Source: Pseudomonas sp. St316 (GTDB lineage Bacteria; Pseudomonadota; Gammaproteobacteria; Pseudomonadales; Pseudomonadaceae). From it: a stretch of DNA of 64,000 nt. The translations under genes and the position numbers were made by a program. Under the pieces are notes generated by a model. It saw only the letters and a list, made by a program, of their open reading frames with translations. It was not told the origin of the DNA and ran no database searches. Location: the NCBI RefSeq assembly GCF_018325905.1, contig NZ_AP021901.1, positions 4,464,001 to 4,528,000 on the forward strand. The letters run 5' to 3'. Positions 1 to 64,000 of the stretch are shown here, one piece after another; the first letter of the stretch is position 1, and each line of letters begins with the position of its first letter.

Positions 1-150
1 GCGGATGATGTCATTGCACAGGTCGACGCACTCGTCGCAAATGAAGACCGAGGGGCCGGCAATCAATTTGCGCACTTCATGCTGGCTTTTGCCACAGAAG
101 GAGCAATAAAGCAGTTTGCCGTTGTCCTCGCCGTTGCGGGTGTCAGTCAT
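1..150 (-). CDS. clpX: ATP-dependent Clp protease ATP-binding subunit ClpX, N-terminal fragment
   Basis: Only the first 50 residues are in the window; the rest lies past the left edge. ClpX is the AAA+ unfoldase that feeds substrates to ClpP. The fragment is its N-terminal zinc-binding domain, with two CxxC pairs at C16/C19 (YCSFCGK) and C38/C41 (CDECVDLC) that bind zinc and recruit substrates and adaptors. clpP lies 107 bases upstream in the same direction and tig beyond it, the usual tig-clpP-clpX order of gamma-proteobacteria. Confidence 0.95.
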
Positions 151-257
151 TCGATCGATCCAAATCCGATAGGCTTGCAACACAAGATGAAGGCAATTGC
201 GGGCTTTTTCAAGCCCGCAGGCGGCCGGTCATCCCAACCACCTGCATATTGAGCGGC

Positions 258-899
258 TTAGGCAGGCATTTGACGCTTGTTGATCACGGAGTCGATCAGG
301 CCATATTCGGCCGCACGCTCGGCGCTCATGAAGTTGTCACGCTCGGTGTCACGCTCAATGGTTTCGAGGCTTTGGCCGGTATGATGGGCCAGCAACGAGT
401 TCAGGCGCGAACGAATGTGGAGGATTTCCTTGGCATGGATGTCGATATCCGACGCTTGGCCTTGGAAGCCGCCCAATGGCTGGTGAATCATCATCCGCGA
501 GTTAGGCAGGCAGTGACGCTTGCCCGCTGCGCCGCCAGCGAGCAGGAAAGCGCCCATGCTGCAGGCCTGGCCGATGCAGATGGTGGAAACGTCAGGCTTG
601 ATGAACTGCATGGTGTCGTAGATCGACATGCCCGCAGTCACCGAACCACCAGGTGAGTTGATGTACAGATGGATATCCTTGTCCGGGTTTTCCGCTTCAA
701 GGAACAGCAATTGCGCCGCGACCAGGTTGGCCATGTAGTCTTCAACGGGGCCGATCAGGAAGATGACGCGTTCCTTGAGCAGACGCGAGTAGATGTCATA
801 GGCACGTTCGCCACGGGCGGACTGCTCGATAACCATCGGGACCAGGCCGCCTGCGGCTTGGATGTCAGAGCTCTGCTGATAAAAAGAATTGCGGGACAT
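258..899 (-). CDS. clpP: ATP-dependent Clp protease proteolytic subunit ClpP
   Basis: This is the serine peptidase that forms the barrel-shaped proteolytic chamber of ClpXP/ClpAP in the cytoplasm. At 213 residues it is full length. The catalytic triad is visible as S114 (GQACSMGAF), H139 ([10 protein letters not shown]) and probably D188 in the ERDTERDNF stretch. The first residues form the usual short propeptide. It lies between tig and clpX on the same strand, with about 93 bases to the tig stop, which fits a promoter of its own between them. Confidence 0.97.
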
Positions 900-992
900 G
901 TCTCGCAGTCACTCCCAAATAGTTATGTCTTGAATACGCATAAGCCAGCGCGAAGGCTGGCTTATGGGTGTTTATTTCTTACCGCAGAACCA

Positions 993-2303
993 TCAATCGG
1001 CTTGTGGAGCTTCCACCGGCTTGACCGCTTCTTCGTAAGAGACCGCTTTATCGGTCACGCTAGCTTTCTGCAGAACAGTATCCACAACTTGCTCTTCCAG
1101 CACAACCGAACGAACTTCGTTCAGTTGCTGGTCGTTCTTGTAGTACCAGGACACAACCTGCTCAGGCTCTTGGTAGGCCGAAGCCATTTCCTGGATCAGC
1201 TCGCGAACGCGGGCTTCGTCAGGCTTGAGCTCGAACTGCTTGACCACTTCGGCGACGATCAGACCCAGCACGACGCGGCGCTTGGCTTGCTCTTCGAACA
1301 GCTCGGCAGGCAGTTGATCCGGCTTGATGTTGCCGCCGAACTGCTGAACAGCCTGCACGCGCAGACGGTTCACTTCGTTGTCCAGCAGGGCCTTTGGCAC
1401 TTCGATCGGGTTGGAAGCCAGCAGACCGTCCATGACCTGGTTCTTGACCTTGGACTTGATGGCCTGGCGCAGCTCACGCTCCATGTTCTTGCGAACTTCG
1501 GTGCGGAAACCTTCCAGACCGGTTTCCTTGATGCCGAACTGGGCGAAGAACTCTTCGTTCAGCTCAGGCAGTTTCGGCTCGGAAACAGTGTTGACGGTCA
1601 CGGTGAACTCGGCGGCTTTGCCAGCCAGGTCCAGGTTCTGGTAGTCCTCAGGGAAGGTCACGTTCAGCACGCGCTCTTCACCGGCCTTGGCGCCAACCAG
1701 GCCGTCTTCGAAGCCAGGAATCATGCGACCGGAACCCAGTACCAGCTGGGTAGCCTTGGCGGAACCGCCCGCGAACACTTCACCGTCGACCTTGCCGACG
1801 AAATCGATGTTCAGTTGGTCTTCGTTCTGGGCAGCGCGCTCAGTCACTTCGAAACGGGTGTTCTGCTTGCGCAGGATGTCCAGCATCTTGTCCAGGTCGG
1901 CATCCGACACGTCAGCGCTCAGGCGCTCGACAGCGATGGATTCGAAACCGGCAACCGTGAACTCAGGGAACACTTCGAACGTGGCGACGAACTCCAGGTC
2001 CTTGCCTTTTTCCAGCACTTTAGGCTCGACGGACGGAGCACCGGCCGGGTTCAGCTTCTGCTCGACGACCGCTTCGTAGAACGAAGACTGGATCACATCG
2101 CCCACGGCTTCCTGACGCGCATCAGCTTCGTAACGCTGACGGATCACGCTCATTGGCACTTTGCCTGGGCGGAAACCTGGGATTTTGGCCTTTTGGGCAG
2201 TCTGCTGCAGACGCTTGTTGACCTGAGTCTCGATGCGCTCAGCCGGCACGGTGATGCTCATGCGGCGCTCAAGAGCAGAAGTATTTTCAACAGAAACTTG
2301 CAT
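993..2303 (-). CDS. tig: Trigger factor, ribosome-associated chaperone and peptidyl-prolyl isomerase
   Basis: Trigger factor binds the ribosome at the exit tunnel and folds nascent chains. The 436-residue protein has the N-terminal ribosome-binding domain with the signature GFRPGKVP, a central FKBP-type PPIase domain (about residues 150-245) and a helical C-terminal chaperone domain. The frame is open 21 codons further upstream, but the start is set at MQVSVENTS because a GAGGAATATCC ribosome binding site precedes it and the family begins there. It is the first gene of the tig-clpP-clpX cluster. Confidence 0.96.
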
Positions 2304-2666
2304 GGATATTCCTCGTTGCACAGACGTTGGCCGGGCGTTTCCGACCCCAGAATCAAGGGCATGCATTCTAGTAGGTCAAACTCAAGAAGTCACCCTACTG
2401 AAAACGCGCTGGAAACAGGCGCCGGATTTAGGACGGGGCAAACGATCATGCCCCACCCGGATTGCAAATACAGTCGATCCAGCCCAGGGCTCTGCGCCAA
2501 CGCTTCTATATATAGAAGCGGCTTGCCCGGTCATGCAGCTCACAGCCCCACAAGGAGACCGACGGACATACCGCGCATCATCACGAAACACATTCGCGAC
2601 GAGCCGACCGCTGCGCGCAGCTCCAAAAAACCGTACCGACGCCAAACACGGAACCACTGAAAACAA

Positions 2667-2703
2667 AAACGGCGCAGCCCTTTTCAGGTACTGCGCCGTT
2701 TTC
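2667..2703 (-). terminator. Intrinsic terminator downstream of the attL tRNA fragment
   Basis: An 11-bp perfect stem (AAACGGCGCAG/CTGCGCCGTTT) around a 13-base loop is followed on the minus strand by a run of T. It lies just past the 3' end of the tRNA-Leu remnant at attL, so it was probably the terminator of the host Arg-His-Leu tRNA operon before the phage integrated. The 2304-2666 stretch between tig and this hairpin has no supportable gene and should contain the tig promoter. Confidence 0.75.
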
Positions 2704-2726
2704 TGCTATTTAAATAGCAACTTGTA

Positions 2727-2781
2727 TGGTGCGGACGGAGAGACTCGAACTCTCACACCTTGCGGCGCTGGAACCTAAATC
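2727..2781 (-). repeat. Prophage attachment site attL (3' part of tRNA-Leu)
   Basis: These 55 bases are identical to 57083-57137 inside the intact tRNA-Leu(UAG). The repeat covers the tRNA from the anticodon stem through the variable arm and T arm to the encoded CCA. Identity stops abruptly on both sides. This is the usual scar of a tyrosine integrase that uses a tRNA 3' end as attB, and it sets the left prophage boundary. Confidence 0.95.
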
Positions 2782-2991
2782 ATGCGCCTTTAGGTAAAGA
2801 CAAGCAATATCAATAGGTTACGACGCCCGCAATCGTCACAACCGTTCAGTATTTGCGCTTCGTGTCACACTGTACCACGACGTGCGACACATTTCTTTCA
2901 CAGCCCTCCTCCGGCGTTCTGCCGACCGATCACTCCCAAAATTCCTACAGCTCGTCGCCTCATCATCGTCCGAACCATACCGCCTCGATTA

Positions 2992-3007
2992 CTGTATATC
3001 CAAACAG
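2992..3007. promoter_or_regulatory. LexA (SOS) box
   Basis: The 16 bases read CTGT-N8-ACAG with an AT-rich first half (CTGTATATCCAAACAG), a full match to the gamma-proteobacterial LexA operator. It sits 18 bases before the start codon of the coiled-coil gene and upstream of the SRAP gene, so both are predicted to be induced by DNA damage, independently of CI. The rest of 2782-3025 holds no gene I can support. Confidence 0.85.
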
Positions 3008-3025
3008 TATAAACAAGGCGCGGTC

Positions 3026-3406
3026 ATGGACCCCTCAGAAATCGAAGACACCAACGACTGGCTGGGTTGCCCCACACCATTGGAGATGTACAGGCATTCC
3101 TGTCACGTGCTTGAGAATGAAGTGCAGGAACTCACCACCCAGCTACGCAAGGCGCGCAGGGACATTTTTGGATTGGTGGAAATGCATGCGGCCGAGGCCA
3201 AGGAGTGCGCCAGGCTTCGGGCGGAGCTGGAAAAGGCGAGATGGGCGTGGAATTCCGAGCACCTTCGATATGTCGAACTGAAGAACGCGTCGAGTGGTGA
3301 GCGTGTGGCGCATACCACGCTTATCGCCGAGCTGCACCGCCGGCTCAAGGTTTATGAAGGGGATAGACTTCCCGATGACATAATCCCGAGCCCGCAGCCA
3401 AGGTGA
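3026..3406 (+). CDS. SOS-controlled coiled-coil protein of unknown function
   Basis: The protein has 126 residues and I do not recognise the family. Residues from about 30 to 105 are rich in E, R, K, L and A in a heptad-like pattern, suggesting a long coiled coil. There is no signal peptide or membrane segment. The frame is open further upstream, but the ATG at MDPSEIED is chosen because the LexA box would otherwise lie inside the gene. It is followed 17 bases later by the SRAP gene, so the two probably share one transcript. Confidence 0.7.
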   Translation: MDPSEIEDTNDWLGCPTPLEMYRHSCHVLENEVQELTTQLRKARRDIFGLVEMHAAEAKECARLRAELEKARWAWNSEHLRYVELKNASSGERVAHTTLIAELHRRLKVYEGDRLPDDIIPSPQPR

Positions 3407-3423
3407 CTACAGGAACAGGCGTC

Positions 3424-4116
3424 ATGTGTGGACGACTCTCGCAATACACAGGCATCCACGACTTTGTGGCAGTACTGAGCATGCCCAATGCGATGGTCAA
3501 TTCTGCCGGCGACCTGCCGCTGGAGCGTTACAACGCCGCGCCGTCGCAACAGCTCGCCCTGCTCTATCAGGAAAACGATACGCTCCACGCCGATCTGGTG
3601 CGCTGGGGCTGGCGACCGCATTGGGCCAAAGACCGGGCGCCGCCGATCAACGCCAGGGTTGAAAAGGTTGCCCACGGCCCCTTCTACCGACCGATCTGGC
3701 CGCACCGCGCTATCACGCCGATCAACAACTGGTTCGAGTGGGTCGATGAGGGTGGGCCGAAGAAACAGCCCTACCTGATCCGTCGGCGGGACCTGGCGCC
3801 GATCTTCTGCGCCGCCATCGGCCAATTCCCCACGGCAGGCCGGGAGCCGGGCGAGCACGACGGCTTCGTCATCATCACCGCCGACAGCCAAGGCGGCATG
3901 ATCGATATCCACGACCGGCGGCCCGTGGTGCTGAACCCGGAACTGGCCCGGGAATGGCTCGACCCGGCCACACCACCGGAGCGAGCCGAACAGATGGTCC
4001 TTCACCAAGGAGAGCCGGCCGAGGCCTTCGAGTGGTACAAAGTCGACCGGGCCGTCGGCAACGTGCGTAACCAAGGGCCCGAGCTGATCAGGCCTATCAC
4101 TGATCCAATGCCCTGA
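3424..4116 (+). CDS. SRAP (SOS response-associated peptidase) domain protein, YedK/HMCES type
   Basis: SRAP proteins crosslink covalently to abasic sites in single-stranded DNA through Cys2 and protect them. The 230-residue protein begins MCGRL, so C2 becomes N-terminal after Met removal. It also has the conserved INNWFEW segment and the IHDRRP segment with the active-site histidine. The start is fixed by the C2 requirement and by an AGGA ribosome site. It is downstream of a LexA box. Its 3' end overlaps the convergent Rz gene by 20 bases. Confidence 0.92.
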   Translation: MCGRLSQYTGIHDFVAVLSMPNAMVNSAGDLPLERYNAAPSQQLALLYQENDTLHADLVRWGWRPHWAKDRAPPINARVEKVAHGPFYRPIWPHRAITPINNWFEWVDEGGPKKQPYLIRRRDLAPIFCAAIGQFPTAGREPGEHDGFVIITADSQGGMIDIHDRRPVVLNPELAREWLDPATPPERAEQMVLHQGEPAEAFEWYKVDRAVGNVRNQGPELIRPITDPMP

Positions 4117-4603
4117 TGTACGCCTGGCACGCCTTCAATGCGATCAGCCCCCGGTCGCCGTCGTCGGTGATGCTGATAATTCGTTGAGCATGCGCTGGGT
4201 CAAGTTGGGCTCGACGGGCTCCATGAACCACGCCGCCGGCGCCGGAGGCGGCAGGCACTGGGCTGCAACTGGCTGGATCCTCGAGGAGGACTGACAACCG
4301 CAAATCAGAAGTGGCAAGGCGATCGCGCAGGCGAGCCTGATTGGTTTGAGCATCGGTCAGTTCCTTGTGGTGGGTTTGGTCGCTGGTCGCGAGCTGCTGT
4401 TCCAGGGCAAGCCGCTTGTCCTGGGCTGCGCGGGCCTGGGTGGCGGCCGCGTTACTGATCTCGGCCAGGTCGTCCTGGTGAAGACCGGCCTGCTCCGCCA
4501 GCCTCATGCCGTACCGCCAGTCCTGGACCTTCCAGACGCTGACGACGGTGATCAGCATTAGGAGCGCAGTACCAATGACTCGCCAAGAAATCGCGATTGG
4601 CAT
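4097..4603 (-). CDS. Rz-like inner-membrane spanin
   Basis: This is the i-spanin of the lysis system, which helps disrupt the outer membrane after peptidoglycan is cut. The 168-residue protein has an N-terminal membrane anchor (about residues 7-23, IGTALLMLITVVSVW) followed by a long alpha-helical periplasmic part rich in A, Q and E, and a late Cys (KACQAYIRAL). The Rz1 lipoprotein is encoded entirely within it in another frame, which is diagnostic of spanin pairs. The ATG overlaps the stop of the upstream gene. Confidence 0.85.
   Translation of the reverse strand: MPIAISWRVIGTALLMLITVVSVWKVQDWRYGMRLAEQAGLHQDDLAEISNAAATQARAAQDKRLALEQQLATSDQTHHKELTDAQTNQARLRDRLATSDLRLSVLLEDPASCSPVPAASGAGGVVHGARRAQLDPAHAQRIISITDDGDRGLIALKACQAYIRALDQ
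4144..4353 (-). CDS. Rz1-like outer-membrane spanin lipoprotein, nested in Rz
   Basis: The o-spanin partner is read in a different frame inside the Rz gene. Its 69 residues start with a lipoprotein signal (MLKPIRLACAIALPLL) and a lipobox LICGC, with acylation expected at the Cys at residue 20. A short proline-containing mature part follows (CLPPPAPAAW). Size, proline content and nesting all match lambda-type Rz1. Confidence 0.85.
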   Translation of the reverse strand: MLKPIRLACAIALPLLICGCQSSSRIQPVAAQCLPPPAPAAWFMEPVEPNLTQRMLNELSASPTTATGG

Positions 4604-4911
4604 CACTCATCCTCCCAAGCTGGAACATCAACGGTTTGACCAGCAAGTGAGTGCGTGCAGTCGCCCAGAAACTGTATCCGCCCATCATTGACGAATGAGT
4701 GGCAGATACGCTCTCCATCGGACCAGTTGTAACGCACGAGTACGGAAGGAGTGAACGTTGGCTTATCCACGTCGCCGTTCCAGCCCCATCGCGGGCCGTC
4801 GCCAGCACCGTGCATGATGCGATGCACCATGTCGCAGCCTGGGCACTCGAACCAAAGGCTGCCCTCTTCCGTGGTAGCTAGCACCCTGGAAACCTTACGG
4901 AAGGCTGTCAT
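4603..4911 (-). CDS. DUF6527-like phage protein
   Basis: This 102-residue protein resembles a small phage family (DUF6527, from memory) of unknown function. A CxxC pair in ECPGCDMVHRI may bind zinc, and WGWNGDVDKPTFTPSVLV and CHSFVNDGRIQFLGDCTHSLAGQ are the conserved core. It overlaps the endolysin stop by four bases and the Rz start by one base, so it is translated within the lysis cassette. No enzymatic role can be assigned. Confidence 0.7.
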   Translation of the reverse strand: MTAFRKVSRVLATTEEGSLWFECPGCDMVHRIMHGAGDGPRWGWNGDVDKPTFTPSVLVRYNWSDGERICHSFVNDGRIQFLGDCTHSLAGQTVDVPAWEDE

Positions 4912-5333
4912 GGCACGTCCTTGAAGAAAACGTGATTCCCCAGACGCAGCGTCTGCGTGGCCTTGGCCGCCCAGGCCGGCGGCTTCGGCATCGTGGTTGC
5001 GTAATAGTGGGACGCACCCCGGGTCATGTCAGGCTCGGTACCGGAGATCACCAGGTCGGCCGCGCGCTGGGCCTGGGCGAACTGCTTCGGCGGGATCGGC
5101 TTGGCGCCGCTCAGGAATGGATAGTTGGGGTCGTTCTTGTTCCAGCAACTGAACTGATACGGCGCCAGGCACACGCCGGCATAGCCCTCGCCCCACCATG
5201 ACTTGGCCCGGCCGTCCTCGACGCGGTTGCGGATCGTCCAGGCCACGGCAATCTGGCCGGCCAGGCCTTCGCCGCGGGCTTCACCCCAAAGCGTGCGGGC
5301 CAGGATGTCGCGGTCCTTCTCGGAAACGGTCAT
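4908..5333 (-). CDS. Endolysin, SleB-type cell wall hydrolase
   Basis: This is the probable phage endolysin, a peptidoglycan hydrolase of the SleB/CwlJ family. The 141-residue protein has the family signature ARTLWGEARGEGLAGQIAVA, with the glutamate of WGEARGE as likely catalytic residue, and ends with GASHYYATTMPKPPAWA. There is no signal peptide, so it needs a holin for export. The holin-like genes are about 24 kb away at the start of the late operon. It is preceded by a hairpin/T-run/ribosome-site module shared with two tail genes. Confidence 0.88.
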   Translation of the reverse strand: MTVSEKDRDILARTLWGEARGEGLAGQIAVAWTIRNRVEDGRAKSWWGEGYAGVCLAPYQFSCWNKNDPNYPFLSGAKPIPPKQFAQAQRAADLVISGTEPDMTRGASHYYATTMPKPPAWAAKATQTLRLGNHVFFKDVP

Positions 5334-5375
5334 AACTTTTCTCCAGGCAAAAAAAATCCCGCTCGATGGCGGGCT
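5334..5375 (-). promoter_or_regulatory. Hairpin, T-run and ribosome-site module before endolysin
   Basis: On the minus strand a stem CCCGC/GCGGG is followed by eight T and then GCCTGGAGAAAAG and the ATG. The hairpin and T-run look like an intrinsic terminator or attenuator placed directly in front of the endolysin ribosome site. The same arrangement occurs before the tail tip gene and the tail assembly I gene. Confidence 0.65.
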
Positions 5376-5393
5376 GTCGTCAGTTAGTTGCAG

Positions 5394-5831
5394 CTATGCG
5401 GCTTCAGGGCTTGTGACAGAAACGGACAAGTCAATTCCGGTCGTTGGTTGCGTCGGCCATTCAACCTCGGGAGGCCATCCAGATTGCCCGGTGACACGAC
5501 CAAGAAGAACGGCATACGTTTTCCATCGCTTTAACTGGTCGGTACGGACTGGAAGCTCTTCCAACTCCTCTGGCGTTGCCATTTCCAAATCAATAGCATC
5601 GTTGAGCGTGCTGATTCGGTTTGTAAGAGCCAACTTTTGCTCAGCAGCAAGCTGGACAAAACCCCGAAGTTTGGTCGACTGATCAGCCAGTACGTCTCGG
5701 GGTGGATTTAGATGTGCCTCAACTTCTGATTCTGTCATGGGAACGAGGTTCGTCAGGATCCACTCGTCTTGAGAACCATCAGCCTCGTAAGCATAGACTT
5801 CACCGTCCGGGCTCTTGAAATATTTCATCAT
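5394..5831 (-). CDS. Tail fibre assembly-like protein
   Basis: This 145-residue protein resembles tail fibre assembly chaperones, which help fibres trimerise. It has the early MKYFKSPDGEVYAYE segment and a C-terminal proline and tryptophan-containing part (QSGWPPEVEWPTQPT). It lies immediately downstream of the tail fibre gene, the usual place for its chaperone. The ATG at MMKYF is chosen over an upstream TTG because GGAG precedes it at a workable distance. Confidence 0.7.
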   Translation of the reverse strand: MMKYFKSPDGEVYAYEADGSQDEWILTNLVPMTESEVEAHLNPPRDVLADQSTKLRGFVQLAAEQKLALTNRISTLNDAIDLEMATPEELEELPVRTDQLKRWKTYAVLLGRVTGQSGWPPEVEWPTQPTTGIDLSVSVTSPEAA

Positions 5832-5877
5832 CTTAGTTCTCTCCAATTAACCAAAACAGCAGTGCCGTTAGCCGCCG

Positions 5878-6888
5878 CTACACTATATGTCGACCGGGGG
5901 GAATGATGACCATAGGGAACGCCAAATAATTACCGGCGACCCCAGAGTAGTTGCCGTACACCGCCATAGAGCCAACTGTCACGATAATGGTAGTAGCCGC
6001 CCCCGAAGCAGGACCAGCCACGCCCGCAAGTTGGATAGGACGCCCGGTTGTGTTGGTGTAAGTTGTTCCGATCGCACGACTGGAAGTAAGATCGGTCCAC
6101 GACTGCCCCACGCCTACGCTGCTTCTATCCACGAAGGAAACAGTCTGCGACTCGCGAGTATACATAGTGCCAGTTGTCACGTTTATTGCGATTTGTCCCG
6201 CGAGAGTTGAGCTATTAAACCGGTTAACCCAAAGATTATAGGTGCCATATGGCAGCCCTCTTGTGCCTCCCGTAGCGGTAACTACACTGTACATACCGGT
6301 TAAAAGTGTAGGCGAATCAAGATCAGAAATAGAGATCGGCACAGATGTGGCCTGGCCTAGGCCGTAAGCGTTGATGCTACCGGTCCCACCCTGAGCGATG
6401 CTCAGCGGAGTTGTAAGCCCGGTCAAAGAAGTGATGTCGGGGTTAGCACCAGACTTTGCCGCGCCCAACGTGGCCCGGCCAGCCGCTGCATCTTGGTCGT
6501 TAAGCATCCCCTGCATAAAGGCCGACAAATCCGTGATGCCGGTGCCGCCTTTGTTCACCGGCAACAAGTCGTAGTTCCCAGTGGTCTTCAGGGCAGCGAG
6601 CTGAGCGCCGTAGGTGTTGACGATCGCACGCAAGGCATCGGCCGAATCCTTGACGTAGCCTTGCATGGGGGCCAGCGCGTAACTACCGCCAGATGCCGTT
6701 GCACCCATGTACGGCGGATCGATGGAGATAGCTGTGTTACTCGCAACGTTTGTCACTTCGTACCAGCGACCGTCTGGGCCGCGAAAGGCATCGCCGACCC
6801 GGCAGTTCACGATAAACGCAGTTCCCGTGCCGGTGACGGCATTGGAATTCAGGGTGACGGAGACCGTCCCAGTTTTATACCAGGGCAT
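5878..6888 (-). CDS. Tail fibre protein
   Basis: The 336-residue protein starts MPWYKTGTVSVTLNS and includes two NKGGTG/AQGGTG-type motifs (PVNKGGTGITDL, IAQGGTGSINAYG) typical of phage tail fibres, followed by a long Thr/Ser/Gly-rich beta-strand region expected to form a trimeric receptor-binding tip. It lies between tail-tip accessory genes and the fibre assembly gene. The C-terminal half is the part that usually varies between related phages and probably sets host range. Confidence 0.82.
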   Translation of the reverse strand: MPWYKTGTVSVTLNSNAVTGTGTAFIVNCRVGDAFRGPDGRWYEVTNVASNTAISIDPPYMGATASGGSYALAPMQGYVKDSADALRAIVNTYGAQLAALKTTGNYDLLPVNKGGTGITDLSAFMQGMLNDQDAAAGRATLGAAKSGANPDITSLTGLTTPLSIAQGGTGSINAYGLGQATSVPISISDLDSPTLLTGMYSVVTATGGTRGLPYGTYNLWVNRFNSSTLAGQIAINVTTGTMYTRESQTVSFVDRSSVGVGQSWTDLTSSRAIGTTYTNTTGRPIQLAGVAGPASGAATTIIVTVGSMAVYGNYSGVAGNYLAFPMVIIPPGRHIV

Positions 6889-6904
6889 GAGCTATTGTCC
6901 TTTA

Positions 6905-7585
6905 CTAATTGACGAAGCGTTTGGCAAATAACGCGGGCAGATGAAAATCGAACGGGTTACCAAATGCTCCAGTTACCGCCCAAAGCCTGTTAGCCGGCCA
7001 ATCCCACCAGCTACCTATGGTTCGACCAACGTTGTCGGCGGAAATTAGTTTCATGCCGAACTGATTGATCATCTGGAACTCGGTATTATCGAATGCAAAA
7101 TCAATCGTGTAATAGTTGAAGTAGTAGGTCGTTTCACTTTGAACACTTTTTGCATAAGTCCAATTCTGAGCTGATCTAGTAAATCTCGCAGCAGGGGTGC
7201 CGGAATCGAACAGGACATTCCCAGTCCCGTCCCATAGACGCATGCCAAATTGGGCTACTTGCTGGCCTCCGAACTGACAGGCGAACCAATCGCCAGGTGC
7301 AAACTGCTGTATTCCAACGTAGCCTGGCGCGACCACAAAGCCGGTCCAATTTCCTGGAGATCCAATTGGGGCGAATCCTCCAATTCGCCCTACCAGACCG
7401 TTTCCTGGGTTATTAAGCCTGACGAATATTAGTGGAGGCTCCTGCGTTGTTACCGCTATTGGGAAGTAGTTTTCTGATTGGACGTTTGCCGCAAGCGGAC
7501 CGCTCGCAATAACGCACATTCTCGCCAATTCAGAATCCAGCACTACAGTTCCGCTTGTATTGGTGAACTGAAGTCCATAGCTCAT
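6905..7585 (-). CDS. Tail-tip associated protein of unknown function
   Basis: The 226-residue protein is rich in G, N, T and aromatic residues and predicted to be mostly beta. It starts MSYGLQFTNTSG, similar to the opening of the neighbouring 108-residue protein (MAYGMRIWGADG), which suggests a duplicated N-terminal module. It overlaps that upstream gene by four bases. The position between tip protein J and the fibre suggests a virion component, perhaps a minor fibre or decoration protein. I do not recognise a named family. Confidence 0.65.
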   Translation of the reverse strand: MSYGLQFTNTSGTVVLDSELARMCVIASGPLAANVQSENYFPIAVTTQEPPLIFVRLNNPGNGLVGRIGGFAPIGSPGNWTGFVVAPGYVGIQQFAPGDWFACQFGGQQVAQFGMRLWDGTGNVLFDSGTPAARFTRSAQNWTYAKSVQSETTYYFNYYTIDFAFDNTEFQMINQFGMKLISADNVGRTIGSWWDWPANRLWAVTGAFGNPFDFHLPALFAKRFVN

Positions 7586-7908
7586 TTGAACCTCACGACA
7601 ATCAATCGCATTGTTCCTGACGATACGTTCATTACTGCTGAGTTTCCCGTCATATAGTTGTAAACAATGACAGTTCCATTGTCCTGCATGGCCGCTTCGT
7701 GCTGCCTTGCGTTGTCGCTGTAGGCGCCAATAGGAACGAGAATTGCCACAGAGTTGGTGGTATTACATCCCGGAGCAGAAAACGTCTGGCTTTGCTTGGC
7801 ACTACCTGCGAACGTCACCAGGTAAGTAGCTGCAGCTCTCATCGTGAATGAGTTCTCATCCAGCTGAAGCGCCCCATCGGCGCCCCATATCCGCATTCCA
7901 TAAGCCAT
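7582..7908 (-). CDS. Small tail-tip associated protein, unknown function
   Basis: At 108 residues, it is predicted to be largely beta-strand. Its opening MAYGMRIWGADGALQLDENS resembles the start of the next gene downstream. It begins three bases after the tail tip J gene stop and overlaps the next gene by four bases, so it is translationally coupled to tail genes and is probably structural. No catalytic motif is seen. Confidence 0.62.
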   Translation of the reverse strand: MAYGMRIWGADGALQLDENSFTMRAAATYLVTFAGSAKQSQTFSAPGCNTTNSVAILVPIGAYSDNARQHEAAMQDNGTVIVYNYMTGNSAVMNVSSGTMRLIVVRFK

Positions 7909-7911
7909 GTC

Positions 7912-10900
7912 TTACCCCAAATAACCCAGACGAACACGCAAGACGTTGTTGCCGTCGTACACAGAAACGCTTTGTGAGTTGATTACCAGCCGCCCCTGGC
8001 CAGGCACGACGCCATTGATTTCAAGGGTCCCATCCTTGTTCAAGATCCACCCAGACTGGCCCGCGACATAGTTCGTCGAGCTGATGTAGCTGCCGATCTT
8101 GGCGTTGGTGATGGTGCCGTCCTGGATGAAAGTCGGGCCCAGGAAAACCTGCCCACCCTGAACCGCAAACGGCACCGAGATGGCGCCGCCCGCAATGGTG
8201 TTGACGATGGCGAACCGATCAGCACTGACAAGGAACTGGCTTTGCAGGCCTGCCGGACCGTTTTCAATGCCCAGGCCCACCCCGGCGACGATGTATTGCC
8301 CGGTACCGGAGTTGTACTGCATCTTCACGGACCAGTTCGCCGTCACCTTGCCGTTCACGTCGTTGATGATTGACGTGTTCTGCTGGATGGCGGTTTGCTG
8401 ATCGCCCACGGTGGTGCTGAGCTGGGACAGCTGCTGTGCTGTGGCCTGCTGATTGGTGACCACTACTTCTTCAAGTAGGGTGACATTCGCCGCGTTGTCG
8501 GCCACCTGTGCATCCAAGGTGGTCAGGCGCCGGGCCGAGGCTTCATTTTCAGAGGCTCGAACGCTGCTCTCCGATGCGATAGCCGCCGTGCTGGTCCATC
8601 CCTTGATGGCATCGACCAGATCGCCCTCCCCATTGTCGTCGCGATAGGACGCCCGCAACGCCTCGAAGGCCGTGGCCTGGGCGGTGACCACGCCGTCGAT
8701 CTCCGCGATATCAGTGGTATTGGTCGCCACCTGCTGCGCCAGGCCGTTGGCCGTCGACACCGATTGACCGACGTCTATCCAGTAAGTCGCATTGGGCGGT
8801 GGCGTATTGGTCGGCACCTGGATCTTCGCTTGATAGATCCTGCCGTCCTCCACAACCATCTGACCAATCTCATAGACCTCACCCGGCTTGTAGTCCGACA
8901 GCCCGTCGAGCGCGTCGATCTGGTCCTGGAGGCCGGGAATCAGGTTGATCTTGTCGATGATGTCCTGGCCGAGCTCCGTTTCGCCAATCTGCCCTTCGAT
9001 CAAGTCCAGGATCGGCCCCGCGTCTGAACTGGCCAGGCCAAGCACTCCATTGACGACTGGGTAGAACGGCCCGATGTTGCCGGTCCGGTCCACCAGGCGA
9101 GCCCAGAAGAAGAACGAGGTGCCCGCCAGCAGGCTTTGCAGGTTGTAGTCACCCTGGGGGTAGGCCAGGTCGGCCAGCTTCGTGGCTGCCGCCAGGTCGT
9201 TCGCTGGGCCGTACCAGATCTCCGTCCTCTGCGTGTCTTCGGCACCAGCAGGGAAACCCCACTTGAGGCCGATGCCGAACAGCAACGACGTGGCGGTCAG
9301 GAACGACACCGCCGGCGGCAGGCCCTCCTTACCCTTCAGGTCTGTGAGCACAGAGTTGCGCCAGATCGACGAGATATCGAAGGCGCTCACCGCCCGCACG
9401 CGAGCCACGTAGGCGCCGGCATAGATCCCGACGACGTCCACACTGGTCGAGCCGGTGCGGGCGACCTTGACCCAGTTGCCGCTGTCCTTGCGCCACTCCA
9501 CGTCATAGGCCACGGCCCCGGACACAGCAGGCCAGGCGATAGTCATCGTGGCAACGGCGATGCCCTGGGAGACCGCCGAGGCCGCCGTCAGGGTGACGCT
9601 CGCAGGCGCCGGAACCACCGTGATCGGAATCGCGCTGATTGGTCGGTCTTCCAGTCGGGCACCGGTATCGATGTACCCGAATTTGCTTGGCTCGTACTGA
9701 AGAGCACTGATTTCAAAGTCGCCCTCTGTCGTGCGCTTGGTCCTGAGCACGCGGTAGAGCGGGATCGCCAAGTCATCGGCATCCAGCGCCCATTGCAGTT
9801 GGGCCCGGGGCGCCTCGCTATAGGCGACGGTCACGGTCACTGCACGGCCAGCGACACTTTCCACGGTGCGCCCTTCTGCGCGCCCGCCTGGCAGGTTGAT
9901 GATCAGTCGGTCCCCGGCCTTCGCCTGGGTGTCACGGTCCAAAGTCACGACGCGGCCAGCAACCGCCGCGATACGCCCGCCGATCTCCCGGCCGGCCAGC
10001 AACGAGTCGGCCACCGGGATGATGTGCCCGGGCAGAGGAATCACGCCCTCCATGCCGGTCTTGAACGTGACAGTGCGGTCCAGGTTGTTGCTCAGGATCG
10101 CCCACTTGCCCCGGCGCTGCGCCTCGGACGCACGGGTGCAGCCGATGGCGCTCAGCTCGGTTGGCCGGTCCCCGTAACGGCGCTGAAGGCTCAGGTCAGA
10201 AAACGGAATGACGTCGGTGTCATAGTTGTTCGCCGGGTTGTCGTAGCTCACCAGCGCCCGGGTGTACCGAGTCTTCGCCGACGCGCTGCCATACGAGAAT
10301 TTCCCTTCGATGACGTTCGCCCGGGTGAAGACGTAGTCGAAGTCCTGCGCCCGCGGCATATCGGCCTGCATGATCAACTGGCCTTGGGCCCAGTAGGTCA
10401 TGCCGCGATAGATAGCGGAGATATCCCGCAACAACGTCCAGGCATCGGCCTTGCCCTGCAGGTTCATATCGCATAGGAACCGTGGCTCTGTCCCGCCCAG
10501 GCCATCCGGAACCAGCTGATCGCAGTACTGCGCGATCCGGTACAGCTCCCACTTGTCCACCATAAACGGCTTGATTCGCTTGCCCAGCCCGAAACGTTCC
10601 TCGGTGCAGATGCCATAGGTGATCCAGGCCGGATTATTGGTCCAGGCCTGCTTCATGGTGCCGTCCCATGTGCCGGTGTAGGTCCGGGCAATTGGGTCGT
10701 AGTTGCTGGGGACTTGCCATTTCCGACCCTTGCACTTCACGGTGACAGACGGAATGTTGGTGAACTGCTCGGCGTCGAACTCGATGTAGAGCAGCGCGGT
10801 GTTGGGGTAGCGCAGCTTGACGTCGATGACCTCGGTAAAGCCCGCGATCAGCATCGTGTCCGCGATGCGGTTGCTGTTCTGGTTTGGCGTGATGCGGCGC

Positions 10901-11478
10901 ACGCGGATCTGCCAGCCGGTGATTGCCTCGGGCAGGTCTACACGCCTGGAGCGCTCGTAGCGGGTGGTTGTCTTGCCGTCCACGGCTTCACTCAGCACCT
11001 GCTGATAAGCACCACCGTCGGTAGCCACGTCGATGGCGTACTCGATGCGGTAGCCGCCGACGTTCCCTTCGGTGTCCTGCTGCTGGAGCGCGGTCCAGGC
11101 GAAGCGCACGCGCACGGCGGACAGCTGGGTATTAGTGACAGACCGGACCCATGCCGCATCGCTGCGCAGCTCGATATTCAGGGAGGTCTCATTCTCGACC
11201 GACGGAATCCCAGGGATATAGGTCTGATCGACCGAGCCCGAGCGCCACTCCCACTTCACGTTCGGGAAGTTGACGTTGCCACTGGCGTCGTTGATCGGCG
11301 TATTGTCCAAGAAGATGTCCGCCGCTGTAGGCGTACCTTCGAATTCACCCTCGCCTACAGCTATCAGGATCTTCGCCAGGTTCGTCGAGCGCAGGTTGTC
11401 ACTGGCTTCCCTCGGCGACTTGGGCTTGCTGCTGCCGCCTTTCTCGCCGTGGATCTCGATCTTCTGTGCTGCGCCCAT
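7912..11478 (-). CDS. Tail tip / host specificity protein J
   Basis: This is the central tip protein of lambda-like tails, which contacts the receptor. At 1188 residues it is full length. The N-terminal and middle parts (about 1-600) match the gpJ core, including the strongly conserved PLYRVLRTKRTTEGDFEIS segment. A fibronectin type III-like domain follows (about 620-715), then a coiled-coil/helical stretch (about 860-1040) and a C-terminal DUF1983-like domain. It is the last of the M-L-K-I-J set and is preceded by a hairpin/T-run/ribosome-site module. Confidence 0.93.
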   Translation of the reverse strand: MGAAQKIEIHGEKGGSSKPKSPREASDNLRSTNLAKILIAVGEGEFEGTPTAADIFLDNTPINDASGNVNFPNVKWEWRSGSVDQTYIPGIPSVENETSLNIELRSDAAWVRSVTNTQLSAVRVRFAWTALQQQDTEGNVGGYRIEYAIDVATDGGAYQQVLSEAVDGKTTTRYERSRRVDLPEAITGWQIRVRRITPNQNSNRIADTMLIAGFTEVIDVKLRYPNTALLYIEFDAEQFTNIPSVTVKCKGRKWQVPSNYDPIARTYTGTWDGTMKQAWTNNPAWITYGICTEERFGLGKRIKPFMVDKWELYRIAQYCDQLVPDGLGGTEPRFLCDMNLQGKADAWTLLRDISAIYRGMTYWAQGQLIMQADMPRAQDFDYVFTRANVIEGKFSYGSASAKTRYTRALVSYDNPANNYDTDVIPFSDLSLQRRYGDRPTELSAIGCTRASEAQRRGKWAILSNNLDRTVTFKTGMEGVIPLPGHIIPVADSLLAGREIGGRIAAVAGRVVTLDRDTQAKAGDRLIINLPGGRAEGRTVESVAGRAVTVTVAYSEAPRAQLQWALDADDLAIPLYRVLRTKRTTEGDFEISALQYEPSKFGYIDTGARLEDRPISAIPITVVPAPASVTLTAASAVSQGIAVATMTIAWPAVSGAVAYDVEWRKDSGNWVKVARTGSTSVDVVGIYAGAYVARVRAVSAFDISSIWRNSVLTDLKGKEGLPPAVSFLTATSLLFGIGLKWGFPAGAEDTQRTEIWYGPANDLAAATKLADLAYPQGDYNLQSLLAGTSFFFWARLVDRTGNIGPFYPVVNGVLGLASSDAGPILDLIEGQIGETELGQDIIDKINLIPGLQDQIDALDGLSDYKPGEVYEIGQMVVEDGRIYQAKIQVPTNTPPPNATYWIDVGQSVSTANGLAQQVATNTTDIAEIDGVVTAQATAFEALRASYRDDNGEGDLVDAIKGWTSTAAIASESSVRASENEASARRLTTLDAQVADNAANVTLLEEVVVTNQQATAQQLSQLSTTVGDQQTAIQQNTSIINDVNGKVTANWSVKMQYNSGTGQYIVAGVGLGIENGPAGLQSQFLVSADRFAIVNTIAGGAISVPFAVQGGQVFLGPTFIQDGTITNAKIGSYISSTNYVAGQSGWILNKDGTLEINGVVPGQGRLVINSQSVSVYDGNNVLRVRLGYLG

Positions 11479-11519
11479 GCTTTCCTCCAGGCGAAAAAAA
11501 ACCGCCTCATGGGCGGCCT
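11479..11519 (-). promoter_or_regulatory. Hairpin, T-run and ribosome-site module before tail tip J
   Basis: On the minus strand CCGCC/GGCGG is followed by eight T, then CGCCTGGAGGAAAGC and the start codon. It is the same layout as in front of the endolysin and of tail assembly I. It would act as an attenuator unless late transcription is antiterminated. Confidence 0.65.
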
Positions 11520-11535
11520 GCTTGATGCGGTCGGG

Positions 11536-12126
11536 TTACGTTTTGTCTTCGGCGTAGATCGAGGCGGATGCAATAATTCCGCCCCACCGACGATCGCCGA
11601 TAGGAATGGCTACGGGGTACCCGCTGGCCGTGGTGTTCTTGGCGGCGCCGAAGGCGTAGGACGGTGCGTTTTCCGGTCCGGAGCTTTGCTTGAGGCCTGA
11701 GGCCTGGGGGCTGAGCATTTGGATGACGCCGCCGGCGACGAGGGCGATCCCTACCGGCGCCAGGGCCTGGAATCCCGGGATGAAGGAAGCTGCGATCAGG
11801 ACGGCGCCGATGATTGTCTGGAGAAGTCCGGCCCGCTTGCTGCCGGAAATTACCGGAACAATTCGGATTTCCTCGGCGCCGCCCAGGGCGAACTCCTTTT
11901 CCGCCACGTTCTTCCGGTTGCGGAAAATCGCAAACCGCATTCCTCGCCGCTCCAGATTTTTGATTGCCAAATCGAAACCATCGAGGGTGCATTTCAGCGC
12001 CTTGAATGCCTCCGCCACCGACTTGCTGCCCAGCTCGCGCTGATGCACCCGGCCGAACATTTTGATGAGCGGACCCGAAAGCAGAATGGTGGTCATGACG
12101 GGGCGGCTGTTGGTAATCGCTGACAC
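11536..12126 (-). CDS. Tail assembly protein I
   Basis: The protein is homologous to lambda gpI, needed to assemble the tail tip but absent from or minor in the finished tail. The 196-residue protein starts at GTG, supported by GGAGAAAAGCC in front. The N-terminal half is a ubiquitin-like fold in this family. A hydrophobic glycine-rich segment (about residues 100-133, GLLQTIIGAVLIAASFIPGF) is typical, and the C-terminus is polar. It lies directly upstream of J, as in lambda. Confidence 0.85.
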   Translation of the reverse strand: MSAITNSRPVMTTILLSGPLIKMFGRVHQRELGSKSVAEAFKALKCTLDGFDLAIKNLERRGMRFAIFRNRKNVAEKEFALGGAEEIRIVPVISGSKRAGLLQTIIGAVLIAASFIPGFQALAPVGIALVAGGVIQMLSPQASGLKQSSGPENAPSYAFGAAKNTTASGYPVAIPIGDRRWGGIIASASIYAEDKT

Positions 12127-12163
12127 GGCTTTTCTCCAGGCATAAAAAAACCGCCCGGAGGCG
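12127..12163 (-). promoter_or_regulatory. Hairpin, T-run and ribosome-site module before tail assembly I
   Basis: The minus strand has ACCGCC/GGCGGT around a short loop, seven T, then ATGCCTGGAGAAAAGCC and the GTG start. It is the third copy of the module seen before the endolysin and tail tip J genes. Confidence 0.65.
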
Positions 12164-12186
12164 GTTTGCTTGATGTGTTTGGTGAT

Positions 12187-12531
12187 TTACAAGCAGCTTC
12201 TGACCGCTTGCTCCATATCGCTTCGGCCATATCCTGGGGCCCAGGCCATGCGCTGGAACAGCTTTACAGAGCTGCCCTTGGAAGTCTTGCGGATACTCAG
12301 CAGCTCGTCGGTCATGTTGTTTGTCGCAGCGATCAGCCGGTACCCATGCTCCGTTTCGGACATTGTCACGTCACTGCGTGCATTCTGCCATTTCGGAAGG
12401 ACGCAGATCGCGTACCGCTTCGGGTCCTTCGTTGTGCTCGCCGAGATACTGGGGTCCTTTGACTCCAGATCACCGGGCGAAACACACCCCGCCAGCAAAG
12501 CAACAGCTACCGCGCCTACGAAAAATCTCAT
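12187..12531 (-). CDS. Putative lipoprotein in the tail operon
   Basis: The 114-residue protein has a lipoprotein signal (MRFFVGAVAVALLAGC) with a LAGC lipobox, so it is exported and acylated. The mature part has two cysteines, one at the end (AVRSCL). The start follows GGAGTGACCCC; an upstream in-frame codon is rejected. A lipoprotein inside a tail operon, between K and I, is not a virion gene in lambda. It may be a superinfection-exclusion or conversion protein like the Cor lipoprotein found near J in some lambdoids, but this is inference. Confidence 0.7.
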   Translation of the reverse strand: MRFFVGAVAVALLAGCVSPGDLESKDPSISASTTKDPKRYAICVLPKWQNARSDVTMSETEHGYRLIAATNNMTDELLSIRKTSKGSSVKLFQRMAWAPGYGRSDMEQAVRSCL

Positions 12532-12645
12532 GGGGTCACTCCTGTGGAAGATGGCCCACGATATCACCGGTTGGCCGCTGTACGAATCCCCAGTAACGCC
12601 CCGCCTCGCTCCGATAGTAGCCTCATGCCTCCATGCAAGGATTAC

Positions 12646-12678
12646 CCCAGTCCTTCGCCTGCAAGCCCAAGGACTGGG
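12646..12678. repeat. Inverted repeat, 10-bp perfect stem
   Basis: CCCAGTCCTT and AAGGACTGGG enclose 13 bases. There is no T-run on either side, so it is not a convincing terminator. It lies 40 bases before the plus-strand 82-residue gene, between it and the divergent lipoprotein gene, and could be an operator for either. Confidence 0.5.
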
Positions 12679-12718
12679 ATTGCGCCAATATCGGCGCGTT
12701 TATGACCTGGAGGTCAAT

Positions 12719-12967
12719 GTGAGCGAAAATTTCGATGTAGGTACAGTTGAAGCTGTTTATCAATTGACCAATGCGGTTCTGGCCCTAGCCAACGTGTTGG
12801 CCCAAACAGAACCTGAGCTGACGAAAGGCTATCTTGCTATCGCGATTGAAGGATCACGCATGGGCGGTCACGGAGATGCTCTAGTCACAGAGATATTCCA
12901 GAAGGCATTCCCCGGCCAGCCAATTCCGCAGGCTCGCCCTCTCTCGGAGTTCGCACCCAAAAGGTAA
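12719..12967 (+). CDS. Small protein on the opposite strand within the tail operon (moron-like)
   Basis: The 82-residue protein starts at GTG and is supported by a strong GGAGG ribosome site six bases upstream. It is helical and alanine/leucine-rich (VYQLTNAVLALANVLAQTEP), without a signal peptide. It is transcribed against the tail operon. Its flanking genes (lipoprotein and 55-residue protein) are also not part of the lambda tail set, so 12187-13136 looks like an accessory insertion. I do not recognise the family. Confidence 0.6.
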   Translation: MSENFDVGTVEAVYQLTNAVLALANVLAQTEPELTKGYLAIAIEGSRMGGHGDALVTEIFQKAFPGQPIPQARPLSEFAPKR

Positions 12968-12968
12968 C

Positions 12969-13136
12969 TCAATACTTCTGAAAGATTTTTGCTGACTGGA
13001 TGGTTGCGTCTTTTACTGCCTGCTCGGAGATGAAGATGCTTCCATCCTTAGTCAATACCCACGCAGGCTTTCCATCTTTGGTTTGTCTTGCGCAAATAAC
13101 GCCACCATTCTTGGATAGATCAATTTCCTGCTTCAT
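12969..13136 (-). CDS. Small protein of unknown function
   Basis: The 55-residue protein starts MKQEIDLSKNGG, with GGAGAAGGGCT as ribosome site; the longer reading frame overlaps the K gene and is not chosen. It contains CARQTKDGKPAWVLTKDG, a beta-hairpin-like sequence. It ends one base after the convergent 82-residue gene stops. Confidence 0.55.
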   Translation of the reverse strand: MKQEIDLSKNGGVICARQTKDGKPAWVLTKDGSIFISEQAVKDATIQSAKIFQKY

Positions 13137-13162
13137 AGCCCTTCTCCCGCGGCTCGGCCGCA

Positions 13163-13927
13163 TCATATTGGTGATTTCGCGTCTCTGTGCCTGAGGATCA
13201 GGCGAATTCGGTCCAGCCACGGGCCACCGAAGACAATGATTTCGCTCGGGCGGCCGTACAGGTGGTGCAGAAGGAACGGCCCGGGGCCGAACGTCTCGGC
13301 ATCTTCACCGGGCAGCGCCGGGTCAATGCCGAGGAATATCCCGGCGTGGTTCGGGTGAGCCGTCCGCCCTACTTCCATCACGACCATGTCGCCACGCTGC
13401 GGCTGATCGACCCGGTAGAAGCCGGCCGCCTCGTAGTTCGCTTCGTACAGGCTGGCGTTGTCCCTGCTCTCCCACCAGCCGTCGGCACGCTTGAAAGCCT
13501 CGAACTCCAGCCCCCACTCGCGCTTGTACCAGTCGGCGCAGACCTGCCAGCAGTCCCAGGCGCCGTGGACGAATGGCCGCTTGAGCAAAGGCGTTTCGCC
13601 AGTGGGCACCACTGTCCGGAGGTCGCCCTCGGGCCAGCTCAGGATGTGCCAGGGCAGCTCCGTGGACTCACACATCGCCAGGTCGCGCGGCGACGGCCGG
13701 CTGGTAGCGTCCGGGTGGGAATGAACGATGCCGATCACCTCGCCCAGGTCTTCGGCCGCGGCGTATTCCTCGGGATCGATGCGGAACTCTTCGTTCGGCT
13801 CGGTCGCAGTGTTCCTGCAGGGGAAGTACTGCTGCTTGCGCCCGACGGCCAGCAGAAGTCCGCAGCACTCTTTCGGGTACTCGGCCGCCGCATGCGCCTG
13901 GATCGCGCTCAGGATGTGCTTGTGCAT
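13163..13927 (-). CDS. Tail assembly protein K, JAB metallopeptidase plus NlpC/P60 domains
   Basis: This is a lambda gpK homologue of 254 residues with two domains. The N-terminal JAMM/MPN domain has CCGLLLAVG and the zinc motif HSHPDATSRPSPRDL (about residues 69-83). The C-terminal NlpC/P60 domain has the catalytic Cys in WDCWQVC (about 123) and a likely His in the HPNHAGIF stretch. It is thought to act in tip assembly and may cut peptidoglycan on entry. It lies three bases after gene L. Confidence 0.9.
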   Translation of the reverse strand: MHKHILSAIQAHAAAEYPKECCGLLLAVGRKQQYFPCRNTATEPNEEFRIDPEEYAAAEDLGEVIGIVHSHPDATSRPSPRDLAMCESTELPWHILSWPEGDLRTVVPTGETPLLKRPFVHGAWDCWQVCADWYKREWGLEFEAFKRADGWWESRDNASLYEANYEAAGFYRVDQPQRGDMVVMEVGRTAHPNHAGIFLGIDPALPGEDAETFGPGPFLLHHLYGRPSEIIVFGGPWLDRIRLILRHRDAKSPI

Positions 13928-13929
13928 GG

Positions 13930-14679
13930 TCAGCTCCGGGCAATGAGGGAAACAGCAGGGAAACCACCGAATGGCAGCGGGTTACCCTCGCCGAAACGGG
14001 GGATGCAACCGCGGCCAAGGGTCGCGTCACATTCATCCAGTTCCGGGTTATCGGTGACGACACCGTCCTTCGTGACGTATGGACCGGTGTAGCCACAATT
14101 GGGACCGCGGTAACCGCCGGTGAGGCACCAGTGGCACAGCGTCGTAGCCTGGCGTCCGATAGACTCGCCGCCGACGTCGCCCGGGCTGGCAAGCTCCCAA
14201 GCCACAATCGTCCCGTCCTCGTCCACCTTCTGGTCTATGTACCAGACCTCGATCGTTTCTTGGGCTGGATCCGCTTGCGGATTTCCGCCGGGGAAGTTCT
14301 CGGCGTCCAGATAAGTACCAAGCGTGTGCCGCATCGTAACCTTGAAATCCACCAAGTCTTCGAAAGCCAGGCACAAGGCTGTTATTCGGCCGTTGACATT
14401 GCCCACCGACAGCGTGGGCCGGACGGCCGTGCCGTCGCCGTTGGCCTCGAGCCCGTCAACCTGTGTCGGCCAGGCGCTGTACTCGTTGCCTTGCCACCAG
14501 ATCGGCTTCGCTGGAAGCTCATCGGCAGCGGCGCCGGCGGCAATCAACTCCGCCGCCGTGTGCGGGATGGCGTGCCCATGGAAGCGCAGCACATCGGCGC
14601 CAAAGTCCGAACCGTCCAGCTCAAGGAGCACTACTTCGCTGCCAGGTTCTAGAGCCTGGATGTCACTGATCAGCGGCAT
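13930..14679 (-). CDS. Minor tail protein L
   Basis: The 249-residue protein matches the lambda gpL family, a tail-tip component that binds an iron-sulfur cluster in lambda. Four cysteines lie in the C-terminal part (CHWCLTGGYRGPNCGYTG, ECDATLGRGCIP), consistent with that metal site. It is in the conserved order between M and K. Confidence 0.9.
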   Translation of the reverse strand: MPLISDIQALEPGSEVVLLELDGSDFGADVLRFHGHAIPHTAAELIAAGAAADELPAKPIWWQGNEYSAWPTQVDGLEANGDGTAVRPTLSVGNVNGRITALCLAFEDLVDFKVTMRHTLGTYLDAENFPGGNPQADPAQETIEVWYIDQKVDEDGTIVAWELASPGDVGGESIGRQATTLCHWCLTGGYRGPNCGYTGPYVTKDGVVTDNPELDECDATLGRGCIPRFGEGNPLPFGGFPAVSLIARS

Positions 14680-14688
14680 GATTGCCCC

Positions 14689-15027
14689 TTATGGTTGGAA
14701 TGCCCGCTCGAAAGTGGCGGTGAGTTTGAAGACACCGCCACCCATTGGTGTGGGAGCGGGATTTTTGCAGGTGAACAGCCCGAGTTCTCCGAGCGGTGTT
14801 GTCCATAGAAACGCCTTTGCCCCGGCGTGACGGTCGAGGAACGCCATGATCTGCTGCACCTCGACCTTCTGGCCGACACAGGTAACCGGGTAGGAGTCCT
14901 CTTTGTTGTTCGGGCCGTCGCCGACGTTCTGCGCGTAGCCGTTGCCAAACTTCGAGGTTCGCACCCGATAAGTGATATCGGGTGTTTCCCCGCGCTCGGT
15001 TGGCCAGGTGAATGTCTCGATAGCCAT
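14689..15027 (-). CDS. Minor tail protein M
   Basis: The 112-residue protein is homologous to lambda gpM, a tail-tip component added between tape measure and gpL. Characteristic features are the early TFTWPTERGETPDITYRVRT segment, GNGYAQNVGDGPN, and FLWTTPLGELGLFTCK. The start shares one base with the stop of the tape measure gene, as expected of tightly coupled tail genes. Confidence 0.9.
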   Translation of the reverse strand: MAIETFTWPTERGETPDITYRVRTSKFGNGYAQNVGDGPNNKEDSYPVTCVGQKVEVQQIMAFLDRHAGAKAFLWTTPLGELGLFTCKNPAPTPMGGGVFKLTATFERAFQP

Positions 15028-18000
15028 CAGCCCCTCCCATTGATAACGCGCCAGATTGCGCCGCCAGGCTGCAAACCTCTGGAAATAGCGGTTTCGGCTT
15101 CGGTTTTGGCTGCTTGCTGGATGCCCTTGCCCAATTGCGTTCTGTCTTCCGTGGTCGTCGTGCCGCCATCACCAGTGGTCTGGACGGAAACGGCGACAGG
15201 GAAGTTGTAAACGTTCCCGCCGCCACTGCCGCCACCACTGATAGCTCGGACACCCAGTTGGCCGCCGGCGGTCCGGGTCAGCGGCATGATCGCCTCCTCC
15301 CCCGCCTCGCCCATGACTCCAATCCCGCCGCCAGCCATACCGAAAGCTGTTGGCTTGCTGACAATGGAGTTGGTGAAGGCCGCGCCGTTGGCGAACATCT
15401 GCACGCCGCCAGACCAGGCGCCGCCCTTGGCCTGGATACTGCCCGGGGTGAAGCCTGACAAGTCAGTCCCGGTGTAGCCGGCCTGGGTTGAGCCGGCGGA
15501 TGATGCACCACCGCCGAAATACGAGCCGGCGGCAGATGCAGCAAGACCGAACAACGCTTCCATGGCCGAAGAGGCTGCCGCCCGAGTCGCGATGCGCGCC
15601 ATGTCTGCCAGGATCGACTTCGCAAAGTCCGAGAACGACAGCTTTCCGGTCATAGCGAAATTGACGATCGCGTCTTCCATAGAGCTGAACGCGTTGGTGA
15701 ACAGGCTCCGTGTCTGCCCGGCAACGTCCCGCGCCGACTCCAGGTAGTTGCTGAACGCCGAAGTAGCGCCTTTGCGCCAGTCGCCCTGGGCCTCTGACAT
15801 CTGCTCGTAGTTGCTGAGCACTGTCTGACTCAGGTCCTTTTCGCTTTTGTTGATGGCTTTCAGCTTGGACTGGTACTCCTCGGCGCTCATGTTGCGCGAT
15901 GCGTCGGCTTTGTCCCGGGCCAGGTCCAGACGTTGCTGGTTAGCACGGTCGGATATACCGTTCAGCTCGCCGTTGATGGCGTTCTCGCGGTCACCCCGGC
16001 CAACGCCATCCGCAGCACGGGCTCCAGCGCGCCGCAGGGCGACGTTCTGCTGGTCCAAGGCGTCGGTGTAGGTTTTGATGGCCTGAGCTTGCTTGGCGAG
16101 TCTTCCCTGCTCGTTGGTGGCAATGACTTCGAGTTCGCTATCCGCCTCCTTTTGCGCCTTGACCATGTTGGCACGGGCGTCGGCGATCTTCTGGTCCAAC
16201 TGGATGCGTTGTGCAGCCGAAGTACTGGCCTTGCCTTTCGACGCCTCCAGCGCATCAATCTCAGCCTGGTAAGCAGCCGTGACCTCGTCCCGCTCATTGC
16301 CAATAAGGGCCTGGCGCTTGAGCAGGTAGTCTTCCTGAGTTACCAGGCCAGCCTTTTGAGCGGCCTCCAGTTCCTTCTGCGCGTTTTTGTACTCGCCCAG
16401 GATCGCGGACAGTTGGTTTTTCGAGTCGTTGAACCCGGTCAGGTTGACGGCAGATGTCGTCGCCTTGGGGTCTTTGTTCTTTTCGCGGATGTTCTGGATC
16501 GTCTTCTCGACGACGTCAGGCTGCACCAGCGGATCATTTGCGTTAGCCTTGCGAAGCGCCTCGACGTCCCGCTTGTACTCCTTGATCAGCTTGTTGCGCT
16601 TTTCCTCGTTGGTGAGGTTGGAATCGCTGATAGCCTTTAGGCGGGTGCTCGCGTCGATACCTTCCCGCTGGATCTGGGCGTTCAGGCCCTGGGCCTTGGC
16701 GATGGCGTCCTGCGTGTTCTTCTGCTGGACCAGGAATTCGAGTTCCAGCTTCGAGTTTTTCAGGGCCTCCTGTGCATCGGTGTCGCTCGGGTCGCCGATG
16801 ACCATGCTTTGGGCGGCCGCCATGCGCTGCTGCGCATCGGTGATGCGACTCGCCAGCGCCTGCTCGCGTCCGATGTCCTTCACTGCATCAGCGGTAGCCG
16901 ATATCTCGCCCTTCAGGCTTTTCCAGCCGCGCTCCCAGATGGAGAGGTTTTCCGTCACTTCGCTGCTGCGATTCTTGATCGTGTCGACATAGGTGTCGGT
17001 GAGCAGCTTTGCAGCGCCAATGGTGTCGCCCTGGGCCTTCAGCGCGACTATTTGCGAGTAGGTGCTAGCCGTAAGGAAGTTGTACTGGTCGTTCAGCTCC
17101 TTCGCGGCCGCGACCGGGTCCTTGCCGATCTTCACGAACTCAGCGATCGTTTCCTCGACTGCTCGCCCAGTGGCCTTTTCCCACTCCAGCGCGGCGACCG
17201 TAATGCCTTCAAAGCTGCCACTGACGATCTTCCCTGTTCCCGCCAGCTTCGTCAGGACCTCTGCGGCAGCACCAGTGGTGCCAACGGTTGCGCTGACTTG
17301 GCGCGCCATTTGAGTTAAAGCGTCCGCCGACGTACCGGCAGCATTTCCGGTCTTTATCAGTTCTTCCCGGTATCCAACAGCCTCCTCACTGCCGGAATAG
17401 TAGGCATACGTCAACCCGGCGATGGCGGCCGCTGCCACGGTGAACGGGTTAACCAAGCCCAGCACATAACCGCCCAGGGCTTTGGCAGCCGGGCCAACGC
17501 CACCAAACATATCTTTCAGCTGGCCGCCCTGCTGGAGGAAGACGCTCAAAGGCGCCTGGCCGCCCTGCAGTGAGGTCACAATATCGGTGAACTGGGCTGG
17601 AACACCACGAAGGGCAGCCTGCATAGCCTTCGCTGACATCTCCGTTTGTCCGGCAGTCCTGCTGAAGGTGCCTAGGCTTGAGACGGCCTCATCGCTCTGC
17701 TTGGCGAGCTGACCAAATACTGGGCTGCCAGAGCCAGACCAAGCGCCTAGCCCCTTCATCCCGCTGGAGAGGAAGGTCAGCTTTTGGCCGGACTCGAGGA
17801 ACGCATTGCCAGCCGTCTTCGTGGATGCAGACAGCGAGTCAAGCCACTTACGCGCCTCCTGCGTGGAAGACAGAGAATCGACAAAGCTGCCGTTCTTAAT
17901 GGCATTTCCAAGCGAGAACATGCCAGCCTCAAGAGCTGACGTACCGCCATGCAGCTTGCGGAATGCTGCGGTCGAATCCTCAGCATCCTTGGCCTGCTCG

Positions 18001-18176
18001 CGGAGCTGATCAGAAGCCTTCTTCGACGATGCGCCAAGTTTTTCAGCAGATTCAGCAACCGATTTCACCGACTTCTCGGCCCGGCCGCCTGCTGCCGTCA
18101 GCTTGTCGAGGTCGGAGCTCGCCTGCGCAGCATCGGTCGAATCGACCTTGATGCCGAGTTCAGCAATAGAAGTCAT
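15027..18176 (-). CDS. Tail tape measure protein H
   Basis: This is the largest tail gene product after J, 1049 residues, and it sets tail length. The N-terminus is helical, with the lambda-type motif PAQFTDIVTSLQGGQAPLSV and a hydrophobic segment near residues 230-260. Long coiled coils follow (about 420-800), and a glycine-rich end carries MPLTRTAGGQLGVR. It follows the frameshifted chaperone pair as in lambda. Using the usual proportionality, a tail of roughly 150 nm would be expected. Confidence 0.94.
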   Translation of the reverse strand: MTSIAELGIKVDSTDAAQASSDLDKLTAAGGRAEKSVKSVAESAEKLGASSKKASDQLREQAKDAEDSTAAFRKLHGGTSALEAGMFSLGNAIKNGSFVDSLSSTQEARKWLDSLSASTKTAGNAFLESGQKLTFLSSGMKGLGAWSGSGSPVFGQLAKQSDEAVSSLGTFSRTAGQTEMSAKAMQAALRGVPAQFTDIVTSLQGGQAPLSVFLQQGGQLKDMFGGVGPAAKALGGYVLGLVNPFTVAAAAIAGLTYAYYSGSEEAVGYREELIKTGNAAGTSADALTQMARQVSATVGTTGAAAEVLTKLAGTGKIVSGSFEGITVAALEWEKATGRAVEETIAEFVKIGKDPVAAAKELNDQYNFLTASTYSQIVALKAQGDTIGAAKLLTDTYVDTIKNRSSEVTENLSIWERGWKSLKGEISATADAVKDIGREQALASRITDAQQRMAAAQSMVIGDPSDTDAQEALKNSKLELEFLVQQKNTQDAIAKAQGLNAQIQREGIDASTRLKAISDSNLTNEEKRNKLIKEYKRDVEALRKANANDPLVQPDVVEKTIQNIREKNKDPKATTSAVNLTGFNDSKNQLSAILGEYKNAQKELEAAQKAGLVTQEDYLLKRQALIGNERDEVTAAYQAEIDALEASKGKASTSAAQRIQLDQKIADARANMVKAQKEADSELEVIATNEQGRLAKQAQAIKTYTDALDQQNVALRRAGARAADGVGRGDRENAINGELNGISDRANQQRLDLARDKADASRNMSAEEYQSKLKAINKSEKDLSQTVLSNYEQMSEAQGDWRKGATSAFSNYLESARDVAGQTRSLFTNAFSSMEDAIVNFAMTGKLSFSDFAKSILADMARIATRAAASSAMEALFGLAASAAGSYFGGGASSAGSTQAGYTGTDLSGFTPGSIQAKGGAWSGGVQMFANGAAFTNSIVSKPTAFGMAGGGIGVMGEAGEEAIMPLTRTAGGQLGVRAISGGGSGGGNVYNFPVAVSVQTTGDGGTTTTEDRTQLGKGIQQAAKTEAETAISRGLQPGGAIWRVINGRG

Positions 18177-18186
18177 GCGGGCTCCG

Positions 18187-18881
18187 TTATTTCGATTCGC
18201 TCATCACGAGCATGGCTTCTGCTTCCATGACGCGGACGTCGTGAAAGGCTTTTGAGAGTTCGCGCCGCTTCATGCCCAGCATGCTGGCGACCGATGGCAG
18301 AGCGTTGTAATCCAGGCCAGAGGCCCCGCCCATACCGGTGCGCCACTGCGTCGACATCGCCTCGAAGAGCAGGAACGCAGACCAGTTGTCCGGCCAGACG
18401 TCGTACTCCACGGGCGGGATGTCGGCCAGGGTCATGCCGAAGGCGGCGAGGTCCGCTTCAGACGGCCCCGGCTCATACAGGACGCGGGCGGCGCCGGTCA
18501 GTTTCCCAGGCGGGCCGGCTGATAGGCGGACTGGTAGGCCTCCAGCACGGCCTGGGGCGCACCGACGCAGGTCTTTACCAGGTCAGTCAGCGATTCATCC
18601 GACAGTTTTTCGTCAAACGTCCAGGCGGCGACAATATCCTTGAGCTGGCCGGCCTGAATCGCAACCTCGGCGGCCGTGGCTTCCTGCCAGGACAGGCCAT
18701 CCTCCTGCACGCGCTTCTGGTGCTCTTCGCGCGCGGCATTCCACTTGTCGAAGTGAGCGGCCAGGGCCAGGCGGTCCAGGTACTTGAATTCGAACTCCAC
18801 TTCCTCGGGCTTGCCGCCCACGCGAGGGATAGCAACCTTCGACTTGAAGGTCGGGTTCTGGGAAATCTTGATCTTCGCCAT
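18187..18881 (-). CDS. Tail assembly chaperone fusion (G-T analogue) made by -1 frameshift
   Basis: Reading from the chaperone start and slipping -1 at the GGGAAAC heptamer at its 3' end gives a product of about 231 residues. After the slip the reading continues K-L-T-G-A-A-R-V-L-Y-E-P-G-P-S without a stop into the downstream 82-codon frame, which has a DUF1799-like segment (VEYDVWPDNWSAFLLF). In lambda the same arrangement makes gpGT, which recruits tail tube protein to the tape measure. An internal ATG at 18435 could also start the T part alone, but the open in-frame extension favours frameshifting. Confidence 0.85.
18498..18881 (-). CDS. Tail assembly chaperone (G analogue)
   Basis: The unshifted product has 127 residues. 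It is helical, with the family-like opening MAKIKISQNPTFKSKVAIP and EVEFEFKYLDRLALAAHF. It lies between the major tail protein and the tape measure gene. Its last codons are CTG GGA AAC followed by TGA, which form the slippery heptamer used to make the fused form. Confidence 0.88.
   Translation of the reverse strand: MAKIKISQNPTFKSKVAIPRVGGKPEEVEFEFKYLDRLALAAHFDKWNAAREEHQKRVQEDGLSWQEATAAEVAIQAGQLKDIVAAWTFDEKLSDESLTDLVKTCVGAPQAVLEAYQSAYQPARLGN
18501..18507 (-). promoter_or_regulatory. Programmed -1 ribosomal frameshift site GGGAAAC
   Basis: The heptamer fits X-XXY-YYZ in the zero frame (G GGA AAC) and lies directly before the TGA stop of the chaperone. Lambda uses GGGAAAG at the same place. 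The -1 frame is open for 104 codons afterwards. Confidence 0.85.
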
Positions 18882-18884
18882 GGG

Positions 18885-19538
18885 TTACACCACTGCCGAG
18901 TAACGGGTTGGGCGGCCGGCCAGGGACAGCGTAATGACTCGGGTCATCAGGTTGTTTCGGCCCAGTGCCGGAGTGGCGGTGATGGTGACGTAGCCGTTGT
19001 AAATGATGCTGCTGCCACCAGGCAGGTTCAGACGGAGGACGCGAATCGCCTTATCCTCATCAGCGGCCTCTACCACGGCCACGTACGGCAAATCGGGATC
19101 ATCAGCCACGGTGAACGTCATGCTGATTGGGTTCTTGGTGGTTGGGATCTGGCGATCATCGTCGTCGGCAAGGAAGCCGAAGGTGAGGAATTGCTGGTCA
19201 CCGCCAGAGGGGTTGACGTCTGTGATTTGGGGGATCTCCACGAACCCCGTCACCTCGCGCACCGAGCCTACACCGGAGCCGGCCGGATAAGGTTGTACGT
19301 TGGTGGTGTTGATGTTTTCGAGCGCGAAGGTGCCGGTATCGCTATCGGATACGCGAGCAGCCCGGTTATTTAGGCGAGTCCAGCCGGAGGTCACAGCGAT
19401 GATGTCACCATCGGTCAGGCCGTGTGCCGCGGCGGTCGCTACGGCCGGGTTCGCGTTGCTCAGCGCCGTCACCGGGATGGCGGTGCCGTAGGTGGTGGCG
19501 ATTTCAAGGGTGGCGCCGTTGGGGAGTCGAAAGCCCAT
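18885..19538 (-). CDS. Major tail tube protein
   Basis: The 217-residue protein is homologous to lambda gpV-type tube subunits that stack into the non-contractile tail. It starts MGFRLPNGATLEIATTYGT and is beta-rich. The ATG is preceded by AGAGGAAAAACAC; a 50-codon upstream extension is discarded because it crosses a hairpin and the end of the neighbouring gene. A hairpin (CCCGCC/GGCGGG) between this gene and the terminator gene may attenuate transcription or set the high level of this product. Confidence 0.87.
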   Translation of the reverse strand: MGFRLPNGATLEIATTYGTAIPVTALSNANPAVATAAAHGLTDGDIIAVTSGWTRLNNRAARVSDSDTGTFALENINTTNVQPYPAGSGVGSVREVTGFVEIPQITDVNPSGGDQQFLTFGFLADDDDRQIPTTKNPISMTFTVADDPDLPYVAVVEAADEDKAIRVLRLNLPGGSSIIYNGYVTITATPALGRNNLMTRVITLSLAGRPTRYSAVV

Positions 19539-19608
19539 GTGTTTTTCCTCTGTGCAGAAATGACAAAACCCGCTCAATGGCGGGTTCTGGGGTTGCCCAA
19601 CGGGCGAA

Positions 19609-20025
19609 TTAGTTTGTGTCGGCTCGGTACTGGAACGAGGCCGCGACTGTGAATGTGCTTCCGTCCGGGATACCCGGGCCAGGTGCAACCGGCGTCATCA
19701 CCAGCGCGACCAGGCCGCCACGCGGAATGCGCAGATTCAGCGGGAACAGTACGGCCAGTTCGTCGACGATGCTGCTCGCCTCGGTCCGGTACTTCCCGGA
19801 CGGGGCCACGATATTGACCTGGAACACGCCCGTGTACAGCCGGTGGTCGCCGCCAAGCGTATTGCTGGCGGTATCGCCTGGAAGCGTGAAGGCCCGTAGG
19901 TAGGTTTCGCCGCTGGCAGGGGTGTAGGTCTCGTTCTCGACCACCACCTTCAGCGGCTTCGTTCGGGCCTTGGCCCAGGCCAGCAGGCGCGACTCGAAAG
20001 CCGCGGCGATGATGTTGTGGCTCAT
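19609..20025 (-). CDS. Tail terminator protein (DUF4128-like)
   Basis: The 138-residue protein resembles the tail terminator family (lambda gpU role), which caps the tail tube. It has an N-terminal helix, MSHNIIAAAFESRLLAWAKA, and a beta core (HRLYTGVFQVNIVAP, GKYRTEASSIVDELAVLFP). It overlaps the upstream HK97-gp10-like gene by four bases and precedes the tube gene, as expected. Confidence 0.82.
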   Translation of the reverse strand: MSHNIIAAAFESRLLAWAKARTKPLKVVVENETYTPASGETYLRAFTLPGDTASNTLGGDHRLYTGVFQVNIVAPSGKYRTEASSIVDELAVLFPLNLRIPRGGLVALVMTPVAPGPGIPDGSTFTVAASFQYRADTN

Positions 20026-20459
20026 ACCTGGTTGTTCCTGATGGCTTCGAGGACGATCTGCTGGAAGCGGGCAAGTGTGATTTGCACCATGCCCGCCGGC
20101 GCCTGCGCGGAATGCCCGTACTCCAACGGAATGCCATAGACCAAGTTGTTGACGATATAGGCCACCTGCCCGGCTTCCAGCTGATTCGCTTGGGAGACGA
20201 GCTCCGCGATTGTTTCGTGGCCTGCCTTGTCGAAGGAATCGAGGCTATGGGTCGCCGGCGCGCCGATAGTGAGCTGCCAATTGCCTTTGAATCTGCCCGT
20301 ATCCACAGGCGACAGCCTGATCACCGAGCTGCCGATCTCGATCACCACCTCACGGAAAACGTCGTCAATGGCTCCCCTGGCCTGCTCCACGAATGCCGCC
20401 AGGCTCTCGGCAAAGCTGCCCTGCTGGCCGCCGTAGCGGCTGGTCATGTGGTTTCCCAT
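20022..20459 (-). CDS. HK97 gp10-like / minor tail Z-like protein
   Basis: The 145-residue protein has the family pattern RLSPVDTGRFKGNWQLTIG near the middle and YGIPLEYGHSAQAPAGMV further on, as in HK97 gp10/lambda gpZ proteins that act in head-tail joining or tail completion. The chosen ATG overlaps the previous stop as TAATG; an in-frame ATG 12 bases downstream is an alternative. The neighbouring genes are connectors on both sides. Confidence 0.83.
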   Translation of the reverse strand: MGNHMTSRYGGQQGSFAESLAAFVEQARGAIDDVFREVVIEIGSSVIRLSPVDTGRFKGNWQLTIGAPATHSLDSFDKAGHETIAELVSQANQLEAGQVAYIVNNLVYGIPLEYGHSAQAPAGMVQITLARFQQIVLEAIRNNQV

Positions 20460-20845
20460 TATTTGCGCACCTGCAGTTCGAACCCGACCGACAGGCCGGC
20501 ATAGTTCCAAGGCGAGGCCGCGATCACGGTGTAGACCGTACCGTCGAACGTGATCTTGTCGTCGTTCTGGGGTGTAGGCATGTCCTCACCGCTCAGTTGA
20601 ACTGGCGAGACCAGCAACTTCACATCACCGCGGATGATCAGCGTGCCATCGATGTACTTGCTGTCGTATTCCTCACGGAGCCCCGAGCCGTTCACGACCA
20701 GCTCACTGGGGGCGGTCGGCGCATCCGGGTCGTACTCGCCCTGGGTTTCGCGGCGCAGCACCAGCTCAAGGCCTTTTCCGCCCTTGCTGCGAGGGGCAAG
20801 CATGCGGGTGGCCGTAGCCTTGGCCCGGTCATAGATGTCTGGCAT
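20459..20845 (-). CDS. Head-tail connector / minor structural protein
   Basis: The 128-residue protein begins MPDIYDRAKATATRMLAP, typical of a family of phage connector proteins lying next to gp10-like genes. Its beta-rich C-terminus carries the motif FDGTVYTVIAASPWNYAG. Its start overlaps the stop of the MuF gene as TGATG. The position suggests a head-tail stopper; family membership is inferred from the pattern and context. Confidence 0.7.
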   Translation of the reverse strand: MPDIYDRAKATATRMLAPRSKGGKGLELVLRRETQGEYDPDAPTAPSELVVNGSGLREEYDSKYIDGTLIIRGDVKLLVSPVQLSGEDMPTPQNDDKITFDGTVYTVIAASPWNYAGLSVGFELQVRK

Positions 20846-21897
20846 CACTTCCGCCTTATTTTGTAAATGGCCGAGCATCGGCAGTTGGCGCGCTCACTCC
20901 AGCCGGCGCCCAGGCTTGAATCGCCCGGGTACCTCAATAGCGCACCGTTCGGGCTCTGGAATGGCTGATCCTTCTGCACTTCCTGGCCGCCCATCACCGA
21001 ATGGGTGTGGCGGACCTTCTTGTCGCCGCGGTCGCGCCAGGTCTTGGTGACCCAGTCACGGTTCAGGCCTTGATTGATCAACTGCTCGTAAACCTGGTCA
21101 CGGCCGGCACCGAACGATTCCAGGGTCTCGGCTTTCGAAAGCATTTCGGCATAGGTCTTCATCAGGCGCTCTGCATACCGGCCGGCGATCTTGTCGACGT
21201 CGGCCCGGGAGACTGGCTTGCCGGCAGCGATGGCCCGGTTCACGATGCCATCGAATCGGCGGTCCCGGCGGATGCGCTGGAGATACTTGCGCATCTCGTC
21301 AGGGTTTCCGCCCAGCAGCTGCTCGCGAGCGTTGATGACGAATTGGGCGTAGTTACCAGGAAGCCCGACAACGCCACCAGATCGTGCGCCGGTTTGGGCG
21401 CTGACCCGGCCCACCAGATCCAAGGCAGCCTGTCGCGGGCTTCTGGTGAGCGGCGTTGCCCCGATCTCCACCTGCAGTTCCGGCTGTACCGTCGGAGGGA
21501 TGACAACTCGCCGACGCGATCCCATGACAGCGCGGATAGCCTCTCGGACATTCACGTCAGCCTCTCGGCGAATTTCCTCCGCCTTGGCTGCCAGCCATTG
21601 CTCTGGCTCTGGCTTGCGGGCGTCAAACTCGAACCGCCCCAGGTCCTTCGGTATGGCTATAGCCTTGATCTCGAGCTTTGCGCCGGCCAGGTATGCGTTC
21701 CGGACGAGTTCGAGAAACGCTGCCATAGCTCCCATGCTGAGCAGGGCAGCCAAGCCGTTTTCGTCTTCCTCGTTGATAAGGCGCTCAACATCCGCAACTG
21801 TTGCCGCACCGACCACCAGCTTGATCTGTGCCAAATAGGCCTGCTGCATCGCAGGCTCCATTCCTTCGATGGCCTGGATGATCTGCGCCGGGGTCAT
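20845..21897 (-). CDS. Phage head morphogenesis protein, SPP1 gp7 / MuF-like
   Basis: The 350-residue protein belongs to the minor head proteins that are incorporated with the portal and can enter the host with DNA. The N-terminal two thirds are helical. The C-terminal MuF-type domain has KKVRHTHSVMGGQEV, FQSPNGALLRYPGD and a terminal cysteine pair NCRCSAIYKIR. It lies after the connector gene rather than next to the portal, a known variation in this phage group. Confidence 0.86.
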   Translation of the reverse strand: MTPAQIIQAIEGMEPAMQQAYLAQIKLVVGAATVADVERLINEEDENGLAALLSMGAMAAFLELVRNAYLAGAKLEIKAIAIPKDLGRFEFDARKPEPEQWLAAKAEEIRREADVNVREAIRAVMGSRRRVVIPPTVQPELQVEIGATPLTRSPRQAALDLVGRVSAQTGARSGGVVGLPGNYAQFVINAREQLLGGNPDEMRKYLQRIRRDRRFDGIVNRAIAAGKPVSRADVDKIAGRYAERLMKTYAEMLSKAETLESFGAGRDQVYEQLINQGLNRDWVTKTWRDRGDKKVRHTHSVMGGQEVQKDQPFQSPNGALLRYPGDSSLGAGWSERANCRCSAIYKIRRK

Positions 21898-22415
21898 ACC
21901 GTAAACACCGCAGGCAGCGTGTAGCGAGCCACAAGCACAGGGGCAATCATCTCGTCGATGATGCTGATCACCGGGCGAACCGACCCGGCGGCGTCTGCCC
22001 CCACAGAAACGGCGTACTCCGTCTCCAGCGGGCCGACCTTCTCGCGCTTGACCATCGAGGCGGACACGAAGTCAGGGCTGAGGCTGCCCGGCTCCACGAT
22101 CTCGCGCAGCGCGGCTTCGTACGTGGCCTGCTCAACCTCGACGGGCACCTGGTCGGCTGGAATTGGGTTGCCCTCATAGTCATAGGCGCCTGTGCGCGGC
22201 CATTCCCTGGCTTGCCCTCTGCCCTCGGTCTTCACGCCGGGGAACAATGACTGCCACACCCCAGAAGCAAGCAGCTTCCGGTAGCGGCCGTCGATGTAGA
22301 CCGATGCCCGGATCAGCGCGGCCTGCTTCCCCACCTCATCGCCGGCCCACGCGGCATTCGCGCGCGCAGCGTGATAAGCGTCGGCTTCTGCGACGGTTCC
22401 GTAAAAGTCTGGCAT
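21894..22415 (-). CDS. DnaT-like/head-tail adaptor protein
   Basis: The 173-residue protein matches a family labelled 'putative DnaT-like ssDNA-binding protein' that sits in phage head-tail modules and is probably an adaptor. Signature stretches are YGTVAEADAYHAARANAAW and ASVYIDGRYRKLLASG. Four bases overlap the MuF gene. The name reflects annotation history rather than replication function. Confidence 0.78.
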   Translation of the reverse strand: MPDFYGTVAEADAYHAARANAAWAGDEVGKQAALIRASVYIDGRYRKLLASGVWQSLFPGVKTEGRGQAREWPRTGAYDYEGNPIPADQVPVEVEQATYEAALREIVEPGSLSPDFVSASMVKREKVGPLETEYAVSVGADAAGSVRPVISIIDEMIAPVLVARYTLPAVFTV

Positions 22416-22466
22416 CGGGGTATCTCGAATAGGTGGAGCGTCATGCGCTCCGGTTTTTGCGGGGTG

Positions 22467-22853
22467 TTACGCCTTGGCAGCGGCCAGGGCGGCCTTCAAG
22501 GCTTCCAGGTTCGCTTCCTTGTCGAATGCGACATTCAGCGCGGTCAGCTCGTCCATGACCTTCTGTTTTTCGGCGGCTGCCTCGGCCTCGTCCAGCTTCT
22601 TCTGGAGGGTTTCGGTTTTGCTGTTGCCGGCGGCATCGATGCCCAGCGCTTTCAGCTTGGCGAAGAGCTCGGCGCGCTCGTCGCCATCACCCGCAGGCAC
22701 CTTGCCTTCTACGCTCAGAAAGGAAAGGCGCGAGGCCCCTTTGTGTCCTTCCGGAGTAAGATCGACATCCTTGGTCTCGCCGGGCTGGATGAAAACGACG
22801 CCCAGGGCGGTGTGAACCCCCTGCAGCGCCTTCGAGTTATTGGTCACTTTCAT
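22467..22853 (-). CDS. HeH/LEM-like capsid-associated protein
   Basis: The 128-residue protein has a beta-rich N-terminus (GVVFIQPGETKDVDLTPEG) and two LEM/SAP-like helical motifs in the C-terminal half (LKALGIDAAGNSKTETLQKKL-type and LTALNVAFDKEANLEALKAAL-type). It lies directly after the major capsid gene and may be a head fibre or decoration protein. Function is not established by sequence. Confidence 0.65.
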   Translation of the reverse strand: MKVTNNSKALQGVHTALGVVFIQPGETKDVDLTPEGHKGASRLSFLSVEGKVPAGDGDERAELFAKLKALGIDAAGNSKTETLQKKLDEAEAAAEKQKVMDELTALNVAFDKEANLEALKAALAAAKA

Positions 22854-22865
22854 GGCGACCTCCTA

Positions 22866-23828
22866 TCAGGCTGCTGGTGGGGTGATTTCGTCCAGATACG
22901 CCACGGCGCCCGGCAGACGAATTTCGGTACCGCCGGTACGAGCGATGATCCCGGTCTCGAAGCCCATGATGGACTTCTGGCGCGGGGCAAGGACGCGACG
23001 CGGCATTGGCAGGTGGAAGCGAACAACTTCCGGGTCCTTGCGGTAGGCAACCAGGCGACCACCGCCGTCCTGGGAAGCGTTGCGGGCCTCGCGCAGCGGA
23101 GCGATATCCAGCGGCAGGCCGGTCTCAGCGGTGTAGATGTTGTTCTTGCGAACGTACTCCAGCACCGTGATCGTGCCGTCGCCGACGCCCAGGCGCGCCG
23201 TGGCGATGTAGCGGAAGGCATCGGGCGGCAGGCGGAGAGTGTCAGCCCATTCGACCTCACCGGTGTTGGTGCGTATGGAGCCCAGGACGCCGTTGATGTC
23301 GGCCATGATCTGATCAACGGTCTTGGCGGACCAGAAGGTCGAGCTACCAGTGCCGGTAGATGCCGCATCGACGCGGGACACGTTGCTGTCGTTCAGCAGG
23401 CCGGTCCAGCGCTTCTCGGTGCTGCCAACGAAAGCGATGCTGTTCAGCAGGCGCTCGACCTTGTCGGCAGCGGAATCCGCCTTGGTGCCGCTCAGGTTGA
23501 TGCCGTACAGCTGAGCCTGGTTCACTTCTTCCAGGTTCCACTCCCAACCGGAGCCGATCATGGCGAAGTCGTGCGAGGCCTGGTCATGGGTGACCGAGTT
23601 GAACGGCATGTCGGTGCCGGAACCCGACAAGAACTTCGCTTCGCCGGCGGTATCGACGGTGAAGAAGGTGGTGCCGATGGCCCACGGTGCACCCTCGGTC
23701 ACAACCGGGATGCTTGCCGCGTAGTTGAACGCCGGGTAGCGGCGCGTGTAGATGCGGGTCTCGATGTTCCGGCCCTGGGCCAGAACGAACGGGAACGCCG
23801 ACTGCGCGTCTTCGAAAACTTGAGGCAT
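22866..23828 (-). CDS. Major capsid protein (DUF2184 family)
   Basis: The 320-residue protein resembles the DUF2184 family of HK97-fold major capsid proteins. Conserved stretches are ARIYTRRYPAFNYAA-like text near the N-terminus, MIGSGWEWNLEEVNQAQLYG in the middle and YRKDPEVVRFHLPMP near the end. The start MPQVFEDAQ follows CGGAGCGCTTAAC; an earlier in-frame codon is rejected. It is followed by a LEM-like protein and preceded by the cement protein, as in related podo- and siphophages. Confidence 0.87.
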   Translation of the reverse strand: MPQVFEDAQSAFPFVLAQGRNIETRIYTRRYPAFNYAASIPVVTEGAPWAIGTTFFTVDTAGEAKFLSGSGTDMPFNSVTHDQASHDFAMIGSGWEWNLEEVNQAQLYGINLSGTKADSAADKVERLLNSIAFVGSTEKRWTGLLNDSNVSRVDAASTGTGSSTFWSAKTVDQIMADINGVLGSIRTNTGEVEWADTLRLPPDAFRYIATARLGVGDGTITVLEYVRKNNIYTAETGLPLDIAPLREARNASQDGGGRLVAYRKDPEVVRFHLPMPRRVLAPRQKSIMGFETGIIARTGGTEIRLPGAVAYLDEITPPAA

Positions 23829-23829
23829 G

Positions 23830-24309
23830 TTAAGCGCTCCGATGTTTGAGGGAGATTTCGACGATGTCGCCGTTCGCACCGGTGGTGTCGAAGAAGGCGC
23901 CAGGGATCAGCACGGCTCCAGCGGCAGCAGTCGTCACGTAACGGTTGGTGGCGGCGACGTAGTACACGTCGTCACCTGGCACTACCGCAGCGCCGGCAGT
24001 GACGTACATCTGGCCGTCGGTCATGAACGCGCCGGTGAAGTCCTGCGGGTAGCCGTCGATCAGCGTGGAGCCGGTCGCTACCGGTGGTACCGCAGCGCTC
24101 AGCACGGCCAGGCCGAGGAACAAGGTGCCGGTGGCGGCGATCTTGTGATCGTTGCCAGCGCCAGCTACGCGAAACCCGGGGGCGCCGAAGACAATGCCCT
24201 CAGCGTTCGAGACGGTGCGACTGATCTTGTTGCACTTCTCTTCGTTGGCGACCAGGCCTGGCACGCCTTTGGCCGGAGCGTTGGTGTGGGTGGTTTGGTA
24301 AGTAGCCAT
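23830..24309 (-). CDS. Structural cement protein (Gp24/DUF2190-like)
   Basis: This 159-residue protein is rich in G, A, T and V, mostly beta. It resembles the structural cement proteins that lock capsid subunits together and are coded next to the major capsid gene. The C-terminal part (AGAVLIPGAFFDTTGANGD) is the typical conserved region. It ends one base before the capsid start codon. Confidence 0.8.
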   Translation of the reverse strand: MATYQTTHTNAPAKGVPGLVANEEKCNKISRTVSNAEGIVFGAPGFRVAGAGNDHKIAATGTLFLGLAVLSAAVPPVATGSTLIDGYPQDFTGAFMTDGQMYVTAGAAVVPGDDVYYVAATNRYVTTAAAGAVLIPGAFFDTTGANGDIVEISLKHRSA

Positions 24310-24319
24310 GTCGTGCTCC

Positions 24320-25450
24320 TTATGCCTTCGGTAGGTGGGCGGTTTGCATGTCGGCGATCATCTGCAGGCGTGCTTTTTCCGATTCGTCGCCGACGGTCTT
24401 GCCGTCCTGCTGAATCATGTGCTTGCGGAACGGGTCGCTGGCCGGGTCTTTCGCGGCGTCTTCCACCAGGATCTCGAAGCGCGCGTCGATGTAGGCGTCA
24501 GCCTTACCGGCCACGGCCGCATCACCCAGCCTGGCGATCACGACAGCCTTGCGGATATCGGCATCGGTCTTGCCGGTGTAATCGGCGTCCGCGATCGACT
24601 TCGCTTTGCTGATCAGGTCAGCGCGGGCGGTGACGCGCTTGTCGATATCGGCGTCGCTCAACTGCTTGGCCTTGAGGGCGTCGATCTCGGCATCTTTCTT
24701 CGCCAGCTCGCCATCCTTCAGCGCCAGCGCGGCGGTGTGCGCGTCGGTCAGGGATTTGATGTTTACCCCGGCATCGGCCAGCTGCTTGGTCAGCTTGTCG
24801 ATCGCCTGGGCGCCTTGGTCGGTCGTCTGGACGGACAGGCCATCAACGATGACCGTACGCAGTGAATCAGCCATGTCATGGCCTCCTTTGGGGGTGTTTG
24901 GTTCGTTGTCACCGATGCGAAGGTGTTCGCCACCCCGAGCGCGATACTCAAGGGCGAGGTGATTCATTTTCATGGTGCCGAGGTAGCAGTCGTACGGCTC
25001 GCCATCGGGAGAAACGCCATCCTGAAACACCACTTCGGCGCCGTAGCCCATGGACAGCTCACGCTTGCCAGCCTCGTAGTCCTCGATTGCCTTGGCGTCC
25101 ATCAGCACCAGTGGCACCTTGACGAACTGCCCGTCGCGCACGACCTCTCCACCGGTCTGGCCGATGGCAACGTCCTTCCAGTTCTTGGAATTGACGCCCT
25201 TACCGCCTGGGTGGCTGTTGGTCATTGGCCGATATGCATAGGAGTGCATGGCGTCAGCGTGGAAGACCGCGCTTTCAGGCCGGTACACACGCACGATTGG
25301 CTTGTCCCTCAGGCCGTGCTCGTTGTCCGGGTCGATCTCGGTGCCCAGGTAATCCTGGATACCGGTGCGCGCCACCCGAGCCTCAGCCACCAGGTAGCCG
25401 TCCTCGGTGCGGCGGACGCCCGTGACTGGCACGGAATCGGTGAAGATCAT
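24320..25450 (-). CDS. DUF2213 protein, capsid scaffold/maturation protease
   Basis: The 376-residue protein has an N-terminal DUF2213 domain, related to prohead protease-like folds (HSYAYRPMTNSHPGGKGV, ELSMGYGAEV; about residues 1-190), then a long charged coiled-coil tail (about 200-300) typical of a scaffold. It lies between portal and capsid, so the likely role is a fused protease-scaffold that directs prohead assembly. The overlap with the portal gene is four bases. Confidence 0.83.
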   Translation of the reverse strand: MIFTDSVPVTGVRRTEDGYLVAEARVARTGIQDYLGTEIDPDNEHGLRDKPIVRVYRPESAVFHADAMHSYAYRPMTNSHPGGKGVNSKNWKDVAIGQTGGEVVRDGQFVKVPLVLMDAKAIEDYEAGKRELSMGYGAEVVFQDGVSPDGEPYDCYLGTMKMNHLALEYRARGGEHLRIGDNEPNTPKGGHDMADSLRTVIVDGLSVQTTDQGAQAIDKLTKQLADAGVNIKSLTDAHTAALALKDGELAKKDAEIDALKAKQLSDADIDKRVTARADLISKAKSIADADYTGKTDADIRKAVVIARLGDAAVAGKADAYIDARFEILVEDAAKDPASDPFRKHMIQQDGKTVGDESEKARLQMIADMQTAHLPKA

Positions 25451-26802
25451 GGTTCGATTTCCTCGAGGTCTGGTTTTGCGTCAGTCGGCGTGGACGGGAG
25501 ATCATCAGCGCTCTCGTCGTCAGGCAGCTCTGCGCCAAACTTGTCGATAGCGGCCTCAAGCCCGGGCATAACGCTCAGCTCGACCAGCAGGTTCACCGAA
25601 GCCGCCGAAAGCGCTTCCTCGGGAAACAGACCTGAGTCCTTCAGCGCCTTGATGGTGTCCGCCGTTGTCTTGCCGATTTCTGCCCGCTCCTTGGCCGTGG
25701 CCTGCCACAGCGGCGCCCAGACGTAATGGATTTCCTTCGGGCGGCTGCCCAGGGCGGACCGGATCAGGCACTCGTCCAGCACGCTCATGGCCGGCTTGAT
25801 GTCCAGCTTCTGGCGCGAGGCGACGTTGTCGTAGTAATTGCGGGTGTTCTCTTCGCCGTTTGCGCCCAGGCCTGTGGATGACTGGCCGAACATGCGGGTG
25901 CCCGGGATATCGAACGCGCCGGATACACCCTGCTCTGTCTTGGCGATCACCTCAGGCAGCGTGCCGAAGCTTGCCGATTTGGAGCTGTGTGTCTCCAGGC
26001 CGTCGAGGATCAGTGTGCCGTTGATGCCCTTCGCGGTCGCTGCCAGGCGCAGGCGCTCCAGCAACTGCCGCTCATAGTTCTTGTCCTGCATGCTGGACAT
26101 GAGGTTCGGGATGTTGATGACGTCGATCTTGGCCTCGTAGACCAGGCTCACCACGTTGGCGACCGTCTCGTCGTAGTGACGGACGGCCGGCATGGCGGAC
26201 AGCAGTACCGAATCACCCCAGCCGAAGCCGGTGCCGACGGCCAGTTCAGGGTCTGGGTGCGGCGTCCCGATGAAGATCACCAGGCGCGACGGGTGGATCT
26301 CGACCACGCTGCCCGGCAACCGGTAAGCCTTAGGCTTGCCGAAGCGGGGGCTCTGCGGGTCCTGCTCGATCTCGGTGGCGCTGAGTTGCCGCCGGGTCAT
26401 GACGGTCAGGTACTTGATGCCGCCCTTCCCAATCCGGTCGGGGTTGAGCTCGGACGCTGTATCGCGCTCACCGGTCCCGAGGAATACAGCAGCACCACCG
26501 AACAGGCGGGCCTTCAACAGGGCCTCAAGGGTCTTGCCCTTGACGTTCAGGCGCTCTTCCTCGGCCTCGATCAGCTCAATCTGATCCTTTTCAGCCTGCC
26601 AGTTGCGCCAGTTTCGGCACGCGTCCACCGCCGGGATGGTGACTCCCTTCTGCGCCGTCCACGATCCACGGAAGGCGTTCAGCAGTTGCTGGTCGTCCAT
26701 CTCGGGAATCGCATAGTAGGAGTGCGATGCCTTGTCCCGCGCAGTGCCCAGTCCCGCGACCAGGTTCTGCAGGCTGTCCTTGATGAAGGTGTATGCGCTC
26801 AT
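25447..26802 (-). CDS. Portal protein (DUF1073 family)
   Basis: The 451-residue protein matches DUF1073 portals. Recognisable parts are QNLVAGLGTARDKASHSYYAI at the start, ARLFGGAAVFLGTG, and the segment FGQSSTGLGANGEENTRNYYD, highly conserved in this family. It forms the dodecameric ring through which DNA is packaged and the tail attached. Some databases name this family after Acb1 anti-CBASS proteins; context here favours portal. The start overlaps the terminase stop by four bases. Confidence 0.88.
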   Translation of the reverse strand: MSAYTFIKDSLQNLVAGLGTARDKASHSYYAIPEMDDQQLLNAFRGSWTAQKGVTIPAVDACRNWRNWQAEKDQIELIEAEEERLNVKGKTLEALLKARLFGGAAVFLGTGERDTASELNPDRIGKGGIKYLTVMTRRQLSATEIEQDPQSPRFGKPKAYRLPGSVVEIHPSRLVIFIGTPHPDPELAVGTGFGWGDSVLLSAMPAVRHYDETVANVVSLVYEAKIDVINIPNLMSSMQDKNYERQLLERLRLAATAKGINGTLILDGLETHSSKSASFGTLPEVIAKTEQGVSGAFDIPGTRMFGQSSTGLGANGEENTRNYYDNVASRQKLDIKPAMSVLDECLIRSALGSRPKEIHYVWAPLWQATAKERAEIGKTTADTIKALKDSGLFPEEALSAASVNLLVELSVMPGLEAAIDKFGAELPDDESADDLPSTPTDAKPDLEEIEP

Positions 26803-28079
26803 TGGTTGCTCACGTTCGCGAGGGTGTAGCTGCCCGCAATCGGGAAGCGCTGGACAATGAAGTAACCGAGTGCGTCGACCGGGTCTTCAGTGCCGTCCTT
26901 GTTGGGTTCGCCTTTTTCGTCGTAGGCCTGCTGCTCAAGCACCTGGGTACTCACCGGGCAGTTGTCGGTGTTCACCAGGTAGCGGCGGCTCTGGTCGATG
27001 TTCAGGAACATGGCGTTGACTGCGAGCACCCTGTCGCGAACGGCAGGGTTCGATGGGTTCACCATGACCATGAACCCGGCGGCGCGGAGCAGGCTGTGGT
27101 CCGACTCGCTGCCGCTCACGCTCTTGCGGTTCTTGCCGCTGGCATCCGGGTAAACCGTGATGCTGTGGCCTGGGTACCGCCGCTTGAGCTCCACGATCAT
27201 GGCCGGCGTGTCGAAAAGGTGCGTGGCCTCTTCCAGCAGCAGCGGCAGGCCGTCACGGATGACATGCACCGTCGCGGCCATCCGGTTGATGTTGAAGTCC
27301 ATGCCGATGTGCAGCTGCTCGCCTGGTCGTATCGTTGCGTTGGTATGGTTCTTCTGGCGGCAGAAATTCGGGTACACGCTGCCCGACGTCAGGTTGACGA
27401 ACAGGCCATCGATGTACGCATCCACCAGGTTGGCCGGGTAGGACTTCCGCAGGGACGGGATGTAGTCCTTCGGAAGGTTCTTCGCATTCTGCCGCGTGGA
27501 AGCGTGCACGATGCCGTAGAACTGTCGCTGCGATGGGTCGGCCGCCAGTTCCTTGACGAACTTGCGATAGACCCAGTTGAAGCCCTCAGGTGTCGTGGTG
27601 ACATCAATGGTGTTTTGATCGCGGCCAAGCCAGACCGTCGACATCCGCGCAATGATCTTCTTCCAGGCGCTGTCGGCCTTCTTGATCGGCATGCAGTCGA
27701 TCTCGTCGACCAAGGCATGGGCGATGTTGAATCCGACGATTCGGTGCGGGTGCTCCATGCTCTTGCAGATGATCGTGGAAAGGCATCGGCCTTTCTTGTC
27801 ACGCAGATACACGCGCTTGTTGCTGGCAACGATGTCGGCGAATAGCCCGAACGCTTCTGCAACCCCTGGCAAGGTGTCGTAGAAAATGTCGGTGATCTGC
27901 GGATAGGTGGGGGCAAAGTAGCCCTGAGGAATCCCAGGAAACTCCAGCGCGTTGATACACATCCGCACGCAGCCAACGAAGGTCTTACCGCTGCGGTAGC
28001 CTCCCACGAAGGCCATGAACTTGTTGTGGCTGTTGATGAACTCAAATTGAGGCTTGTTCAGCATCAGGATCGCTTGCAT
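26799..28079 (-). CDS. Terminase large subunit
   Basis: The packaging motor combines an ATPase and a nuclease. The 426-residue protein has Walker A GGYRSGKT near residue 27, Walker B HALVDEID, and the RNase H-like nuclease segment starting HIGMDFNINRMAATVH with the catalytic aspartate in GMDF. The ATG at MQAILMLN is preferred to an upstream TTG. It overlaps the small subunit gene by 38 bases. The fold group appears to be the headful-type terminases, but the packaging mode cannot be settled by reading. Confidence 0.92.
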   Translation of the reverse strand: MQAILMLNKPQFEFINSHNKFMAFVGGYRSGKTFVGCVRMCINALEFPGIPQGYFAPTYPQITDIFYDTLPGVAEAFGLFADIVASNKRVYLRDKKGRCLSTIICKSMEHPHRIVGFNIAHALVDEIDCMPIKKADSAWKKIIARMSTVWLGRDQNTIDVTTTPEGFNWVYRKFVKELAADPSQRQFYGIVHASTRQNAKNLPKDYIPSLRKSYPANLVDAYIDGLFVNLTSGSVYPNFCRQKNHTNATIRPGEQLHIGMDFNINRMAATVHVIRDGLPLLLEEATHLFDTPAMIVELKRRYPGHSITVYPDASGKNRKSVSGSESDHSLLRAAGFMVMVNPSNPAVRDRVLAVNAMFLNIDQSRRYLVNTDNCPVSTQVLEQQAYDEKGEPNKDGTEDPVDALGYFIVQRFPIAGSYTLANVSNQ

Positions 28080-28575
28080 CTTCAACCCCGATGATTACTT
28101 GCTTAGGCTCGGGCAGGCCCTTATCCGGGTCCTCCAGTTCGCGCTGTAGCTTCTGAATGCTCAACCGCTTGATCTCGTCGTCGAGTGACTTGTCTGGTTC
28201 CACGCGACGATTGACGAAGGCGTCACCCATCTCCTTCGCGGCCTGCTCCAGGATCTGCATAGCCAGGCCGATATTCTTCATCGTCTCGGCCTTCTCCACG
28301 AAACGATTCATGGCGCGTAGCCGATAAGCGCGGTTGGCTATGGGTATCTCTGCGGTTTGCTCGCGGAAGCGCTTCCGGGTGTCGTGGAATAGGGTTTGCC
28401 ACTTGAGCGCCAGATGGGAGCCGGCACGCTTTGTGGGGTCATGCTGCTCGACCTGCTGACGGGTCACGTCCACGTCAAATTCTTGCTTCACCGCCTGTGA
28501 GACCTGGCTCGGGGTGTCGAAACACGCCAAGGCCTGAACGATGAAGCTCTTCACCTCATTTTTCAGGGCTGCCAT
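28042..28575 (-). CDS. Terminase small subunit (DUF2280-like)
   Basis: The 177-residue protein has an N-terminal helix-turn-helix-like region (QALACFDTPSQVSQAVKQEF DVDVTRQQVEQHDP) and a helical C-terminus, matching DUF2280 proteins that act as small terminases. It would recognise the pac or cos site and load the large subunit. Position directly before the large subunit supports the call. Confidence 0.85.
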   Translation of the reverse strand: MAALKNEVKSFIVQALACFDTPSQVSQAVKQEFDVDVTRQQVEQHDPTKRAGSHLALKWQTLFHDTRKRFREQTAEIPIANRAYRLRAMNRFVEKAETMKNIGLAMQILEQAAKEMGDAFVNRRVEPDKSLDDEIKRLSIQKLQRELEDPDKGLPEPKQVIIGVEDASDPDAEQASI

Positions 28576-28606
28576 AAGTTAGATTCCGTCTCACGCCTGT
28601 CTTACA

Positions 28607-29230
28607 TCAGGCCAACTTGAGCAGACAGGTTCCGCAGGCCCTCGATATGTTCAATTTCCCCACCTCAGCAGGATTTTTTGCAGCCTCCACCAACGCTTGA
28701 ACGTCAGGGCTTGCACCATACCGACGCACCACGCCGACGAACTCCTCTACGTCGTGCCCGCGCATCTCAAGCTTGGGCAGACCGTCCTGGGTGAACTTGG
28801 GGGTGCCGTACTGATCCTTGGCCTGGGCGATGTGGTACAGCTCATGCTCAACCAGCGCGCAGAAGTCGGTGTCACTGCACTGGGCGCAGTAGTCGGCAGC
28901 CAGGGTGATGATGTAGGCCGGCACATCGCCGAACCAATCACGCATCTGCTGCACCATCCTGGCCTTCTGCCAACCACCCGCACGAAATGCAACCTGCTCG
29001 GCCTGGCCCAGGACTGTGCGGCCCTGCTTGTTGAAGCTCGACGATGCCCACATGACGCAGATGTCTGCGTCCAGTAGGTGAGCGTGGTCTGGGTTGTGGA
29101 TGCTGCCGGTTTCGGCAAGGATCTCGGCCTGTAGCCATTCCCATACTTCGGGGGCTGGGGTCAGACGGATACCGAAGTCGGACAACTCGGAAAGCTCAAC
29201 CAGTGAAGGTGGAGGGTATGGCCTATCCAT
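28607..29230 (-). CDS. Putative zinc metallopeptidase
   Basis: The 207-residue protein carries HELYHIAQAKD (about residue 127), a gluzincin-type HExxH motif. It matches a family of phage 'putative metallopeptidases' coded near terminases. Other conserved text is DADICVMWASSSFNKQGRTVLGQ and LEMRGHDVEEFVGVVRRYG. The start MDRPYPPPS follows GGAGGGAGTC. The substrate and role are unknown; it lies between holins and terminase in the late operon. Confidence 0.75.
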   Translation of the reverse strand: MDRPYPPPSLVELSELSDFGIRLTPAPEVWEWLQAEILAETGSIHNPDHAHLLDADICVMWASSSFNKQGRTVLGQAEQVAFRAGGWQKARMVQQMRDWFGDVPAYIITLAADYCAQCSDTDFCALVEHELYHIAQAKDQYGTPKFTQDGLPKLEMRGHDVEEFVGVVRRYGASPDVQALVEAAKNPAEVGKLNISRACGTCLLKLA

Positions 29231-29284
29231 GACTCCCTCCAATGTACGCGCCACAACTTGGCGCATTCGAAAACGTGGCGCGGA

Positions 29285-29629
29285 TTACTGCTTGCGGCGC
29301 TCGATGCCTTCAGGCGCCTTCGGGCACCCCATGCAGTGTTCACAGTTGAGCGCCCGGCAGAGCCAAGCCTTGACCCGCTGCCAGTACGTGACCATGAACA
29401 GATGGCGGACGCCGGCCAGGGCCAGGGAAATGTGCAGGGTCAGCCCCGCAGTGGTCGGGCCGAACAGAAAGCTGTTGTGCCCAGTGGTGACCACATAGGC
29501 GCTGATGGCAATCGTCGAGTAGATCAGCTTCCCGAGGATGCCGTCCCTTACCTTCCCGCTTACCACGCACCAGAACGCCCACAACGCAATGAAGGCGCAG
29601 GCGACAGAGTTGATCAGTTCAAGATTCAT
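29285..29629 (-). CDS. Holin-like membrane protein
   Basis: The 114-residue protein has three hydrophobic segments (about residues 5-24, 33-52 and 57-80) and a basic, cysteine-containing cytoplasmic tail (NCEHCMGCPKAPEGIERRK). Size and topology fit a holin or its regulator. It overlaps the preceding holin-like gene by four bases, so the two probably work as a pair, e.g. holin and antiholin. Confidence 0.65.
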   Translation of the reverse strand: MNLELINSVACAFIALWAFWCVVSGKVRDGILGKLIYSTIAISAYVVTTGHNSFLFGPTTAGLTLHISLALAGVRHLFMVTYWQRVKAWLCRALNCEHCMGCPKAPEGIERRKQ

Positions 29630-29955
29630 GGTGGGTTGCCTCCCCCGAACCGCTGGCGGATGAACGCCCAGAGGTCAGCGGCTTTGATGGCCCGGGTGAT
29701 TGCAGCAATGAGCGATCCGCCGAAGGTCCCCAGGAGGAAACCCACACCAGCCACACTGCGCGGCTCGACCACTCCGAAATAGGAACTGATCAGGCCCGTC
29801 AGGTAATGGGCGCAGACAGCACCCGAGAAAATGAAGATGGCCCAGGCCTTTCGGTCTACCAGGTCGTCCCGGTGCCAGAAGCTGGCAGCGATCGCACCTA
29901 GCAATCCGGCGAATGCCCAGTCGAGCTTATCGAACAGGCGCTGTAGAAACTCCAT
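29626..29955 (-). CDS. Putative holin
   Basis: The 109-residue protein starts MEFLQRLFDKLDWAFAGLLG and has about three hydrophobic stretches, resembling a holin family common in Pseudomonas siphophages. It is the first gene of the leftward late operon. The endolysin and spanins are at the other end of this operon, about 25 kb away, so the lysis genes are split. Confidence 0.68.
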   Translation of the reverse strand: MEFLQRLFDKLDWAFAGLLGAIAASFWHRDDLVDRKAWAIFIFSGAVCAHYLTGLISSYFGVVEPRSVAGVGFLLGTFGGSLIAAITRAIKAADLWAFIRQRFGGGNPP

Positions 29956-29987
29956 GCGCTCGACTCCGTGGGCATGACTAAAAGTAT

Positions 29988-30036
29988 CTCTAGGCGCATA
30001 AACACATTTGCTATCTTATGCGCCTAGAGGTATAAT
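29988..30036 (+). promoter_or_regulatory. hicAB promoter with palindromic operator
   Basis: A sigma-70 type promoter is visible: -35 TTGCTA at 30008-30013, 17-bp spacer, -10 TATAAT at 30031-30036. Two perfect 14-bp inverted arms (CTCTAGGCGCATAA at 29988-30001 and its complement at 30016-30029) flank the -35 box, the right arm filling the spacer. This fits autorepression by the HicB antitoxin. Confidence 0.85.
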
Positions 30037-30065
30037 TTCCCCATCAACTAAACAAGGAGATGGAG

Positions 30066-30248
30066 GTGCAAAGCAGGCAGTTGATAAAGGAGCTTGAAGC
30101 CGCTGGATGGGTTCTAGATCGAGTAACCGGAAGCCACCACATGTTCAAGCATCCAAACAGACCCCAAACAGTTCCCGTGCCACACCCCAAGAAAGACCTA
30201 CCAATCGGAACTGTAAGGGCCATCAAGAAACTAGCCGGGTTGATATAG
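30066..30248 (+). CDS. hicA: HicA-family mRNA interferase toxin
   Basis: The 60-residue protein is a dsRBD-like HicA toxin that blocks translation by cutting mRNA. The key GSHHMFKHP motif contains the catalytic histidine, and IGTVRAIKKLAGL closes the fold. The GTG start is chosen because AAGGAG lies six bases upstream; an in-frame ATG six bases earlier would abut the ribosome site. hicB follows after 37 bases. Confidence 0.9.
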   Translation: MQSRQLIKELEAAGWVLDRVTGSHHMFKHPNRPQTVPVPHPKKDLPIGTVRAIKKLAGLI

Positions 30249-30285
30249 CCCGGCTTCACCCTTCGCACCTCCTGAGGAGATACAT

Positions 30286-30687
30286 ATGCAATACCCAATC
30301 TGCATCGAATGGGGCGACGAAAACACCGCCACCGGCATTCAGATTCCTGACATCCCCGGTGCAATTACAGCCGGCGACACATTCGAGGAGGCGTACAGCG
30401 CTGCCGTCGAGATCGCCAACATCATGCTTGAGGAGATCGCATCAAGCGGCGCACCTATTCCAATGCCATCTCCAACCGCCAAACACCGGAGCAATCCAGA
30501 GTTTTCCGATATGGGCTGGGGCATGCTGGAGGTGGACATCACGCCATACCTGGGGAAAACCGAAAAGGTTAACGTGACACTGCCTGGCTTTGTTGTGCAG
30601 CAGATCGACCGCTTCGTCCGCGACCACAACATCAAAAGTCGCTCATCTTTCCTGGCCGATGCAGCCATGGAAAAGCTGGGACGGTAA
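30286..30687 (+). CDS. hicB: HicB-family antitoxin
   Basis: The 133-residue antitoxin has the N-terminal degraded RNase H-like domain (MQYPICIEWGDENTATGIQIPDIPG and AGDTFEEAYSAA) that masks HicA, and a C-terminal ribbon-helix-helix DNA-binding part (VNVTLPGFVVQQIDRFVRDH, SRSSFLADAAM). The latter should bind the palindrome at the promoter. The pair is an accessory cassette set against the late operon. Confidence 0.92.
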   Translation: MQYPICIEWGDENTATGIQIPDIPGAITAGDTFEEAYSAAVEIANIMLEEIASSGAPIPMPSPTAKHRSNPEFSDMGWGMLEVDITPYLGKTEKVNVTLPGFVVQQIDRFVRDHNIKSRSSFLADAAMEKLGR

Positions 30688-30931
30688 CAACCTCAGTGAA
30701 TGCTGAGGCCCTGAATAGGTGCGCGGTCTTTCCCACCGTCCGCCAAAGGCCTTCCCAGCGTCGACGCCCTACTGCATCGATCTCGCTGATCCAGTCTCGC
30801 GCCGCTCTGCAGCAAATTGGTGTGGACAGAGCGCGCGGGCTGCCGGTGTTCTTTCGTGACGCGTGACTTCCGGCAATACCGCGTCCAGGTTGCCCGAAGG
30901 CTGCCCTGGCTACAGGTGAATTTCAGGCAAT

Positions 30932-30956
30932 AAAAAGCCCGACACAATGGCCGGGC
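30932..30956 (-). terminator. Minus-strand terminator, candidate tR'
   Basis: On the minus strand AGCCCG/CGGGCT is followed by five T. It lies 70 bases past the Q-position gene and about 45 bases past a candidate promoter. This is where lambda has pR'-tR', the terminator that Q protein overrides to turn on the late genes. The rest of 30688-30931 contains no gene I can support. Confidence 0.65.
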
Positions 30957-31001
30957 TGATTACCCAATCCTCGAAACACGCAGGAATGACAGGATGGGCT
31001 A

Positions 31002-31031
31002 ATAATGGCTCATTGGCTCAACTGGAGTCAA
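31002..31031 (-). promoter_or_regulatory. Candidate late promoter (pR'-like)
   Basis: On the minus strand TTGACT (31026-31031) is followed after 18 bases by CATTAT (31002-31007). It overlaps the end of the Q-position gene and fires toward the terminator at 30932-30956 and the late genes. The -10 is weak (four of six), so this is a positional inference. Confidence 0.5.
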
Positions 31032-31573
31032 GCGGCTTTTGCGTCGATCAACCCCTCTGCATCCAGGAGGATTTGCGCGGAGACCAAAGCCTCGTCCACC
31101 TCCCGCTCCAGAGCCTTGCGAATGTCGCGCCTCCAGCGCTCTTGGGTCTTGATCGGGTGTGGCTCGTTCGACCAGTTGTCCATTTCGTACCACCCAGCTG
31201 GCAGGACGTTGGTCGACCGCTTTCCGTCCACCCCTGGCAGTTTCGGCAACGCCCAGGTCACGATGGCGCAGTGAAGGAAACGCTCCGGCGCCGGCGAGCG
31301 CGTTGCCTTCGTCAACTCGGTGATGGCGGCATGCTTACGCTCGGTGTGGGTCGAGTACTTCGCTACCAGCGCCCGCCAGTGCGGCGGCGACAGCGTCTTG
31401 TGCAGCCGGCTGAACACCCAGCAGTCCTGAAGGAATGCAGCCTCCTTGCCGACGATTTCCCCCTTCTGCTTGGCGCACTGAACCTTCGGCTCGAAATCAC
31501 ACCCGCCGGCGGAGTTGATGGTCTCGGCGGCCAGGGCCCGGACTACTGCGGAAATCACGTTGCGATAGGTCAT
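31028..31573 (-). CDS. Phage protein in the position of late antiterminator Q
   Basis: The 181-residue protein is not confidently recognised. It has a conserved-looking LQDCWVFSRLHKTLSPPHWRA-type region (about residues 48-68), a KYSTHTERKHAAI stretch, and a C-terminal basic helix. It is the last gene of the leftward early operon, immediately after ninG, and is followed by a promoter and terminator, the same context as lambda Q. A Q-like function is inferred from position only. Confidence 0.6.
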   Translation of the reverse strand: MTYRNVISAVVRALAAETINSAGGCDFEPKVQCAKQKGEIVGKEAAFLQDCWVFSRLHKTLSPPHWRALVAKYSTHTERKHAAITELTKATRSPAPERFLHCAIVTWALPKLPGVDGKRSTNVLPAGWYEMDNWSNEPHPIKTQERWRRDIRKALEREVDEALVSAQILLDAEGLIDAKAA

Positions 31574-32226
31574 GCTGCAGCCCTCTTGAGTTCGCGGGTC
31601 TTGGCCCGGTATTCGGCGGTGATTGCCTTGAGTTCTTCGACGGTGTATTTGCGTGGCTCATGATCGGCTTCAAGGGCCTCAACCGCCTCCAGGCCGATCC
31701 GGGCGATAAGGCCGGTGCGGAATCCCTGGGAAACGGTGTAGCCCTTGCGAGCGTGCATGTAGGAGCCCGAGTTACAGGCTTTGCACTGAAGCCAGATATT
31801 GGTCGGCTCCAGGCGAAGCTCTGGTCGGGCACCTTTGCCCATGAAGTGGCCGGCATCGAACGCACCGCCGACCTTCCAACCCTGCGCCGCCAGAATCGAT
31901 TCCTGCGACTCGCCGCAACTGATGCATCCACTGCCTATGCTCAGCTCGTAGGTGCGTCGGTAGTCGCGCACGGCCTTCTCTGCATCCTTGAGGTGGTCAC
32001 CGCGACTCTTCAAAGCCTCCTTCCGGACCTTGATCTCCCGGCGCTCGACCTGAGCCAGGGCCTTGCGCTTCTTCTCCTGCTTGGCCCGGGCAATGGCGAC
32101 GCCACAGTCAGGTGAGCACCAGGTTTGAAAACTTGCTCGAGGGACAAATGAGGCCCTGCACGTTTGAACAGCGCATTTTTTTGGGCGTGGTTGCTTGGCT
32201 GTGAGACTGTTGGCTGTACGGCTCAT
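31570..32226 (-). CDS. ninG: NinG/Rap recombination protein
   Basis: The 218-residue protein is homologous to lambda NinG (Rap), a structure-specific endonuclease that resolves Holliday junctions and D-loops. It has an N-terminal zinc ribbon (KCAVQTCRAS, WCSPDCG) and a central HNH-like region (SGCISCGE, FDAGHFMGKGARPELR, QCKACNSG). It overlaps neighbouring genes by four bases on both sides. Confidence 0.92.
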   Translation of the reverse strand: MSRTANSLTAKQPRPKKCAVQTCRASFVPRASFQTWCSPDCGVAIARAKQEKKRKALAQVERREIKVRKEALKSRGDHLKDAEKAVRDYRRTYELSIGSGCISCGESQESILAAQGWKVGGAFDAGHFMGKGARPELRLEPTNIWLQCKACNSGSYMHARKGYTVSQGFRTGLIARIGLEAVEALEADHEPRKYTVEELKAITAEYRAKTRELKRAAA

Positions 32227-32444
32227 GCCGCCTCCCCGAACATATCCAGTTGACCGCGCGGCACGTCGAGATACGTCTGCGCCCGGCGATGCGTCATGTT
32301 CTTGCGGAATGCTGCGCGCTCAAGGCGGCGATCAGCAGGGCCAGCGCCGTTGTATCGGCAGAACGCCAAGCTTGAACGAGCCCGGTCCGACCAGAACTGG
32401 CGATTTGCTTTAGGGCATTGGCTGATTTCTTCGAGAGTTGTCAT
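32223..32444 (-). CDS. Small phage protein between ninB and ninG
   Basis: The 73-residue protein begins MTTLEEISQCPKANRQFW; its ATG overlaps the ninB stop (ATGA). It is basic (RRLERAAFRKNMTHRRAQ) and ends DVPRGQLDMFGEAA. Proteins of this type occur in nin regions of Pseudomonas phages without known function. Confidence 0.6.
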   Translation of the reverse strand: MTTLEEISQCPKANRQFWSDRARSSLAFCRYNGAGPADRRLERAAFRKNMTHRRAQTYLDVPRGQLDMFGEAA

Positions 32445-32908
32445 GCTGCCGCCTCCCATTGCTCTGGCATCTGCCCTTTCGGCTCGCTCCAGGTGACACC
32501 CTTCTCGGCGCCGAAGACGTACATGCACTCGATCACGTCGCCCAGCTCAGCCACGGTCATGCGCCTAGTGCTCTCCCCCAGCATCACCACGCCGCCGTTG
32601 ATGCCCTGAGCCATTCGGATCTCCTGGCGAGCTGCGGCGGTCATGAGGGCCTTCCAGTCCTCGCTGTCGAGCTTCTGCATGACGCCGTTAACCGGCCAAC
32701 CGACCTGGCGGGAGATATCGCCCAGCATTGCCCACAGCTTGGCGTTCTGCTCCAGGGTGCGGCGGGACTTCACCGGGCGAACGATGATCTCAACGGCGCC
32801 GGCGGTGGCCAGCTCAGTGGCGAACAGGTAGGCCAGGCGGAACACTTCGCGGATGCGGCTTTGACCGGATGACCAGAAGTGGCGGGGCTTGTGGATTACG
32901 TTGGTCAT
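32441..32908 (-). CDS. ninB: NinB recombination protein
   Basis: The 155-residue protein is homologous to lambda NinB/Orf, a single-strand DNA-binding recombination mediator that replaces RecFOR. The region RPVKSRRTLEQNAKLWAMLG followed by a DW-containing helix (SEDWKALMTAA) is the family signature. The ATG at MTNVIHKPR follows GGAGGAAAAAGCC, preferred to an ATG five codons upstream. Confidence 0.92.
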   Translation of the reverse strand: MTNVIHKPRHFWSSGQSRIREVFRLAYLFATELATAGAVEIIVRPVKSRRTLEQNAKLWAMLGDISRQVGWPVNGVMQKLDSEDWKALMTAAARQEIRMAQGINGGVVMLGESTRRMTVAELGDVIECMYVFGAEKGVTWSEPKGQMPEQWEAAA

Positions 32909-33108
32909 GGCTTTTTCCTCCATGGCAAGAAGGCCGCCCGGGCGAGCATGCTCATCTCGGCGAAGTCGCTACGGTTCTGCCAGAGGATTGCAGCGGCAAA
33001 AATGAATGGTGCAACCGGGAGCATCGCCAAGCAGAAGGCGCGGGCCGCAAGCGGATACTTGGTCATCCAAGGGCGGATACCTCTTGGGTTGAAGGTCGGG
33101 ATTCTCAT
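32905..33108 (-). CDS. Small membrane protein
   Basis: The 67-residue protein has one clear hydrophobic segment (about residues 24-44, AFCLAMLPVAPFIFAAAIL) between basic ends. The start MRIPTFNPRG follows GGGAGAGCAGTC, and the gene overlaps neighbours by four bases on both sides. Function unknown. Confidence 0.6.
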   Translation of the reverse strand: MRIPTFNPRGIRPWMTKYPLAARAFCLAMLPVAPFIFAAAILWQNRSDFAEMSMLARAAFLPWRKKP

Positions 33109-33614
33109 GACTGCTCTCCCTGGCCCATGGCGGCGAGTAGGTCGTCGCACTTCTTCACAACTGAGTCCAAGTTGGCCTGGCGCAGCGGGCGGTAGGTCGC
33201 CATACACTGGCGATGCTCGTCCGCTTCTGTATTGGCCGAGTCGCGTAGGGTTTCGAACAGTTCCATATCGCAGAGGACTTTGCCCTCGCGTCCACGGCGC
33301 AGCGCCTCGCACTCAGCCTTCAGCTCAGCATTCACCCGCTCGTAGGCTTCGTAGCCGGTCTTGAGGCCGGCGATCTCTGCGCGGAGTTCGTTCTGACGCT
33401 CGATCACAGCCTTGTAAGCGATCAGATCGTTCTTTGCTTCGCGCTCAAACCGCTCGTTCTCGGCCAGTACCTCAAGCGCCACTTCCTCGAGCGTCTGCTT
33501 GCCCAGGAAATCCTCCAGCGCTTGAGAATTGTCCAGCCAGTCAGGTGACGATGCGCTCCAAGCGGCGACCTCGGCCCACAGCAGCTTGTGGAGTTTTTGC
33601 TTGTCGATGGTCAT
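33105..33614 (-). CDS. Coiled-coil phage protein
   Basis: The 169-residue protein starts MTIDKQKLHKLLWAEVAAW. The middle (about 45-115) is a charged coiled coil (ELRAEIAGLKTGYEAYERVN). It lies between the P-like gene and a small membrane protein in the leftward early operon, with four-base overlaps. No known function. Confidence 0.6.
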   Translation of the reverse strand: MTIDKQKLHKLLWAEVAAWSASSPDWLDNSQALEDFLGKQTLEEVALEVLAENERFEREAKNDLIAYKAVIERQNELRAEIAGLKTGYEAYERVNAELKAECEALRRGREGKVLCDMELFETLRDSANTEADEHRQCMATYRPLRQANLDSVVKKCDDLLAAMGQGEQS

Positions 33615-34396
33615 GTCCGCTGCTCCCTGATTTTCTTGCCAAACTTCGCCATCAACTGAGCCCGGGCAGCCGCCCCGCTGCATGGGATGGCTTGGACTTC
33701 CAACAGCCTGGCCTGGCGGTGGCGGGCGTACTCCTCGGCGCGCTCAACCTCGGTCTTCTGGCTGTCGTGGCCGATGCCGGGGGCGATGTCTTCCAGCGGC
33801 TTGCCCTGCATCAGCATGCGAATGGTGATGTCGTAGGCCCTTTCGAATACCTTGCTGGCCTTCTCTGGGATCAGGTCGCCCAAGTTGTGCATCTCGCACT
33901 GCAGTGCTGCGTGGCGGACGGCTGGGTGGGACCAGGTGCGATTACCGAACCGACTCGGGTGGGCGTTCACCAGTGCCTCGAGAAACGCCTTGTCGTGCGC
34001 GGGGATGCCCAGCATGTCCGGCGTTGGCTGGCAGAGCTTGATGAACTTGCCAACGCTCGGCGCAAAGTCCGTGCCCAGCGAGCGGCAGCGCTCAATGCCG
34101 AAGCGGATCTGCTCCAGGGTATTGATCTCGGCCACGATGAACGCTTTGATCCAGCTGCGCTTGGCGGTGCTCAGGGCGGCATCGGTCGGCCAGGCCTGCT
34201 TCCACGCCGGGAAGATGGCTTGCAGCTCCTTGAAGAGCGCGTTGACGACGTCGACGGTGCCCGGCGGCAGTGTCTTTGGCATAACCGGCATCGCCGGCGG
34301 CTTGTAGCCAGCCATTGCGCTGGGGAGGTCATCGGTAGCGCCTGCCGCCTTCATGAGCTGCGTTGCGCTTCTCGGGGGCTTTGGCTTATTGCTCAT
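33611..34396 (-). CDS. Replication protein P-like (helicase loader)
   Basis: The 261-residue protein matches the lambda P family, which recruits and loads the host DnaB helicase at the phage origin. The recognisable core is LFKELQAIFPAWKQAWPTD followed by AKRSWIKAFIVAEINTLEQI and FAPSVGKFIKLCQPTPDMLG. It follows the O-like gene with a four-base overlap, the usual O-P pair. Confidence 0.88.
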   Translation of the reverse strand: MSNKPKPPRSATQLMKAAGATDDLPSAMAGYKPPAMPVMPKTLPPGTVDVVNALFKELQAIFPAWKQAWPTDAALSTAKRSWIKAFIVAEINTLEQIRFGIERCRSLGTDFAPSVGKFIKLCQPTPDMLGIPAHDKAFLEALVNAHPSRFGNRTWSHPAVRHAALQCEMHNLGDLIPEKASKVFERAYDITIRMLMQGKPLEDIAPGIGHDSQKTEVERAEEYARHRQARLLEVQAIPCSGAAARAQLMAKFGKKIREQRT

Positions 34397-35175
34397 AGCG
34401 CGTCCTCGAGATTGTCAGCCCAGGTCTGATCGTCGAAGTCAGGACCATTGACCTGCCGTCGCCCGGGGAACGGGTGAACGTTGTTGGCTGTGGCCTTGTC
34501 GCGCTTCACCCACTTCACCAGCAGGCTCACCCAGGACGCTTGCGTCTCGATGCGGCCGGATGCCGAGTAGTGGCAGACGAACGCCGCGGTCGCTTCATCG
34601 GTGAAAGCGTCAACAGGGATCGCCATGCGTAGCGCATAGTTCTTCAGCAGATTCTGTTCAGGCACCCAGTGCAGGGTCATTTCGGTTGGGGCTTTTGGGT
34701 CGGCGGAATTTTCCTGCCCCTCGCGTAGAGGGTTGTGTTGATCTTCTCCTATTCCCTTCCCTTCCCTTCCGGGGTCGAATGGTTGGCGACCGGTCGACGA
34801 CTCCTCGGCGAATTGTCGACGACCGCTCTCCGACTGGTCGTCGAATTCAGACGCCGGCGCGGGATATTTGAAGTTCTTTTTCTCGATCTTCTGGTGCTTC
34901 CAGCCACGAACATGAAGGTAGTTTTTGCCATCTACCCAATAGCTCAACGTCAGGTTGGCGCGCTCCAATTCACCGAGCAGGCCACTGACCTCCTCGACGG
35001 TGATGTCGTCTCCAGGGAACACCAGGGCCTTAATGGTGCGGGGCGACAGCGGGTGATTACCGCCGTCATCACAGAAGTTCCAGATGCCGATGAACAGCAG
35101 CCGAGCCAGTGGGCGGCAGGACATGACCTGCTCGCTCGACCAGAACTCGGGCTTGACGGTGCGTATGCGAGCCAT
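34393..35175 (-). CDS. Replication initiation protein, O/DnaT-like
   Basis: The 260-residue protein has an N-terminal winged-helix-like part (MARIRTVKPEFWSSEQVM, RLLFIGIWNFCDDGGNHPLS, LTLSYWVDGKNYLHVRGWKHQ), common to phage replication initiators. A variable charged linker follows, and the C-terminus resembles the DnaT DNA-binding domain (WVSLLVKWVKRDKA). Linker direct repeats may form the origin, as in lambda O, but I cannot define iterons by eye. The start overlaps the antirepressor stop. Confidence 0.8.
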   Translation of the reverse strand: MARIRTVKPEFWSSEQVMSCRPLARLLFIGIWNFCDDGGNHPLSPRTIKALVFPGDDITVEEVSGLLGELERANLTLSYWVDGKNYLHVRGWKHQKIEKKNFKYPAPASEFDDQSESGRRQFAEESSTGRQPFDPGREGKGIGEDQHNPLREGQENSADPKAPTEMTLHWVPEQNLLKNYALRMAIPVDAFTDEATAAFVCHYSASGRIETQASWVSLLVKWVKRDKATANNVHPFPGRRQVNGPDFDDQTWADNLEDAL

Positions 35176-36041
35176 CATGGACGTCCTTTGCCGACCAGGC
35201 CGGCGAGTTCGAGAAAGCGATCCACATACCAATGAGGCTGTGTCTCGCGTGGGCATTGAGGGCTGGTGAGGTTCTTGCCGTACTGGAGGCCCTTTTCAGT
35301 CACGGACCAGAAGTCGACCATTTCGCCCTTGGAGTTTTTGCGCTGGAGCTGCTTGAGGAGCCCACGGCTCGCCAGGGCGCGATTGAAGGCGGCGGGCGAG
35401 TAGCGGATGCCGTTGTCCTTCAGCAGAGCCGTGGCGGACTTGGTGGGCATCGATGAGCCACCGACGGCATCGGGCGCGGCGTCGATGGCGTAGCCCGGGA
35501 GGAATTTGGCGTCCAGCCCGTTGTTGGTGGCGATCTGGGCGAGCATCATCATCTTGCTCGACGGCGCCGGCTTGAGCAGGCGGTCGAAGCATTCCAGGAT
35601 GGCGAGCTCACCGACGATCTTGGAATTGTTCGTTGGTTGGACCGAATAGGCACCGGTCTTGCGAATGGTCGGAAGGACCTGCCCAACTACCCACTCTTCG
35701 AACTGCTCGGCAGCCGGTAGCTTCGACTTCATGACCAGCCGGTACATGTCGCGCTCAGGGATTATCTGCACCGCACGGACCTGACCTCCCATTTCGGTAT
35801 GGCAGGTATTGACGGCTTTGCAGTGGGCATTGATCGCCTTGGAGGTATTGGCGTAACCGAGAGCTTCAGCGATATCCTTGGCGATGAACCAGGGTTCGCC
35901 GCGCCCGTCGTCAATCACCCGGACCGGGAAGCCGTGAAAGTCGAATGGAGTTACTGGAGAAATGCGCGACACGTTTTCAGAATTCGAAAAACGTGGCGCG
36001 GGATTGTTCAGGGCCTGTACATCGGTATTAGAGGTATGCAT
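35175..36041 (-). CDS. BRO-N domain antirepressor-like protein
   Basis: The 288-residue protein has an N-terminal BRO domain (PFDFHGFPVRVIDD, EPWFIAKDIAEALGYANTSKA; about residues 33-130) found in phage antirepressors, and a C-terminal domain ending WSVTEKGLQYGKNL similar to phage regulatory proteins. It could counteract CI or another repressor, or regulate replication. The ATG is preferred to an upstream GTG because GAGG lies at the right spacing. It is the first large gene after cro. Confidence 0.82.
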   Translation of the reverse strand: MHTSNTDVQALNNPAPRFSNSENVSRISPVTPFDFHGFPVRVIDDGRGEPWFIAKDIAEALGYANTSKAINAHCKAVNTCHTEMGGQVRAVQIIPERDMYRLVMKSKLPAAEQFEEWVVGQVLPTIRKTGAYSVQPTNNSKIVGELAILECFDRLLKPAPSSKMMMLAQIATNNGLDAKFLPGYAIDAAPDAVGGSSMPTKSATALLKDNGIRYSPAAFNRALASRGLLKQLQRKNSKGEMVDFWSVTEKGLQYGKNLTSPQCPRETQPHWYVDRFLELAGLVGKGRP

Positions 36042-36081
36042 AATCGGCCTCACAGATAGTTTTGCTGTATGCAGTTGAAGA

Positions 36082-36107
36082 AGCCGGGATTGCGCCCCGG
36101 CTTTTTT
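36082..36107 (+). terminator. Hairpin with plus-strand T-run between antirepressor and upstream small gene
   Basis: AGCCGGG/CCCGGCT is followed by six T on the plus strand. It opposes the leftward early operon. It could stop antisense transcripts or, read from the minus strand, act as a weak early terminator. Confidence 0.6.
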
Positions 36108-36124
36108 GTGCCTGCGATTTGGGG

Positions 36125-36364
36125 TTATTCACTATTCAGGCCCTCATCAGGCTTGGGTCTTGCCGGGTTGTATGGCCTTCGAAAGGACTGAACAGTCCCT
36201 GTCATCGTCTTCGGCCTTGTCCGGTCGGTGATGTGTTTTTCAATCGTTTCCTTCGTCAGTTGCTCAATCGGGATTCCAAGCTGAGCGGCAGCCTCACTTA
36301 GGAACTGGATGTCTTCCTCATCCGCGATTTGCCGCAACAGCAATTCGCAATTTCTTTCAGGCAT
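36125..36364 (-). CDS. Small early phage protein
   Basis: The 79-residue protein starts after GGAGGCTTT. The first 50 residues look helical (LLLRQIADEEDIQFLSEAAA, IPIEQLTKETIEKHITD), the rest basic and disordered. It lies between cro-region genes and the antirepressor, where lambda has cII, but no cII helix-turn-helix is evident. Confidence 0.58.
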   Translation of the reverse strand: MPERNCELLLRQIADEEDIQFLSEAAAQLGIPIEQLTKETIEKHITDRTRPKTMTGTVQSFRRPYNPARPKPDEGLNSE

Positions 36365-36384
36365 AAAGCCTCCATTGAGGGCCT

Positions 36385-36573
36385 TCAGGCCATGTCTTGA
36401 GTACGGGTAAGCTCATCCCTCATCTGCTGGATCGCAGCCTTGAGAATTTCACGGGCGATGACGGCCTTCTGGGTGCCGTGGATCTTTGCCAGTGATCTCA
36501 GGTACTCGTCGTACTCATCGTTCAACCGAACCTTTGTTTCGTTGTGGTTCAAGTGTTTGCGGATCTCGTACAT
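36385..36573 (-). CDS. Small ribbon-helix-helix-like protein
   Basis: The 62-residue protein has a short strand (ETKVRLNDEYDEYLRSLAKI) followed by a helix-turn-helix-like stretch (GTQKAVIAREILKAAIQQM), consistent with an Arc/CopG-type ribbon-helix-helix DNA binder. It begins after AAGGAGCAACAC, directly after cro in the PR operon. It is likely a regulator of lysogeny or early transcription, by inference. Confidence 0.6.
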   Translation of the reverse strand: MYEIRKHLNHNETKVRLNDEYDEYLRSLAKIHGTQKAVIAREILKAAIQQMRDELTRTQDMA

Positions 36574-36602
36574 GTGTTGCTCCTTGCGGCTGATGAAATG
36601 GT

Positions 36603-36797
36603 TTAAGCGGCGGATTTTTGGGATGGGAACGGACGCTGCTCTTGTGCCGACAAGCTGCCGTCATCCTCGAGGGTCACGAACACATCACGGCCGACACGGA
36701 TCGCTTTACTCAGGGCGCCCTGCGTGCAGCCAAGCATCTGGGCGGCCTTGGTATGGCCGTGTTCTTTGGCAAATTCGGTGAGTGGGATTCGGCGCAT
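36603..36797 (-). CDS. Cro-like repressor
   Basis: The 64-residue protein has the Cro pattern: MRRIPLTEFAKEHGHTKAAQ and MLGCTQGALSKAIRVGRDVF, a helix-turn-helix with the Q-GALSKAI recognition helix, then a short beta part (FVTLEDDGSL). The ATG follows AGAGGACGCCGCA; an upstream ATG would run into the operator. It is divergent from cI and the first gene of PR. It should bind the same operators as CI and favour lytic growth. Confidence 0.85.
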   Translation of the reverse strand: MRRIPLTEFAKEHGHTKAAQMLGCTQGALSKAIRVGRDVFVTLEDDGSLSAQEQRPFPSQKSAA

Positions 36798-36828
36798 TGC
36801 GGCGTCCTCTGCGTAGATTTCGCCACAA

Positions 36829-36861
36829 GTATGACCGCCGGTATTGTTCATAGTCAATACC
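36829..36861 (-). promoter_or_regulatory. PR-like promoter and right operator (OR)
   Basis: On the minus strand TTGACT (36852-36857), 17 bases, TCATAC (36829-36834) forms the cro promoter. It overlaps a 22-bp operator, GGTATTG-N8-CAATACC (36840-36861), inside a perfect 11-bp inverted repeat. Further half sites (ATATTGG, AAATACC, GGTAATACC) lie between it and cI at 36866-36897 and may be weaker operators controlling cI. The same promoter-operator layout recurs at 39290-39322. Confidence 0.82.
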
Positions 36862-36905
36862 GGCGATATTGGTTAAGTAAATACCGTGGGTAATACCATC
36901 AGCAG

Positions 36906-37691
36906 ATGAAAAAAGACTCCCGACGGCTTCCGTTATCCGAATGGCAGCTGCAAGACAGCGCCCGGTTGAAATCCCTGTTCCAAGCCAAGCGCGGGGAGCT
37001 GAAGCTCACGCAAGAAAAACTTGCCGCAGAGCTGGGTGATGGCGTTACCCAGGGCGCGGTCAGCCACTTCATGAACGGCCGCACTGCGCTGAGCGTGAAT
37101 GCGGCAGTCGTCTTTGCGCGAGCTCTTGGCGTGCCGGTCTCAGAGATAAGCCCTACTCTGGCGGCTCAGATCGAAATAATGTCTCAGGCGCTCCCTGGGA
37201 AAGGTGCACAGCAGCCCACTGATGGGCGCACTCCCCCGCGTAGCTTCGACTTGAATGATGAGCCTGGATACACCGGCGTCATGCAGTTGACCGCGCGCGG
37301 CTCGGCTGGATCTGGGGACGACAACCCTCACGTAGAGATTCGTGGCGTCATGGCGTTTAAATCGTCCTGGCTGCGGGCGAACAATCTCAACCAGCGCCAC
37401 CTGGACGTCATCTATGCGAGCGGCCACAGCATGGAGCCAACAATCAATGACGGCGACGTGTTGCTGGTGGATGAGTCCAAAATCGAGCCGAAGGACGGGC
37501 AAGTCTTTGCCATGCAGAGCGCCACCAAAGGCACGATCGTGAAGCGCCTGGTTAAGTCCGACATCGAAGGCTGGATCATCCGCAGCGACAACCCGGATAA
37601 GGCGCGTTACGGCGACGAGATCCTGCGCGACGGGGAGATAAACGAGGTTCGCATCATCGGGCGCGTGGTTTGGCGCGGCGGGATGCTGTAG
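36906..37691 (+). CDS. cI: CI-type phage repressor with S24 autocleavage domain
   Basis: The 261-residue repressor maintains lysogeny. The N-terminal helix-turn-helix domain covers about residues 12-85 (LTQEKLAAELGDGVTQGAVSH). The C-terminal LexA/S24 domain has the nucleophile S175 in GHSMEPTINDGD and the general-base lysine K213 in GTIVKRL. A possible self-cleavage site is A134-G135 in the linker. RecA-stimulated cleavage would induce the prophage. It is divergent from cro. Confidence 0.95.
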   Translation: MKKDSRRLPLSEWQLQDSARLKSLFQAKRGELKLTQEKLAAELGDGVTQGAVSHFMNGRTALSVNAAVVFARALGVPVSEISPTLAAQIEIMSQALPGKGAQQPTDGRTPPRSFDLNDEPGYTGVMQLTARGSAGSGDDNPHVEIRGVMAFKSSWLRANNLNQRHLDVIYASGHSMEPTINDGDVLLVDESKIEPKDGQVFAMQSATKGTIVKRLVKSDIEGWIIRSDNPDKARYGDEILRDGEINEVRIIGRVVWRGGML

Positions 37692-37760
37692 GGGCCGAGG
37701 CCTCCGCTTTGAAGCATCCATACGTCTAAAAAACAACAATTAGCCTTCTAACGGAGTAGC

Positions 37761-38036
37761 ATGGCCAGTCCAGACATTGAACCACCAGCTTCCTGGGCTG
37801 ATGGCGTAGCTTCGATAATCGATGCTGTTACAAATCTCTATACCACTGTTGCTGATAAATCACCGTTTGTAGCCGATACTGTGGTGATATTGACGTTTCT
37901 GCTGCCGTTTTTTTGGCTGATTTGCAGATATCTGGGAATCAGTATGAGGGAGAAACAGGAAACTTTGCGTGTCAAAGATGCCAGGAAGGCCGCAAAGAAA
38001 GGCGCGAAGAAAATCGCAGGAGGACCTAAAACATGA
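37761..38036 (+). CDS. Small membrane protein downstream of cI, first of a pair
   Basis: The 91-residue protein has one strong transmembrane segment (about residues 39-59, DTVVILTFLLPFFWLICRYL) and a lysine-rich C-terminal tail (RKAAKKGAKKIAGGPK). Its ribosome site is ACGGAG. It lies 69 bases after cI on the same strand and overlaps the next gene by four bases. In lambda this position is held by rexA-rexB, expressed from the lysogen. I do not recognise a family; a role in superinfection exclusion is a guess from context. Confidence 0.7.
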   Translation: MASPDIEPPASWADGVASIIDAVTNLYTTVADKSPFVADTVVILTFLLPFFWLICRYLGISMREKQETLRVKDARKAAKKGAKKIAGGPKT

Positions 38037-38530
38037 TCCACACCCTAATAGCGCTCGCTTCGGCGCTTCTCATAGTGGCGTATTGGATTGTTTGCCGACG
38101 CCGCTCACTTGTCCACAGGGAAAAGGCGGCGGATTTGCTGGTCGAGTACTTCAGCAGAAAAGGGGTTAGCGAAGAGGACAAAGACGCGGCAGAGTTTTTT
38201 TACCTGTTTGCCACTCGCTGGTTTTTTATGCCGCTCTTGACCGTAATGGCAATCCCAGTGATCTTGGGTAAAACTCTTTCTAAGCGCTCTACCATTGCAG
38301 AAGGCGGAAAGGACAAGGATCTCATCATTGATGAGATGCTTAAGATGTACATGTTCCGTAACCCTATCACTGGGGCGGTATGCTTCTTGGCTTTTTTTGT
38401 CATCGTTTCAGCTGCGATGTTGCTGGGCCTGTTTGCCAACAGGATGAGGGCTATCCCCACTCCATCAGCGGTTTACATGACCACCGCTTCTAAGGTTTAC
38501 CACCATCCCCCGCGCAGACACGCGCACTGA
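38033..38530 (+). CDS. Membrane protein downstream of cI, second of a pair
   Basis: The 165-residue protein has three hydrophobic segments (about residues 3-21, 61-80 and 117-140). A charged cytoplasmic loop lies between the first two (REKAADLLVEYFSRKGVSEE), and another precedes the third (KDKDLIIDEMLKM). The ATG overlaps the stop of the first gene, so they are co-translated and may form a complex. A terminator follows. It was not assigned to a named family. Confidence 0.7.
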   Translation: MIHTLIALASALLIVAYWIVCRRRSLVHREKAADLLVEYFSRKGVSEEDKDAAEFFYLFATRWFFMPLLTVMAIPVILGKTLSKRSTIAEGGKDKDLIIDEMLKMYMFRNPITGAVCFLAFFVIVSAAMLLGLFANRMRAIPTPSAVYMTTASKVYHHPPRRHAH

Positions 38531-38535
38531 TCAAC

Positions 38536-38556
38536 AGCCCGGCCCAGCGCCGGGCT
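38536..38556 (+). terminator. Terminator after the cI-membrane pair unit
   Basis: An 8-bp perfect stem AGCCCGGC/GCCGGGCT with a five-base loop is followed by TTCTT. It would end the lysogenic transcript before the secreted-protein gene. Confidence 0.65.
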
Positions 38557-38639
38557 TCTTGTATCTATCCTCTCCTCCCCACAGATGGTGGCTGTAAGCC
38601 ACGAATGATAAAGTTCGGACTCAAAACGGGAGGGATCCA

Positions 38640-39218
38640 ATGAAATCAAAAATAGCAATTCTTGTTCTGGGTGTTTGCCTGACTGGAACCGCGCTCGCAG
38701 CCAAGAAAGCCACCGAGCCAGCACCGTGGACCCGAGAGCCTGACAGCTTCATGGGCGTTAGCTTTAACAAGAAACTCGAATACTCCCTCCCGGCTTGCCC
38801 GAAGGTTTATGAGGCTCGCGGCGAAATGTGCAGAGAGGCGCCTTATCAAACCTATTACCGGATCCAGCATGGCCCAGAGATAGGCATCGGGTATCAGCTG
38901 GGAATCATGGCCTCCAACAGCGCTGTAGATTCTTTCTATCTGACTACCCACCCCGACCGCTTCGAAGACCTGGTAGCGATATTCGTCGAGAAGTACGGAA
39001 AGCCTTCCGAGCGCATTCCGCAGACGGTGAAGACGAAGGGCGGGGCCGAGTTCAAAGATGAATTGCTTGTGTGGAAGGGCAAGGCCGTAACGATCGTTAT
39101 CAAGAAATACGACGGCGATATCAACACTACGTCGGCTTCCCTACAAAGCAACGCATCCGTTGAGCGCAACGCCAAGGAGAAAGATTCTGGCGTGACAAGC
39201 AGCGCCCGCAAGCTTTAA
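38640..39218 (+). CDS. Secreted protein of unknown function
   Basis: The 192-residue protein has a clear Sec signal (MKSKIAILVLGVCLTGTALA, cleavage after ALA about residue 20). The mature part contains two cysteines (LPACPKVYEARGEMC) that could form a disulfide, and the segment FEDLVAIFVEKYGKPSERIP, seen in small periplasmic proteins. It has its own terminators on both sides, so it is probably a lysogenic-conversion gene expressed from the prophage. No known family identified. Confidence 0.72.
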   Translation: MKSKIAILVLGVCLTGTALAAKKATEPAPWTREPDSFMGVSFNKKLEYSLPACPKVYEARGEMCREAPYQTYYRIQHGPEIGIGYQLGIMASNSAVDSFYLTTHPDRFEDLVAIFVEKYGKPSERIPQTVKTKGGAEFKDELLVWKGKAVTIVIKKYDGDINTTSASLQSNASVERNAKEKDSGVTSSARKL

Positions 39219-39238
39219 CGAACGCCAAACACAACCGA

Positions 39239-39263
39239 GCCCGCCACTGAGCGGGCTTTTTTG
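39239..39263 (+). terminator. Terminator after the secreted-protein gene
   Basis: AGCCGC and GCGGGCT pair with one bulged G and are followed by six T. It separates the lysogenic genes from the PL-like promoter that starts 30 bases later. Confidence 0.6.
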
Positions 39264-39289
39264 TGCCTTTTGAAAAATACATGACCGGC

Positions 39290-39322
39290 GGTATTGACCT
39301 CATAGAATACCGGCGGTATTGT
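39290..39322 (+). promoter_or_regulatory. PL-like promoter and left operator (OL)
   Basis: TTGACC (39294-39299), 17 bases, TATTGT (39317-39322) forms the promoter of the rightward early operon. It overlaps GGTATTG-N8-GAATACC (39290-39311), matching the 22-bp operator at the cro promoter, and a second half-site GGTATTGTTC follows. The sequence AATACCGGCGG is at the same place in the spacer of both promoters. This predicts that CI represses both early operons, as in lambda. The leader 39323-39453 holds no other feature I can support. Confidence 0.8.
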
Positions 39323-39453
39323 TCACTCCATCGAGACGCCACAGCGCCTCGCCAGGGCCTCAACAGACCCGCCGCTCTTTAACAGCTCAGGATCCTCGCC
39401 ATCGACTACACCGGGTTTCAGCCGGTAAGTGCGAGCAACAAATAGTCGATGCC

Positions 39454-39546
39454 ATGCCAGCTCTGGAACTGGCCGTGCTCACCAGATGTGAGTACGCGAA
39501 ACCACGCAAGCCGATCTGCGAAGAACACCGGGTACGAAATGTGTGA
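39454..39546 (+). CDS. Possible leader peptide in PL operon
   Basis: Thirty codons begin MPALELAVLTRCEYAKPRKP and include two cysteines and a CEEH motif. No ribosome site is obvious. It is listed because the sequence looks protein-like and it would be the first gene after PL, but it may be chance. Confidence 0.25.
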   Translation: MPALELAVLTRCEYAKPRKPICEEHRVRNV

Positions 39547-39656
39547 CGCAGGTTAGAGATATGAATCGGGCGATGCGCGTGGTGGAGATGAAACACCCAC
39601 AGATTTACTGATGCCGCTTCGATGAGGCGGCATTGGAAATCAACGGAGGCAAGACG

Positions 39657-39899
39657 ATGAGCAATTCAGTGTTTGAAGCGAGCGATGAGGTGGTTAACGA
39701 AGCTGCAGCAGCTTGCGCCCGGCGGCTCGCAAAGTGGTTCGGTGGCATCGAAGAGGCGATTGCAGCGCTTGAGGCCGATCCGATTGACCTGGCCGACCTC
39801 GCGCTTCGCGATCACGTCAAAGAGCGCCGGCAGATGACGATCAAGGCGCACATGAACATTCAGGTCTTCAGCCGGGATGTTCTCGAACAGGTTGCATGA
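39657..39899 (+). CDS. Small early phage protein
   Basis: The 80-residue protein starts after GGAGGCAAGACG at MSNSVFEASDEVV. It is alanine- and acid-rich and helical (AAAACARRLAKWFGGIEEAI). It is the first well-supported gene of the PL operon. No family recognised. Confidence 0.6.
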   Translation: MSNSVFEASDEVVNEAAAACARRLAKWFGGIEEAIAALEADPIDLADLALRDHVKERRQMTIKAHMNIQVFSRDVLEQVA

Positions 39900-39959
39900 C
39901 GGTCTTTTCACTGATGCACCTGGTGACGGGTGCAGCGGGAAAACAACCGAGGGTCGAAC

Positions 39960-40127
39960 ATGAAAATCTTAGTAGGCGTGACAGTAGCAGTTTGGTTTCT
40001 GATGGCGTGGTTCACGCACCTGTTCGTGTGCTTCAAGGCTGCGAGCTGGGGCTTCCTGATTGCCGGGGCGATCTTCTTCCCGGTAGCGGTTGTGCATGGC
40101 ACGGGCGCCTGGTTCGGAGCCTGGTAA
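39960..40127 (+). CDS. Small membrane protein
   Basis: The 55-residue protein starts after GAGGGTCGAAC. Two hydrophobic segments (about residues 3-22 and 28-45) are rich in aromatic residues (AVWFLMAWFTHLFVCF). It could be a Kil- or exclusion-type early protein, but nothing in the sequence decides this. Its 3' neighbour is the untranslated structured segment. Confidence 0.6.
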   Translation: MKILVGVTVAVWFLMAWFTHLFVCFKAASWGFLIAGAIFFPVAVVHGTGAWFGAW

Positions 40128-40394
40128 AGATCAACCAGCGCCAACGACAGCCTGTCGCTGAAAGAATCCTGAGCGGGGATTAAGCCGCCTCCGCCACGGC
40201 CGTCGGACAACACGGTCTTTGTGGGCACTCCAAAGCAGTGTTCGTTTCGCTCCGTATGAGCGAAGGCTTAGCCAATGAACCAAATCAAGAACGCTGACAG
40301 TCGGAAGAGTACGACGGACAGCCGGGAGAGACTGGCCCGATCACCTCGAAAGAGGCCGCATCGGAGGTGACCTTCAGTCCCGAAAGGGTCTAAG
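40128..40394 (+). ncRNA. Left part of an untranslated, strongly self-complementary segment (candidate structured RNA)
   Basis: No supportable coding frame. Many perfect short hairpins lie in order: CGACA/TGTCG (about 40154-40166), GCGG/CCGC, CTTTG/CAAAG (40217-40235), TTCGCT/AGCGAA (40246-40264), CCTC-GAAA-GAGG (40344-40355) and CCC-GAAA-GGG (40379-40388). The stretch 40356-40377 is complementary, 21 of 22, to 43090-43111 on the other side of the IS. The segment is interpreted as the 5' part of one RNA of about 0.6 kb broken by the IS. Limits are set by flanking genes, not by known transcript ends. Confidence 0.5.
40388..40394. repeat. IS21 target site duplication, left copy
   Basis: GTCTAAG directly precedes the left IS end, and the same seven bases follow the right end at 42970-42976. 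This confirms transposition into this site and the exact ends. Confidence 0.9.
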
Positions 40395-40498
40395 TGCGCA
40401 TTCCACGCCATCCGGCCACCCAGCCCACCAACATCCGGCCACCTATTCCACGCTCATCCGGCCGGGCAGTCGGAGCGCAGCGACGCAGGTTTGCATTG

Positions 40499-41254
40499 TT
40501 AGTCTGAAGTCTCTGTCGCCGTCAATTTCGTTGCGCGCCTGCGCATCGATTCGCCCTTCAGTTCGATCCGATAAGCGTTATGTACCAGCCGGTCGAGGAT
40601 CGCATCGCCCAAGGTCGGATCGCCGATCAGTGCGTGCCATTTGTCCACCGGCATCTGGCTAGTCACCAGCGTCGAGCGGTTGCCGTAGCGGTCGTCCAGC
40701 AGTTCAAGCATGTCGCGCCGCTGAGCAGCGGTAAACGGCGCCAAGCCCCAGTCATCCAGGATCAGCAGGTCGGTCTTGGCGTAGCCGGCCATTAGCTTGG
40801 CGAAGCGGCCGTCGCCGTGTGCCAGGCCCAGTTCTTCCATCAAGCGCGGCAGGCGCAGATAGCGCACGCTGTAACCGTCGCGGCAAGCTTTATGAGCCAG
40901 CGCGCAGGCGAGCCAGGTTTTGCCTACGCCCGTCGGCCCGCCGATGATCAGGTTCAGGCCATCGCGCAGCCACTGACCGCTACCCAGTTGCAGGATCAGC
41001 GCCTTGTCCAGGCCACGAGGGCTGCGGTAATCGATGTCTTCCAGGCAGGCGTTATGGCGCAGTCGTGCGGCTTTGAGGCGAGTCGTCAGGCGGGCGTCTT
41101 CGCGCTCGGTCAGCTCGCGGTCGACCATCAGGCCGAGGCGTTCGTCGAAGCTGAGATCGTTGATGTCGGGCGTTGCGTGTTGTTCGCCAAGCGCCTTGAT
41201 CATGCCGTGCAGGCGTAGGATTTGCAGCTTGTCGAGGGTCGGGTTAGGCAGCAT
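40499..41254 (-). CDS. istB: IS21 helper ATPase IstB
   Basis: The 251-residue AAA+ protein related to DnaC assists the transposase in target selection. Walker A is GGPTGVGKTWLACALAHKA (about 105-123), Walker B LLILDDWG and the sensor region VTSQMPVDKWH follow. Full length and uninterrupted, 19 bases after istA. Confidence 0.95.
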   Translation of the reverse strand: MLPNPTLDKLQILRLHGMIKALGEQHATPDINDLSFDERLGLMVDRELTEREDARLTTRLKAARLRHNACLEDIDYRSPRGLDKALILQLGSGQWLRDGLNLIIGGPTGVGKTWLACALAHKACRDGYSVRYLRLPRLMEELGLAHGDGRFAKLMAGYAKTDLLILDDWGLAPFTAAQRRDMLELLDDRYGNRSTLVTSQMPVDKWHALIGDPTLGDAILDRLVHNAYRIELKGESMRRRATKLTATETSD

Positions 41255-41273
41255 GTTCGTGCTCCTTTTTCAG

Positions 41274-42788
41274 TCAGTGGTAGTAGCCAGGGCCGCGCAG
41301 ATTGATATGTTCATCGGGCAGTAACGGCAGGTTTTGCTGGGCAAGAGGTAGCCGTTCCAGGCCTTGGCGCAGGATCGATTCGAGGCTCTTGTAACTGCAT
41401 GCGCCTAGGGCCAGCGCACGTTGGCAAGCGGCTTCCAGCCGCTCTTCGCCGTGCTGTTTGCTCAAGCGCAGGATGCCCAGGCAGGCGCGGAAGCCATGCT
41501 GCGGATGGATTCGGCGTTCGAGGATGTAGGCGATGACACCGGCCGTATTCGGGCCCGTCTGCTCAGCCCAGCGGATCAGCCGCTGGGGCGTCCACTCGGC
41601 GTGTTCGCGGTGACTTTTGGGCATGTGCTCGGTGTGGGTAGTGTGGCGGCCTTTGTGCGGCGAGCGCAGATGGCTGGCCACGCGCTGGTTGGCGTGGAAG
41701 CACTCGACGGTCTGCGCGGTCAGGCGTACTTCGAGTTGGTGTTTCACCAGTTGGTACGGCACGGAGTAAAAATGGCCGTCGACTTCGACGTGGTAGTCGA
41801 TGTGGACTCGCACCTTTTTCCATTCGGCGTAGACATATGGATGTTCTGGTAGCGGTTGCAGCGCGGGTTGGTCGATGGTCTCGAAGGCCGAGCGGCGTGA
41901 GCCGGGCAGTTTCTTGAAGGGCTTCTGATTGAGGCGATCCAGCAGCAACGCGATGGCTGTGTTGAGTTCGCCCAAGGAGAAGAACTGGCGGTTGCGCAGC
42001 ACCGCCAGTATCCACCGCTCGACGACCTGTACGCCGACTTCAACCTTGGCTTTGTCCCTGGGTTTACGCGAGCGCGCGGGCAGCACGGCTACGCCGTAAT
42101 GCTCGGCGAGATCGCGGTAACTGGGGTTGATATCCGGCTCGTAGCGATGCGCCTTGGTCACGCCACTGCGCAGATTGTCGGGCACCAGGATCTGTGCGGT
42201 GCCGCCGAAAAAAGCAAAACAGCGGGCGTGCGAGCCCAGCCAGTCGGGCAGTTTCTGCGACCAGGTCGCCTCGGCGAAGGTGTAGCTGGAGGCGCCGAGG
42301 ACGGCGACGAATATCTGGGCCTGGCGGATCTCTCCGGTTCGCCGGTCGATGATCGGCACGGTCTGACCCGCGTAATCGACGAACAGCTTTTCGCCGGCGC
42401 GATGTTCCTGGCGCATGACCACGTCGACCTTGGCGGCCCAGAGCCGGTAGTGCTCGCAGAACCAGCTGTACTGGAAGCCTTGCGGGTGCGCCAGTCGATA
42501 TTCTTGCCAAAGCAGGGCCAGGGTTACGCCGGGGCGGCGCAACTCTGCGTGGACATGAGTCCAGTCCGGCATCGGACGTTGATCGCTGGGGACGTCGGGT
42601 GGTGGCGGAAAAAGACGCTGCTGCAACTGCGCCTCGCTCGCCGCACACGGCCAAGTCAGCCCGCTGGCAGCAAAGCGATTGAGGTACTCACCGATAGTTG
42701 CGCGACCCACCTGCAAGCTGACAGCGATCTGGCGAGCAGATAGGCCGACCTCAAACTTGAGACGTAGCACTTCCTTAATTTTACGCAT
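41274..42788 (-). CDS. istA: IS21 transposase IstA
   Basis: The 504-residue transposase has an N-terminal helix-turn-helix (FEVGLSARQIAVSLQVGRAT) and a DDE integrase core (KLFVDYAGQTVPI with first Asp, ILVPDNLRSGV with second, and a Glu in KAKVEVGVQ). It ends with a beta/basic C-terminal domain (VHIDYHVEVDGHFYSVPYQL). The ATG after GGAGCGGTTATCC is preferred to an upstream GTG. The frame is intact, so the IS is likely active. Confidence 0.95.
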   Translation of the reverse strand: MRKIKEVLRLKFEVGLSARQIAVSLQVGRATIGEYLNRFAASGLTWPCAASEAQLQQRLFPPPPDVPSDQRPMPDWTHVHAELRRPGVTLALLWQEYRLAHPQGFQYSWFCEHYRLWAAKVDVVMRQEHRAGEKLFVDYAGQTVPIIDRRTGEIRQAQIFVAVLGASSYTFAEATWSQKLPDWLGSHARCFAFFGGTAQILVPDNLRSGVTKAHRYEPDINPSYRDLAEHYGVAVLPARSRKPRDKAKVEVGVQVVERWILAVLRNRQFFSLGELNTAIALLLDRLNQKPFKKLPGSRRSAFETIDQPALQPLPEHPYVYAEWKKVRVHIDYHVEVDGHFYSVPYQLVKHQLEVRLTAQTVECFHANQRVASHLRSPHKGRHTTHTEHMPKSHREHAEWTPQRLIRWAEQTGPNTAGVIAYILERRIHPQHGFRACLGILRLSKQHGEERLEAACQRALALGACSYKSLESILRQGLERLPLAQQNLPLLPDEHINLRGPGYYH

Positions 42789-42969
42789 GGATAACCGCTC
42801 CACGACGACCTCTCTGCTTCGATAAAAGAGGTCGATGGTAGTGAATTAATCCTGCGTTGCTGCCTGCCTTGTGGGTGGCCGGATGGCCGTGGAATGGGTG
42901 GCCGGATCATCGTGGAATCAGTGGCCGGATGTTCATGGAATGGGTGGCCGGATGCCCGTGGAATCCGCA

Positions 42970-43315
42970 GTCTAAGGGCGTCGAGCTGTAAGGTAATGCC
43001 TCGCGGGCCGAAAGGCCGACATATGCGGCGAGGCGCGTAATCGAACTGTATGAACCCAGTTCGGGCGCAAGGCGGACCTGGCCACAGCACTGAAGATCAC
43101 CTCCGATGCGGATGCACGCCCAGGCTGATGGGCAGGTTTGAAAACTAACAGTTCCGAGAGTGAGCGCTGACCGGCTAAGTACTATTTTATGCCCGCGCGG
43201 TACCGGCTCGTAATAACTGGCATTGCGGTAGCCGAAAGGCGTTGACCGCGGCATGACTCTCAACCCGGAGATCAGCACCGGGCATCTGCATCAACCAACC
43301 CAAACGGAGATCACC
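42970..43315 (+). ncRNA. Right part of the untranslated, strongly self-complementary segment (candidate structured RNA)
   Basis: No supportable coding frame. It contains GCCTCGC/GCGAGGC (42998-43034) enclosing GGCC-GAAA-GGCC (43006-43017), CGAACTG/CAGTTCG (43042-43063), the long-range arm 43090-43111, GCCCA/TGGGC (43118-43133) and GCGG/CCGC (43225-43249) enclosing GCC-GAAA-GGC. The first seven bases are the right target duplication. The 3' limit is arbitrary; the next gene's ribosome site begins near 43303. Confidence 0.5.
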
Positions 43316-43486
43316 ATGCTCCTACTGTTCCTGATCGGCGCAGCGCTCAGCCATGCGCGGCCAGAACCGCCACCTGATGACGGCCTGCCAGCCGGTCCAC
43401 TGCGCTTCCATCGTGAGCGCTGGCGATGTACCGAGGGTCAGCGTTCGTTCTGGCGCGCGCTGCCCCGAACCAAATACTCGACCTGA
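43316..43486 (+). CDS. Small phage protein
   Basis: The 56-residue protein starts after CGGAGATCACC with MLLLFLIGAALSHARPEPPP, a short hydrophobic leader, then a basic tail (RFHRERWRCTEGQRSFWRA). Possibly exported or membrane-tethered. Similar small proteins occur in Pseudomonas phage early operons. Function unknown. Confidence 0.5.
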   Translation: MLLLFLIGAALSHARPEPPPDDGLPAGPLRFHRERWRCTEGQRSFWRALPRTKYST

Positions 43487-43501
43487 AGCTGCATCTGATC
43501 G

Positions 43502-43531
43502 AAAAGGCCCTCCCGTCCAGTTGGGCCTTTT
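43502..43531. terminator. Bidirectional terminator-like hairpin
   Basis: AAAAGGCCC and GGGCCTTTT form a perfect 9-bp stem around 12 bases, with T-runs in both directions. It lies within the early operon, 15 bases after a gene end, so through-transcription would need antitermination or a new promoter. Confidence 0.6.
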
Positions 43532-43705
43532 CACTTCTCGCTCCCACAGACCAACCGCTCTATTCCGGGCGCTGGCGACACGAAACCACCTACTTCGCTC
43601 CCGCAGCCGACACCACCCGAATGCACTCTCCTCCGCGCCCAACGGCAACCAGCGGAGCGGATGAGTGCATCCGAGTTTTGTTGGATCAACCACATGGAGC
43701 AAATC

Positions 43706-43897
43706 ATGGCCGAGCAACGAGCGCCGTATCCACGGTCGGCGGACAACGATGATCAGATGAACCTGCCCGAGGGAAAGACCTGCGGCGACTGCGTGCACTG
43801 CCGCCGTTGCACGCTGATGTTCGGTCATATCCCGGCTGACGAGTCGTGCGACTGGAGCCCTTCGCGCTTTCGTGAAGCCATCCCCGCCACCGCCTAA
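43706..43897 (+). CDS. Cysteine-rich small phage protein
   Basis: The 63-residue protein has five cysteines in CGDCVHCRRCTLMFGHIPAD and ESCDWSPSRF, suggesting a zinc-binding fold. The ATG at MAEQRAPYP follows GGAGCAAATC; ATG codons 12 bases and more upstream are alternatives. Frequently seen in Pseudomonas phages and not functionally known. Confidence 0.65.
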   Translation: MAEQRAPYPRSADNDDQMNLPEGKTCGDCVHCRRCTLMFGHIPADESCDWSPSRFREAIPATA

Positions 43898-43918
43898 CCC
43901 CAAACACTGGAGGTCGCC

Positions 43919-44095
43919 ATGAGCGACAAGAAATGCGAAGCCGATCATAGCTGGCGTCGTGTAAGCCAATGGCGCAGCGATCCGGGCGCCGTCAGTGGAA
44001 CAGTTCACTACAGCTACCTGGAATGTCGGGTGTGTGGCGAAGAAGACCATAGCCATCCGAATCCAGAATCCTACGAATGTGCACCTAAAGACTAA
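43919..44095 (+). CDS. Small zinc-finger-like phage protein
   Basis: The 58-residue protein, MSDKKCEADHSWRRVSQW onward, contains LECRVCGEEDHSHP and a late ESYECAPKD: four cysteines and several histidines, consistent with a small zinc finger. Strong GGAGG ribosome site. It sits between two other small genes of the rightward operon. Confidence 0.65.
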   Translation: MSDKKCEADHSWRRVSQWRSDPGAVSGTVHYSYLECRVCGEEDHSHPNPESYECAPKD

Positions 44096-44118
44096 AACCC
44101 GCCACCCTGGAGGCGACC

Positions 44119-44544
44119 ATGAACCCAGCACTGAAAATCTGTCAGGAGCGTTTCGACGCTCAATTGCCGCCTCCAGTAATCGAGAGCCCTCGGGAAGAGG
44201 CTCGGGCGGAATGGATCTACAACGCGGTCGAGCAGCTTGTCCGGTTCGGCAGTGATGTTTCGTTCCAGCGCCGGATGCGCAAGCCGCAGGGCGTGACAGT
44301 GGCGCAACTGGCCCTGGCCGTGGATGAGCATGTGAACGGCCGCCTTGCGGACTGCGAGGTTCGCTCCCCCGCCCTGGGCAATCTGCTCATGTCCCTGGCA
44401 GGCCGACCCGATCAAAACGCCGTGGCCGAGCTACTGGGCCCCAGCGATCACCCCTTCGGCAAGATCGGCGAGATCGCCCAGGCCCTGCTTGAGCCGTTGG
44501 CCGATGACGCCCTGATCGCCAAGGCCGAGGACAACGAACTGTGA
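44119..44544 (+). CDS. Phage protein of unknown function
   Basis: The 141-residue protein is predicted helical, with EEARAEWIYNAVEQLVRFG, VTVAQLALAVDEHVNGRLAD and a C-terminal acidic helix. It begins after a GGAGGCGACC ribosome site and overlaps the next gene by four bases. No motif recognised. Confidence 0.65.
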   Translation: MNPALKICQERFDAQLPPPVIESPREEARAEWIYNAVEQLVRFGSDVSFQRRMRKPQGVTVAQLALAVDEHVNGRLADCEVRSPALGNLLMSLAGRPDQNAVAELLGPSDHPFGKIGEIAQALLEPLADDALIAKAEDNEL

Positions 44545-44732
44545 GCCCACACATCCTGATCGACGAAGCGCTGGAAAGCCTGGAGCACCCAGACAGCCCA
44601 GAAGGTGCTTCGAAGGTGGTCCTGCACATGATCACAAAAATGATGGAAGGCGAAGTCATCACAGTTGAAGAGTTCAACCACTACTGCAAGCGCCTCCTGA
44701 AGATCACCAGGCAGCGCAAGGAGGCTTCATGA
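44541..44732 (+). CDS. Small phage protein
   Basis: The 63-residue protein starts at GTG overlapping the previous stop (GTGA). It is helical and acidic at first (LIDEALESLEHPDSPEGAS), basic at the end (CKRLLKITRQRKEAS). Coupled to both neighbours by four-base overlaps. Confidence 0.55.
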   Translation: MSPHILIDEALESLEHPDSPEGASKVVLHMITKMMEGEVITVEEFNHYCKRLLKITRQRKEAS

Positions 44733-44923
44733 GCACTGCACCGGTTAAATCCCTGATCGACGAGCAGATGGACGACATCGAGCGCCGCATCGCCATCCTC
44801 GGCTTCGGCCTGCCGTTCAACGAAGTGATTGGCCGCAAGCGTGAGGACCTGGTGAAGGATCTTCCACAGCGCCTTGCGGTGACCATGAAGGGCGGCCGCA
44901 TTGCCGCGAGGGTTCGACCATGA
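44729..44923 (+). CDS. Small phage protein
   Basis: The 64-residue protein, starting MSTAPVKSLIDEQMDDIERR, is helical with a basic C-terminus. Its ATG overlaps the previous stop and a GGAGGC ribosome site precedes it. Unknown function. Confidence 0.58.
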   Translation: MSTAPVKSLIDEQMDDIERRIAILGFGLPFNEVIGRKREDLVKDLPQRLAVTMKGGRIAARVRP

Positions 44924-45471
44924 TCATTGATTGGAGCAAGGCCCCTGAATGGGCGACGGAGCTAGCAGTAAACCCTTACAACGAGAAAGCATGGCTCGCC
45001 GAGGAAGGCTACAGCTATCTGATCGGAAATGGTGGTGTCGTGCCGTGGTCGTACGAAACAGCCTTTGCTCGCACAGCCTTTAAGAGTATCGAGGTTCGGC
45101 CTGCGCCCTGGACCGGCGAAGGCCTGCCGCCTGTTGGCCTGGAGGTCGAGTGTACATTCGATTACTGGGGGTACTGGCTGAAAGGCAAAGTGCTCTACTA
45201 CGGAAAGAAGATGATCTTCATGGAGCAAGAGAGCCCGAAAGGCAGCTTCGAAGGATCGATGATGCCCGATGGAATAAAGTTCCGCCCCATCCGCACGCCC
45301 GAGCAGATCGCCGAAGAGACGCGTATTGCTGAGCTCAATCTGATGATTGGCGCCATCAAGGATTACCCTGGCGGCAGGCATGGTGTTGATCACCTGACCC
45401 AACTCAAGATTCATGAAGAAGTCTGCATCAATCTGTACGACGCGGGCTGGCGCAAGCAGGTGACGCCATGA
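44920..45471 (+). CDS. Phage protein of unknown function
   Basis: The 183-residue protein is rich in W and Y in the N-terminal half (WATELAVNPYNEKAWLAEEG, TFDYWGYWLKGKVLYYGK), which looks like a small beta barrel; the C-terminus is helical (EETRIAELNLMIGAIKDY). Such proteins recur in Pseudomonas phage early operons without an assigned role. Overlaps on both sides. Confidence 0.65.
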   Translation: MIIDWSKAPEWATELAVNPYNEKAWLAEEGYSYLIGNGGVVPWSYETAFARTAFKSIEVRPAPWTGEGLPPVGLEVECTFDYWGYWLKGKVLYYGKKMIFMEQESPKGSFEGSMMPDGIKFRPIRTPEQIAEETRIAELNLMIGAIKDYPGGRHGVDHLTQLKIHEEVCINLYDAGWRKQVTP

Positions 45472-45587
45472 AAACCATCACCTGGATCCTCACCGCCGCC
45501 CTGCTCGTGACCATGCTGGCCTACACCGTCGTGAAGGAACGCCGGGGTTCCTGCGAGGTGCAGCAACTGTCGCAGGTGCTGAAATGA
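45468..45587 (+). CDS. Tiny membrane protein (Rz-like topology or regulator)
   Basis: Thirty-nine residues, MKTITWILTAALLVTMLAYT onward, form one transmembrane helix followed by a short charged tail with one Cys. It overlaps both the previous and the next gene by four bases, which argues for real translation. Confidence 0.5.
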   Translation: MKTITWILTAALLVTMLAYTVVKERRGSCEVQQLSQVLK

Positions 45588-45703
45588 GCACGCAACGTCA
45601 GCGCCTTCGCCGCCTGTACACCTGGCGCGGCTCAGCCATCGTCCTTCTCTTGTGTACCGCCTGGATGTTCGCCAGCGCCTACGCCGGTCACATCACCCAA
45701 TAA
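45584..45703 (+). CDS. Tiny membrane protein
   Basis: Thirty-nine residues with a basic N-terminus (MSTQRQRLRRLYTWRG) and one hydrophobic helix (SAIVLLLCTAWMFASAYA). The ATG overlaps the previous stop. Function unknown. Confidence 0.5.
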   Translation: MSTQRQRLRRLYTWRGSAIVLLLCTAWMFASAYAGHITQ

Positions 45704-45747
45704 CCCAGCTCTTCAAACGCTGCGCACGTCGCGGCCAAGGAATCCCC

Positions 45748-46068
45748 GTGTCTGCACAAAAACATACGCCCGCCCCGTGGACCGTTCGCGAGGTATCGCA
45801 TTCCAACGTACCTGGGCAGCGCGCGTTCGCTATCGACTTCAACAAAGACCAGGAACAGGTAGTTGATTGGGTCTACGAAGAGGCTGACGCCAAACTGATC
45901 GCGGCATCGCCTTGCCTCCTGGCCGACCTGGTCATCGCTGCCGAAACTCTTCGGCGTTACGAAGCTCTGCACCGCGCCAAGGACACCGCCGAAAGCATGG
46001 CGAAGGCCGAGGTTAATGCGGGGCTTGCCTCCCGCTTCGAGCAGACCATCGCCAAAGCCACCCAATAA
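45748..46068 (+). CDS. Phage protein of unknown function
   Basis: The 106-residue protein starts at GTG after AAGGAATCCCC. Its opening SAQKHTPAPWTVREVSHSN and the stretch EEADAKLIAASPCLLADLVI match a widespread type of short phage protein with an unknown role. A helical, alanine-rich C-terminus follows. Confidence 0.65.
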   Translation: MSAQKHTPAPWTVREVSHSNVPGQRAFAIDFNKDQEQVVDWVYEEADAKLIAASPCLLADLVIAAETLRRYEALHRAKDTAESMAKAEVNAGLASRFEQTIAKATQ

Positions 46069-46110
46069 CCCCCTTCACAGCGCCCCTCTCCGGTGGCGCG
46101 GAGAACAGTC

Positions 46111-46845
46111 ATGTCCAACACACGGATTTGGGATCAGGTCGACGTAACTGATCCAAGCGCAACCAAGAATTTCACCGGAATGGGGGGCTTTAAAGGGACA
46201 GCAATCAAGCCGACCTACCTGATGCATAAGGCTACCGAGGTGTTCGGTCCTTGCGGCGAAGGCTGGGGCTGGACTGTGCTTGAGGAGCGTTTCGACGAGG
46301 GCGGTCCGCTCCAGGCCCCCACCAAAGAATGGCCTGATGCGCCGCGCATCAACGCCAAGCTCCATACCCTGAAGCTTGAGCTCTGGTATCTGGGGAAAGA
46401 CGGCCAGAAATGTACCGTCCAGCACTACGGTCACACCCCATTCGTCCATTTGCAGCAAGGCAAGATCGTCACAGACTGGGAGGCTGCCAAGAAGTCGCTC
46501 ACCGACGCCATGGGCAAGTGTCTACAGCCTCTCGGGTTCTCGGCAGACATTCACATGGGGTTATTCGATGACGCAGCCTACGTTGAGACGGTGCGCGATG
46601 AAGTGGCTATTTCCAAGGCTGAGGACAGGGTTGCCGAAGAGGAGCGGCAGAAACAGGAGCGCCTGGACTATATCAAGTCGGTCGTCGACACCATGCGCAG
46701 CGCCAAGTCAGCACATGAGGTCAAGAAGATCCATGACCATGCCGTCCGCATCCTGGCAGCCCGCAAGGATACCGGCGCGGTCCAGCGCATCAATAAAGAG
46801 CTGCACGACCTCTCTCCTAAATTCGATCAGGAGTCAGCAGCATGA
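46111..46845 (+). CDS. Candidate ssDNA-annealing recombination protein
   Basis: The 244-residue protein resembles a phage family with the pattern MGGFKGTAIKPTYLMHKATE, CGEGWGWTVLEERF and WEAAKKSLTDAMGKCLQPLG followed by FSADIHMG. The K-SLTDA-x-KCL-x-LGFSA motif reminds me of Rad52/Sak-type single-strand annealing proteins. The following Gp157-like gene is often their neighbour. The C-terminal third is a charged coiled coil. The assignment is tentative. Confidence 0.6.
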   Translation: MSNTRIWDQVDVTDPSATKNFTGMGGFKGTAIKPTYLMHKATEVFGPCGEGWGWTVLEERFDEGGPLQAPTKEWPDAPRINAKLHTLKLELWYLGKDGQKCTVQHYGHTPFVHLQQGKIVTDWEAAKKSLTDAMGKCLQPLGFSADIHMGLFDDAAYVETVRDEVAISKAEDRVAEEERQKQERLDYIKSVVDTMRSAKSAHEVKKIHDHAVRILAARKDTGAVQRINKELHDLSPKFDQESAA

Positions 46846-47339
46846 CCACCCTCTACACGATCACCGAGCAATTCAAAGAGCTGGCAGCACTGGCCGAGAC
46901 CGCCGACGAAGACCTGGCTGTCGCCCTGCGCGACACTATGGAGGGGATTGAGGGTGAGTTCCAGGAGAAGGGCAAAGCGATCGCCATGGTCACGCTGAAC
47001 ATCGATGGCGATCTTGAGGCTATCCAGACTCAAATTGATCGGCTCGAAGAGCGCAAGCGGATCATCAATAACCGCAAGGAAAGCCTCAAGGATTACTTGC
47101 GCACGAACATGGAAGCGGCGGGCATAACCAAGATCACCCACCCACTCTTCACCATCACCTGTGGTAAGGGCCGCTCTGTTGTGGTGATCGACGATGAAAA
47201 GGCGTTGCCTGACGAATTCGTCAACGTGAAGGTAACCAGCGCGCCGGATAAGGCGATGATCGCCAAGGCCATCAAGGATGGTCAGCAAGTTCCAGGCGCC
47301 CATACCGAGATCGGCAAAAGCTCGATCACTATCAAGTGA
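46842..47339 (+). CDS. Siphovirus Gp157-like protein
   Basis: The 165-residue protein has the Gp157 layout: N-terminal helix (LYTITEQFKELAALAE), coiled coil in the middle (IQTQIDRLEERKRIINNRKE, SLKDYLRTNMEAAGITKI) and a beta-rich end (FTITCGKGRSVVVIDDEKAL). Family members have been linked to phage resistance and recombination in streptococcal phages. It overlaps the annealing-protein candidate by four bases. Confidence 0.85.
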   Translation: MTTLYTITEQFKELAALAETADEDLAVALRDTMEGIEGEFQEKGKAIAMVTLNIDGDLEAIQTQIDRLEERKRIINNRKESLKDYLRTNMEAAGITKITHPLFTITCGKGRSVVVIDDEKALPDEFVNVKVTSAPDKAMIAKAIKDGQQVPGAHTEIGKSSITIK

Positions 47340-47346
47340 GGCCCCG

Positions 47347-47589
47347 ATGATCAGCAACCACCTCAGCCTGGTCGAGCATCATCGGCCACAAGCGGATCGC
47401 ATTTCCGAGAAGATCGCCCAGTTCTTGGCGGCCGGCGGCCAGATTGACGAACTGCCCAGCCCGCCGCGCAATCCCATCCCGCCGGCCCGCTCAACCCGGA
47501 TAGACCCTGAAACGGTCCTCAAGCGCAAACCGCGCAAGCTGACCCTGGCCGAGCGCCGGGCGCTGCGCAAGATGGCGGACTCGCTATGA
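47347..47589 (+). CDS. Small basic phage protein
   Basis: The 80-residue protein has a helical N-terminal part (ADRISEKIAQFLAAGGQIDE), a proline-rich linker and a basic end (KRKPRKLTLAERRALRKM). The pattern AxGGxIxELP-P is often seen in phage proteins of unknown role. Confidence 0.6.
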   Translation: MISNHLSLVEHHRPQADRISEKIAQFLAAGGQIDELPSPPRNPIPPARSTRIDPETVLKRKPRKLTLAERRALRKMADSL

Positions 47590-48050
47590 AGTCGAAACGC
47601 AAACCTAACAACGGTTTCGCCCGAGCTGAACGCAGTTGCCGGGCGTTGCTGCGCACCAACCACGTCGCGGTCGTGAACATCGATCCAAGCGGCATCCAGA
47701 TCATGGCGAACTGGAAAAGCTGCCGACAGATCCGCAGCCTGGCAATCGCCAACGCCCTGTTCGACTTCGCGTACCGCTGGACGATCTACCTCAGCGCCAT
47801 GTGTCGGGACGAACGCGGCGTTGAGTACGTCAAGTCGGTGGAGATCTCGCCGGAAGGCATCTACAAGGTGGAGCGCCTGACGGATGCCATCGAGCATTAC
47901 TACCTGGTTCTGCGCAACAGCGCGAACCCGAACCATCTGGTTGCCTCGGGGTGGATTGCCGTTCCTGCTGAGGTCGTGCTCGAAGAGGCCCAAGCCGCGA
48001 AGCTGTTCTACGCCGCAGGCGCCTGGCACCAGGTGAAGGTAGCAGCGTGA
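47586..48050 (+). CDS. Phage protein of unknown function
   Basis: The 154-residue protein begins with a basic stretch (MKSKRKPNNGFARAERSCRA) and then a tryptophan- and aromatic-containing core (IANALFDFAYRWTIYLSAMC). It is conserved-looking but has no motif I recognise. Four-base overlap with the previous gene. Confidence 0.65.
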   Translation: MKSKRKPNNGFARAERSCRALLRTNHVAVVNIDPSGIQIMANWKSCRQIRSLAIANALFDFAYRWTIYLSAMCRDERGVEYVKSVEISPEGIYKVERLTDAIEHYYLVLRNSANPNHLVASGWIAVPAEVVLEEAQAAKLFYAAGAWHQVKVAA

Positions 48051-48125
48051 GACGTTTCCGCGCCCAACAACGCAAACGACAGACCTGGCTGGACTTGCCG
48101 GCCAGTGGAATTGAAGAGGTAGGCC

Positions 48126-48470
48126 ATGGCCAAGACAGTGCAGGAACGATCGGCCAAGGCTGCGCAGAAGCGCCTGGCGGTCGCCGAGAAGGAGTTGCGA
48201 CACAAGGTCAGGCCAGGTATCGAACAGGCCATGGAGCGCATACGGCTTCGAGGCCAGGTGCCGATCATCAGCGAGGTCTTGCAGATCGCCATCATGAAGA
48301 TGGACCTGATGGGCGACGACGAGTTGATCGAGTTCTTGAGGTATCCGCGCCACGAAATCGTTATTAGCGAAAACGTTGCGCGAGAGTTTTACAATCAAAG
48401 CTTGGCCGAACTGAAGCGGGATCCAGGCGATGAGCAAGAAGCTCCCTCAAACCTCTGCGAAAATCAATGA
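48126..48470 (+). CDS. Phage protein of unknown function
   Basis: The 114-residue protein is helical with a basic N-terminal half (AKAAQKRLAVAEKELRHKVR, IEQAMERIRLRGQVPIISEV). This could be a DNA-binding helix pair. Ribosome site GAGGTAGGCC. Its 3' end overlaps the convergent HEPN-like gene by 24 bases. Confidence 0.6.
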   Translation: MAKTVQERSAKAAQKRLAVAEKELRHKVRPGIEQAMERIRLRGQVPIISEVLQIAIMKMDLMGDDELIEFLRYPRHEIVISENVAREFYNQSLAELKRDPGDEQEAPSNLCENQ

Positions 48471-49007
48471 GCCACTGGCTAAGCAATAAAGAGGACTTGG
48501 GCCGCCTCCCGCTCTTTCGTTGAAGTTGTTTATGCATTTCTTGACGTCTTCAAGAGCTTTGCTCGCGAGCTCGACGTTAACAAAGCCCTCCCATTCAACC
48601 GAACCATAGGCATCTGAGGTGCGAGGTTCGGCGGTAGTGACCTCCTCAAACTCAATCGAAGCGGTGCGCCCATGGGCCATCAAGTTCCGAAACCGGAGCG
48701 CCCTTGCCGCCCATGGAAGATCGTTTTCGATGCCAGCTCCAGGTATCCCGAGGGTTTTACGAATGTGTTTGTATTTTGCCCAGATTGAATCCTTTCCCTT
48801 TGGGAGAAGCTCAATATCGAGCTCGTCCCCCTCAAGCAAATGATTGCAATAGGCTTCAAGGGTGAATGCTGCAAGAACGAGGGCGTTAATGATTTCGTAG
48901 TACGAGCCTTCCTCATCGCGCTTTGCCCGATCAAGGCTTCTGCTAGCGCCAGCATACAAAAAGGCAAATGTGTATACGGTACGTTTCCCACTTGCTCGGC
49001 CAACCAT
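48447..49007 (-). CDS. HEPN-motif protein, candidate RNase or defence gene
   Basis: The 186-residue protein has RNLMAHG at R107-H112, an R-x4-H signature of HEPN RNases. A preceding helix (VLAAFTLEAYCNHLLEGDEL) is also characteristic of the fold. The ATG at MVGRASGKR follows GAGGTGCAT. It is on the opposite strand to the early operon, so it is an accessory gene with its own expression. HEPN proteins act in toxin-antitoxin, abortive infection and other RNA-cutting systems. No separate antitoxin gene is obvious beside it. Confidence 0.7.
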   Translation of the reverse strand: MVGRASGKRTVYTFAFLYAGASRSLDRAKRDEEGSYYEIINALVLAAFTLEAYCNHLLEGDELDIELLPKGKDSIWAKYKHIRKTLGIPGAGIENDLPWAARALRFRNLMAHGRTASIEFEEVTTAEPRTSDAYGSVEWEGFVNVELASKALEDVKKCINNFNERAGGGPSPLYCLASGSLIFAEV

Positions 49008-49083
49008 ATGCACCTCGAATCTTAGTAAACAACAATCAAACATCAACCCAAACCAAATTGCCACCACCGGTCACGGAGGGGCT

Positions 49084-49422
49084 TTACTCGACTTTGATCT
49101 TCATGTTTGGCTCAGATTCCATCGTCGGGCGGCGCAGCTCTGGATCGTTTGCATCAAGGCAGCGGAATTGCACTTCGGCGTTGGCGTATCGGCCATAACC
49201 CGAATCGCGAGACGCCTCTTTCACTGGCATCAGCTGCTTTCCTTTGCTCTCGCAGAAAGCATTCGCCTCTTGGTACAGCTCAGCTTTCACAGCCGCGCCG
49301 CCGAAGGTGGTGAAGCTGCCGTCCTTCGCGACCATGTAAGTATCGCGCCCCATCGGCACAACGCCAGGGCCTGAACAGCCAGCAACAAGCAGAGCAATCG
49401 TTGGAACCAGTAAATGCCGCAT
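49084..49422 (-). CDS. Putative lipoprotein
   Basis: The 112-residue protein has a lipoprotein signal (MRHLLVPTIALLVAGC) with LVAGC lipobox. The mature part contains GRDTYMVAKDGSFTTFGGAA and two cysteines, like small Pseudomonas outer-membrane lipoproteins. Ribosome site GGAG. It is co-oriented with the HEPN-motif gene and 76 bases upstream of it, so they may share a transcript. Confidence 0.72.
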   Translation of the reverse strand: MRHLLVPTIALLVAGCSGPGVVPMGRDTYMVAKDGSFTTFGGAAVKAELYQEANAFCESKGKQLMPVKEASRDSGYGRYANAEVQFRCLDANDPELRRPTMESEPNMKIKVE

Positions 49423-49532
49423 CGGCAACGCTCCATGCGTGATGGTGAGAAATAGGGCCATCACTCTGCCACACACCCAAAAACTCAGCCACCCACCGGT
49501 CACGGAAGGCGGCGCCTGCATTGGAGAACACC

Positions 49533-49934
49533 ATGAGCCACAACTGCGCATACGTTCGGCAGCACTATCAGGTGCCCGCCGAAGTAGGCCGCCGCGTCAT
49601 CGCCTACGGCAAGCCCGGCGTCATCTTGGCGGATCGCGGGCACTACATAGGCGTGGTGCTGGACGAAGACCCAAAGAAGCGGATCAGCAACTACCACCCA
49701 ACCCATGAAATGCAGTACGGCGATATGGCCCAGACGCTTCCACTGAAGAAGTGGGTGGTGCTCCCCTTCAATTTTGACTGGGACGAACTGAGCTGGAATC
49801 GCGATGCGCAGGGCTACCTGACAGAGGTATGGGCAGCCACTCGTAGCCAGGCGAAATACCTGGCGTACCGAGAGCTTGAAGATTTCTGCGACGGGGCCAA
49901 AGCTATGTGCTTCTTCAAGGTTCGCCGCGCCTGA
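49533..49934 (+). CDS. Phage protein of unknown function
   Basis: The 133-residue protein starts MSHNCAYVRQHYQVPAEVGR after GGAGAACACC. It has the segment GRRVIAYGKPGVILADRGHY, suggesting a small SH3-like beta barrel, and a C-terminal helical part (ATRSQAKYLAYRELEDFCDG). Seen in Pseudomonas phages; function unknown. Confidence 0.65.
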   Translation: MSHNCAYVRQHYQVPAEVGRRVIAYGKPGVILADRGHYIGVVLDEDPKKRISNYHPTHEMQYGDMAQTLPLKKWVVLPFNFDWDELSWNRDAQGYLTEVWAATRSQAKYLAYRELEDFCDGAKAMCFFKVRRA

Positions 49935-49945
49935 ACCGCCCTCAC

Positions 49946-50179
49946 CTATTGCGACGAGCTTTTTACTATCTCGTTAATCAGATCCCAGGCATGCGTACGT
50001 GCGGCCTGGCGCGCCTTATCGATTGACTCAAACAACTCTTCGCTTGAAGCGACCTTCGGAGCGGCGCCATCTTTACCATGAATTTTCAGTTCATATGTGA
50101 ACCCGTTCTGATGCTCCTGTAAAAAAATGACGAATTCATGGTCCTGACTTTCATCGACAAACGTTTTGGCCTCAAGCAT
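49946..50179 (-). CDS. Small acidic protein, opposite strand
   Basis: The 77-residue protein (MLEAKTFVDESQDHEFVIFL onward) has a strong ribosome site GGAGAGAGGAAAG. It has an acidic beta-helix character and ends SSSQ. It lies between two plus-strand genes of the early operon and is the third minus-strand gene in this region. It could be a small regulator or anti-defence protein; there is no direct evidence. Confidence 0.6.
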   Translation of the reverse strand: MLEAKTFVDESQDHEFVIFLQEHQNGFTYELKIHGKDGAAPKVASSEELFESIDKARQAARTHAWDLINEIVKSSSQ

Positions 50180-50264
50180 CAAACTTTCCTCTCTCCGGCC
50201 CCATGCCGGGCCATCAACCAATAGCCCACAAACCCACATCACGCCACCCTGGCGAGGATCAACT

Positions 50265-51044
50265 ATGTCCGCACAGCATGTCGACGAGAAGAAACTCGAG
50301 CGAGCGATCCGCAAGATCAAGCACTGCCTGGCACTGGCCCAGAGCGCCAACGAGAACGAAGCCGCCACGGCGCTACGGCAAGCACAGGCATTGATGCGCG
50401 AGTACCGACTGACCGAAATGGATGTGAAGTTGAGCGACGTCGGTGAAGTAGAGTCATCCCTCTTCCGTGCCAAGCGTCGTCCGGCATGGGATCAGCAGCT
50501 GAGCATCGCCGTGGCGCAAGCATTCAGCTGCACGACGCTGCGGCGAAGGAAGTGGAGTAGCGCGAAAGGCCAGGTCGTTGAGTGCGCGCTATTCGTCGGC
50601 GTGTCTCCCGCTCAGAACATCGCCCTTTACGCATATGAAACGCTGCACACTAAGCTCACCCATGCGCGCAAGGAGTACTGCTCAGCAGTCAGGTCTGGCG
50701 TTCATCGCAGTCGGTACTCGCCCGAAACTGCTGGCGATCACTTCGCACTGGCCTGGGTCTGGGAGGTTCAATCGAAGCTGAAAACTCTTGTGCCTCAAGA
50801 TGACGATGATCCGCTTGGAAATCCTGCCAGCGGCAAAGGTCTGGTCGCGATCCAGGCGCAGGACAAGGCGTTGATCTGTGAGTACCTCGCCACCCAAGAC
50901 ATCAAAGAATCGCGGAAAAGCAAGGGTGTCGAACTGGACATGAACGCCCAAATTGCCGGCATGCTTGCCGGTAGCAAGGTCGAACTCCACGCCGGCATTG
51001 CGCGCGGCGGCGATGACACTCTCGCCCTATCCGCAACCGCCTGA
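50265..51044 (+). CDS. DUF2786 protein
   Basis: The 259-residue protein has an N-terminal DUF2786 domain (about residues 8-45: KKLERAIRKIKHCLALAQSA, ATALRQAQALMREYRLTEMD) and a C-terminal region rich in charged helices. The function of the family is unknown; it recurs in temperate phage early regions. It precedes the methyltransferase by 37 bases. Confidence 0.78.
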   Translation: MSAQHVDEKKLERAIRKIKHCLALAQSANENEAATALRQAQALMREYRLTEMDVKLSDVGEVESSLFRAKRRPAWDQQLSIAVAQAFSCTTLRRRKWSSAKGQVVECALFVGVSPAQNIALYAYETLHTKLTHARKEYCSAVRSGVHRSRYSPETAGDHFALAWVWEVQSKLKTLVPQDDDDPLGNPASGKGLVAIQAQDKALICEYLATQDIKESRKSKGVELDMNAQIAGMLAGSKVELHAGIARGGDDTLALSATA

Positions 51045-51081
51045 CTACAGCCCGCGACTGGCAATCGCTGAAGGATCCCGC

Positions 51082-52005
51082 ATGCACACAGCAATCGATT
51101 TGTTCGCCGGCCTCGGCGGATGGACCACCGGTGGCCGCGCCGCCGGCCTTGACGTCCTATGGGCGGCCAACCACTGGCCTGCCGCGGTTGAATGGCACAC
51201 CGAAAATCACCCCGATACCCAGCATGTTTGCCAGGATCTTCACCAAGCTGACTGGTCGCAGGTGCCGAAGCATGACTTGATGCTGGCCTCCCCTTGCTGC
51301 CAGGGCCACACAAAGGCCCGGGGGCGGGATAACGGAAATCCAAAGCACGACAATTCACGATCGACGGCTTGGGCGCCGGTATCGAACGCTGAAGTTAACC
51401 GGCCGGACTTCGCCATCATCGAGAACGTTCCGGAGTTCATGGATTGGATTTTGTATCCGGCCTGGGCGGACGCGATGCAGCGCCTTGGCTATGCCCTGGC
51501 ACCTCACATCGTTGACTGCGCAGACCTTGGTGTTCCCCAGCACCGCGTGCGCCTGTTCATGGTCTGCTCTCGCAGCAAGGCGCCATTGCACTTGCAGTTG
51601 CCTCAGTACCAGCACGTGCCCGCCCGCGACATCCTCGACTTCGATGCAGGCAAATGGAGCAAGATCGAAAAGCCCGGACGCGCCGAGTCGACACTGCTTC
51701 GGGTGAAGAATGGGCGGGAGCGTTTCGGCGATCGCTTCATCATGCCGTATTACGGCTCCGGCTCCGGCCTGACCGGTCGCAGCCTGGACAGGCCGATCGG
51801 CACCATCACCACGTTGGACCGTTGGGCCCTGGTGCGTGGCGATGAGATGCGCATGCTTTCGGCGGATGAAGCCCTGGCAGCCCAATCCTTCGGGCCAGAT
51901 ACGAAGCGACCAGACAACCACCGGCTGACTATGCACATGACCGGCAACGCGGTCCCGCCGCTTGCTGGCCAACGAGTCATCGAAGCGCTGGAAGCCGCCG
52001 CTTAA
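51082..52005 (+). CDS. DNA (cytosine-5-)-methyltransferase
   Basis: The 307-residue protein has the C5-MTase motifs: I, IDLFAGLGGWTTGGRAAGLD (residues 5-24); IV, SPCCQGHTKAR with the catalytic Cys at C73; VI, AIIENVPEF; VIII, DCADLGVPQHRVRLFMV; X, MTGNAVPPLAGQRVI near the end. There is no restriction partner nearby, so it probably modifies phage DNA against host or rival restriction. Ribosome site AAGGATCCCGC. Confidence 0.93.
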   Translation: MHTAIDLFAGLGGWTTGGRAAGLDVLWAANHWPAAVEWHTENHPDTQHVCQDLHQADWSQVPKHDLMLASPCCQGHTKARGRDNGNPKHDNSRSTAWAPVSNAEVNRPDFAIIENVPEFMDWILYPAWADAMQRLGYALAPHIVDCADLGVPQHRVRLFMVCSRSKAPLHLQLPQYQHVPARDILDFDAGKWSKIEKPGRAESTLLRVKNGRERFGDRFIMPYYGSGSGLTGRSLDRPIGTITTLDRWALVRGDEMRMLSADEALAAQSFGPDTKRPDNHRLTMHMTGNAVPPLAGQRVIEALEAAA

Positions 52006-52048
52006 CCCCCCACTCCACCGCCCGGGCATGCCCCGGATAGGACTCCCC

Positions 52049-52669
52049 ATGCCTACAGAAAACGAACCGGCCGAGCCGCTGCCGACATTGGCGAACGGCG
52101 CCGCACTTGAAGCTTCGACCTGGATCGACTTCGTCGAACGCCTCCGTTATCACTGCAACGGCGCCGGAGTTAAATGGCACCACACCGCGGCCGCCATTTT
52201 TACCGTGCAGACCAAGCGGATCGATTACGGCTACGAGATCGACTACGCGGAAGGTCGAGTTGTCTGCCTGGAGGATCGGTCGTGGTTCAGCCCAAAAGAA
52301 TACTGGGACGACCTCGACGACGAGGAGCGCGCAGAAATCGACCAGGCTCTGATAGCTGATCGGGAATGCGGCTTTATGGATATGGACGAGGACGACCAGT
52401 GGGAATATCTCGGCGAGTGCGATGACCACACCGTAACCGGCTGGAATAAGCGCTGGGAAATCGTGAACAGCCACTTCACCCGAGAGGCCGCTGAGGCGTT
52501 TATCCGACGCAAGCAGCACGACTACGGCGAAATGCGCGTCTACGTCGAATCTCAGTACTACGCCTGGGAGTTCGAAGCCATCAAGGAAGCGATCCTTGAC
52601 GGCACGCTGACTTACACGCCGAAGACGGTTGCGAATGCTCATGATCTGGTAACGATGGAGATTGTATGA
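52049..52669 (+). CDS. Phage protein of unknown function
   Basis: The 206-residue protein is rich in D, E and aromatic residues. The segments STWIDFVERLRYHCNGAGVK and HHTAAAIFTVQTKRI are conserved-looking, and the C-terminal half contains DHTVTGWNKRWEIVNSHFT. Its position after the methyltransferase is common in Pseudomonas phages. No known domain assigned. Confidence 0.65.
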   Translation: MPTENEPAEPLPTLANGAALEASTWIDFVERLRYHCNGAGVKWHHTAAAIFTVQTKRIDYGYEIDYAEGRVVCLEDRSWFSPKEYWDDLDDEERAEIDQALIADRECGFMDMDEDDQWEYLGECDDHTVTGWNKRWEIVNSHFTREAAEAFIRRKQHDYGEMRVYVESQYYAWEFEAIKEAILDGTLTYTPKTVANAHDLVTMEIV

Positions 52670-52980
52670 GCCAAGTAGATCGATTCACACGGCAGGGTGT
52701 TGGAGCGTCTGACCGGGCTGGCTTTTGGGTTCACGCCGGCGACTTCAACCAAAAGATGGCCCAGGCGCAGGAACGAGAGTCGTACCTGAACGGCCAGATC
52801 GAGAAGTGGACGGCACTGAATGGGGACAACTTCAAGCGCGCTGAGATCCTGAAAATGGATCGCGACGCCTTGCAGCAGTGCCTGAACGCAGCGGATCAGC
52901 GGATTGAGGAGCTTGTGGCAGAGCTCGCAAAAGTTCGCCATGGCCCGTGCAAGTTGATCGTCGGGGACGAACTGCCATGA
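52666..52980 (+). CDS. Coiled-coil phage protein
   Basis: The 104-residue protein is largely one coiled coil (FNQKMAQAQERESYLNGQIE, MDRDALQQCLNAADQRIEEL). Its ATG overlaps the previous stop. Function unknown. Confidence 0.58.
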   Translation: MSQVDRFTRQGVGASDRAGFWVHAGDFNQKMAQAQERESYLNGQIEKWTALNGDNFKRAEILKMDRDALQQCLNAADQRIEELVAELAKVRHGPCKLIVGDELP

Positions 52981-53273
52981 CCCACAAAAGCTACCGGCTC
53001 GACCCGAACGTGAGAACCATCACTGACATGGTGACCGATGAGCAGGTGCAGAGCTCATTCCAGCGCACCAACTTCGGCCACGACGACTTTCGCGGGTTAC
53101 TGGCCCAAGGTTGCATCAAGGCGCTAGCTGGTTGGCATCAGGGCCACACGCTGACGACAATCCTTGAGGAGCTGCGGCTGATCAGTTGGAACCGTCAGGT
53201 CGGAAAAATCAAGGTCACCGCCAAGGGTCGTCACTACATCTGGCTCGCCTTCAAAGGCCGCCCAGGCGTCTAA
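52977..53273 (+). CDS. Small winged-helix-like phage protein
   Basis: The 98-residue protein has the pattern LAQGCIKALAGWHQGHTLTT followed by EELRLISWNRQVGKIKVTAK and a C-terminal beta hairpin, like a winged helix. It may be a small DNA-binding regulator. The ATG overlaps the previous stop (ATGA). The following 86 bases hold no gene. Confidence 0.6.
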   Translation: MTHKSYRLDPNVRTITDMVTDEQVQSSFQRTNFGHDDFRGLLAQGCIKALAGWHQGHTLTTILEELRLISWNRQVGKIKVTAKGRHYIWLAFKGRPGV

Positions 53274-53359
53274 TTCCGCAAAGAGTACATCTGTACTCTA
53301 CCCACAAATCTACTCCCTCCCCCTTCAAAGTCAGCCGCTATAGCGGCAAGGACGAAGTC

Positions 53360-53689
53360 ATGCCTGAAGAAATAAAATTGATCCAGCCAGCCCCGGTAGT
53401 GCGCGATGAATACGGCATGTTCGCTCACCCCGACATGCCCGACTTCGACGAGGGCGACGGCGACAAGTCCAAAGCCTGGATCGCTGAACAGCGCTTACAG
53501 GTGAGGATGGTTGAGCTCGAATACCACAGCGACGAAGCGGTCTCGGAGCGTTACTTCGAAGCAGGCGACCCGGATTGCAGCTACTGGGAGCCTGATCGCC
53601 CCGAAGGCGAAGGCTGGTTCTGCCTGGCCATTCACGACACTGACGACGGCCCGGTTTGCTGGTGGGCACGCCGCGAGGTTACGCCATGA
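53360..53689 (+). CDS. Phage protein of unknown function
   Basis: The 109-residue acidic protein begins MPEEIKLIQPAPVVRDEYG and ends with a segment rich in W and acidic residues (CSYWEPDRPEGEGWFCLAIH), matching a recurrent phage family of unknown role. It overlaps the next gene by four bases. Confidence 0.65.
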   Translation: MPEEIKLIQPAPVVRDEYGMFAHPDMPDFDEGDGDKSKAWIAEQRLQVRMVELEYHSDEAVSERYFEAGDPDCSYWEPDRPEGEGWFCLAIHDTDDGPVCWWARREVTP

Positions 53690-54312
53690 TCGCAATCAAA
53701 GAACGCCCCATCCTGTTCTCGGCGCCGATGGTGCGCGCCATCCTGGAAGGCCGGAAGACGGTCACGCGGCGAGCTGTGAAAGGCGTGGGGCTGAAATGGC
53801 TCGAAGAATTCACGCCCGGCTACGTCGCAGATCCGGCGAACAGCCTCTGCCCTTACGGACTGCCAGGCGATCGGCTGTGGGTGCGCGAGACCTGGGTAGC
53901 TGACGCCCAGCTTGATGCCGTCGCACCGCGTGAACTGAGCCAAGGCGAGCCGATCTTGTACCCGGCAGACGGGGCGGTCCGGCAGAGCGGATGCTCAATG
54001 ATCAGCCCAGGTAAGGGGCGCCCTTCGATTCACATGCCCCGCTGGGTAAGCCGCATCCTCCTGGATATCACCGAAGTCCGCGTCGAGCGGTTGCAGGAAA
54101 TCAGCGAAGAGCAGGCCAAGGCCGAGGGTGTCCGTCTGATGCGGGACGGCAGTGGCACGTGGGTAAGTCGAGAGGGGCCAGGACGGCTCGTCACGCCATG
54201 GACTACAGCCAAAGAAGCATTCGGCGACCTGTGGAACTCTATCAACGGCACCGACGCGTGGGACGCCAACCCCTGGGTCTGGGTCGTCGAATTCAAGCGG
54301 GCGACCCCATGA
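53686..54312 (+). CDS. ASCH/PUA-like phage protein
   Basis: The 208-residue protein has the opening KERPILFSAPMVRAILEGRK-TVTRR and the stretch GDRLWVRETWV typical of phage ASCH-like proteins. These bind nucleic acid and may act on modified bases. ITEVRVERLQEISEEQAKAE and ANPWVWVVEFKR close the domain. It precedes the PP-loop gene and may act with it. Earlier literature calls the family 'morphogenetic', without support here. Confidence 0.8.
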   Translation: MIAIKERPILFSAPMVRAILEGRKTVTRRAVKGVGLKWLEEFTPGYVADPANSLCPYGLPGDRLWVRETWVADAQLDAVAPRELSQGEPILYPADGAVRQSGCSMISPGKGRPSIHMPRWVSRILLDITEVRVERLQEISEEQAKAEGVRLMRDGSGTWVSREGPGRLVTPWTTAKEAFGDLWNSINGTDAWDANPWVWVVEFKRATP

Positions 54313-54362
54313 TCGCCCTCGCCTGGTTCGCCTACGTGTACTGCTACAAGGGGCCGAAGTGA
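54309..54362 (+). CDS. Possible 17-residue peptide
   Basis: A short frame (MIALAWFAYVYCYKGPK) overlaps the end of the ASCH-like gene and the start of the PP-loop gene, like a coupling cistron. It has a hydrophobic character. Real translation is uncertain. Confidence 0.3.
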   Translation: MIALAWFAYVYCYKGPK

Positions 54363-55225
54363 TGAATCCATACCTGATCACCGGCCCGGCTCAGATCGGC
54401 ATCAGCGGTGGTCGCACTAGCGGGCACATGGTCTACAAGATCCTTGAGGCCCATGGCGGGACATTGCCGCCAGATGTGCACCTGTTCTTTCAGAACACCG
54501 GCAAAGAACGCGAAGAGACACTGGTCTTCATTGATCAGATCGCCAAGCGCTGGGACGTGAATATCGTTTGGATGGAGTGGTGCCGCGAATACGGCCAGCC
54601 GGCCGACGCTCCCTGGTACAGGTTGGTGGACTTCAAAACCGCCAGTCGCAACGGCGAACCATTCACCATGATGCTCGAGTATTACGCCGCATACCGGAGG
54701 GCGGAAAAGAACATGCCGCCGGTACTGCCGAATTTCTCGAACAACATGTGCACCGCCTACTTGAAGATCAAGATCGGCGAGAAGCACATGCGAGCGCTTG
54801 GCTACGACGAGTGGGATTGCGTGATCGGCATCCGCAAAGACGAAGCCGGGCGCTACCACCGCATGATGGCCGCCAACGCAAAGGGCGGAACCCGCTGGGA
54901 CAACGTCTGCCCCTCCTATACCGCAGGCGTCACGAAAGAGCATGTCGCCGAGTTCTGGGCGGCACAGCCCTTTGACCTTGGCATGGATTCAGACCTTGGC
55001 AACTGCGACCTGTGCTGGAAAAAGGGAGAAGACAAGCTGTTCAAGGCGATCCAAGCCGAACCGGATCGGGTGATTTTCTGGTCCGGCGCCGAGGAACGAT
55101 TCAATCAAGTGTTCCGAATGGATCGTCCGAAGTACTCACACTTGGCCTGGTATGCCGAGAACTACAAAGGCCAGATGGATGCGTTTGGCTATTCGGAAGA
55201 CATCGACTGCTTCTGCGGAGACTGA
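54362..55225 (+). CDS. PP-loop ATPase, PAPS reductase-like
   Basis: The 287-residue protein has a PP-loop SGGRTSGHM (residues 14-22), followed by LFFQNTGKEREETLVFIDQI, as in phosphoadenosine phosphosulfate reductases and DndC-like enzymes. Cysteine clusters occur at NCDLCWKKGED and at the end (DCFCGD), possibly a metal or iron-sulfur site. In phages such proteins accompany methyltransferases and may modify DNA or nucleotides; the substrate is not known. The ATG is preferred to an adjacent GTG. Confidence 0.85.
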   Translation: MNPYLITGPAQIGISGGRTSGHMVYKILEAHGGTLPPDVHLFFQNTGKEREETLVFIDQIAKRWDVNIVWMEWCREYGQPADAPWYRLVDFKTASRNGEPFTMMLEYYAAYRRAEKNMPPVLPNFSNNMCTAYLKIKIGEKHMRALGYDEWDCVIGIRKDEAGRYHRMMAANAKGGTRWDNVCPSYTAGVTKEHVAEFWAAQPFDLGMDSDLGNCDLCWKKGEDKLFKAIQAEPDRVIFWSGAEERFNQVFRMDRPKYSHLAWYAENYKGQMDAFGYSEDIDCFCGD

Positions 55226-55288
55226 TCCCTCCCCCTAACCCCTACCCCACACATGAGCCTGCCGGTGTACGGCGGGCGAGGATATCGC

Positions 55289-55552
55289 GTGTCCCAATCA
55301 TTCCCTTTCTACGCCTGGGTGCTGCGTAGCAGCTACGAGATCAGCAAAGTGCAGATCATCCAGGGAGGCCCCGACTTCTATACAGACGACGCAGGGAGGC
55401 TCTACCCGTCACCAAGCCTGTTCTCGAGCAAAAAAGCAGCGCTGAAAGCTGGATGGGCTCGCATCGCACGCCAAGAGCAAATGCTGGAAGAAAGCGCCGA
55501 GCGTACCGCTAAGCGCAAGCAAGCCCTGGCCGAGTACTCCGTCGACTTTTAA
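55289..55552 (+). CDS. Small phage protein
   Basis: The 87-residue protein starts at GTG (VSQSFPFYAWVLRSSYEISK) after a GAGGATATCGC ribosome site; an upstream ATG lacks one. The segment LYPSPSLFSSKKAALKAGWA is helical, and the C-terminus is a charged helix. Unknown role. Confidence 0.58.
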   Translation: MSQSFPFYAWVLRSSYEISKVQIIQGGPDFYTDDAGRLYPSPSLFSSKKAALKAGWARIARQEQMLEESAERTAKRKQALAEYSVDF

Positions 55553-55588
55553 CCACCTTCTGCCGCCACGCGCGGCATGGAGCAAGCC

Positions 55589-55744
55589 ATGACCATCACC
55601 AAGATCATCAAAGGCCCACACCGCTTTGGCGGATTTTGGTGGGTCATCGCCGATTGCAACGGAAAGGTTCAGCACATCTGCCGTCGCACCGAACAACAGG
55701 CTCGCCAGATCGCCGTGGGGCAGGACAGCGTGACCATTCATTAA
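55589..55744 (+). CDS. Small phage protein
   Basis: The 51-residue protein begins MTITKIIKGPHRFGGFWWVI after GGAGCAAGCC. It is basic with two cysteines and ends in a short beta stretch. It lies between two early genes with similar spacing and probably is real. Confidence 0.55.
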   Translation: MTITKIIKGPHRFGGFWWVIADCNGKVQHICRRTEQQARQIAVGQDSVTIH

Positions 55745-55778
55745 ACACGTCTGCCGCCGAGTGCGGCGCGGAGCATCA

Positions 55779-56090
55779 ATGCGCCTGATATCAATCAGCC
55801 AGGCGGCCGAAATGTTGAGCATCGGCCGCACAACGGCTTACGCCCTGGCGAAGGCCGGGAAGATTCCCTGCGTGCGTGGTTTTGGCCCGCTGCGCGTTCA
55901 CTACGAAAAGCTCGTCCAGATGATCGAGGCCGGTATCCCTGATACCCTCCCGGTCGCGGGCGGCGTACCCGAGGAGAAGGTATGCCCTATAAAAGAGGTA
56001 AAACTTGGTGGATCAGTTTCACCGCAGCAGATGGCACGTACATTAGACGCTCTGCTGGCACCGAGGACTATGCAGCAGCCAAGGCATTAG
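55779..56090 (+). CDS. Excisionase/AlpA-like helix-turn-helix protein
   Basis: The 103-residue protein begins MRLISISQAAEMLSIGRTTA, a MerR-type winged helix-turn-helix used by excisionases, followed by YALAKAGKIPCVRGFGPLRV. The C-terminal part overlaps the integrase gene by 109 bases in another frame. It would direct recombination toward excision with the integrase. Alternatively it could be a small regulator of int. Confidence 0.75.
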   Translation: MRLISISQAAEMLSIGRTTAYALAKAGKIPCVRGFGPLRVHYEKLVQMIEAGIPDTLPVAGGVPEEKVCPIKEVKLGGSVSPQQMARTLDALLAPRTMQQPRH

Positions 56091-57073
56091 AACAGGAGCA
56101 TCGCGGCGCGGCTTGGCGCCAAAAGGAGTTGGGCGTGGATCCGCCCAGGACATTCGAGGAAGTCATGATCGAGTACCTGGGCAATGCCGCGTCATCGCAG
56201 AAAAGCTTTGCGACCACCCAGTACCGGGTCAAGTCGCTGCAGCGTCACTTCGCCGGGATGATGATGAACGAGCTTTCCGGCAAAGATGTTCGAGAGTACT
56301 CGGCGGCCAGGACCAAGGCCGGTAAGTCGTCGGCCACCATCAACCGGGAGCTGGCCGCGCTGTCAGCGGCCATCAACTGGTGCGTCACGGAGTTGGAATG
56401 GAAGCTGCCGAATCCGGTGAAGGGTCGAAAACTGAAGGAACCAGAGGGCCGGGTCCGCTGGATCACCCGGGCAGAGGTCGATGGCCTGTGTCGGATTGTG
56501 AGAAAGCAGCGCTTTGGTGACATGCTCGAGGACTTTATTCGGCTGGCCGTGAACACCGGTTGCCGGAAAGAGGAAATGCTTGGGCTTGAATGGCGCCGGG
56601 TCGATTTTGCCAACCGGCTGATATATCTGGATGGGGAGCACACCAAAGCCGCCAAGCGGAGAAGTATCCCGCTCAATGAAGGGGCTTTGGCTGCACTTAA
56701 AGGAAGGATGGCTGTTCGGGCTGAATATTGCCCAACAACACCATGGGTATTTACGAGAAAAAACGGGGCAAGAGTTGCCGACCCTTCAACGGGTTTCGAT
56801 AACGCTTGTGTAAAGGCAGGAATAACAGATTTCACGATTCATGACTTGCGTCATACGTGTGCAGCGTGGCTGGTGTCCGCCGGCGTGCCGCTCATTGAGA
56901 TTCGTGATTTGCTGGGCCATTCGACAATCCAGATGACCGAGAAGTATGCGCATCTTGCACCGGCCAGGGTACGAAATGCCGTCAGCGTTCTCGATATGGG
57001 CTTGTCACAATCTCGCTACAGCGAGAATCCAGCGGTGCTACAGGAGGGGTATCTAAGGCTGGTAAAGCCTTGA
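55982..57073 (+). CDS. int: Tyrosine-type phage integrase
   Basis: The 363-residue recombinase catalyses integration at tRNA-Leu. The N-terminal arm-binding part (KRGKTWWISFTAADGTYIRR) and core-binding domain (residues 55-150) precede the catalytic domain with R195 (GCRKEEML), H287-x-x-R290 (HDLRH), H313 (LGHST) and Y322 (EKYAHL). The stop codon is nine bases from attR, the expected place. The frame is intact. Confidence 0.96.
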   Translation: MPYKRGKTWWISFTAADGTYIRRSAGTEDYAAAKALEQEHRGAAWRQKELGVDPPRTFEEVMIEYLGNAASSQKSFATTQYRVKSLQRHFAGMMMNELSGKDVREYSAARTKAGKSSATINRELAALSAAINWCVTELEWKLPNPVKGRKLKEPEGRVRWITRAEVDGLCRIVRKQRFGDMLEDFIRLAVNTGCRKEEMLGLEWRRVDFANRLIYLDGEHTKAAKRRSIPLNEGALAALKGRMAVRAEYCPTTPWVFTRKNGARVADPSTGFDNACVKAGITDFTIHDLRHTCAAWLVSAGVPLIEIRDLLGHSTIQMTEKYAHLAPARVRNAVSVLDMGLSQSRYSENPAVLQEGYLRLVKP

Positions 57074-57082
57074 TTTATAAGG

Positions 57083-57137
57083 TGGTGCGGACGGAGAGAC
57101 TCGAACTCTCACACCTTGCGGCGCTGGAACCTAAATC
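57083..57137 (-). repeat. Prophage attachment site attR
   Basis: The 55 bases are identical to attL at 2727-2781. They form the 3' part of the intact tRNA-Leu, so integration left the tRNA functional, with its 3' end supplied by the phage. Confidence 0.95.
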
Positions 57138-57167
57138 CAGTGTGTCTACCAATTCCACCACATCCGC
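57083..57167 (-). tRNA. tRNA-Leu (anticodon UAG)
   Basis: The minus strand folds into a class II tRNA with 7-bp acceptor stem GCGGATG, anticodon loop TTTAGGT with anticodon TAG, long variable arm, T loop GTTCGAGTC and encoded CCA. It is the last gene of the Arg-His-Leu cluster. The 3' 55 bases come from the phage side. Confidence 0.95.
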
Positions 57168-57225
57168 GTATCAAGCTTTTAAAGCAAAGGCGCCAGATTT
57201 TTAAATCTGGCGCCTTTCTAGAATA

Positions 57226-57302
57226 TGGGGTGGACGATGGGGATCGAACCCACGACAACGGGAGTCACAATCCCGTGCTCTACCAACTGAGCTACGCCCA
57301 CC
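57226..57302 (-). tRNA. tRNA-His (anticodon GUG)
   Basis: The minus strand gives a standard cloverleaf with an extra 5' G (G-1), anticodon loop TTGTGAC, T loop GTTCGATCC and encoded CCA. A hairpin with GCGCCAGAT-like arms lies between it and tRNA-Leu. Confidence 0.95.
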
Positions 57303-57342
57303 ATATTGCCTTGTTGCCTTACTTGTGCCAAAGCTGCCTAAT

Positions 57343-57419
57343 TGGCGCACCCGGCAGGACTCGAACCTGCGACCATCCGCTTAGAAGGCGGATGCTCTAT
57401 CCAGCTGAGCTACGGGCGC
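57343..57419 (-). tRNA. tRNA-Arg (anticodon UCU)
   Basis: The minus strand gives acceptor stem GCGCCCG/CGGGTGC with one G-U pair, anticodon loop TTCTAAG, T loop GTTCGAGTC and encoded CCA. It is the first gene of the tRNA operon. Confidence 0.95.
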
Positions 57420-57542
57420 CTTTTTAATCTGTATTCTTGGACGATTACAAACTAAGTGCTTTCAGCTTTACCGAGTTGAAACAACCAACTCTGCTCCACC
57501 TTCTTAACCAGTGCTAGGCTGTGCCCGACAAGTGCGACGAAT

Positions 57543-57569
57543 GTTATAGACGGCCCGATAGGTCGTCAA
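57543..57569 (-). promoter_or_regulatory. Probable promoter of the tRNA operon
   Basis: On the minus strand TTGACG is followed after 15 bases by TATAAC, upstream of tRNA-Arg. The -35 and -10 are each one base from consensus, though the spacer is short. The rest of 57420-57700 has AT-rich sequence and must also contain the divergent folD promoter. Confidence 0.5.
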
Positions 57570-57700
57570 CTCTTTTTTAAAAAAAATTCATTTAATTAAA
57601 GGGGTTAGGGGAATTTGCAGACCAAGCGCCTTTGCCCTCACGCCCCGGCATGCGAGAATGCGTTCTCTTTTTTTCCCCTCTCGATGGTTAACCACGCGCA

Positions 57701-58555
57701 ATGACTGCACAACTTATCGACGGCAAATCGATCGCCGCCAGCCTGCGCCAGCAGATCGCCCAACGAGTCACCGAGCGCCGCCAGCAAGGCCTGCGCACGC
57801 CCGGCCTTGCGGTGATCCTGGTCGGCAGCGATCCTGCCTCTCAGGTTTATGTCTCGCACAAGCGTAAAGACTGTGAAGAGGTCGGCTTCCTTTCCCAGGC
57901 CTACGACCTGCCTTCCGAAACCACCCAGCAAGCGTTGGCCGATCTGATCGATCGCCTGAACGATGACCCGAACATCGACGGCGTTCTGCTCCAGCTGCCT
58001 CTGCCTGAGCACCTCGACGCCTCCAAGCTGTTGGAGCGCATCCGTCCGGACAAAGACGTCGATGGTTTCCATCCTTATAACGTCGGCCGCCTGGCCCAGC
58101 GCATCCCACTGCTTCGTCCTTGCACCCCTAAAGGCATCATGACATTGCTGGAAAGCACTGGCGTGGACCTGTATGGCCTCGACGCCGTAGTGGTGGGTGC
58201 ATCCAACATCGTTGGCCGTCCGATGGCCATGGAGTTGCTGCTGGCCGGCTGCACCGTGACCGTGACCCACCGTTTCACCAAGGACCTGGCCGGCCATGTC
58301 GGCCGCGCCGACCTGGTGGTGGTGGCCGCCGGCAAACCCGGCCTGGTACGGGGTGAGTGGATCAAGGAAGGCGCCATCGTCATCGACGTGGGCATCAATC
58401 GCCAGGAAGATGGCAAGCTGGTGGGCGACGTGGTCTACGAGACAGCCCTGCCCCGTGCCGGCTGGATCACGCCGGTACCTGGCGGCGTGGGCCCGATGAC
58501 CCGCGCCTGCTTGCTGGAAAACACGCTGTACGCGGCTGAAACGCTGCACAGCTGA
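57701..58555 (+). CDS. folD: Bifunctional methylenetetrahydrofolate dehydrogenase/cyclohydrolase FolD
   Basis: FolD interconverts 5,10-methylene-, methenyl- and 10-formyl-tetrahydrofolate in the cytoplasm with NADP. The 284-residue protein has [14 protein letters not shown] with the catalytic lysine, [14 protein letters not shown], the cofactor-binding [17 protein letters not shown] and the C-terminal [18 protein letters not shown]. All are conserved, and length is normal. A REP doublet follows. Confidence 0.97.
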
Positions 58556-58571
58556 TACGCGTCAACAAAAA

Positions 58572-58664
58572 ACCTGTGGGAGCGAGCTTGCTCGCGAAGC
58601 GATGGACCGGCCAACATCCCGTTGACTGACACATCGCTTCGCGAGCGAGCTCGCTCCCACAGGT
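58572..58664. repeat. REP doublet (REPIN-like)
   Basis: Two 33-base arms, starting ACCTGTGGGAGCGAGC and inverted to CTCGCTCCCACAGGT, differ at one base and enclose 27 bases. This is the common P. fluorescens-group REP in inverted pair form. It lies between folD and the pbpG-like gene and can also stop transcription. The remaining bases up to the next gene are AT-rich with no gene. Confidence 0.85.
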
Positions 58665-58867
58665 GTTTCTGGCGACCGGACTTTAGCCGCCAAACTACAA
58701 ATTTTTCAGATTCGTTTCGCCAGAATCCCCCTCATGAAACTTTATTTATTCACAAGCCCTGGCGATACAGGCATATAGCGCTGCTGTCGCCCATACTCCT
58801 AAAATGCGACGTTTTTTTTTAAAAGTCGTTGCTCAACGGCACCTTCAACTCTATCGAGCCTACTCGC

Positions 58868-59800
58868 GTGAAAATCCGTCTTTCGATCATCAGCCTGTTC
58901 ATCGCTTTCACAGGCAGCTTTATCACGCAAAATGTCGTTGCACAGGAAACCATCGCGGCCCCACGGGATACGGCCAAGCTGAAAGTTGCCTCGGGCAGCG
59001 CGATGTTGCTGGACCTGCAGACGGATAAAGTCGTCTATTCGAGCAATCCGGACGTGGTGGTACCCATCGCTTCGGTGACCAAGTTGATGACCGGCCTGAT
59101 CGTGCTGGATGCCAAACAGAACCTGGATGAGTACATCTCCATCACCAACACCCCAGAGATGAAGGGCGTGTTTTCCCGGGTCAAGCTCAACAGCGAACTG
59201 TCGCGCCGGGACGTGCTGCTGATCGCCCTGATGTCTTCGGAAAACCGCGCCGCCGCCAGCCTTGCCCACCACTATCCAGGTGGTTATGCGGCGTTCATTG
59301 CCGCCATGAACGCCAAGGCGAAGGCGCTGGGCATGACCAGCACCCATTACGTCGAACCGACGGGCCTGTCGATCCACAACGTCTCGACCGCCAGGGACCT
59401 GACCAAGCTGCTGATCGCCGCTCGCAAGTACCCACTGCTGAGTGAACTGAGCACCACCAAGGAAAAGACCGTTACCTTCCGCAAGCCGGTGTATAGCCTG
59501 GGCTTTCGCAACACCGATCACTTGATCCACAAGGCCAACTGGGATATCCAGCTGACCAAGACCGGTTTCACCAACGAGGCCGGCCATTGCCTGGTGCTGG
59601 TGACGAAGATGAGTAATCGTCCGATGGCCCTGGTGATCCTCGATGCGTTCGGCAAGTACACGCACTTCGCCGATGCCAGCCGGATACGTAGCTGGGTCGA
59701 GACCGGAAAAAGCGCCGACGTGCCGGCGGTGGCCCTGCAATACAAGGCGGCCAAGAATCTCAAGAGCCGCCAGAGTGGCGTGGTGGAAGCCTCCAAGTAA
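58868..59800 (+). CDS. pbpG: D-alanyl-D-alanine endopeptidase, PBP7-type
   Basis: This 310-residue penicillin-binding protein cleaves peptide crosslinks in the periplasm. The GTG start gives a Sec signal ([19 protein letters not shown], cleaved after VVAQ-type site). The catalytic SxxK is SVTKLMTG, SxN is SSENRAA and the third motif KTGF appears in [12 protein letters not shown]. Further open codons upstream (from a TTG) are not used because they lack the signal structure. Confidence 0.9.
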
Positions 59801-59806
59801 TCCGCG

Positions 59807-59844
59807 AAACAAGAAAGCCCCGACTCGTCGGGGCTTTCTTGTTT
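59807..59844. terminator. Bidirectional terminator
   Basis: Two perfect 18-base arms (AAACAAGAAAGCCCCGAC and complement) around two bases have A-runs and T-runs on both sides. It serves pbpG and the convergent small gene. Confidence 0.9.
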
Positions 59845-60037
59845 ATGGCTTCAGGTCACCCAGCGGATCATAGGGCTTGGGCTTGCGCTCATCCTTTTTA
59901 TCCAGAGGTGCCTTGGCCGGCCCTATCGGATCGACTTGAGGATCATCAAGATCCGGCGAGTCCGGATCGAAACCCAAGTCGTCACCGCTGGAATGCTCTG
60001 ACGAATGTGGCCCCGTAGGTGTTTTCGACTGTGCCAT
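59843..60037 (-). CDS. Small acidic proline-rich protein (possibly DUF6021)
   Basis: The 64-residue protein is rich in D, P and S (DDLGFDPDSPDLDDPQVDPI) and likely disordered, ending in a basic stretch. From memory this resembles a Pseudomonas-only family (DUF6021). No function known. Confidence 0.6.
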   Translation of the reverse strand: MAQSKTPTGPHSSEHSSGDDLGFDPDSPDLDDPQVDPIGPAKAPLDKKDERKPKPYDPLGDLKP

Positions 60038-60139
60038 GCATGCCCTCCTCCAATCATGGTCGGAAAAATGCCCAACCCTGAAGATGAGAGCCTCAGGCCT
60101 GCCGGGTTGTGCCCGGCAAGTGACGAACGGGGTGAACCA

Positions 60140-60817
60140 TCAATGTGCCGCACCCAGGGTCTTGGTGGCTCGTGCCGCGGCTTGCTCTTGCCCTGCCCCA
60201 GCCAACTCATCCGCCGCTTTCAGCCAACGCTGTGAATCGACATTGGCCGGAAGCTGCGTGGGCCGCTGGACCAGCACCGCCCAACCGCCTGCACCCGTGA
60301 AAGCCGATTCGAAGGCACTGAAGCTCATCAACTGCCGTCGGTTCATGCCTGAACGCAGCAATACCGTCTGCTTCTGACGGTTGTAGCCGGCGAGGATCCC
60401 ATACCTAGGCTCGGCCCAAAACGCCGAACCGTCGACATAGCGCACCAGCACTGGATAGCCTGCCGCAACCTGTTCCAACAACGCGGGCAGCGTGGCGTCG
60501 AGGGGATACACCAACAAGCCGTATTCGCGCACCAAGGTTTGCATATTCTGCTGCAAACCGGCTTCGCCACCCGGCAGGTGCAACGGTTTCTCCAGCAGCC
60601 CCGGCGTGATCACCGTGCCTTGCAACGTCAGCAAAGCAGCCAGGGACTGCGGGGCGCCCTGGTACATTTCGCCGCGAAAGAACGGCACGCTGTTGAGCTC
60701 CACCCGTTCGGGCAGGCGCTGGATCTGTGGCGAAACACTGCCCGCACACCCCACCAGGGCAACGAGGCAGGACACCGTCAGGACCAGTGATCGAAAAAAT
60801 GAAATGACCGGCGACAT
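60140..60817 (-). CDS. C39 peptidase-like lipoprotein lacking the catalytic cysteine
   Basis: The 225-residue protein has a lipoprotein signal with LVGC lipobox (about residue 21) and a fold like C39 peptidases (VPFFRGEMYQ, LLVYPLDATLPALLEQVAAG, WAEPRYGILAGYNRQ). Where active enzymes have YQCGPAA, it has YQGAPQS, so the nucleophile is absent; the region around the expected His is also changed. It probably binds rather than cuts its partner. The start is chosen at the signal peptide; 103 earlier codons are discarded. Confidence 0.75.
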   Translation of the reverse strand: MSPVISFFRSLVLTVSCLVALVGCAGSVSPQIQRLPERVELNSVPFFRGEMYQGAPQSLAALLTLQGTVITPGLLEKPLHLPGGEAGLQQNMQTLVREYGLLVYPLDATLPALLEQVAAGYPVLVRYVDGSAFWAEPRYGILAGYNRQKQTVLLRSGMNRRQLMSFSAFESAFTGAGGWAVLVQRPTQLPANVDSQRWLKAADELAGAGQEQAAARATKTLGAAH

Positions 60818-61040
60818 GTTGACTCTCTTGTTCAGGCACCCGGCATCCGGGCCAGGCTTGGGTCGACGATCATAAGGTGCGCACAGCCCTGGGTATAGCC
60901 ATAACGGCAGTTTTACGAGCGCGATAGAACGAACCGATCCGTGGCCAACCGCCACGGATCGATTACCTGCAACACTTGAGCGACTAGACTGTCCATGTAT
61001 TAGGTGCGTTATCCCGGACCTGGGATAAAAGGAGGCACAG

Positions 61041-61205
61041 ATGAGCCTGATCACGACAATTCTGATGCTGATATTCGGCTGGCTGAGCGTAGCCACGGCC
61101 ATGCTGTGGGGCGTGCTCAGGATCACCCGGCGCCATCATCACGCGCCACCTGCGCAATCGGAAAAAACCACAAAACCCGCGCCACGCCACGCCACCGCAC
61201 ACTGA
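61041..61205 (+). CDS. Small membrane protein
   Basis: The 54-residue protein starts after a perfect AGGAGG site. It has one N-terminal transmembrane segment (TTILMLIFGWLSVATAMLWG) and a basic, histidine-containing tail (RITRRHHHAPPAQSEK). Function unknown. Confidence 0.65.
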   Translation: MSLITTILMLIFGWLSVATAMLWGVLRITRRHHHAPPAQSEKTTKPAPRHATAH

Positions 61206-61226
61206 GCATTCGCTTTTCAAACCCTC

Positions 61227-61260
61227 AAAAAAAAGCCACCCGGGCCTGGACCCGGGTGGC
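61227..61260 (-). terminator. Terminator after terC-like gene
   Basis: GCCACCCGGG and CCCGGGTGGC form a 10-bp stem with a six-base loop, followed on the minus strand by eight T. Confidence 0.85.
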
Positions 61261-61276
61261 TGCTGTCTGCCTGGAA

Positions 61277-62026
61277 TCAGGCGTTGTCGGCCAACGCCCT
61301 TTCCTTGGCCCGTCGGGACAACATGTTCAACACCTCGATCGCCGCCGAGAACGCCATGGCTGCATAGATGTAGCCCTTAGGCACATGGGCACCGAAGCCT
61401 TCGGCGATCAGCGTCATGCCGATCATGATCAGGAAGCCCAGGGCCAACATCACCACTGTCGGATTGTCATTGATGAACTTGGCGAGCGGCTCAGCCGCCA
61501 ACAGCATCACCAGCACCGACACAACGACCGCGATGATCATGATCGGCAAATGCTCGGTCATGCCCACGGCCGTAATGATGCTGTCGATGGAGAACACCAG
61601 GTCCAACATCAGGATCTGACCGATTGCCGCGGCAAAGCCCAGGGTCACGCCGGACGTGGCCGTCTTGGGGTCATTCGGTGCGGGGTCCATGCTGTGGTGG
61701 ATTTCCGTGGTCGCTTTCCACAACAGGAACAGGCCACCGGCAATCAGGATCATGTCTTTCCAGGAGAACGCCTGCCCCAGGATTTCGATGACCGGTTCGG
61801 TCAACTGCACAATGAAGGCAATGGTGCTCAACAAGCCCAGGCGCAGGATCAGCGCCATGCCGATACCGATCCGCCGCGCCTTGGCACGGTGCTGGGCGGG
61901 CAGTTTGTTGGTCAGAATCGAAATGAAGATCAGGTTATCGATGCCAAGCACGATTTCCATGACCACCAGAGTTGCCAGGGCGATCCACGCGGTGGGGCTG
62001 GCGGCGAGCTGTAAAAGATAATCCAT
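61277..62026 (-). CDS. TerC family integral membrane protein
   Basis: The 249-residue protein has seven or more transmembrane segments. The family motifs are [18 protein letters not shown] (residues 21-38) and [15 protein letters not shown] (about 141-155) with acidic residues thought to bind metal ions. TerC proteins export manganese or calcium, or help metalation of exported proteins. Single gene with its own terminator. Confidence 0.9.
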
Positions 62027-62052
62027 GGGTCAGTCCTGACTGATGTGACGGG

Positions 62053-62304
62053 TTAGATGGTTTTGGTAGAGGGTTCTGATTCTTCGGCATCTTCATCCGG
62101 CTGTTTCTTGGGGCTGATCAGCCCGCCGGTGGCTTCGCTGATGGCCTGTTCGGCGGCCTTGTGGGTATCGTCGATGGCCTGCTTGGCGGTTTGCGCGGCT
62201 TGCCCCATCAGCTGCTGGGCACTTTTTTCAGCCTGTTCACAGCCCGCCAGTGTCATTGCGGACATCATCAATAAGGCTGCCAGCCCCAGGGATTTGTATG
62301 TCAT
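62053..62304 (-). CDS. Small lipoprotein
   Basis: The 83-residue protein has a lipoprotein signal with LAGC lipobox (MTYKSLGLAALLMMSAMTLA before it). The mature part is helical, alanine/glutamine-rich (CEQAEKSAQQLMGQAAQTAK), then acidic. The ATG is preferred to a GTG-like upstream start. Unknown role in the envelope. Confidence 0.7.
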   Translation of the reverse strand: MTYKSLGLAALLMMSAMTLAGCEQAEKSAQQLMGQAAQTAKQAIDDTHKAAEQAISEATGGLISPKKQPDEDAEESEPSTKTI

Positions 62305-62443
62305 GAAATGAATGCCTCTTGAGAGAATTAAAGGAGCACGAAAGTGGCTCACCGATGGCCAGGCATTCTAGAGAGGTGGATACTTCAGGAAAATTCGTAT
62401 TTTCAGCGGCTATACTTCGTTTTTTACGAACTCACGTGAACCC

Positions 62444-63340
62444 ATGCTCAATTACCGACAATTGCATTACTTCTGGGTGGTGGCGAAAACCGGCAGCATC
62501 GTGCGAGCGTGCGAGCAGTTGAACCTGACCCCACAAACCATTAGCGGGCAGATTTCCCTGTTCGAGCAGACCTACAACATCAAGCTGTTTCGTCGGGTCG
62601 GGCGGCAGTTGGAACTGACCGAGGCCGGCCGCCAGACCTTGCCCTACGCCGAACACATGTTCCAGTTGGGAGGTGAGCTGGAGCTGATGCTGCGGGCCCA
62701 GCCCAACGAACAGCAAACCCTGTTTCGGGTCGGGGTGGCGGATGTGGTGCCCAAATCCATCGTCTACCGGCTGCTGGCGCCGACCATGGCGTTGAGTGAA
62801 CCGCTGCGCATCACCTGTCGCGAGGACAAGCTCGAACGGCTGCTGGCGGACCTGGCGATCCAGCGACTGGACCTGGTGATTTCCGACAGCCCGATGCCGA
62901 CTCACCTGGACATCAAGGGCTACAGCCAGAAGCTGGGGGAATGCGGGATCAGTTTTTTCGCCACCGCCGCGCTGGCCGAACGCTATGGGGCGGACTTCCC
63001 CCATGGCCTGCATGACGCTCCGCTGCTGATTCCCGGGCCGGAAACCGTGGTGCGCAGCCGCTTGCAACGCTGGTTCGCCGAGCAACAGATCCAGCCACGT
63101 ATCGTCGGCGAGTTCGACGACAGCGCATTGATGCAAGCTTTCGGTCAATCAGGCAGCGGGATTTTCATCGGCCCGAGCGTGATCGCCGAAGAGGTGAAGC
63201 GCCAGTACGGCGTAGAAGTGATCGGCCAGACCGATGCGGTGAGCGAATCCTTCTATGCCATCTCCGTGGAGCGCAAGGTCAGCCACCCGGGCATTGTCGC
63301 GATTGCCGAAGGCGCCCGACGCGAGTTGTTCAGTGCCTAG
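62444..63340 (+). CDS. nhaR: LysR-family transcriptional regulator NhaR
   Basis: The 298-residue regulator matches NhaR, which activates the sodium/proton antiporter gene in response to Na+. The N-terminal helix-turn-helix (residues 4-60: LHYFWVVAKTGSIVRACEQL, LTPQTISGQISLFEQ) and the effector domain (LDLVISDSPMPTHLD, LLIPGPETVVRSRLQRWF) are clear. Whether it controls nhaA here or a different target is not shown. It overlaps the convergent MFS gene by four bases. Confidence 0.9.
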   Translation: MLNYRQLHYFWVVAKTGSIVRACEQLNLTPQTISGQISLFEQTYNIKLFRRVGRQLELTEAGRQTLPYAEHMFQLGGELELMLRAQPNEQQTLFRVGVADVVPKSIVYRLLAPTMALSEPLRITCREDKLERLLADLAIQRLDLVISDSPMPTHLDIKGYSQKLGECGISFFATAALAERYGADFPHGLHDAPLLIPGPETVVRSRLQRWFAEQQIQPRIVGEFDDSALMQAFGQSGSGIFIGPSVIAEEVKRQYGVEVIGQTDAVSESFYAISVERKVSHPGIVAIAEGARRELFSA

Positions 63341-64000
63341 CAGGCAACCCGGGGTTTGAAGGTCATCAGGAGCAACGCCAGCAGGATCGATACGAAGATG
63401 AACCCGGCCGCCGCAAACCCGACACTGCCCAGGCCCAGGGTATCGATGACCCGGCCACCGACCATCGCCCCCAGGCCAATCCCCAGGTTGGCCCCGGCAA
63501 TGTTCAACGAGGCGGCAAACGCCGGGGCCTGTGGGGCCGCCTTCATCAGCCGCACATGGCTGACCAGGAACAAAGCCGCCTGGGTCACGCCCCAGATACC
63601 CATTGCCGCCGCCAGCGCGAGGGGCGAATGAATGCTTGGTACCAACGCCACCATGCCGCCGATCAGGAACAGGCAGAAGACCATCGAAGCGATCAACGGG
63701 TGCCGGTCCACCGCACGACCGCCCAGGGAATTGCCCAGCAGCCCGACGGCACCGAAGCCCATCAGGCACCAGCCCACCAAAGTGCCATCGAACCCAGCGA
63801 GGCGCTCGAGGATATCCGCCAGATAGGTATAGGCGGTGAACATGCCGCTGAACACCAGGATCGACAGCAGCACATGCCCTTGCATCAAGGGGTTGCGCAG
63901 GATCTTGAATTGCGAACGGAAACTCACCTGATGTTGGTGCAGGTTGGTTTTCGGCAAGTAGAGAAACAGCAGCAATGCCTTGGCGAAAGCAATGACTGCC
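63337..64000 (-). CDS. MFS transporter, C-terminal part (runs off the right edge)
   Basis: The reading frame continues past the window edge, so only the last 220 residues are seen. They contain about six to seven transmembrane segments and the MFS patterns GFGAVGLLGNSLGGRAVDRH and AGANLGIGLGAMVGGRVIDT, typical of the drug-efflux DHA1 type (arabinose efflux-like). Substrate unknown. Confidence 0.85.
   Translation of the reverse strand, partial: AVIAFAKALLLFLYLPKTNLHQHQVSFRSQFKILRNPLMQGHVLLSILVFSGMFTAYTYLADILERLAGFDGTLVGWCLMGFGAVGLLGNSLGGRAVDRHPLIASMVFCLFLIGGMVALVPSIHSPLALAAAMGIWGVTQAALFLVSHVRLMKAAPQAPAFAASLNIAGANLGIGLGAMVGGRVIDTLGLGSVGFAAAGFIFVSILLALLLMTFKPRVAC

Follow-up and report, generated by a model that had tools for sequence, protein, structure and literature searches.

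A candidate modular RNA array in the PL operon of a Pseudomonas prophage, with its first resolved module interrupted by an IS21 element

The closest described systems are structured or small RNAs of phages and prophages. The HK022 put RNA is, like the site analysed here, a structured early-leader RNA of a lambdoid phage and, to our knowledge, carries no hypervariable cassettes, unlike the arrays described below. Fremin and Bhatt reportedly compiled a catalogue of candidate phage structured RNAs, which may contain pieces of the present modules, and we know of no counterpart to a covarying RNA frame with swappable hypervariable domains. Five Pas RNAs are reported to have been found through Hfq RIL-seq and validated by northern blot, with Hfq-dependent base pairing (PMC13192938), and STnc100 copies to have RNA-seq reads in EHEC, one being visible on a northern blot (PMC5331693). 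ROOL and GOLLD are described (PMC12286853) as phage or prophage RNAs of unknown function with kissing loops, a variable part and locations in tRNA islands; at the present loci, in contrast, small exchangeable modules stand in tandem instead of one large fold. Among the open-licence papers listed as matches (including PMC13192938, PMC12286853, PMC12370729 and PMC5331693), the accessible text does not describe these modules, and four conserved module strings gave no match in the open-licence papers searched.

The split A module and its prophage setting

The window, a stretch of 64,000 nucleotides from Pseudomonas sp. St316, contains a site that we read as a modular non-coding RNA array in a prophage PL operon, whose first resolved module is disrupted by an IS21 element. 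The PL-operon setting proposed by the first-pass annotation fits the genes around the site, which are listed here together with the parts of the first (A) module.

36603-36857, minus strand: small divergent repressor, taken for Cro by position
36906-37691, plus strand: CI-like repressor
40144-40157, plus strand: 5' hairpin ACGACAGCCTGTCG, with which Pseudomonas A-type arrays recurrently begin
40158-40330, plus strand: further non-coding sequence separating the 5' hairpin from the A module, not assigned to a module type
40330-40355, plus strand: A-module entry GACTGGCCCGATCACCTCGAAAGAGG, a CCCGAT strand plus a small hairpin
40356-40377, plus strand: A-module 5' arm, pairing with 43090-43111
40388-40394, plus strand: left copy of the target-site duplication GTCTAAG, a 7-bp direct repeat
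40395-42969, minus strand: IS21-family element, which interrupts the variable loop of the A module and is missing from intact relatives
40499-41254, minus strand: istB (Pfam IstB_IS21, PF01695, 249.7 bits)
41274-42803, minus strand: IS21 transposase (Pfam rve and Mu-transpos_C_2, the Mu C-terminal domain)
42970-42976, plus strand: second copy of GTCTAAG, which starts the right part of the A-module insert
42970-43089, plus strand: right part of the A-module insert, resembling by eye the continuous inserts of L020, L113 and L158
43090-43111, plus strand: A-module 3' arm, whose end (43105-43111) doubles as the start of the B outer stem
46093, plus strand: exonuclease
46842, plus strand: Gam-like protein

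The inverted repeat from which the first-pass annotation had started is genuine: the arms are complementary at 21 of 22 positions, while the best 22-mer in 60 shuffles of the flanks reaches 18. The sequence between them is an IS21 element as claimed (2575 bp), and its removal, with one copy of the repeat counted, would leave about 130 bases between the arms, not 140. Uninterrupted relatives of the split module, which had been sought as support, exist at three loci (L020, L113 and L158), and the arms covary between loci. From CGCATCGG onward the 5' arm of the window is the same as that of the intact L113, and the module of L158, which is naturally uninterrupted, folds much better than shuffled sequences (z = -6.4). 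In the relatives the entry runs ACTGCCCGAT-hairpin-GCATCGG, and the window version has ACTGGCCCGAT; the stretch 40158-40330 is absent from all three intact loci, where the 5' hairpin directly precedes the A module.

The A module is laid out as a long stem of varying sequence that bears a hypervariable insert, and 117 distinct modules fall into 47 insert clusters; their inserts showed no greater stability than controls (P = 0.12). The ACGACAGCCTGTCG hairpin followed by TNACTGCC was found in at least 120 IMG/VR stretches and in 20 of 249 genomes of the genus of the window, counts that leave out the window itself, which has the hairpin without TNACTGCC. The idea of a folded RNA split by IS21 is thus supported, whereas that of a single RNA of fixed form gives way to an array with at least two exchangeable module types.

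No coding frame had been seen in the flanks, and this agrees with the wider set: insert lengths distribute over the three residues modulo 3 as 31/27/23, and the variation is not frame-preserving. At least one open frame occurs in 58 of 81 modules, compared with 71% of shuffles, so that open frames are no commoner than in the shuffles. On this frame-blind variation we reject a protein-coding reading, although ORF callers place genes there: an ORF of at least 70 aa half-covers 47 of the 89 B modules when a greedy caller is used, and the array sites carry annotated proteins, namely plp in the P1-like records listed and hypothetical genes elsewhere, also in Brookers.

The B module: a kissing-loop frame with exchangeable inserts

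A second (B) module has part of its outer stem in common with the inverted repeat. Its hypervariable insert is enclosed by this outer stem and by two hairpins whose loops are complementary.

43105-43292, plus strand: B module, a kissing-loop socket plus insert (model R1, 43106-43291, 41 bits, E 8.8e-7)
43105-43114, plus strand: 5' strand of the B outer stem, partner 43283-43292 (10 pairs, 6 with two-sided changes in alignment A1)
43118-43133, plus strand: B hairpin 1, GCCC-AGGCTGAT-GGGC, loop bases 43124-43129 (GCTGAT)
43134-43263, plus strand: B cassette, insert cluster 1 (11 modules, including those of Proteus phage Brookers and P. defluvii)
43264-43282, plus strand: B hairpin 2, CCCGG-AGATCAGCA-CCGGG, loop bases 43271-43276 (ATCAGC), proposed partner 43124-43129

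The sequence of the window was kept out of the set from which model R1 was built. A script scan returned 89 B modules and none on reversed sequence, and a loop-blind search 48 modules versus 1 in the control. The B frame is well supported, and its outer stem, hairpins and loop-loop pair covary: in alignment A3 (17 modules) 99.5% of cells are paired, with G-U pairs present in the stems, two-sided changes occur in 11 pairs, and the covariation score is 0.285, against 0.103 for shuffled and at most 0.074 for slid alignments. The hairpin 1 stem appears as TGCGC/GCGCA, GCCC/GGGC, TGCTA/TGGCA and others. Beside the standard loop pair GCTGAT/ATCAGC we observed GTCGAT/ATCGAC, in 5 modules of which two have 5 bp, and TGCGAT/ATCGCA, as well as GGTGAT/ATCACC and GCGA/TCGC in the loop-blind set. 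When the loop partners were shuffled in that set, P was 0.11, and among its 13 non-standard pairs those of L003 and L325 retain only 3 Watson-Crick pairs. The evidence for loop covariation therefore comes from few variant types. RNAalifold, whose output cannot represent the loop pair, retained hairpin 1 but replaced hairpin 2 for the insert class of the window.

The inserts are diverse, the 89 B modules giving 57 clusters, 48 of them singletons, and they are modestly more stable than controls (mean z -0.55 versus 0.13, P = 0.001), which is weak evidence for the reading proposed below. They are also shared across frames. Bas80 and L461 have a common insert (67/73) in frames that differ in loop pair and outer stem, L038 and L373 also have one in common (85/94), and L020 and L158 have an A module in common (159/163) with a different B insert. 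This indicates that inserts are swapped between phages as cassettes, apparently through recombination in the conserved frame. The B insert of the window itself might bear a likeness to the 23S GTPase centre, which we mention as an idea.

Homologues, looked for outside this strain, extend far beyond Pseudomonas, with B modules in phages of Pseudomonas, Escherichia, Klebsiella, Proteus, Burkholderia and others. Phage P1 has four tandem units directly after its tRNA-Asn and tRNA-Thr genes, with direct and inverted repeats recurring along the array and no RNA annotation in the P1 record examined. Other arrays occur in the PL leader (L438, Brookers, L313), in the gap between Q and the lysis genes (PAJU2, L439), among tRNA genes (ZC03), and beside tRNA-Met on the strand opposite to the tail genes (Bas80); Erwinia phage 59 carries a module together with its own N protein. 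A composite probe matched 1355 of 5426 complete E. coli genomes at E<=1, where weak matches may be chance, and 789 of these over 80% of the probe. In the model survey 15 of 199 genomes of the window's genus had a hit at E<=0.001. This count is a minimum, because the threshold misses the window's own genome although its module scores 41 bits; nine of ten loci from the survey have a standard or near-standard loop pair, the script leaving L610 unresolved. The exact pattern CCGGAGATCAGCACCGG occurs in at least 117 stretches of the genome contigs, mostly without the rest of the frame; among those listed, 12 passed a loose filter, and 6 of the 12 (L216, L233, L241, L250, L264, L302) have the full frame by eye. 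An exact 19-mer search of 369 genomes of the window's class gave 1 match.

Resemblance to STnc100 and to tRNA

The first-pass annotation did not recognise a known large RNA class, and searches of the window, the split region and the relatives against Rfam likewise yielded no credible class for the A or B modules, save for the tRNA model on the A module of ZC03. GOLLD and ROOL are absent at the gathering score in the window, and absent in the split region and relatives at E<=5, 2, 0.5 and 1. Apart from STnc100, the weak matches in the P1 array (mir-142, mir-5985 and others), together with a short rydB piece over a hairpin 2 (E 8.1), look like generic hairpins or chance.

STnc100 (RF02076) is not matched by the window, nor by the P1 B modules even at E 10. 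The fourth P1 unit resembles it with 33.9 bits (E 1.8e-5), below the gathering cut-off of 47 bits, and model R1 in turn gives 20.3 bits on this unit and 24.6 bits on its L440 copy. Like B, STnc100/PasD is a prophage small RNA with an outer stem GGUG...CACC, an AAU link, hairpin 1, a middle part and an abutting hairpin 2, and the loci examined contain 14 STnc100-type sockets of this layout. At least 7 of the 30 phage records listed, all from Klebsiella, have STnc100 end pieces matching at 98% around a middle that does not match. By eye, the STnc100 loops have no complementarity comparable to that of B and, in the accessible text on it, STnc100 is handled as a single sRNA, not as a socket within an array. 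The modules thereby set STnc100 and PasD in a wider family and structural context.

The B layout can also be likened to tRNA. The outer stem would correspond to the acceptor, hairpin 1 to the D arm, hairpin 2, which abuts the outer stem, to the T arm and the loop pair to the elbow, so that the cassette would occupy the place of the anticodon arm. In tmRNA a non-tRNA domain replaces the anticodon arm, as in B, and tRNA and the tRNA-like domain of tmRNA share with B an acceptor-like stem, two arms with meeting loops and a T-arm-like arm abutting the acceptor. Unlike tRNA, B modules have no consistent CCA end and no visible anticodon, their elbow consists of Watson-Crick pairs, and their stem can run on into the array.

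With ARAGORN tRNAs excluded, 15 T-arm-like hairpins lie in 66.7 kb on the array side, whereas the opposite strand has 3 and a further 731 kb from other places has 10. A long stem abuts 7 of the 15, compared with 128 of 820 random positions. These hairpins lie near only 12 of 84 B modules, and therefore tRNA mimicry cannot account for all cassettes. At the loci tested, neither ARAGORN nor the Rfam tRNA model called any B module a tRNA, and among A inserts only those of L312 (ZC03, 42.6 bits with the Rfam model) and L093 were scored as tRNA, both with an incomplete anticodon. A minority of A inserts look like tRNA bodies whose acceptor is fused into a closed stem. Of the 89 modules, 13 have a tRNA gene no more than 600 nt away, against 5.6% at random, at least 4 of the 13 being P1-type copies; a strict association with tRNA genes is therefore weak.

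A possible role in trans and its alternatives

Each unit presents a variable RNA domain on a constant frame, which is a long covarying stem in A and an outer stem with two loop-locked hairpins in B. We propose that the units would be transcribed as stable, rapidly diversifying phage RNAs that act in trans, probably as decoys or inhibitors of host RNA-binding proteins, with tRNA-acting factors or defence nucleases as the first candidates; the cassette diversity would then reflect an arms race with the host. We give this reading, from transcription to targets, a probability of roughly 0.45. Should the cassettes be decoys, each would single out one host factor, and P1 with laboratory E. coli would allow a direct test of RNA-based counter-defence; arrays of this kind may let phages exchange RNA tools against their hosts. 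A bolder form, which we consider doubtful, is that phages of Gammaproteobacteria and Burkholderiales hold a protein-free counter-defence arsenal of kissing-loop and long-stem sockets, with swapped cassettes, tRNA mimics included, that would each disarm a separate nuclease or RNA-binding defence factor of the host, and with STnc100 as one branch.

The study of STnc100 relatives as Hfq-bound RNAs points another way, towards base-pairing riboregulators in which the frame is a stability scaffold and the cassettes contain seeds that regulate mRNAs of the host or the phage, a mode of action proposed for PasD and STnc100. The RIL-seq, RNA-seq and northern data cited above, the STnc100-like fourth P1 unit and the outer stem and layout shared with B argue for this account, which we nevertheless judge rather unlikely: an unsystematic look revealed no apparent common seed, a few cassettes are tRNA-like bodies, and terminator-like sites follow 15 of 81 modules, versus 8 upstream.

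The leader positions of several arrays, both PL and Q-to-lysis, would suit a cis-acting element working on its own transcript through antitermination, of which HK022 put RNA is an example, RNA processing or early mRNA protection. This is improbable given the arrays among tRNA genes in P1 and ZC03, the opposite-strand array of Bas80, the N protein accompanying the module of Erwinia phage 59, and hypervariable cassettes that a cis element does not need. Slightly less probable still is a structural RNA of the ROOL and GOLLD kind, whose loop pairs would connect separate molecules to form oligomers or particles. ROOL and GOLLD are likewise phage-borne, sometimes near tRNA genes, with kissing loops and a variable region in a constant frame (PMC12286853), but Rfam finds neither in the stretches searched, and within one small module the two loops are favourably placed to pair with each other. 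A DNA-level element, with palindromes serving recombination, packaging or insertion and the RNA incidental, is very improbable: it would account for the repeats of the P1 array and for cassette exchange at the conserved frame, but the T-arm-like hairpins are strand-specific (15 versus 3) and the stems contain G-U pairs.

An interrupted stem in the PL operon and its intact relatives

The inverted repeat described in the first-pass annotation is well above chance, its arms being complementary at 21 of 22 positions, against 18 for the best of 60 shuffles. The IS21 element reported between them is present and enclosed by a 7-bp duplication (GTCTAAG), and the assignment to a PL operon also holds: the region is lambdoid, with a CI-like and a small divergent repressor upstream and an exonuclease and a Gam-like protein downstream.

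Window 40395-42969: IS21 element with istB and a transposase gene
Window 30838-30915 (-): a further structured phage RNA, Proteo-phage-1 (RF03044, 65.3 bits)
Window 43600-43690 (+): conserved non-coding element around CAACGGCAACCAGCGG within a GCACTC/GAGTGC stem
Window 57086-57419 (-): three tRNA genes (Rfam RF00005)

Of 150 loci that carry the A motif, 79 have the CAACGGCAACCAGCGG element or a variant of it.

The uninterrupted homologues sought for this structure were found in three fetched loci (L020, L113 and L158), which lack the IS and contain an insert of the window's type between arms identical or nearly identical to those of the window. The arms pair in the predicted folds of all three, and the fold energy of L158 lies 6.4 standard deviations under dinucleotide shuffles. 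The A modules of L020 and L158 are identical at 159 of 163 positions, whereas the B inserts behind them are unrelated (56/130; lengths 129 and 76); in L113 the A module is followed by a module of a third kind. A scripted search for the A frame, defined as ACTGCC followed by ATCGG and a long arm with its complement, gave 122 instances, 114 of them distinct, in the set of loci searched. The variable part of the arms has a median pairing score of 11 within its own locus, which drops to 8 when the partner comes from another locus and to 6 when it is shuffled sequence; the middle value is attributed to arms that have GTGTGATCTG in common. A long stem immediately upstream of B scores at least 14 in 37 of 82 cases, versus 2 of 164 random positions.

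A covarying frame with exchanged inserts

The window's second module was first detected as a block of 192 nt that recurs in MT836137 at 97.9% identity; Proteus phage Brookers matches it at 78.6% over 158 nt. This B frame runs from an outer stem, in most cases followed by AA, and hairpin 1 (loop AGGCTGAT) through an insert to hairpin 2 (loop AGATCAGCA), which abuts the outer stem. Among 437 sequences (one duplicate excluded) there are 89 instances, and none when the sequences are reversed; the count gives no estimate of frequency because many loci were fetched by patterns of the frame. The stems of hairpin 1 include TGCGC/GCGCA, GCCC/GGGC, TGCAC/GTGCA and TGCTA/TGGCA, and those of hairpin 2 include GCCGG/CCGGC, CCCGG/CCGGG, GTCGG/CCGAC and GTAGG/CCTAC. 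The frame covaries: in 17 aligned modules pairing holds in 99.5% of cells, 11 pairs have two-sided changes, and the covariation score is 0.285, versus 0.103 when shuffled and at most 0.074 when slid. The loop-loop helix is nearly invariant within this alignment. The model R1, trained on 17 modules that all have the common hairpin 1 loop, also recovers sequences absent from its training set: the loop variants given below and the window module (41 bits, E 8.8e-7).

Since the first searches demanded the common loops, these were left free in a second search, which gave 48 distinct matches and one on reversed sequence. The common loop pair is present in 35; among the 13 that differ, 11 have at least four Watson-Crick loop pairs and two (L003, L325) have three, with variants such as GGTGAT/ATCACC (L012) and GCGA/TCGC (L422). 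Shuffling partners among these 13 gave P = 0.11, because most have one loop type. Scanning IMG/VR for hairpin 1 with other loops added at least 157 loci, in which the loop-blind search made 18 matches, versus 3 on reversed sequence; 8 have the frame and 10 do not (0-4 complementary loop bases). Both loops are jointly changed to GTCGAT/ATCGAC in L461, L491 and L501, as well as in L459 and L465 (5 bp), and to TGCGAT/ATCGCA in L469; weaker pairs occur in L500 and a second L491 module (4 bp each).

The inserts are hypervariable (31-165 nt; 57 clusters, 48 singletons) and exchanged between frames. An insert common to the E. coli phage Bas80 and L461 (67/73) sits in sockets that differ in outer stem and loop pair (GCTGAT/ATCAGC vs GTCGAT/ATCGAC), and one common to L038 and L373 (85/94) sits in outer stems of Pseudomonas and enteric type. 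The window and Brookers inserts agree at 100 of 130 positions.

Occurrence in phages and prophages, and the P1 array

Of 50,697 phage records, 202 match a typed B module at E<=10. Their hosts are foremost in Klebsiella (65), Pseudomonas (60) and Escherichia (33), the remainder including Salmonella, Erwinia, Enterobacter, Aeromonas, Burkholderia, Acidovorax and Pantoea. Among the 60 matches listed, 58 are in two pieces, a pattern that fits the frame without its insert. B also occurs in named genomes of Pseudocitrobacter, Variovorax, Xanthomonas, Stutzerimonas and P. defluvii. Within the window's genus the model finds B in at least 15 of 199 genomes, and the A motif is present in 20 of 249. Matches to the P1 insert occur in 840 of 5426 complete E. 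coli genomes (E<=0.1), and matches to a composite B probe in 1355 (E<=1), 789 of them across more than 80% of the probe.

L308 (phage P1, OP279344) 2415-3320: array of four tandem units, the last STnc100-like; the P1 record examined has no RNA annotation for it

One P1 record annotates a single hypothetical ORF in these 0.9 kb behind tRNA-Asn and tRNA-Thr; other P1-like records, among those listed, annotate plp over the first B module. Two of the units are B modules, another is diverged and the last is STnc100-like; in a repeat search the four are spaced 196, 233 and 261 nt, and the fold of the 906-nt stretch lies 9.3 standard deviations under 20 shuffles. The base strand of the stems is GTTGTG in enteric phages and GATGC in Pseudomonas; by eye, both the A strand before it and the B strand after it are possible partners, and adjoining modules therefore share it. 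The adjoining A and B helices are thus partly exclusive, and this may serve as a switch or be left over from the assembly of modules.

tRNA likeness, STnc100 and possible function

Inserts are tRNA-like in a minority of cases. Next to B modules the density of T-arm-like hairpins is about 16 times that of other same-strand sequence, and they are strand-specific; for 7 of 15 the distance to the hairpin 1 loop that follows is 36-46 nt. One P1 A part contains such a hairpin by script, and two further ones with a common 25-nt repeat have a similar appearance by eye.

L312 (phage ZC03) 1914-1995: annotated tRNA-Arg, an A module directly before B (Rfam tRNA score 42.6 bits)

This tRNA-Arg appears to be the insert of the A module; its acceptor runs on into a long closed stem, and ARAGORN finds no full anticodon. 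We infer that the tRNA-like bodies of A inserts cannot be charged, and for this reason a decoy role is favoured. The A and B modules would be expressed, and the array RNAs would act in trans as decoys or inhibitors of host factors, a reading to which we give slightly less than even odds.

That the arrays are riboregulators remains a strong alternative because of their relation to STnc100 (RF02076). The fourth P1 unit matches STnc100 under the Rfam cut-off, R1 scores this unit at 20.3 bits and its copy in L440 at 24.6 bits, and in Klebsiella phages the two ends of the STnc100 consensus are matched but its middle is not. The literature reports RNA-seq reads for STnc100 copies in EHEC, with one on a northern blot (PMC5331693), and describes PasD as Hfq-associated and thought to have a common ancestor with STnc100 (PMC13192938); a vesicle paper proposes an stx2 link without functional proof (PMC12370729). 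A cis-acting role is weakened, since arrays also lie in tRNA clusters, on the opposite strand to tail genes and beside an N gene.

As neither the frame nor the cassette principle matches a class in Rfam or in the open-licence literature searched, we regard the array as new; the STnc100 link is the main reason for doubting this. An E. coli prophage with a B module has further small RNA matches in its immunity region:

L438 1-182 (-): isrK and C4 antisense RNA matches
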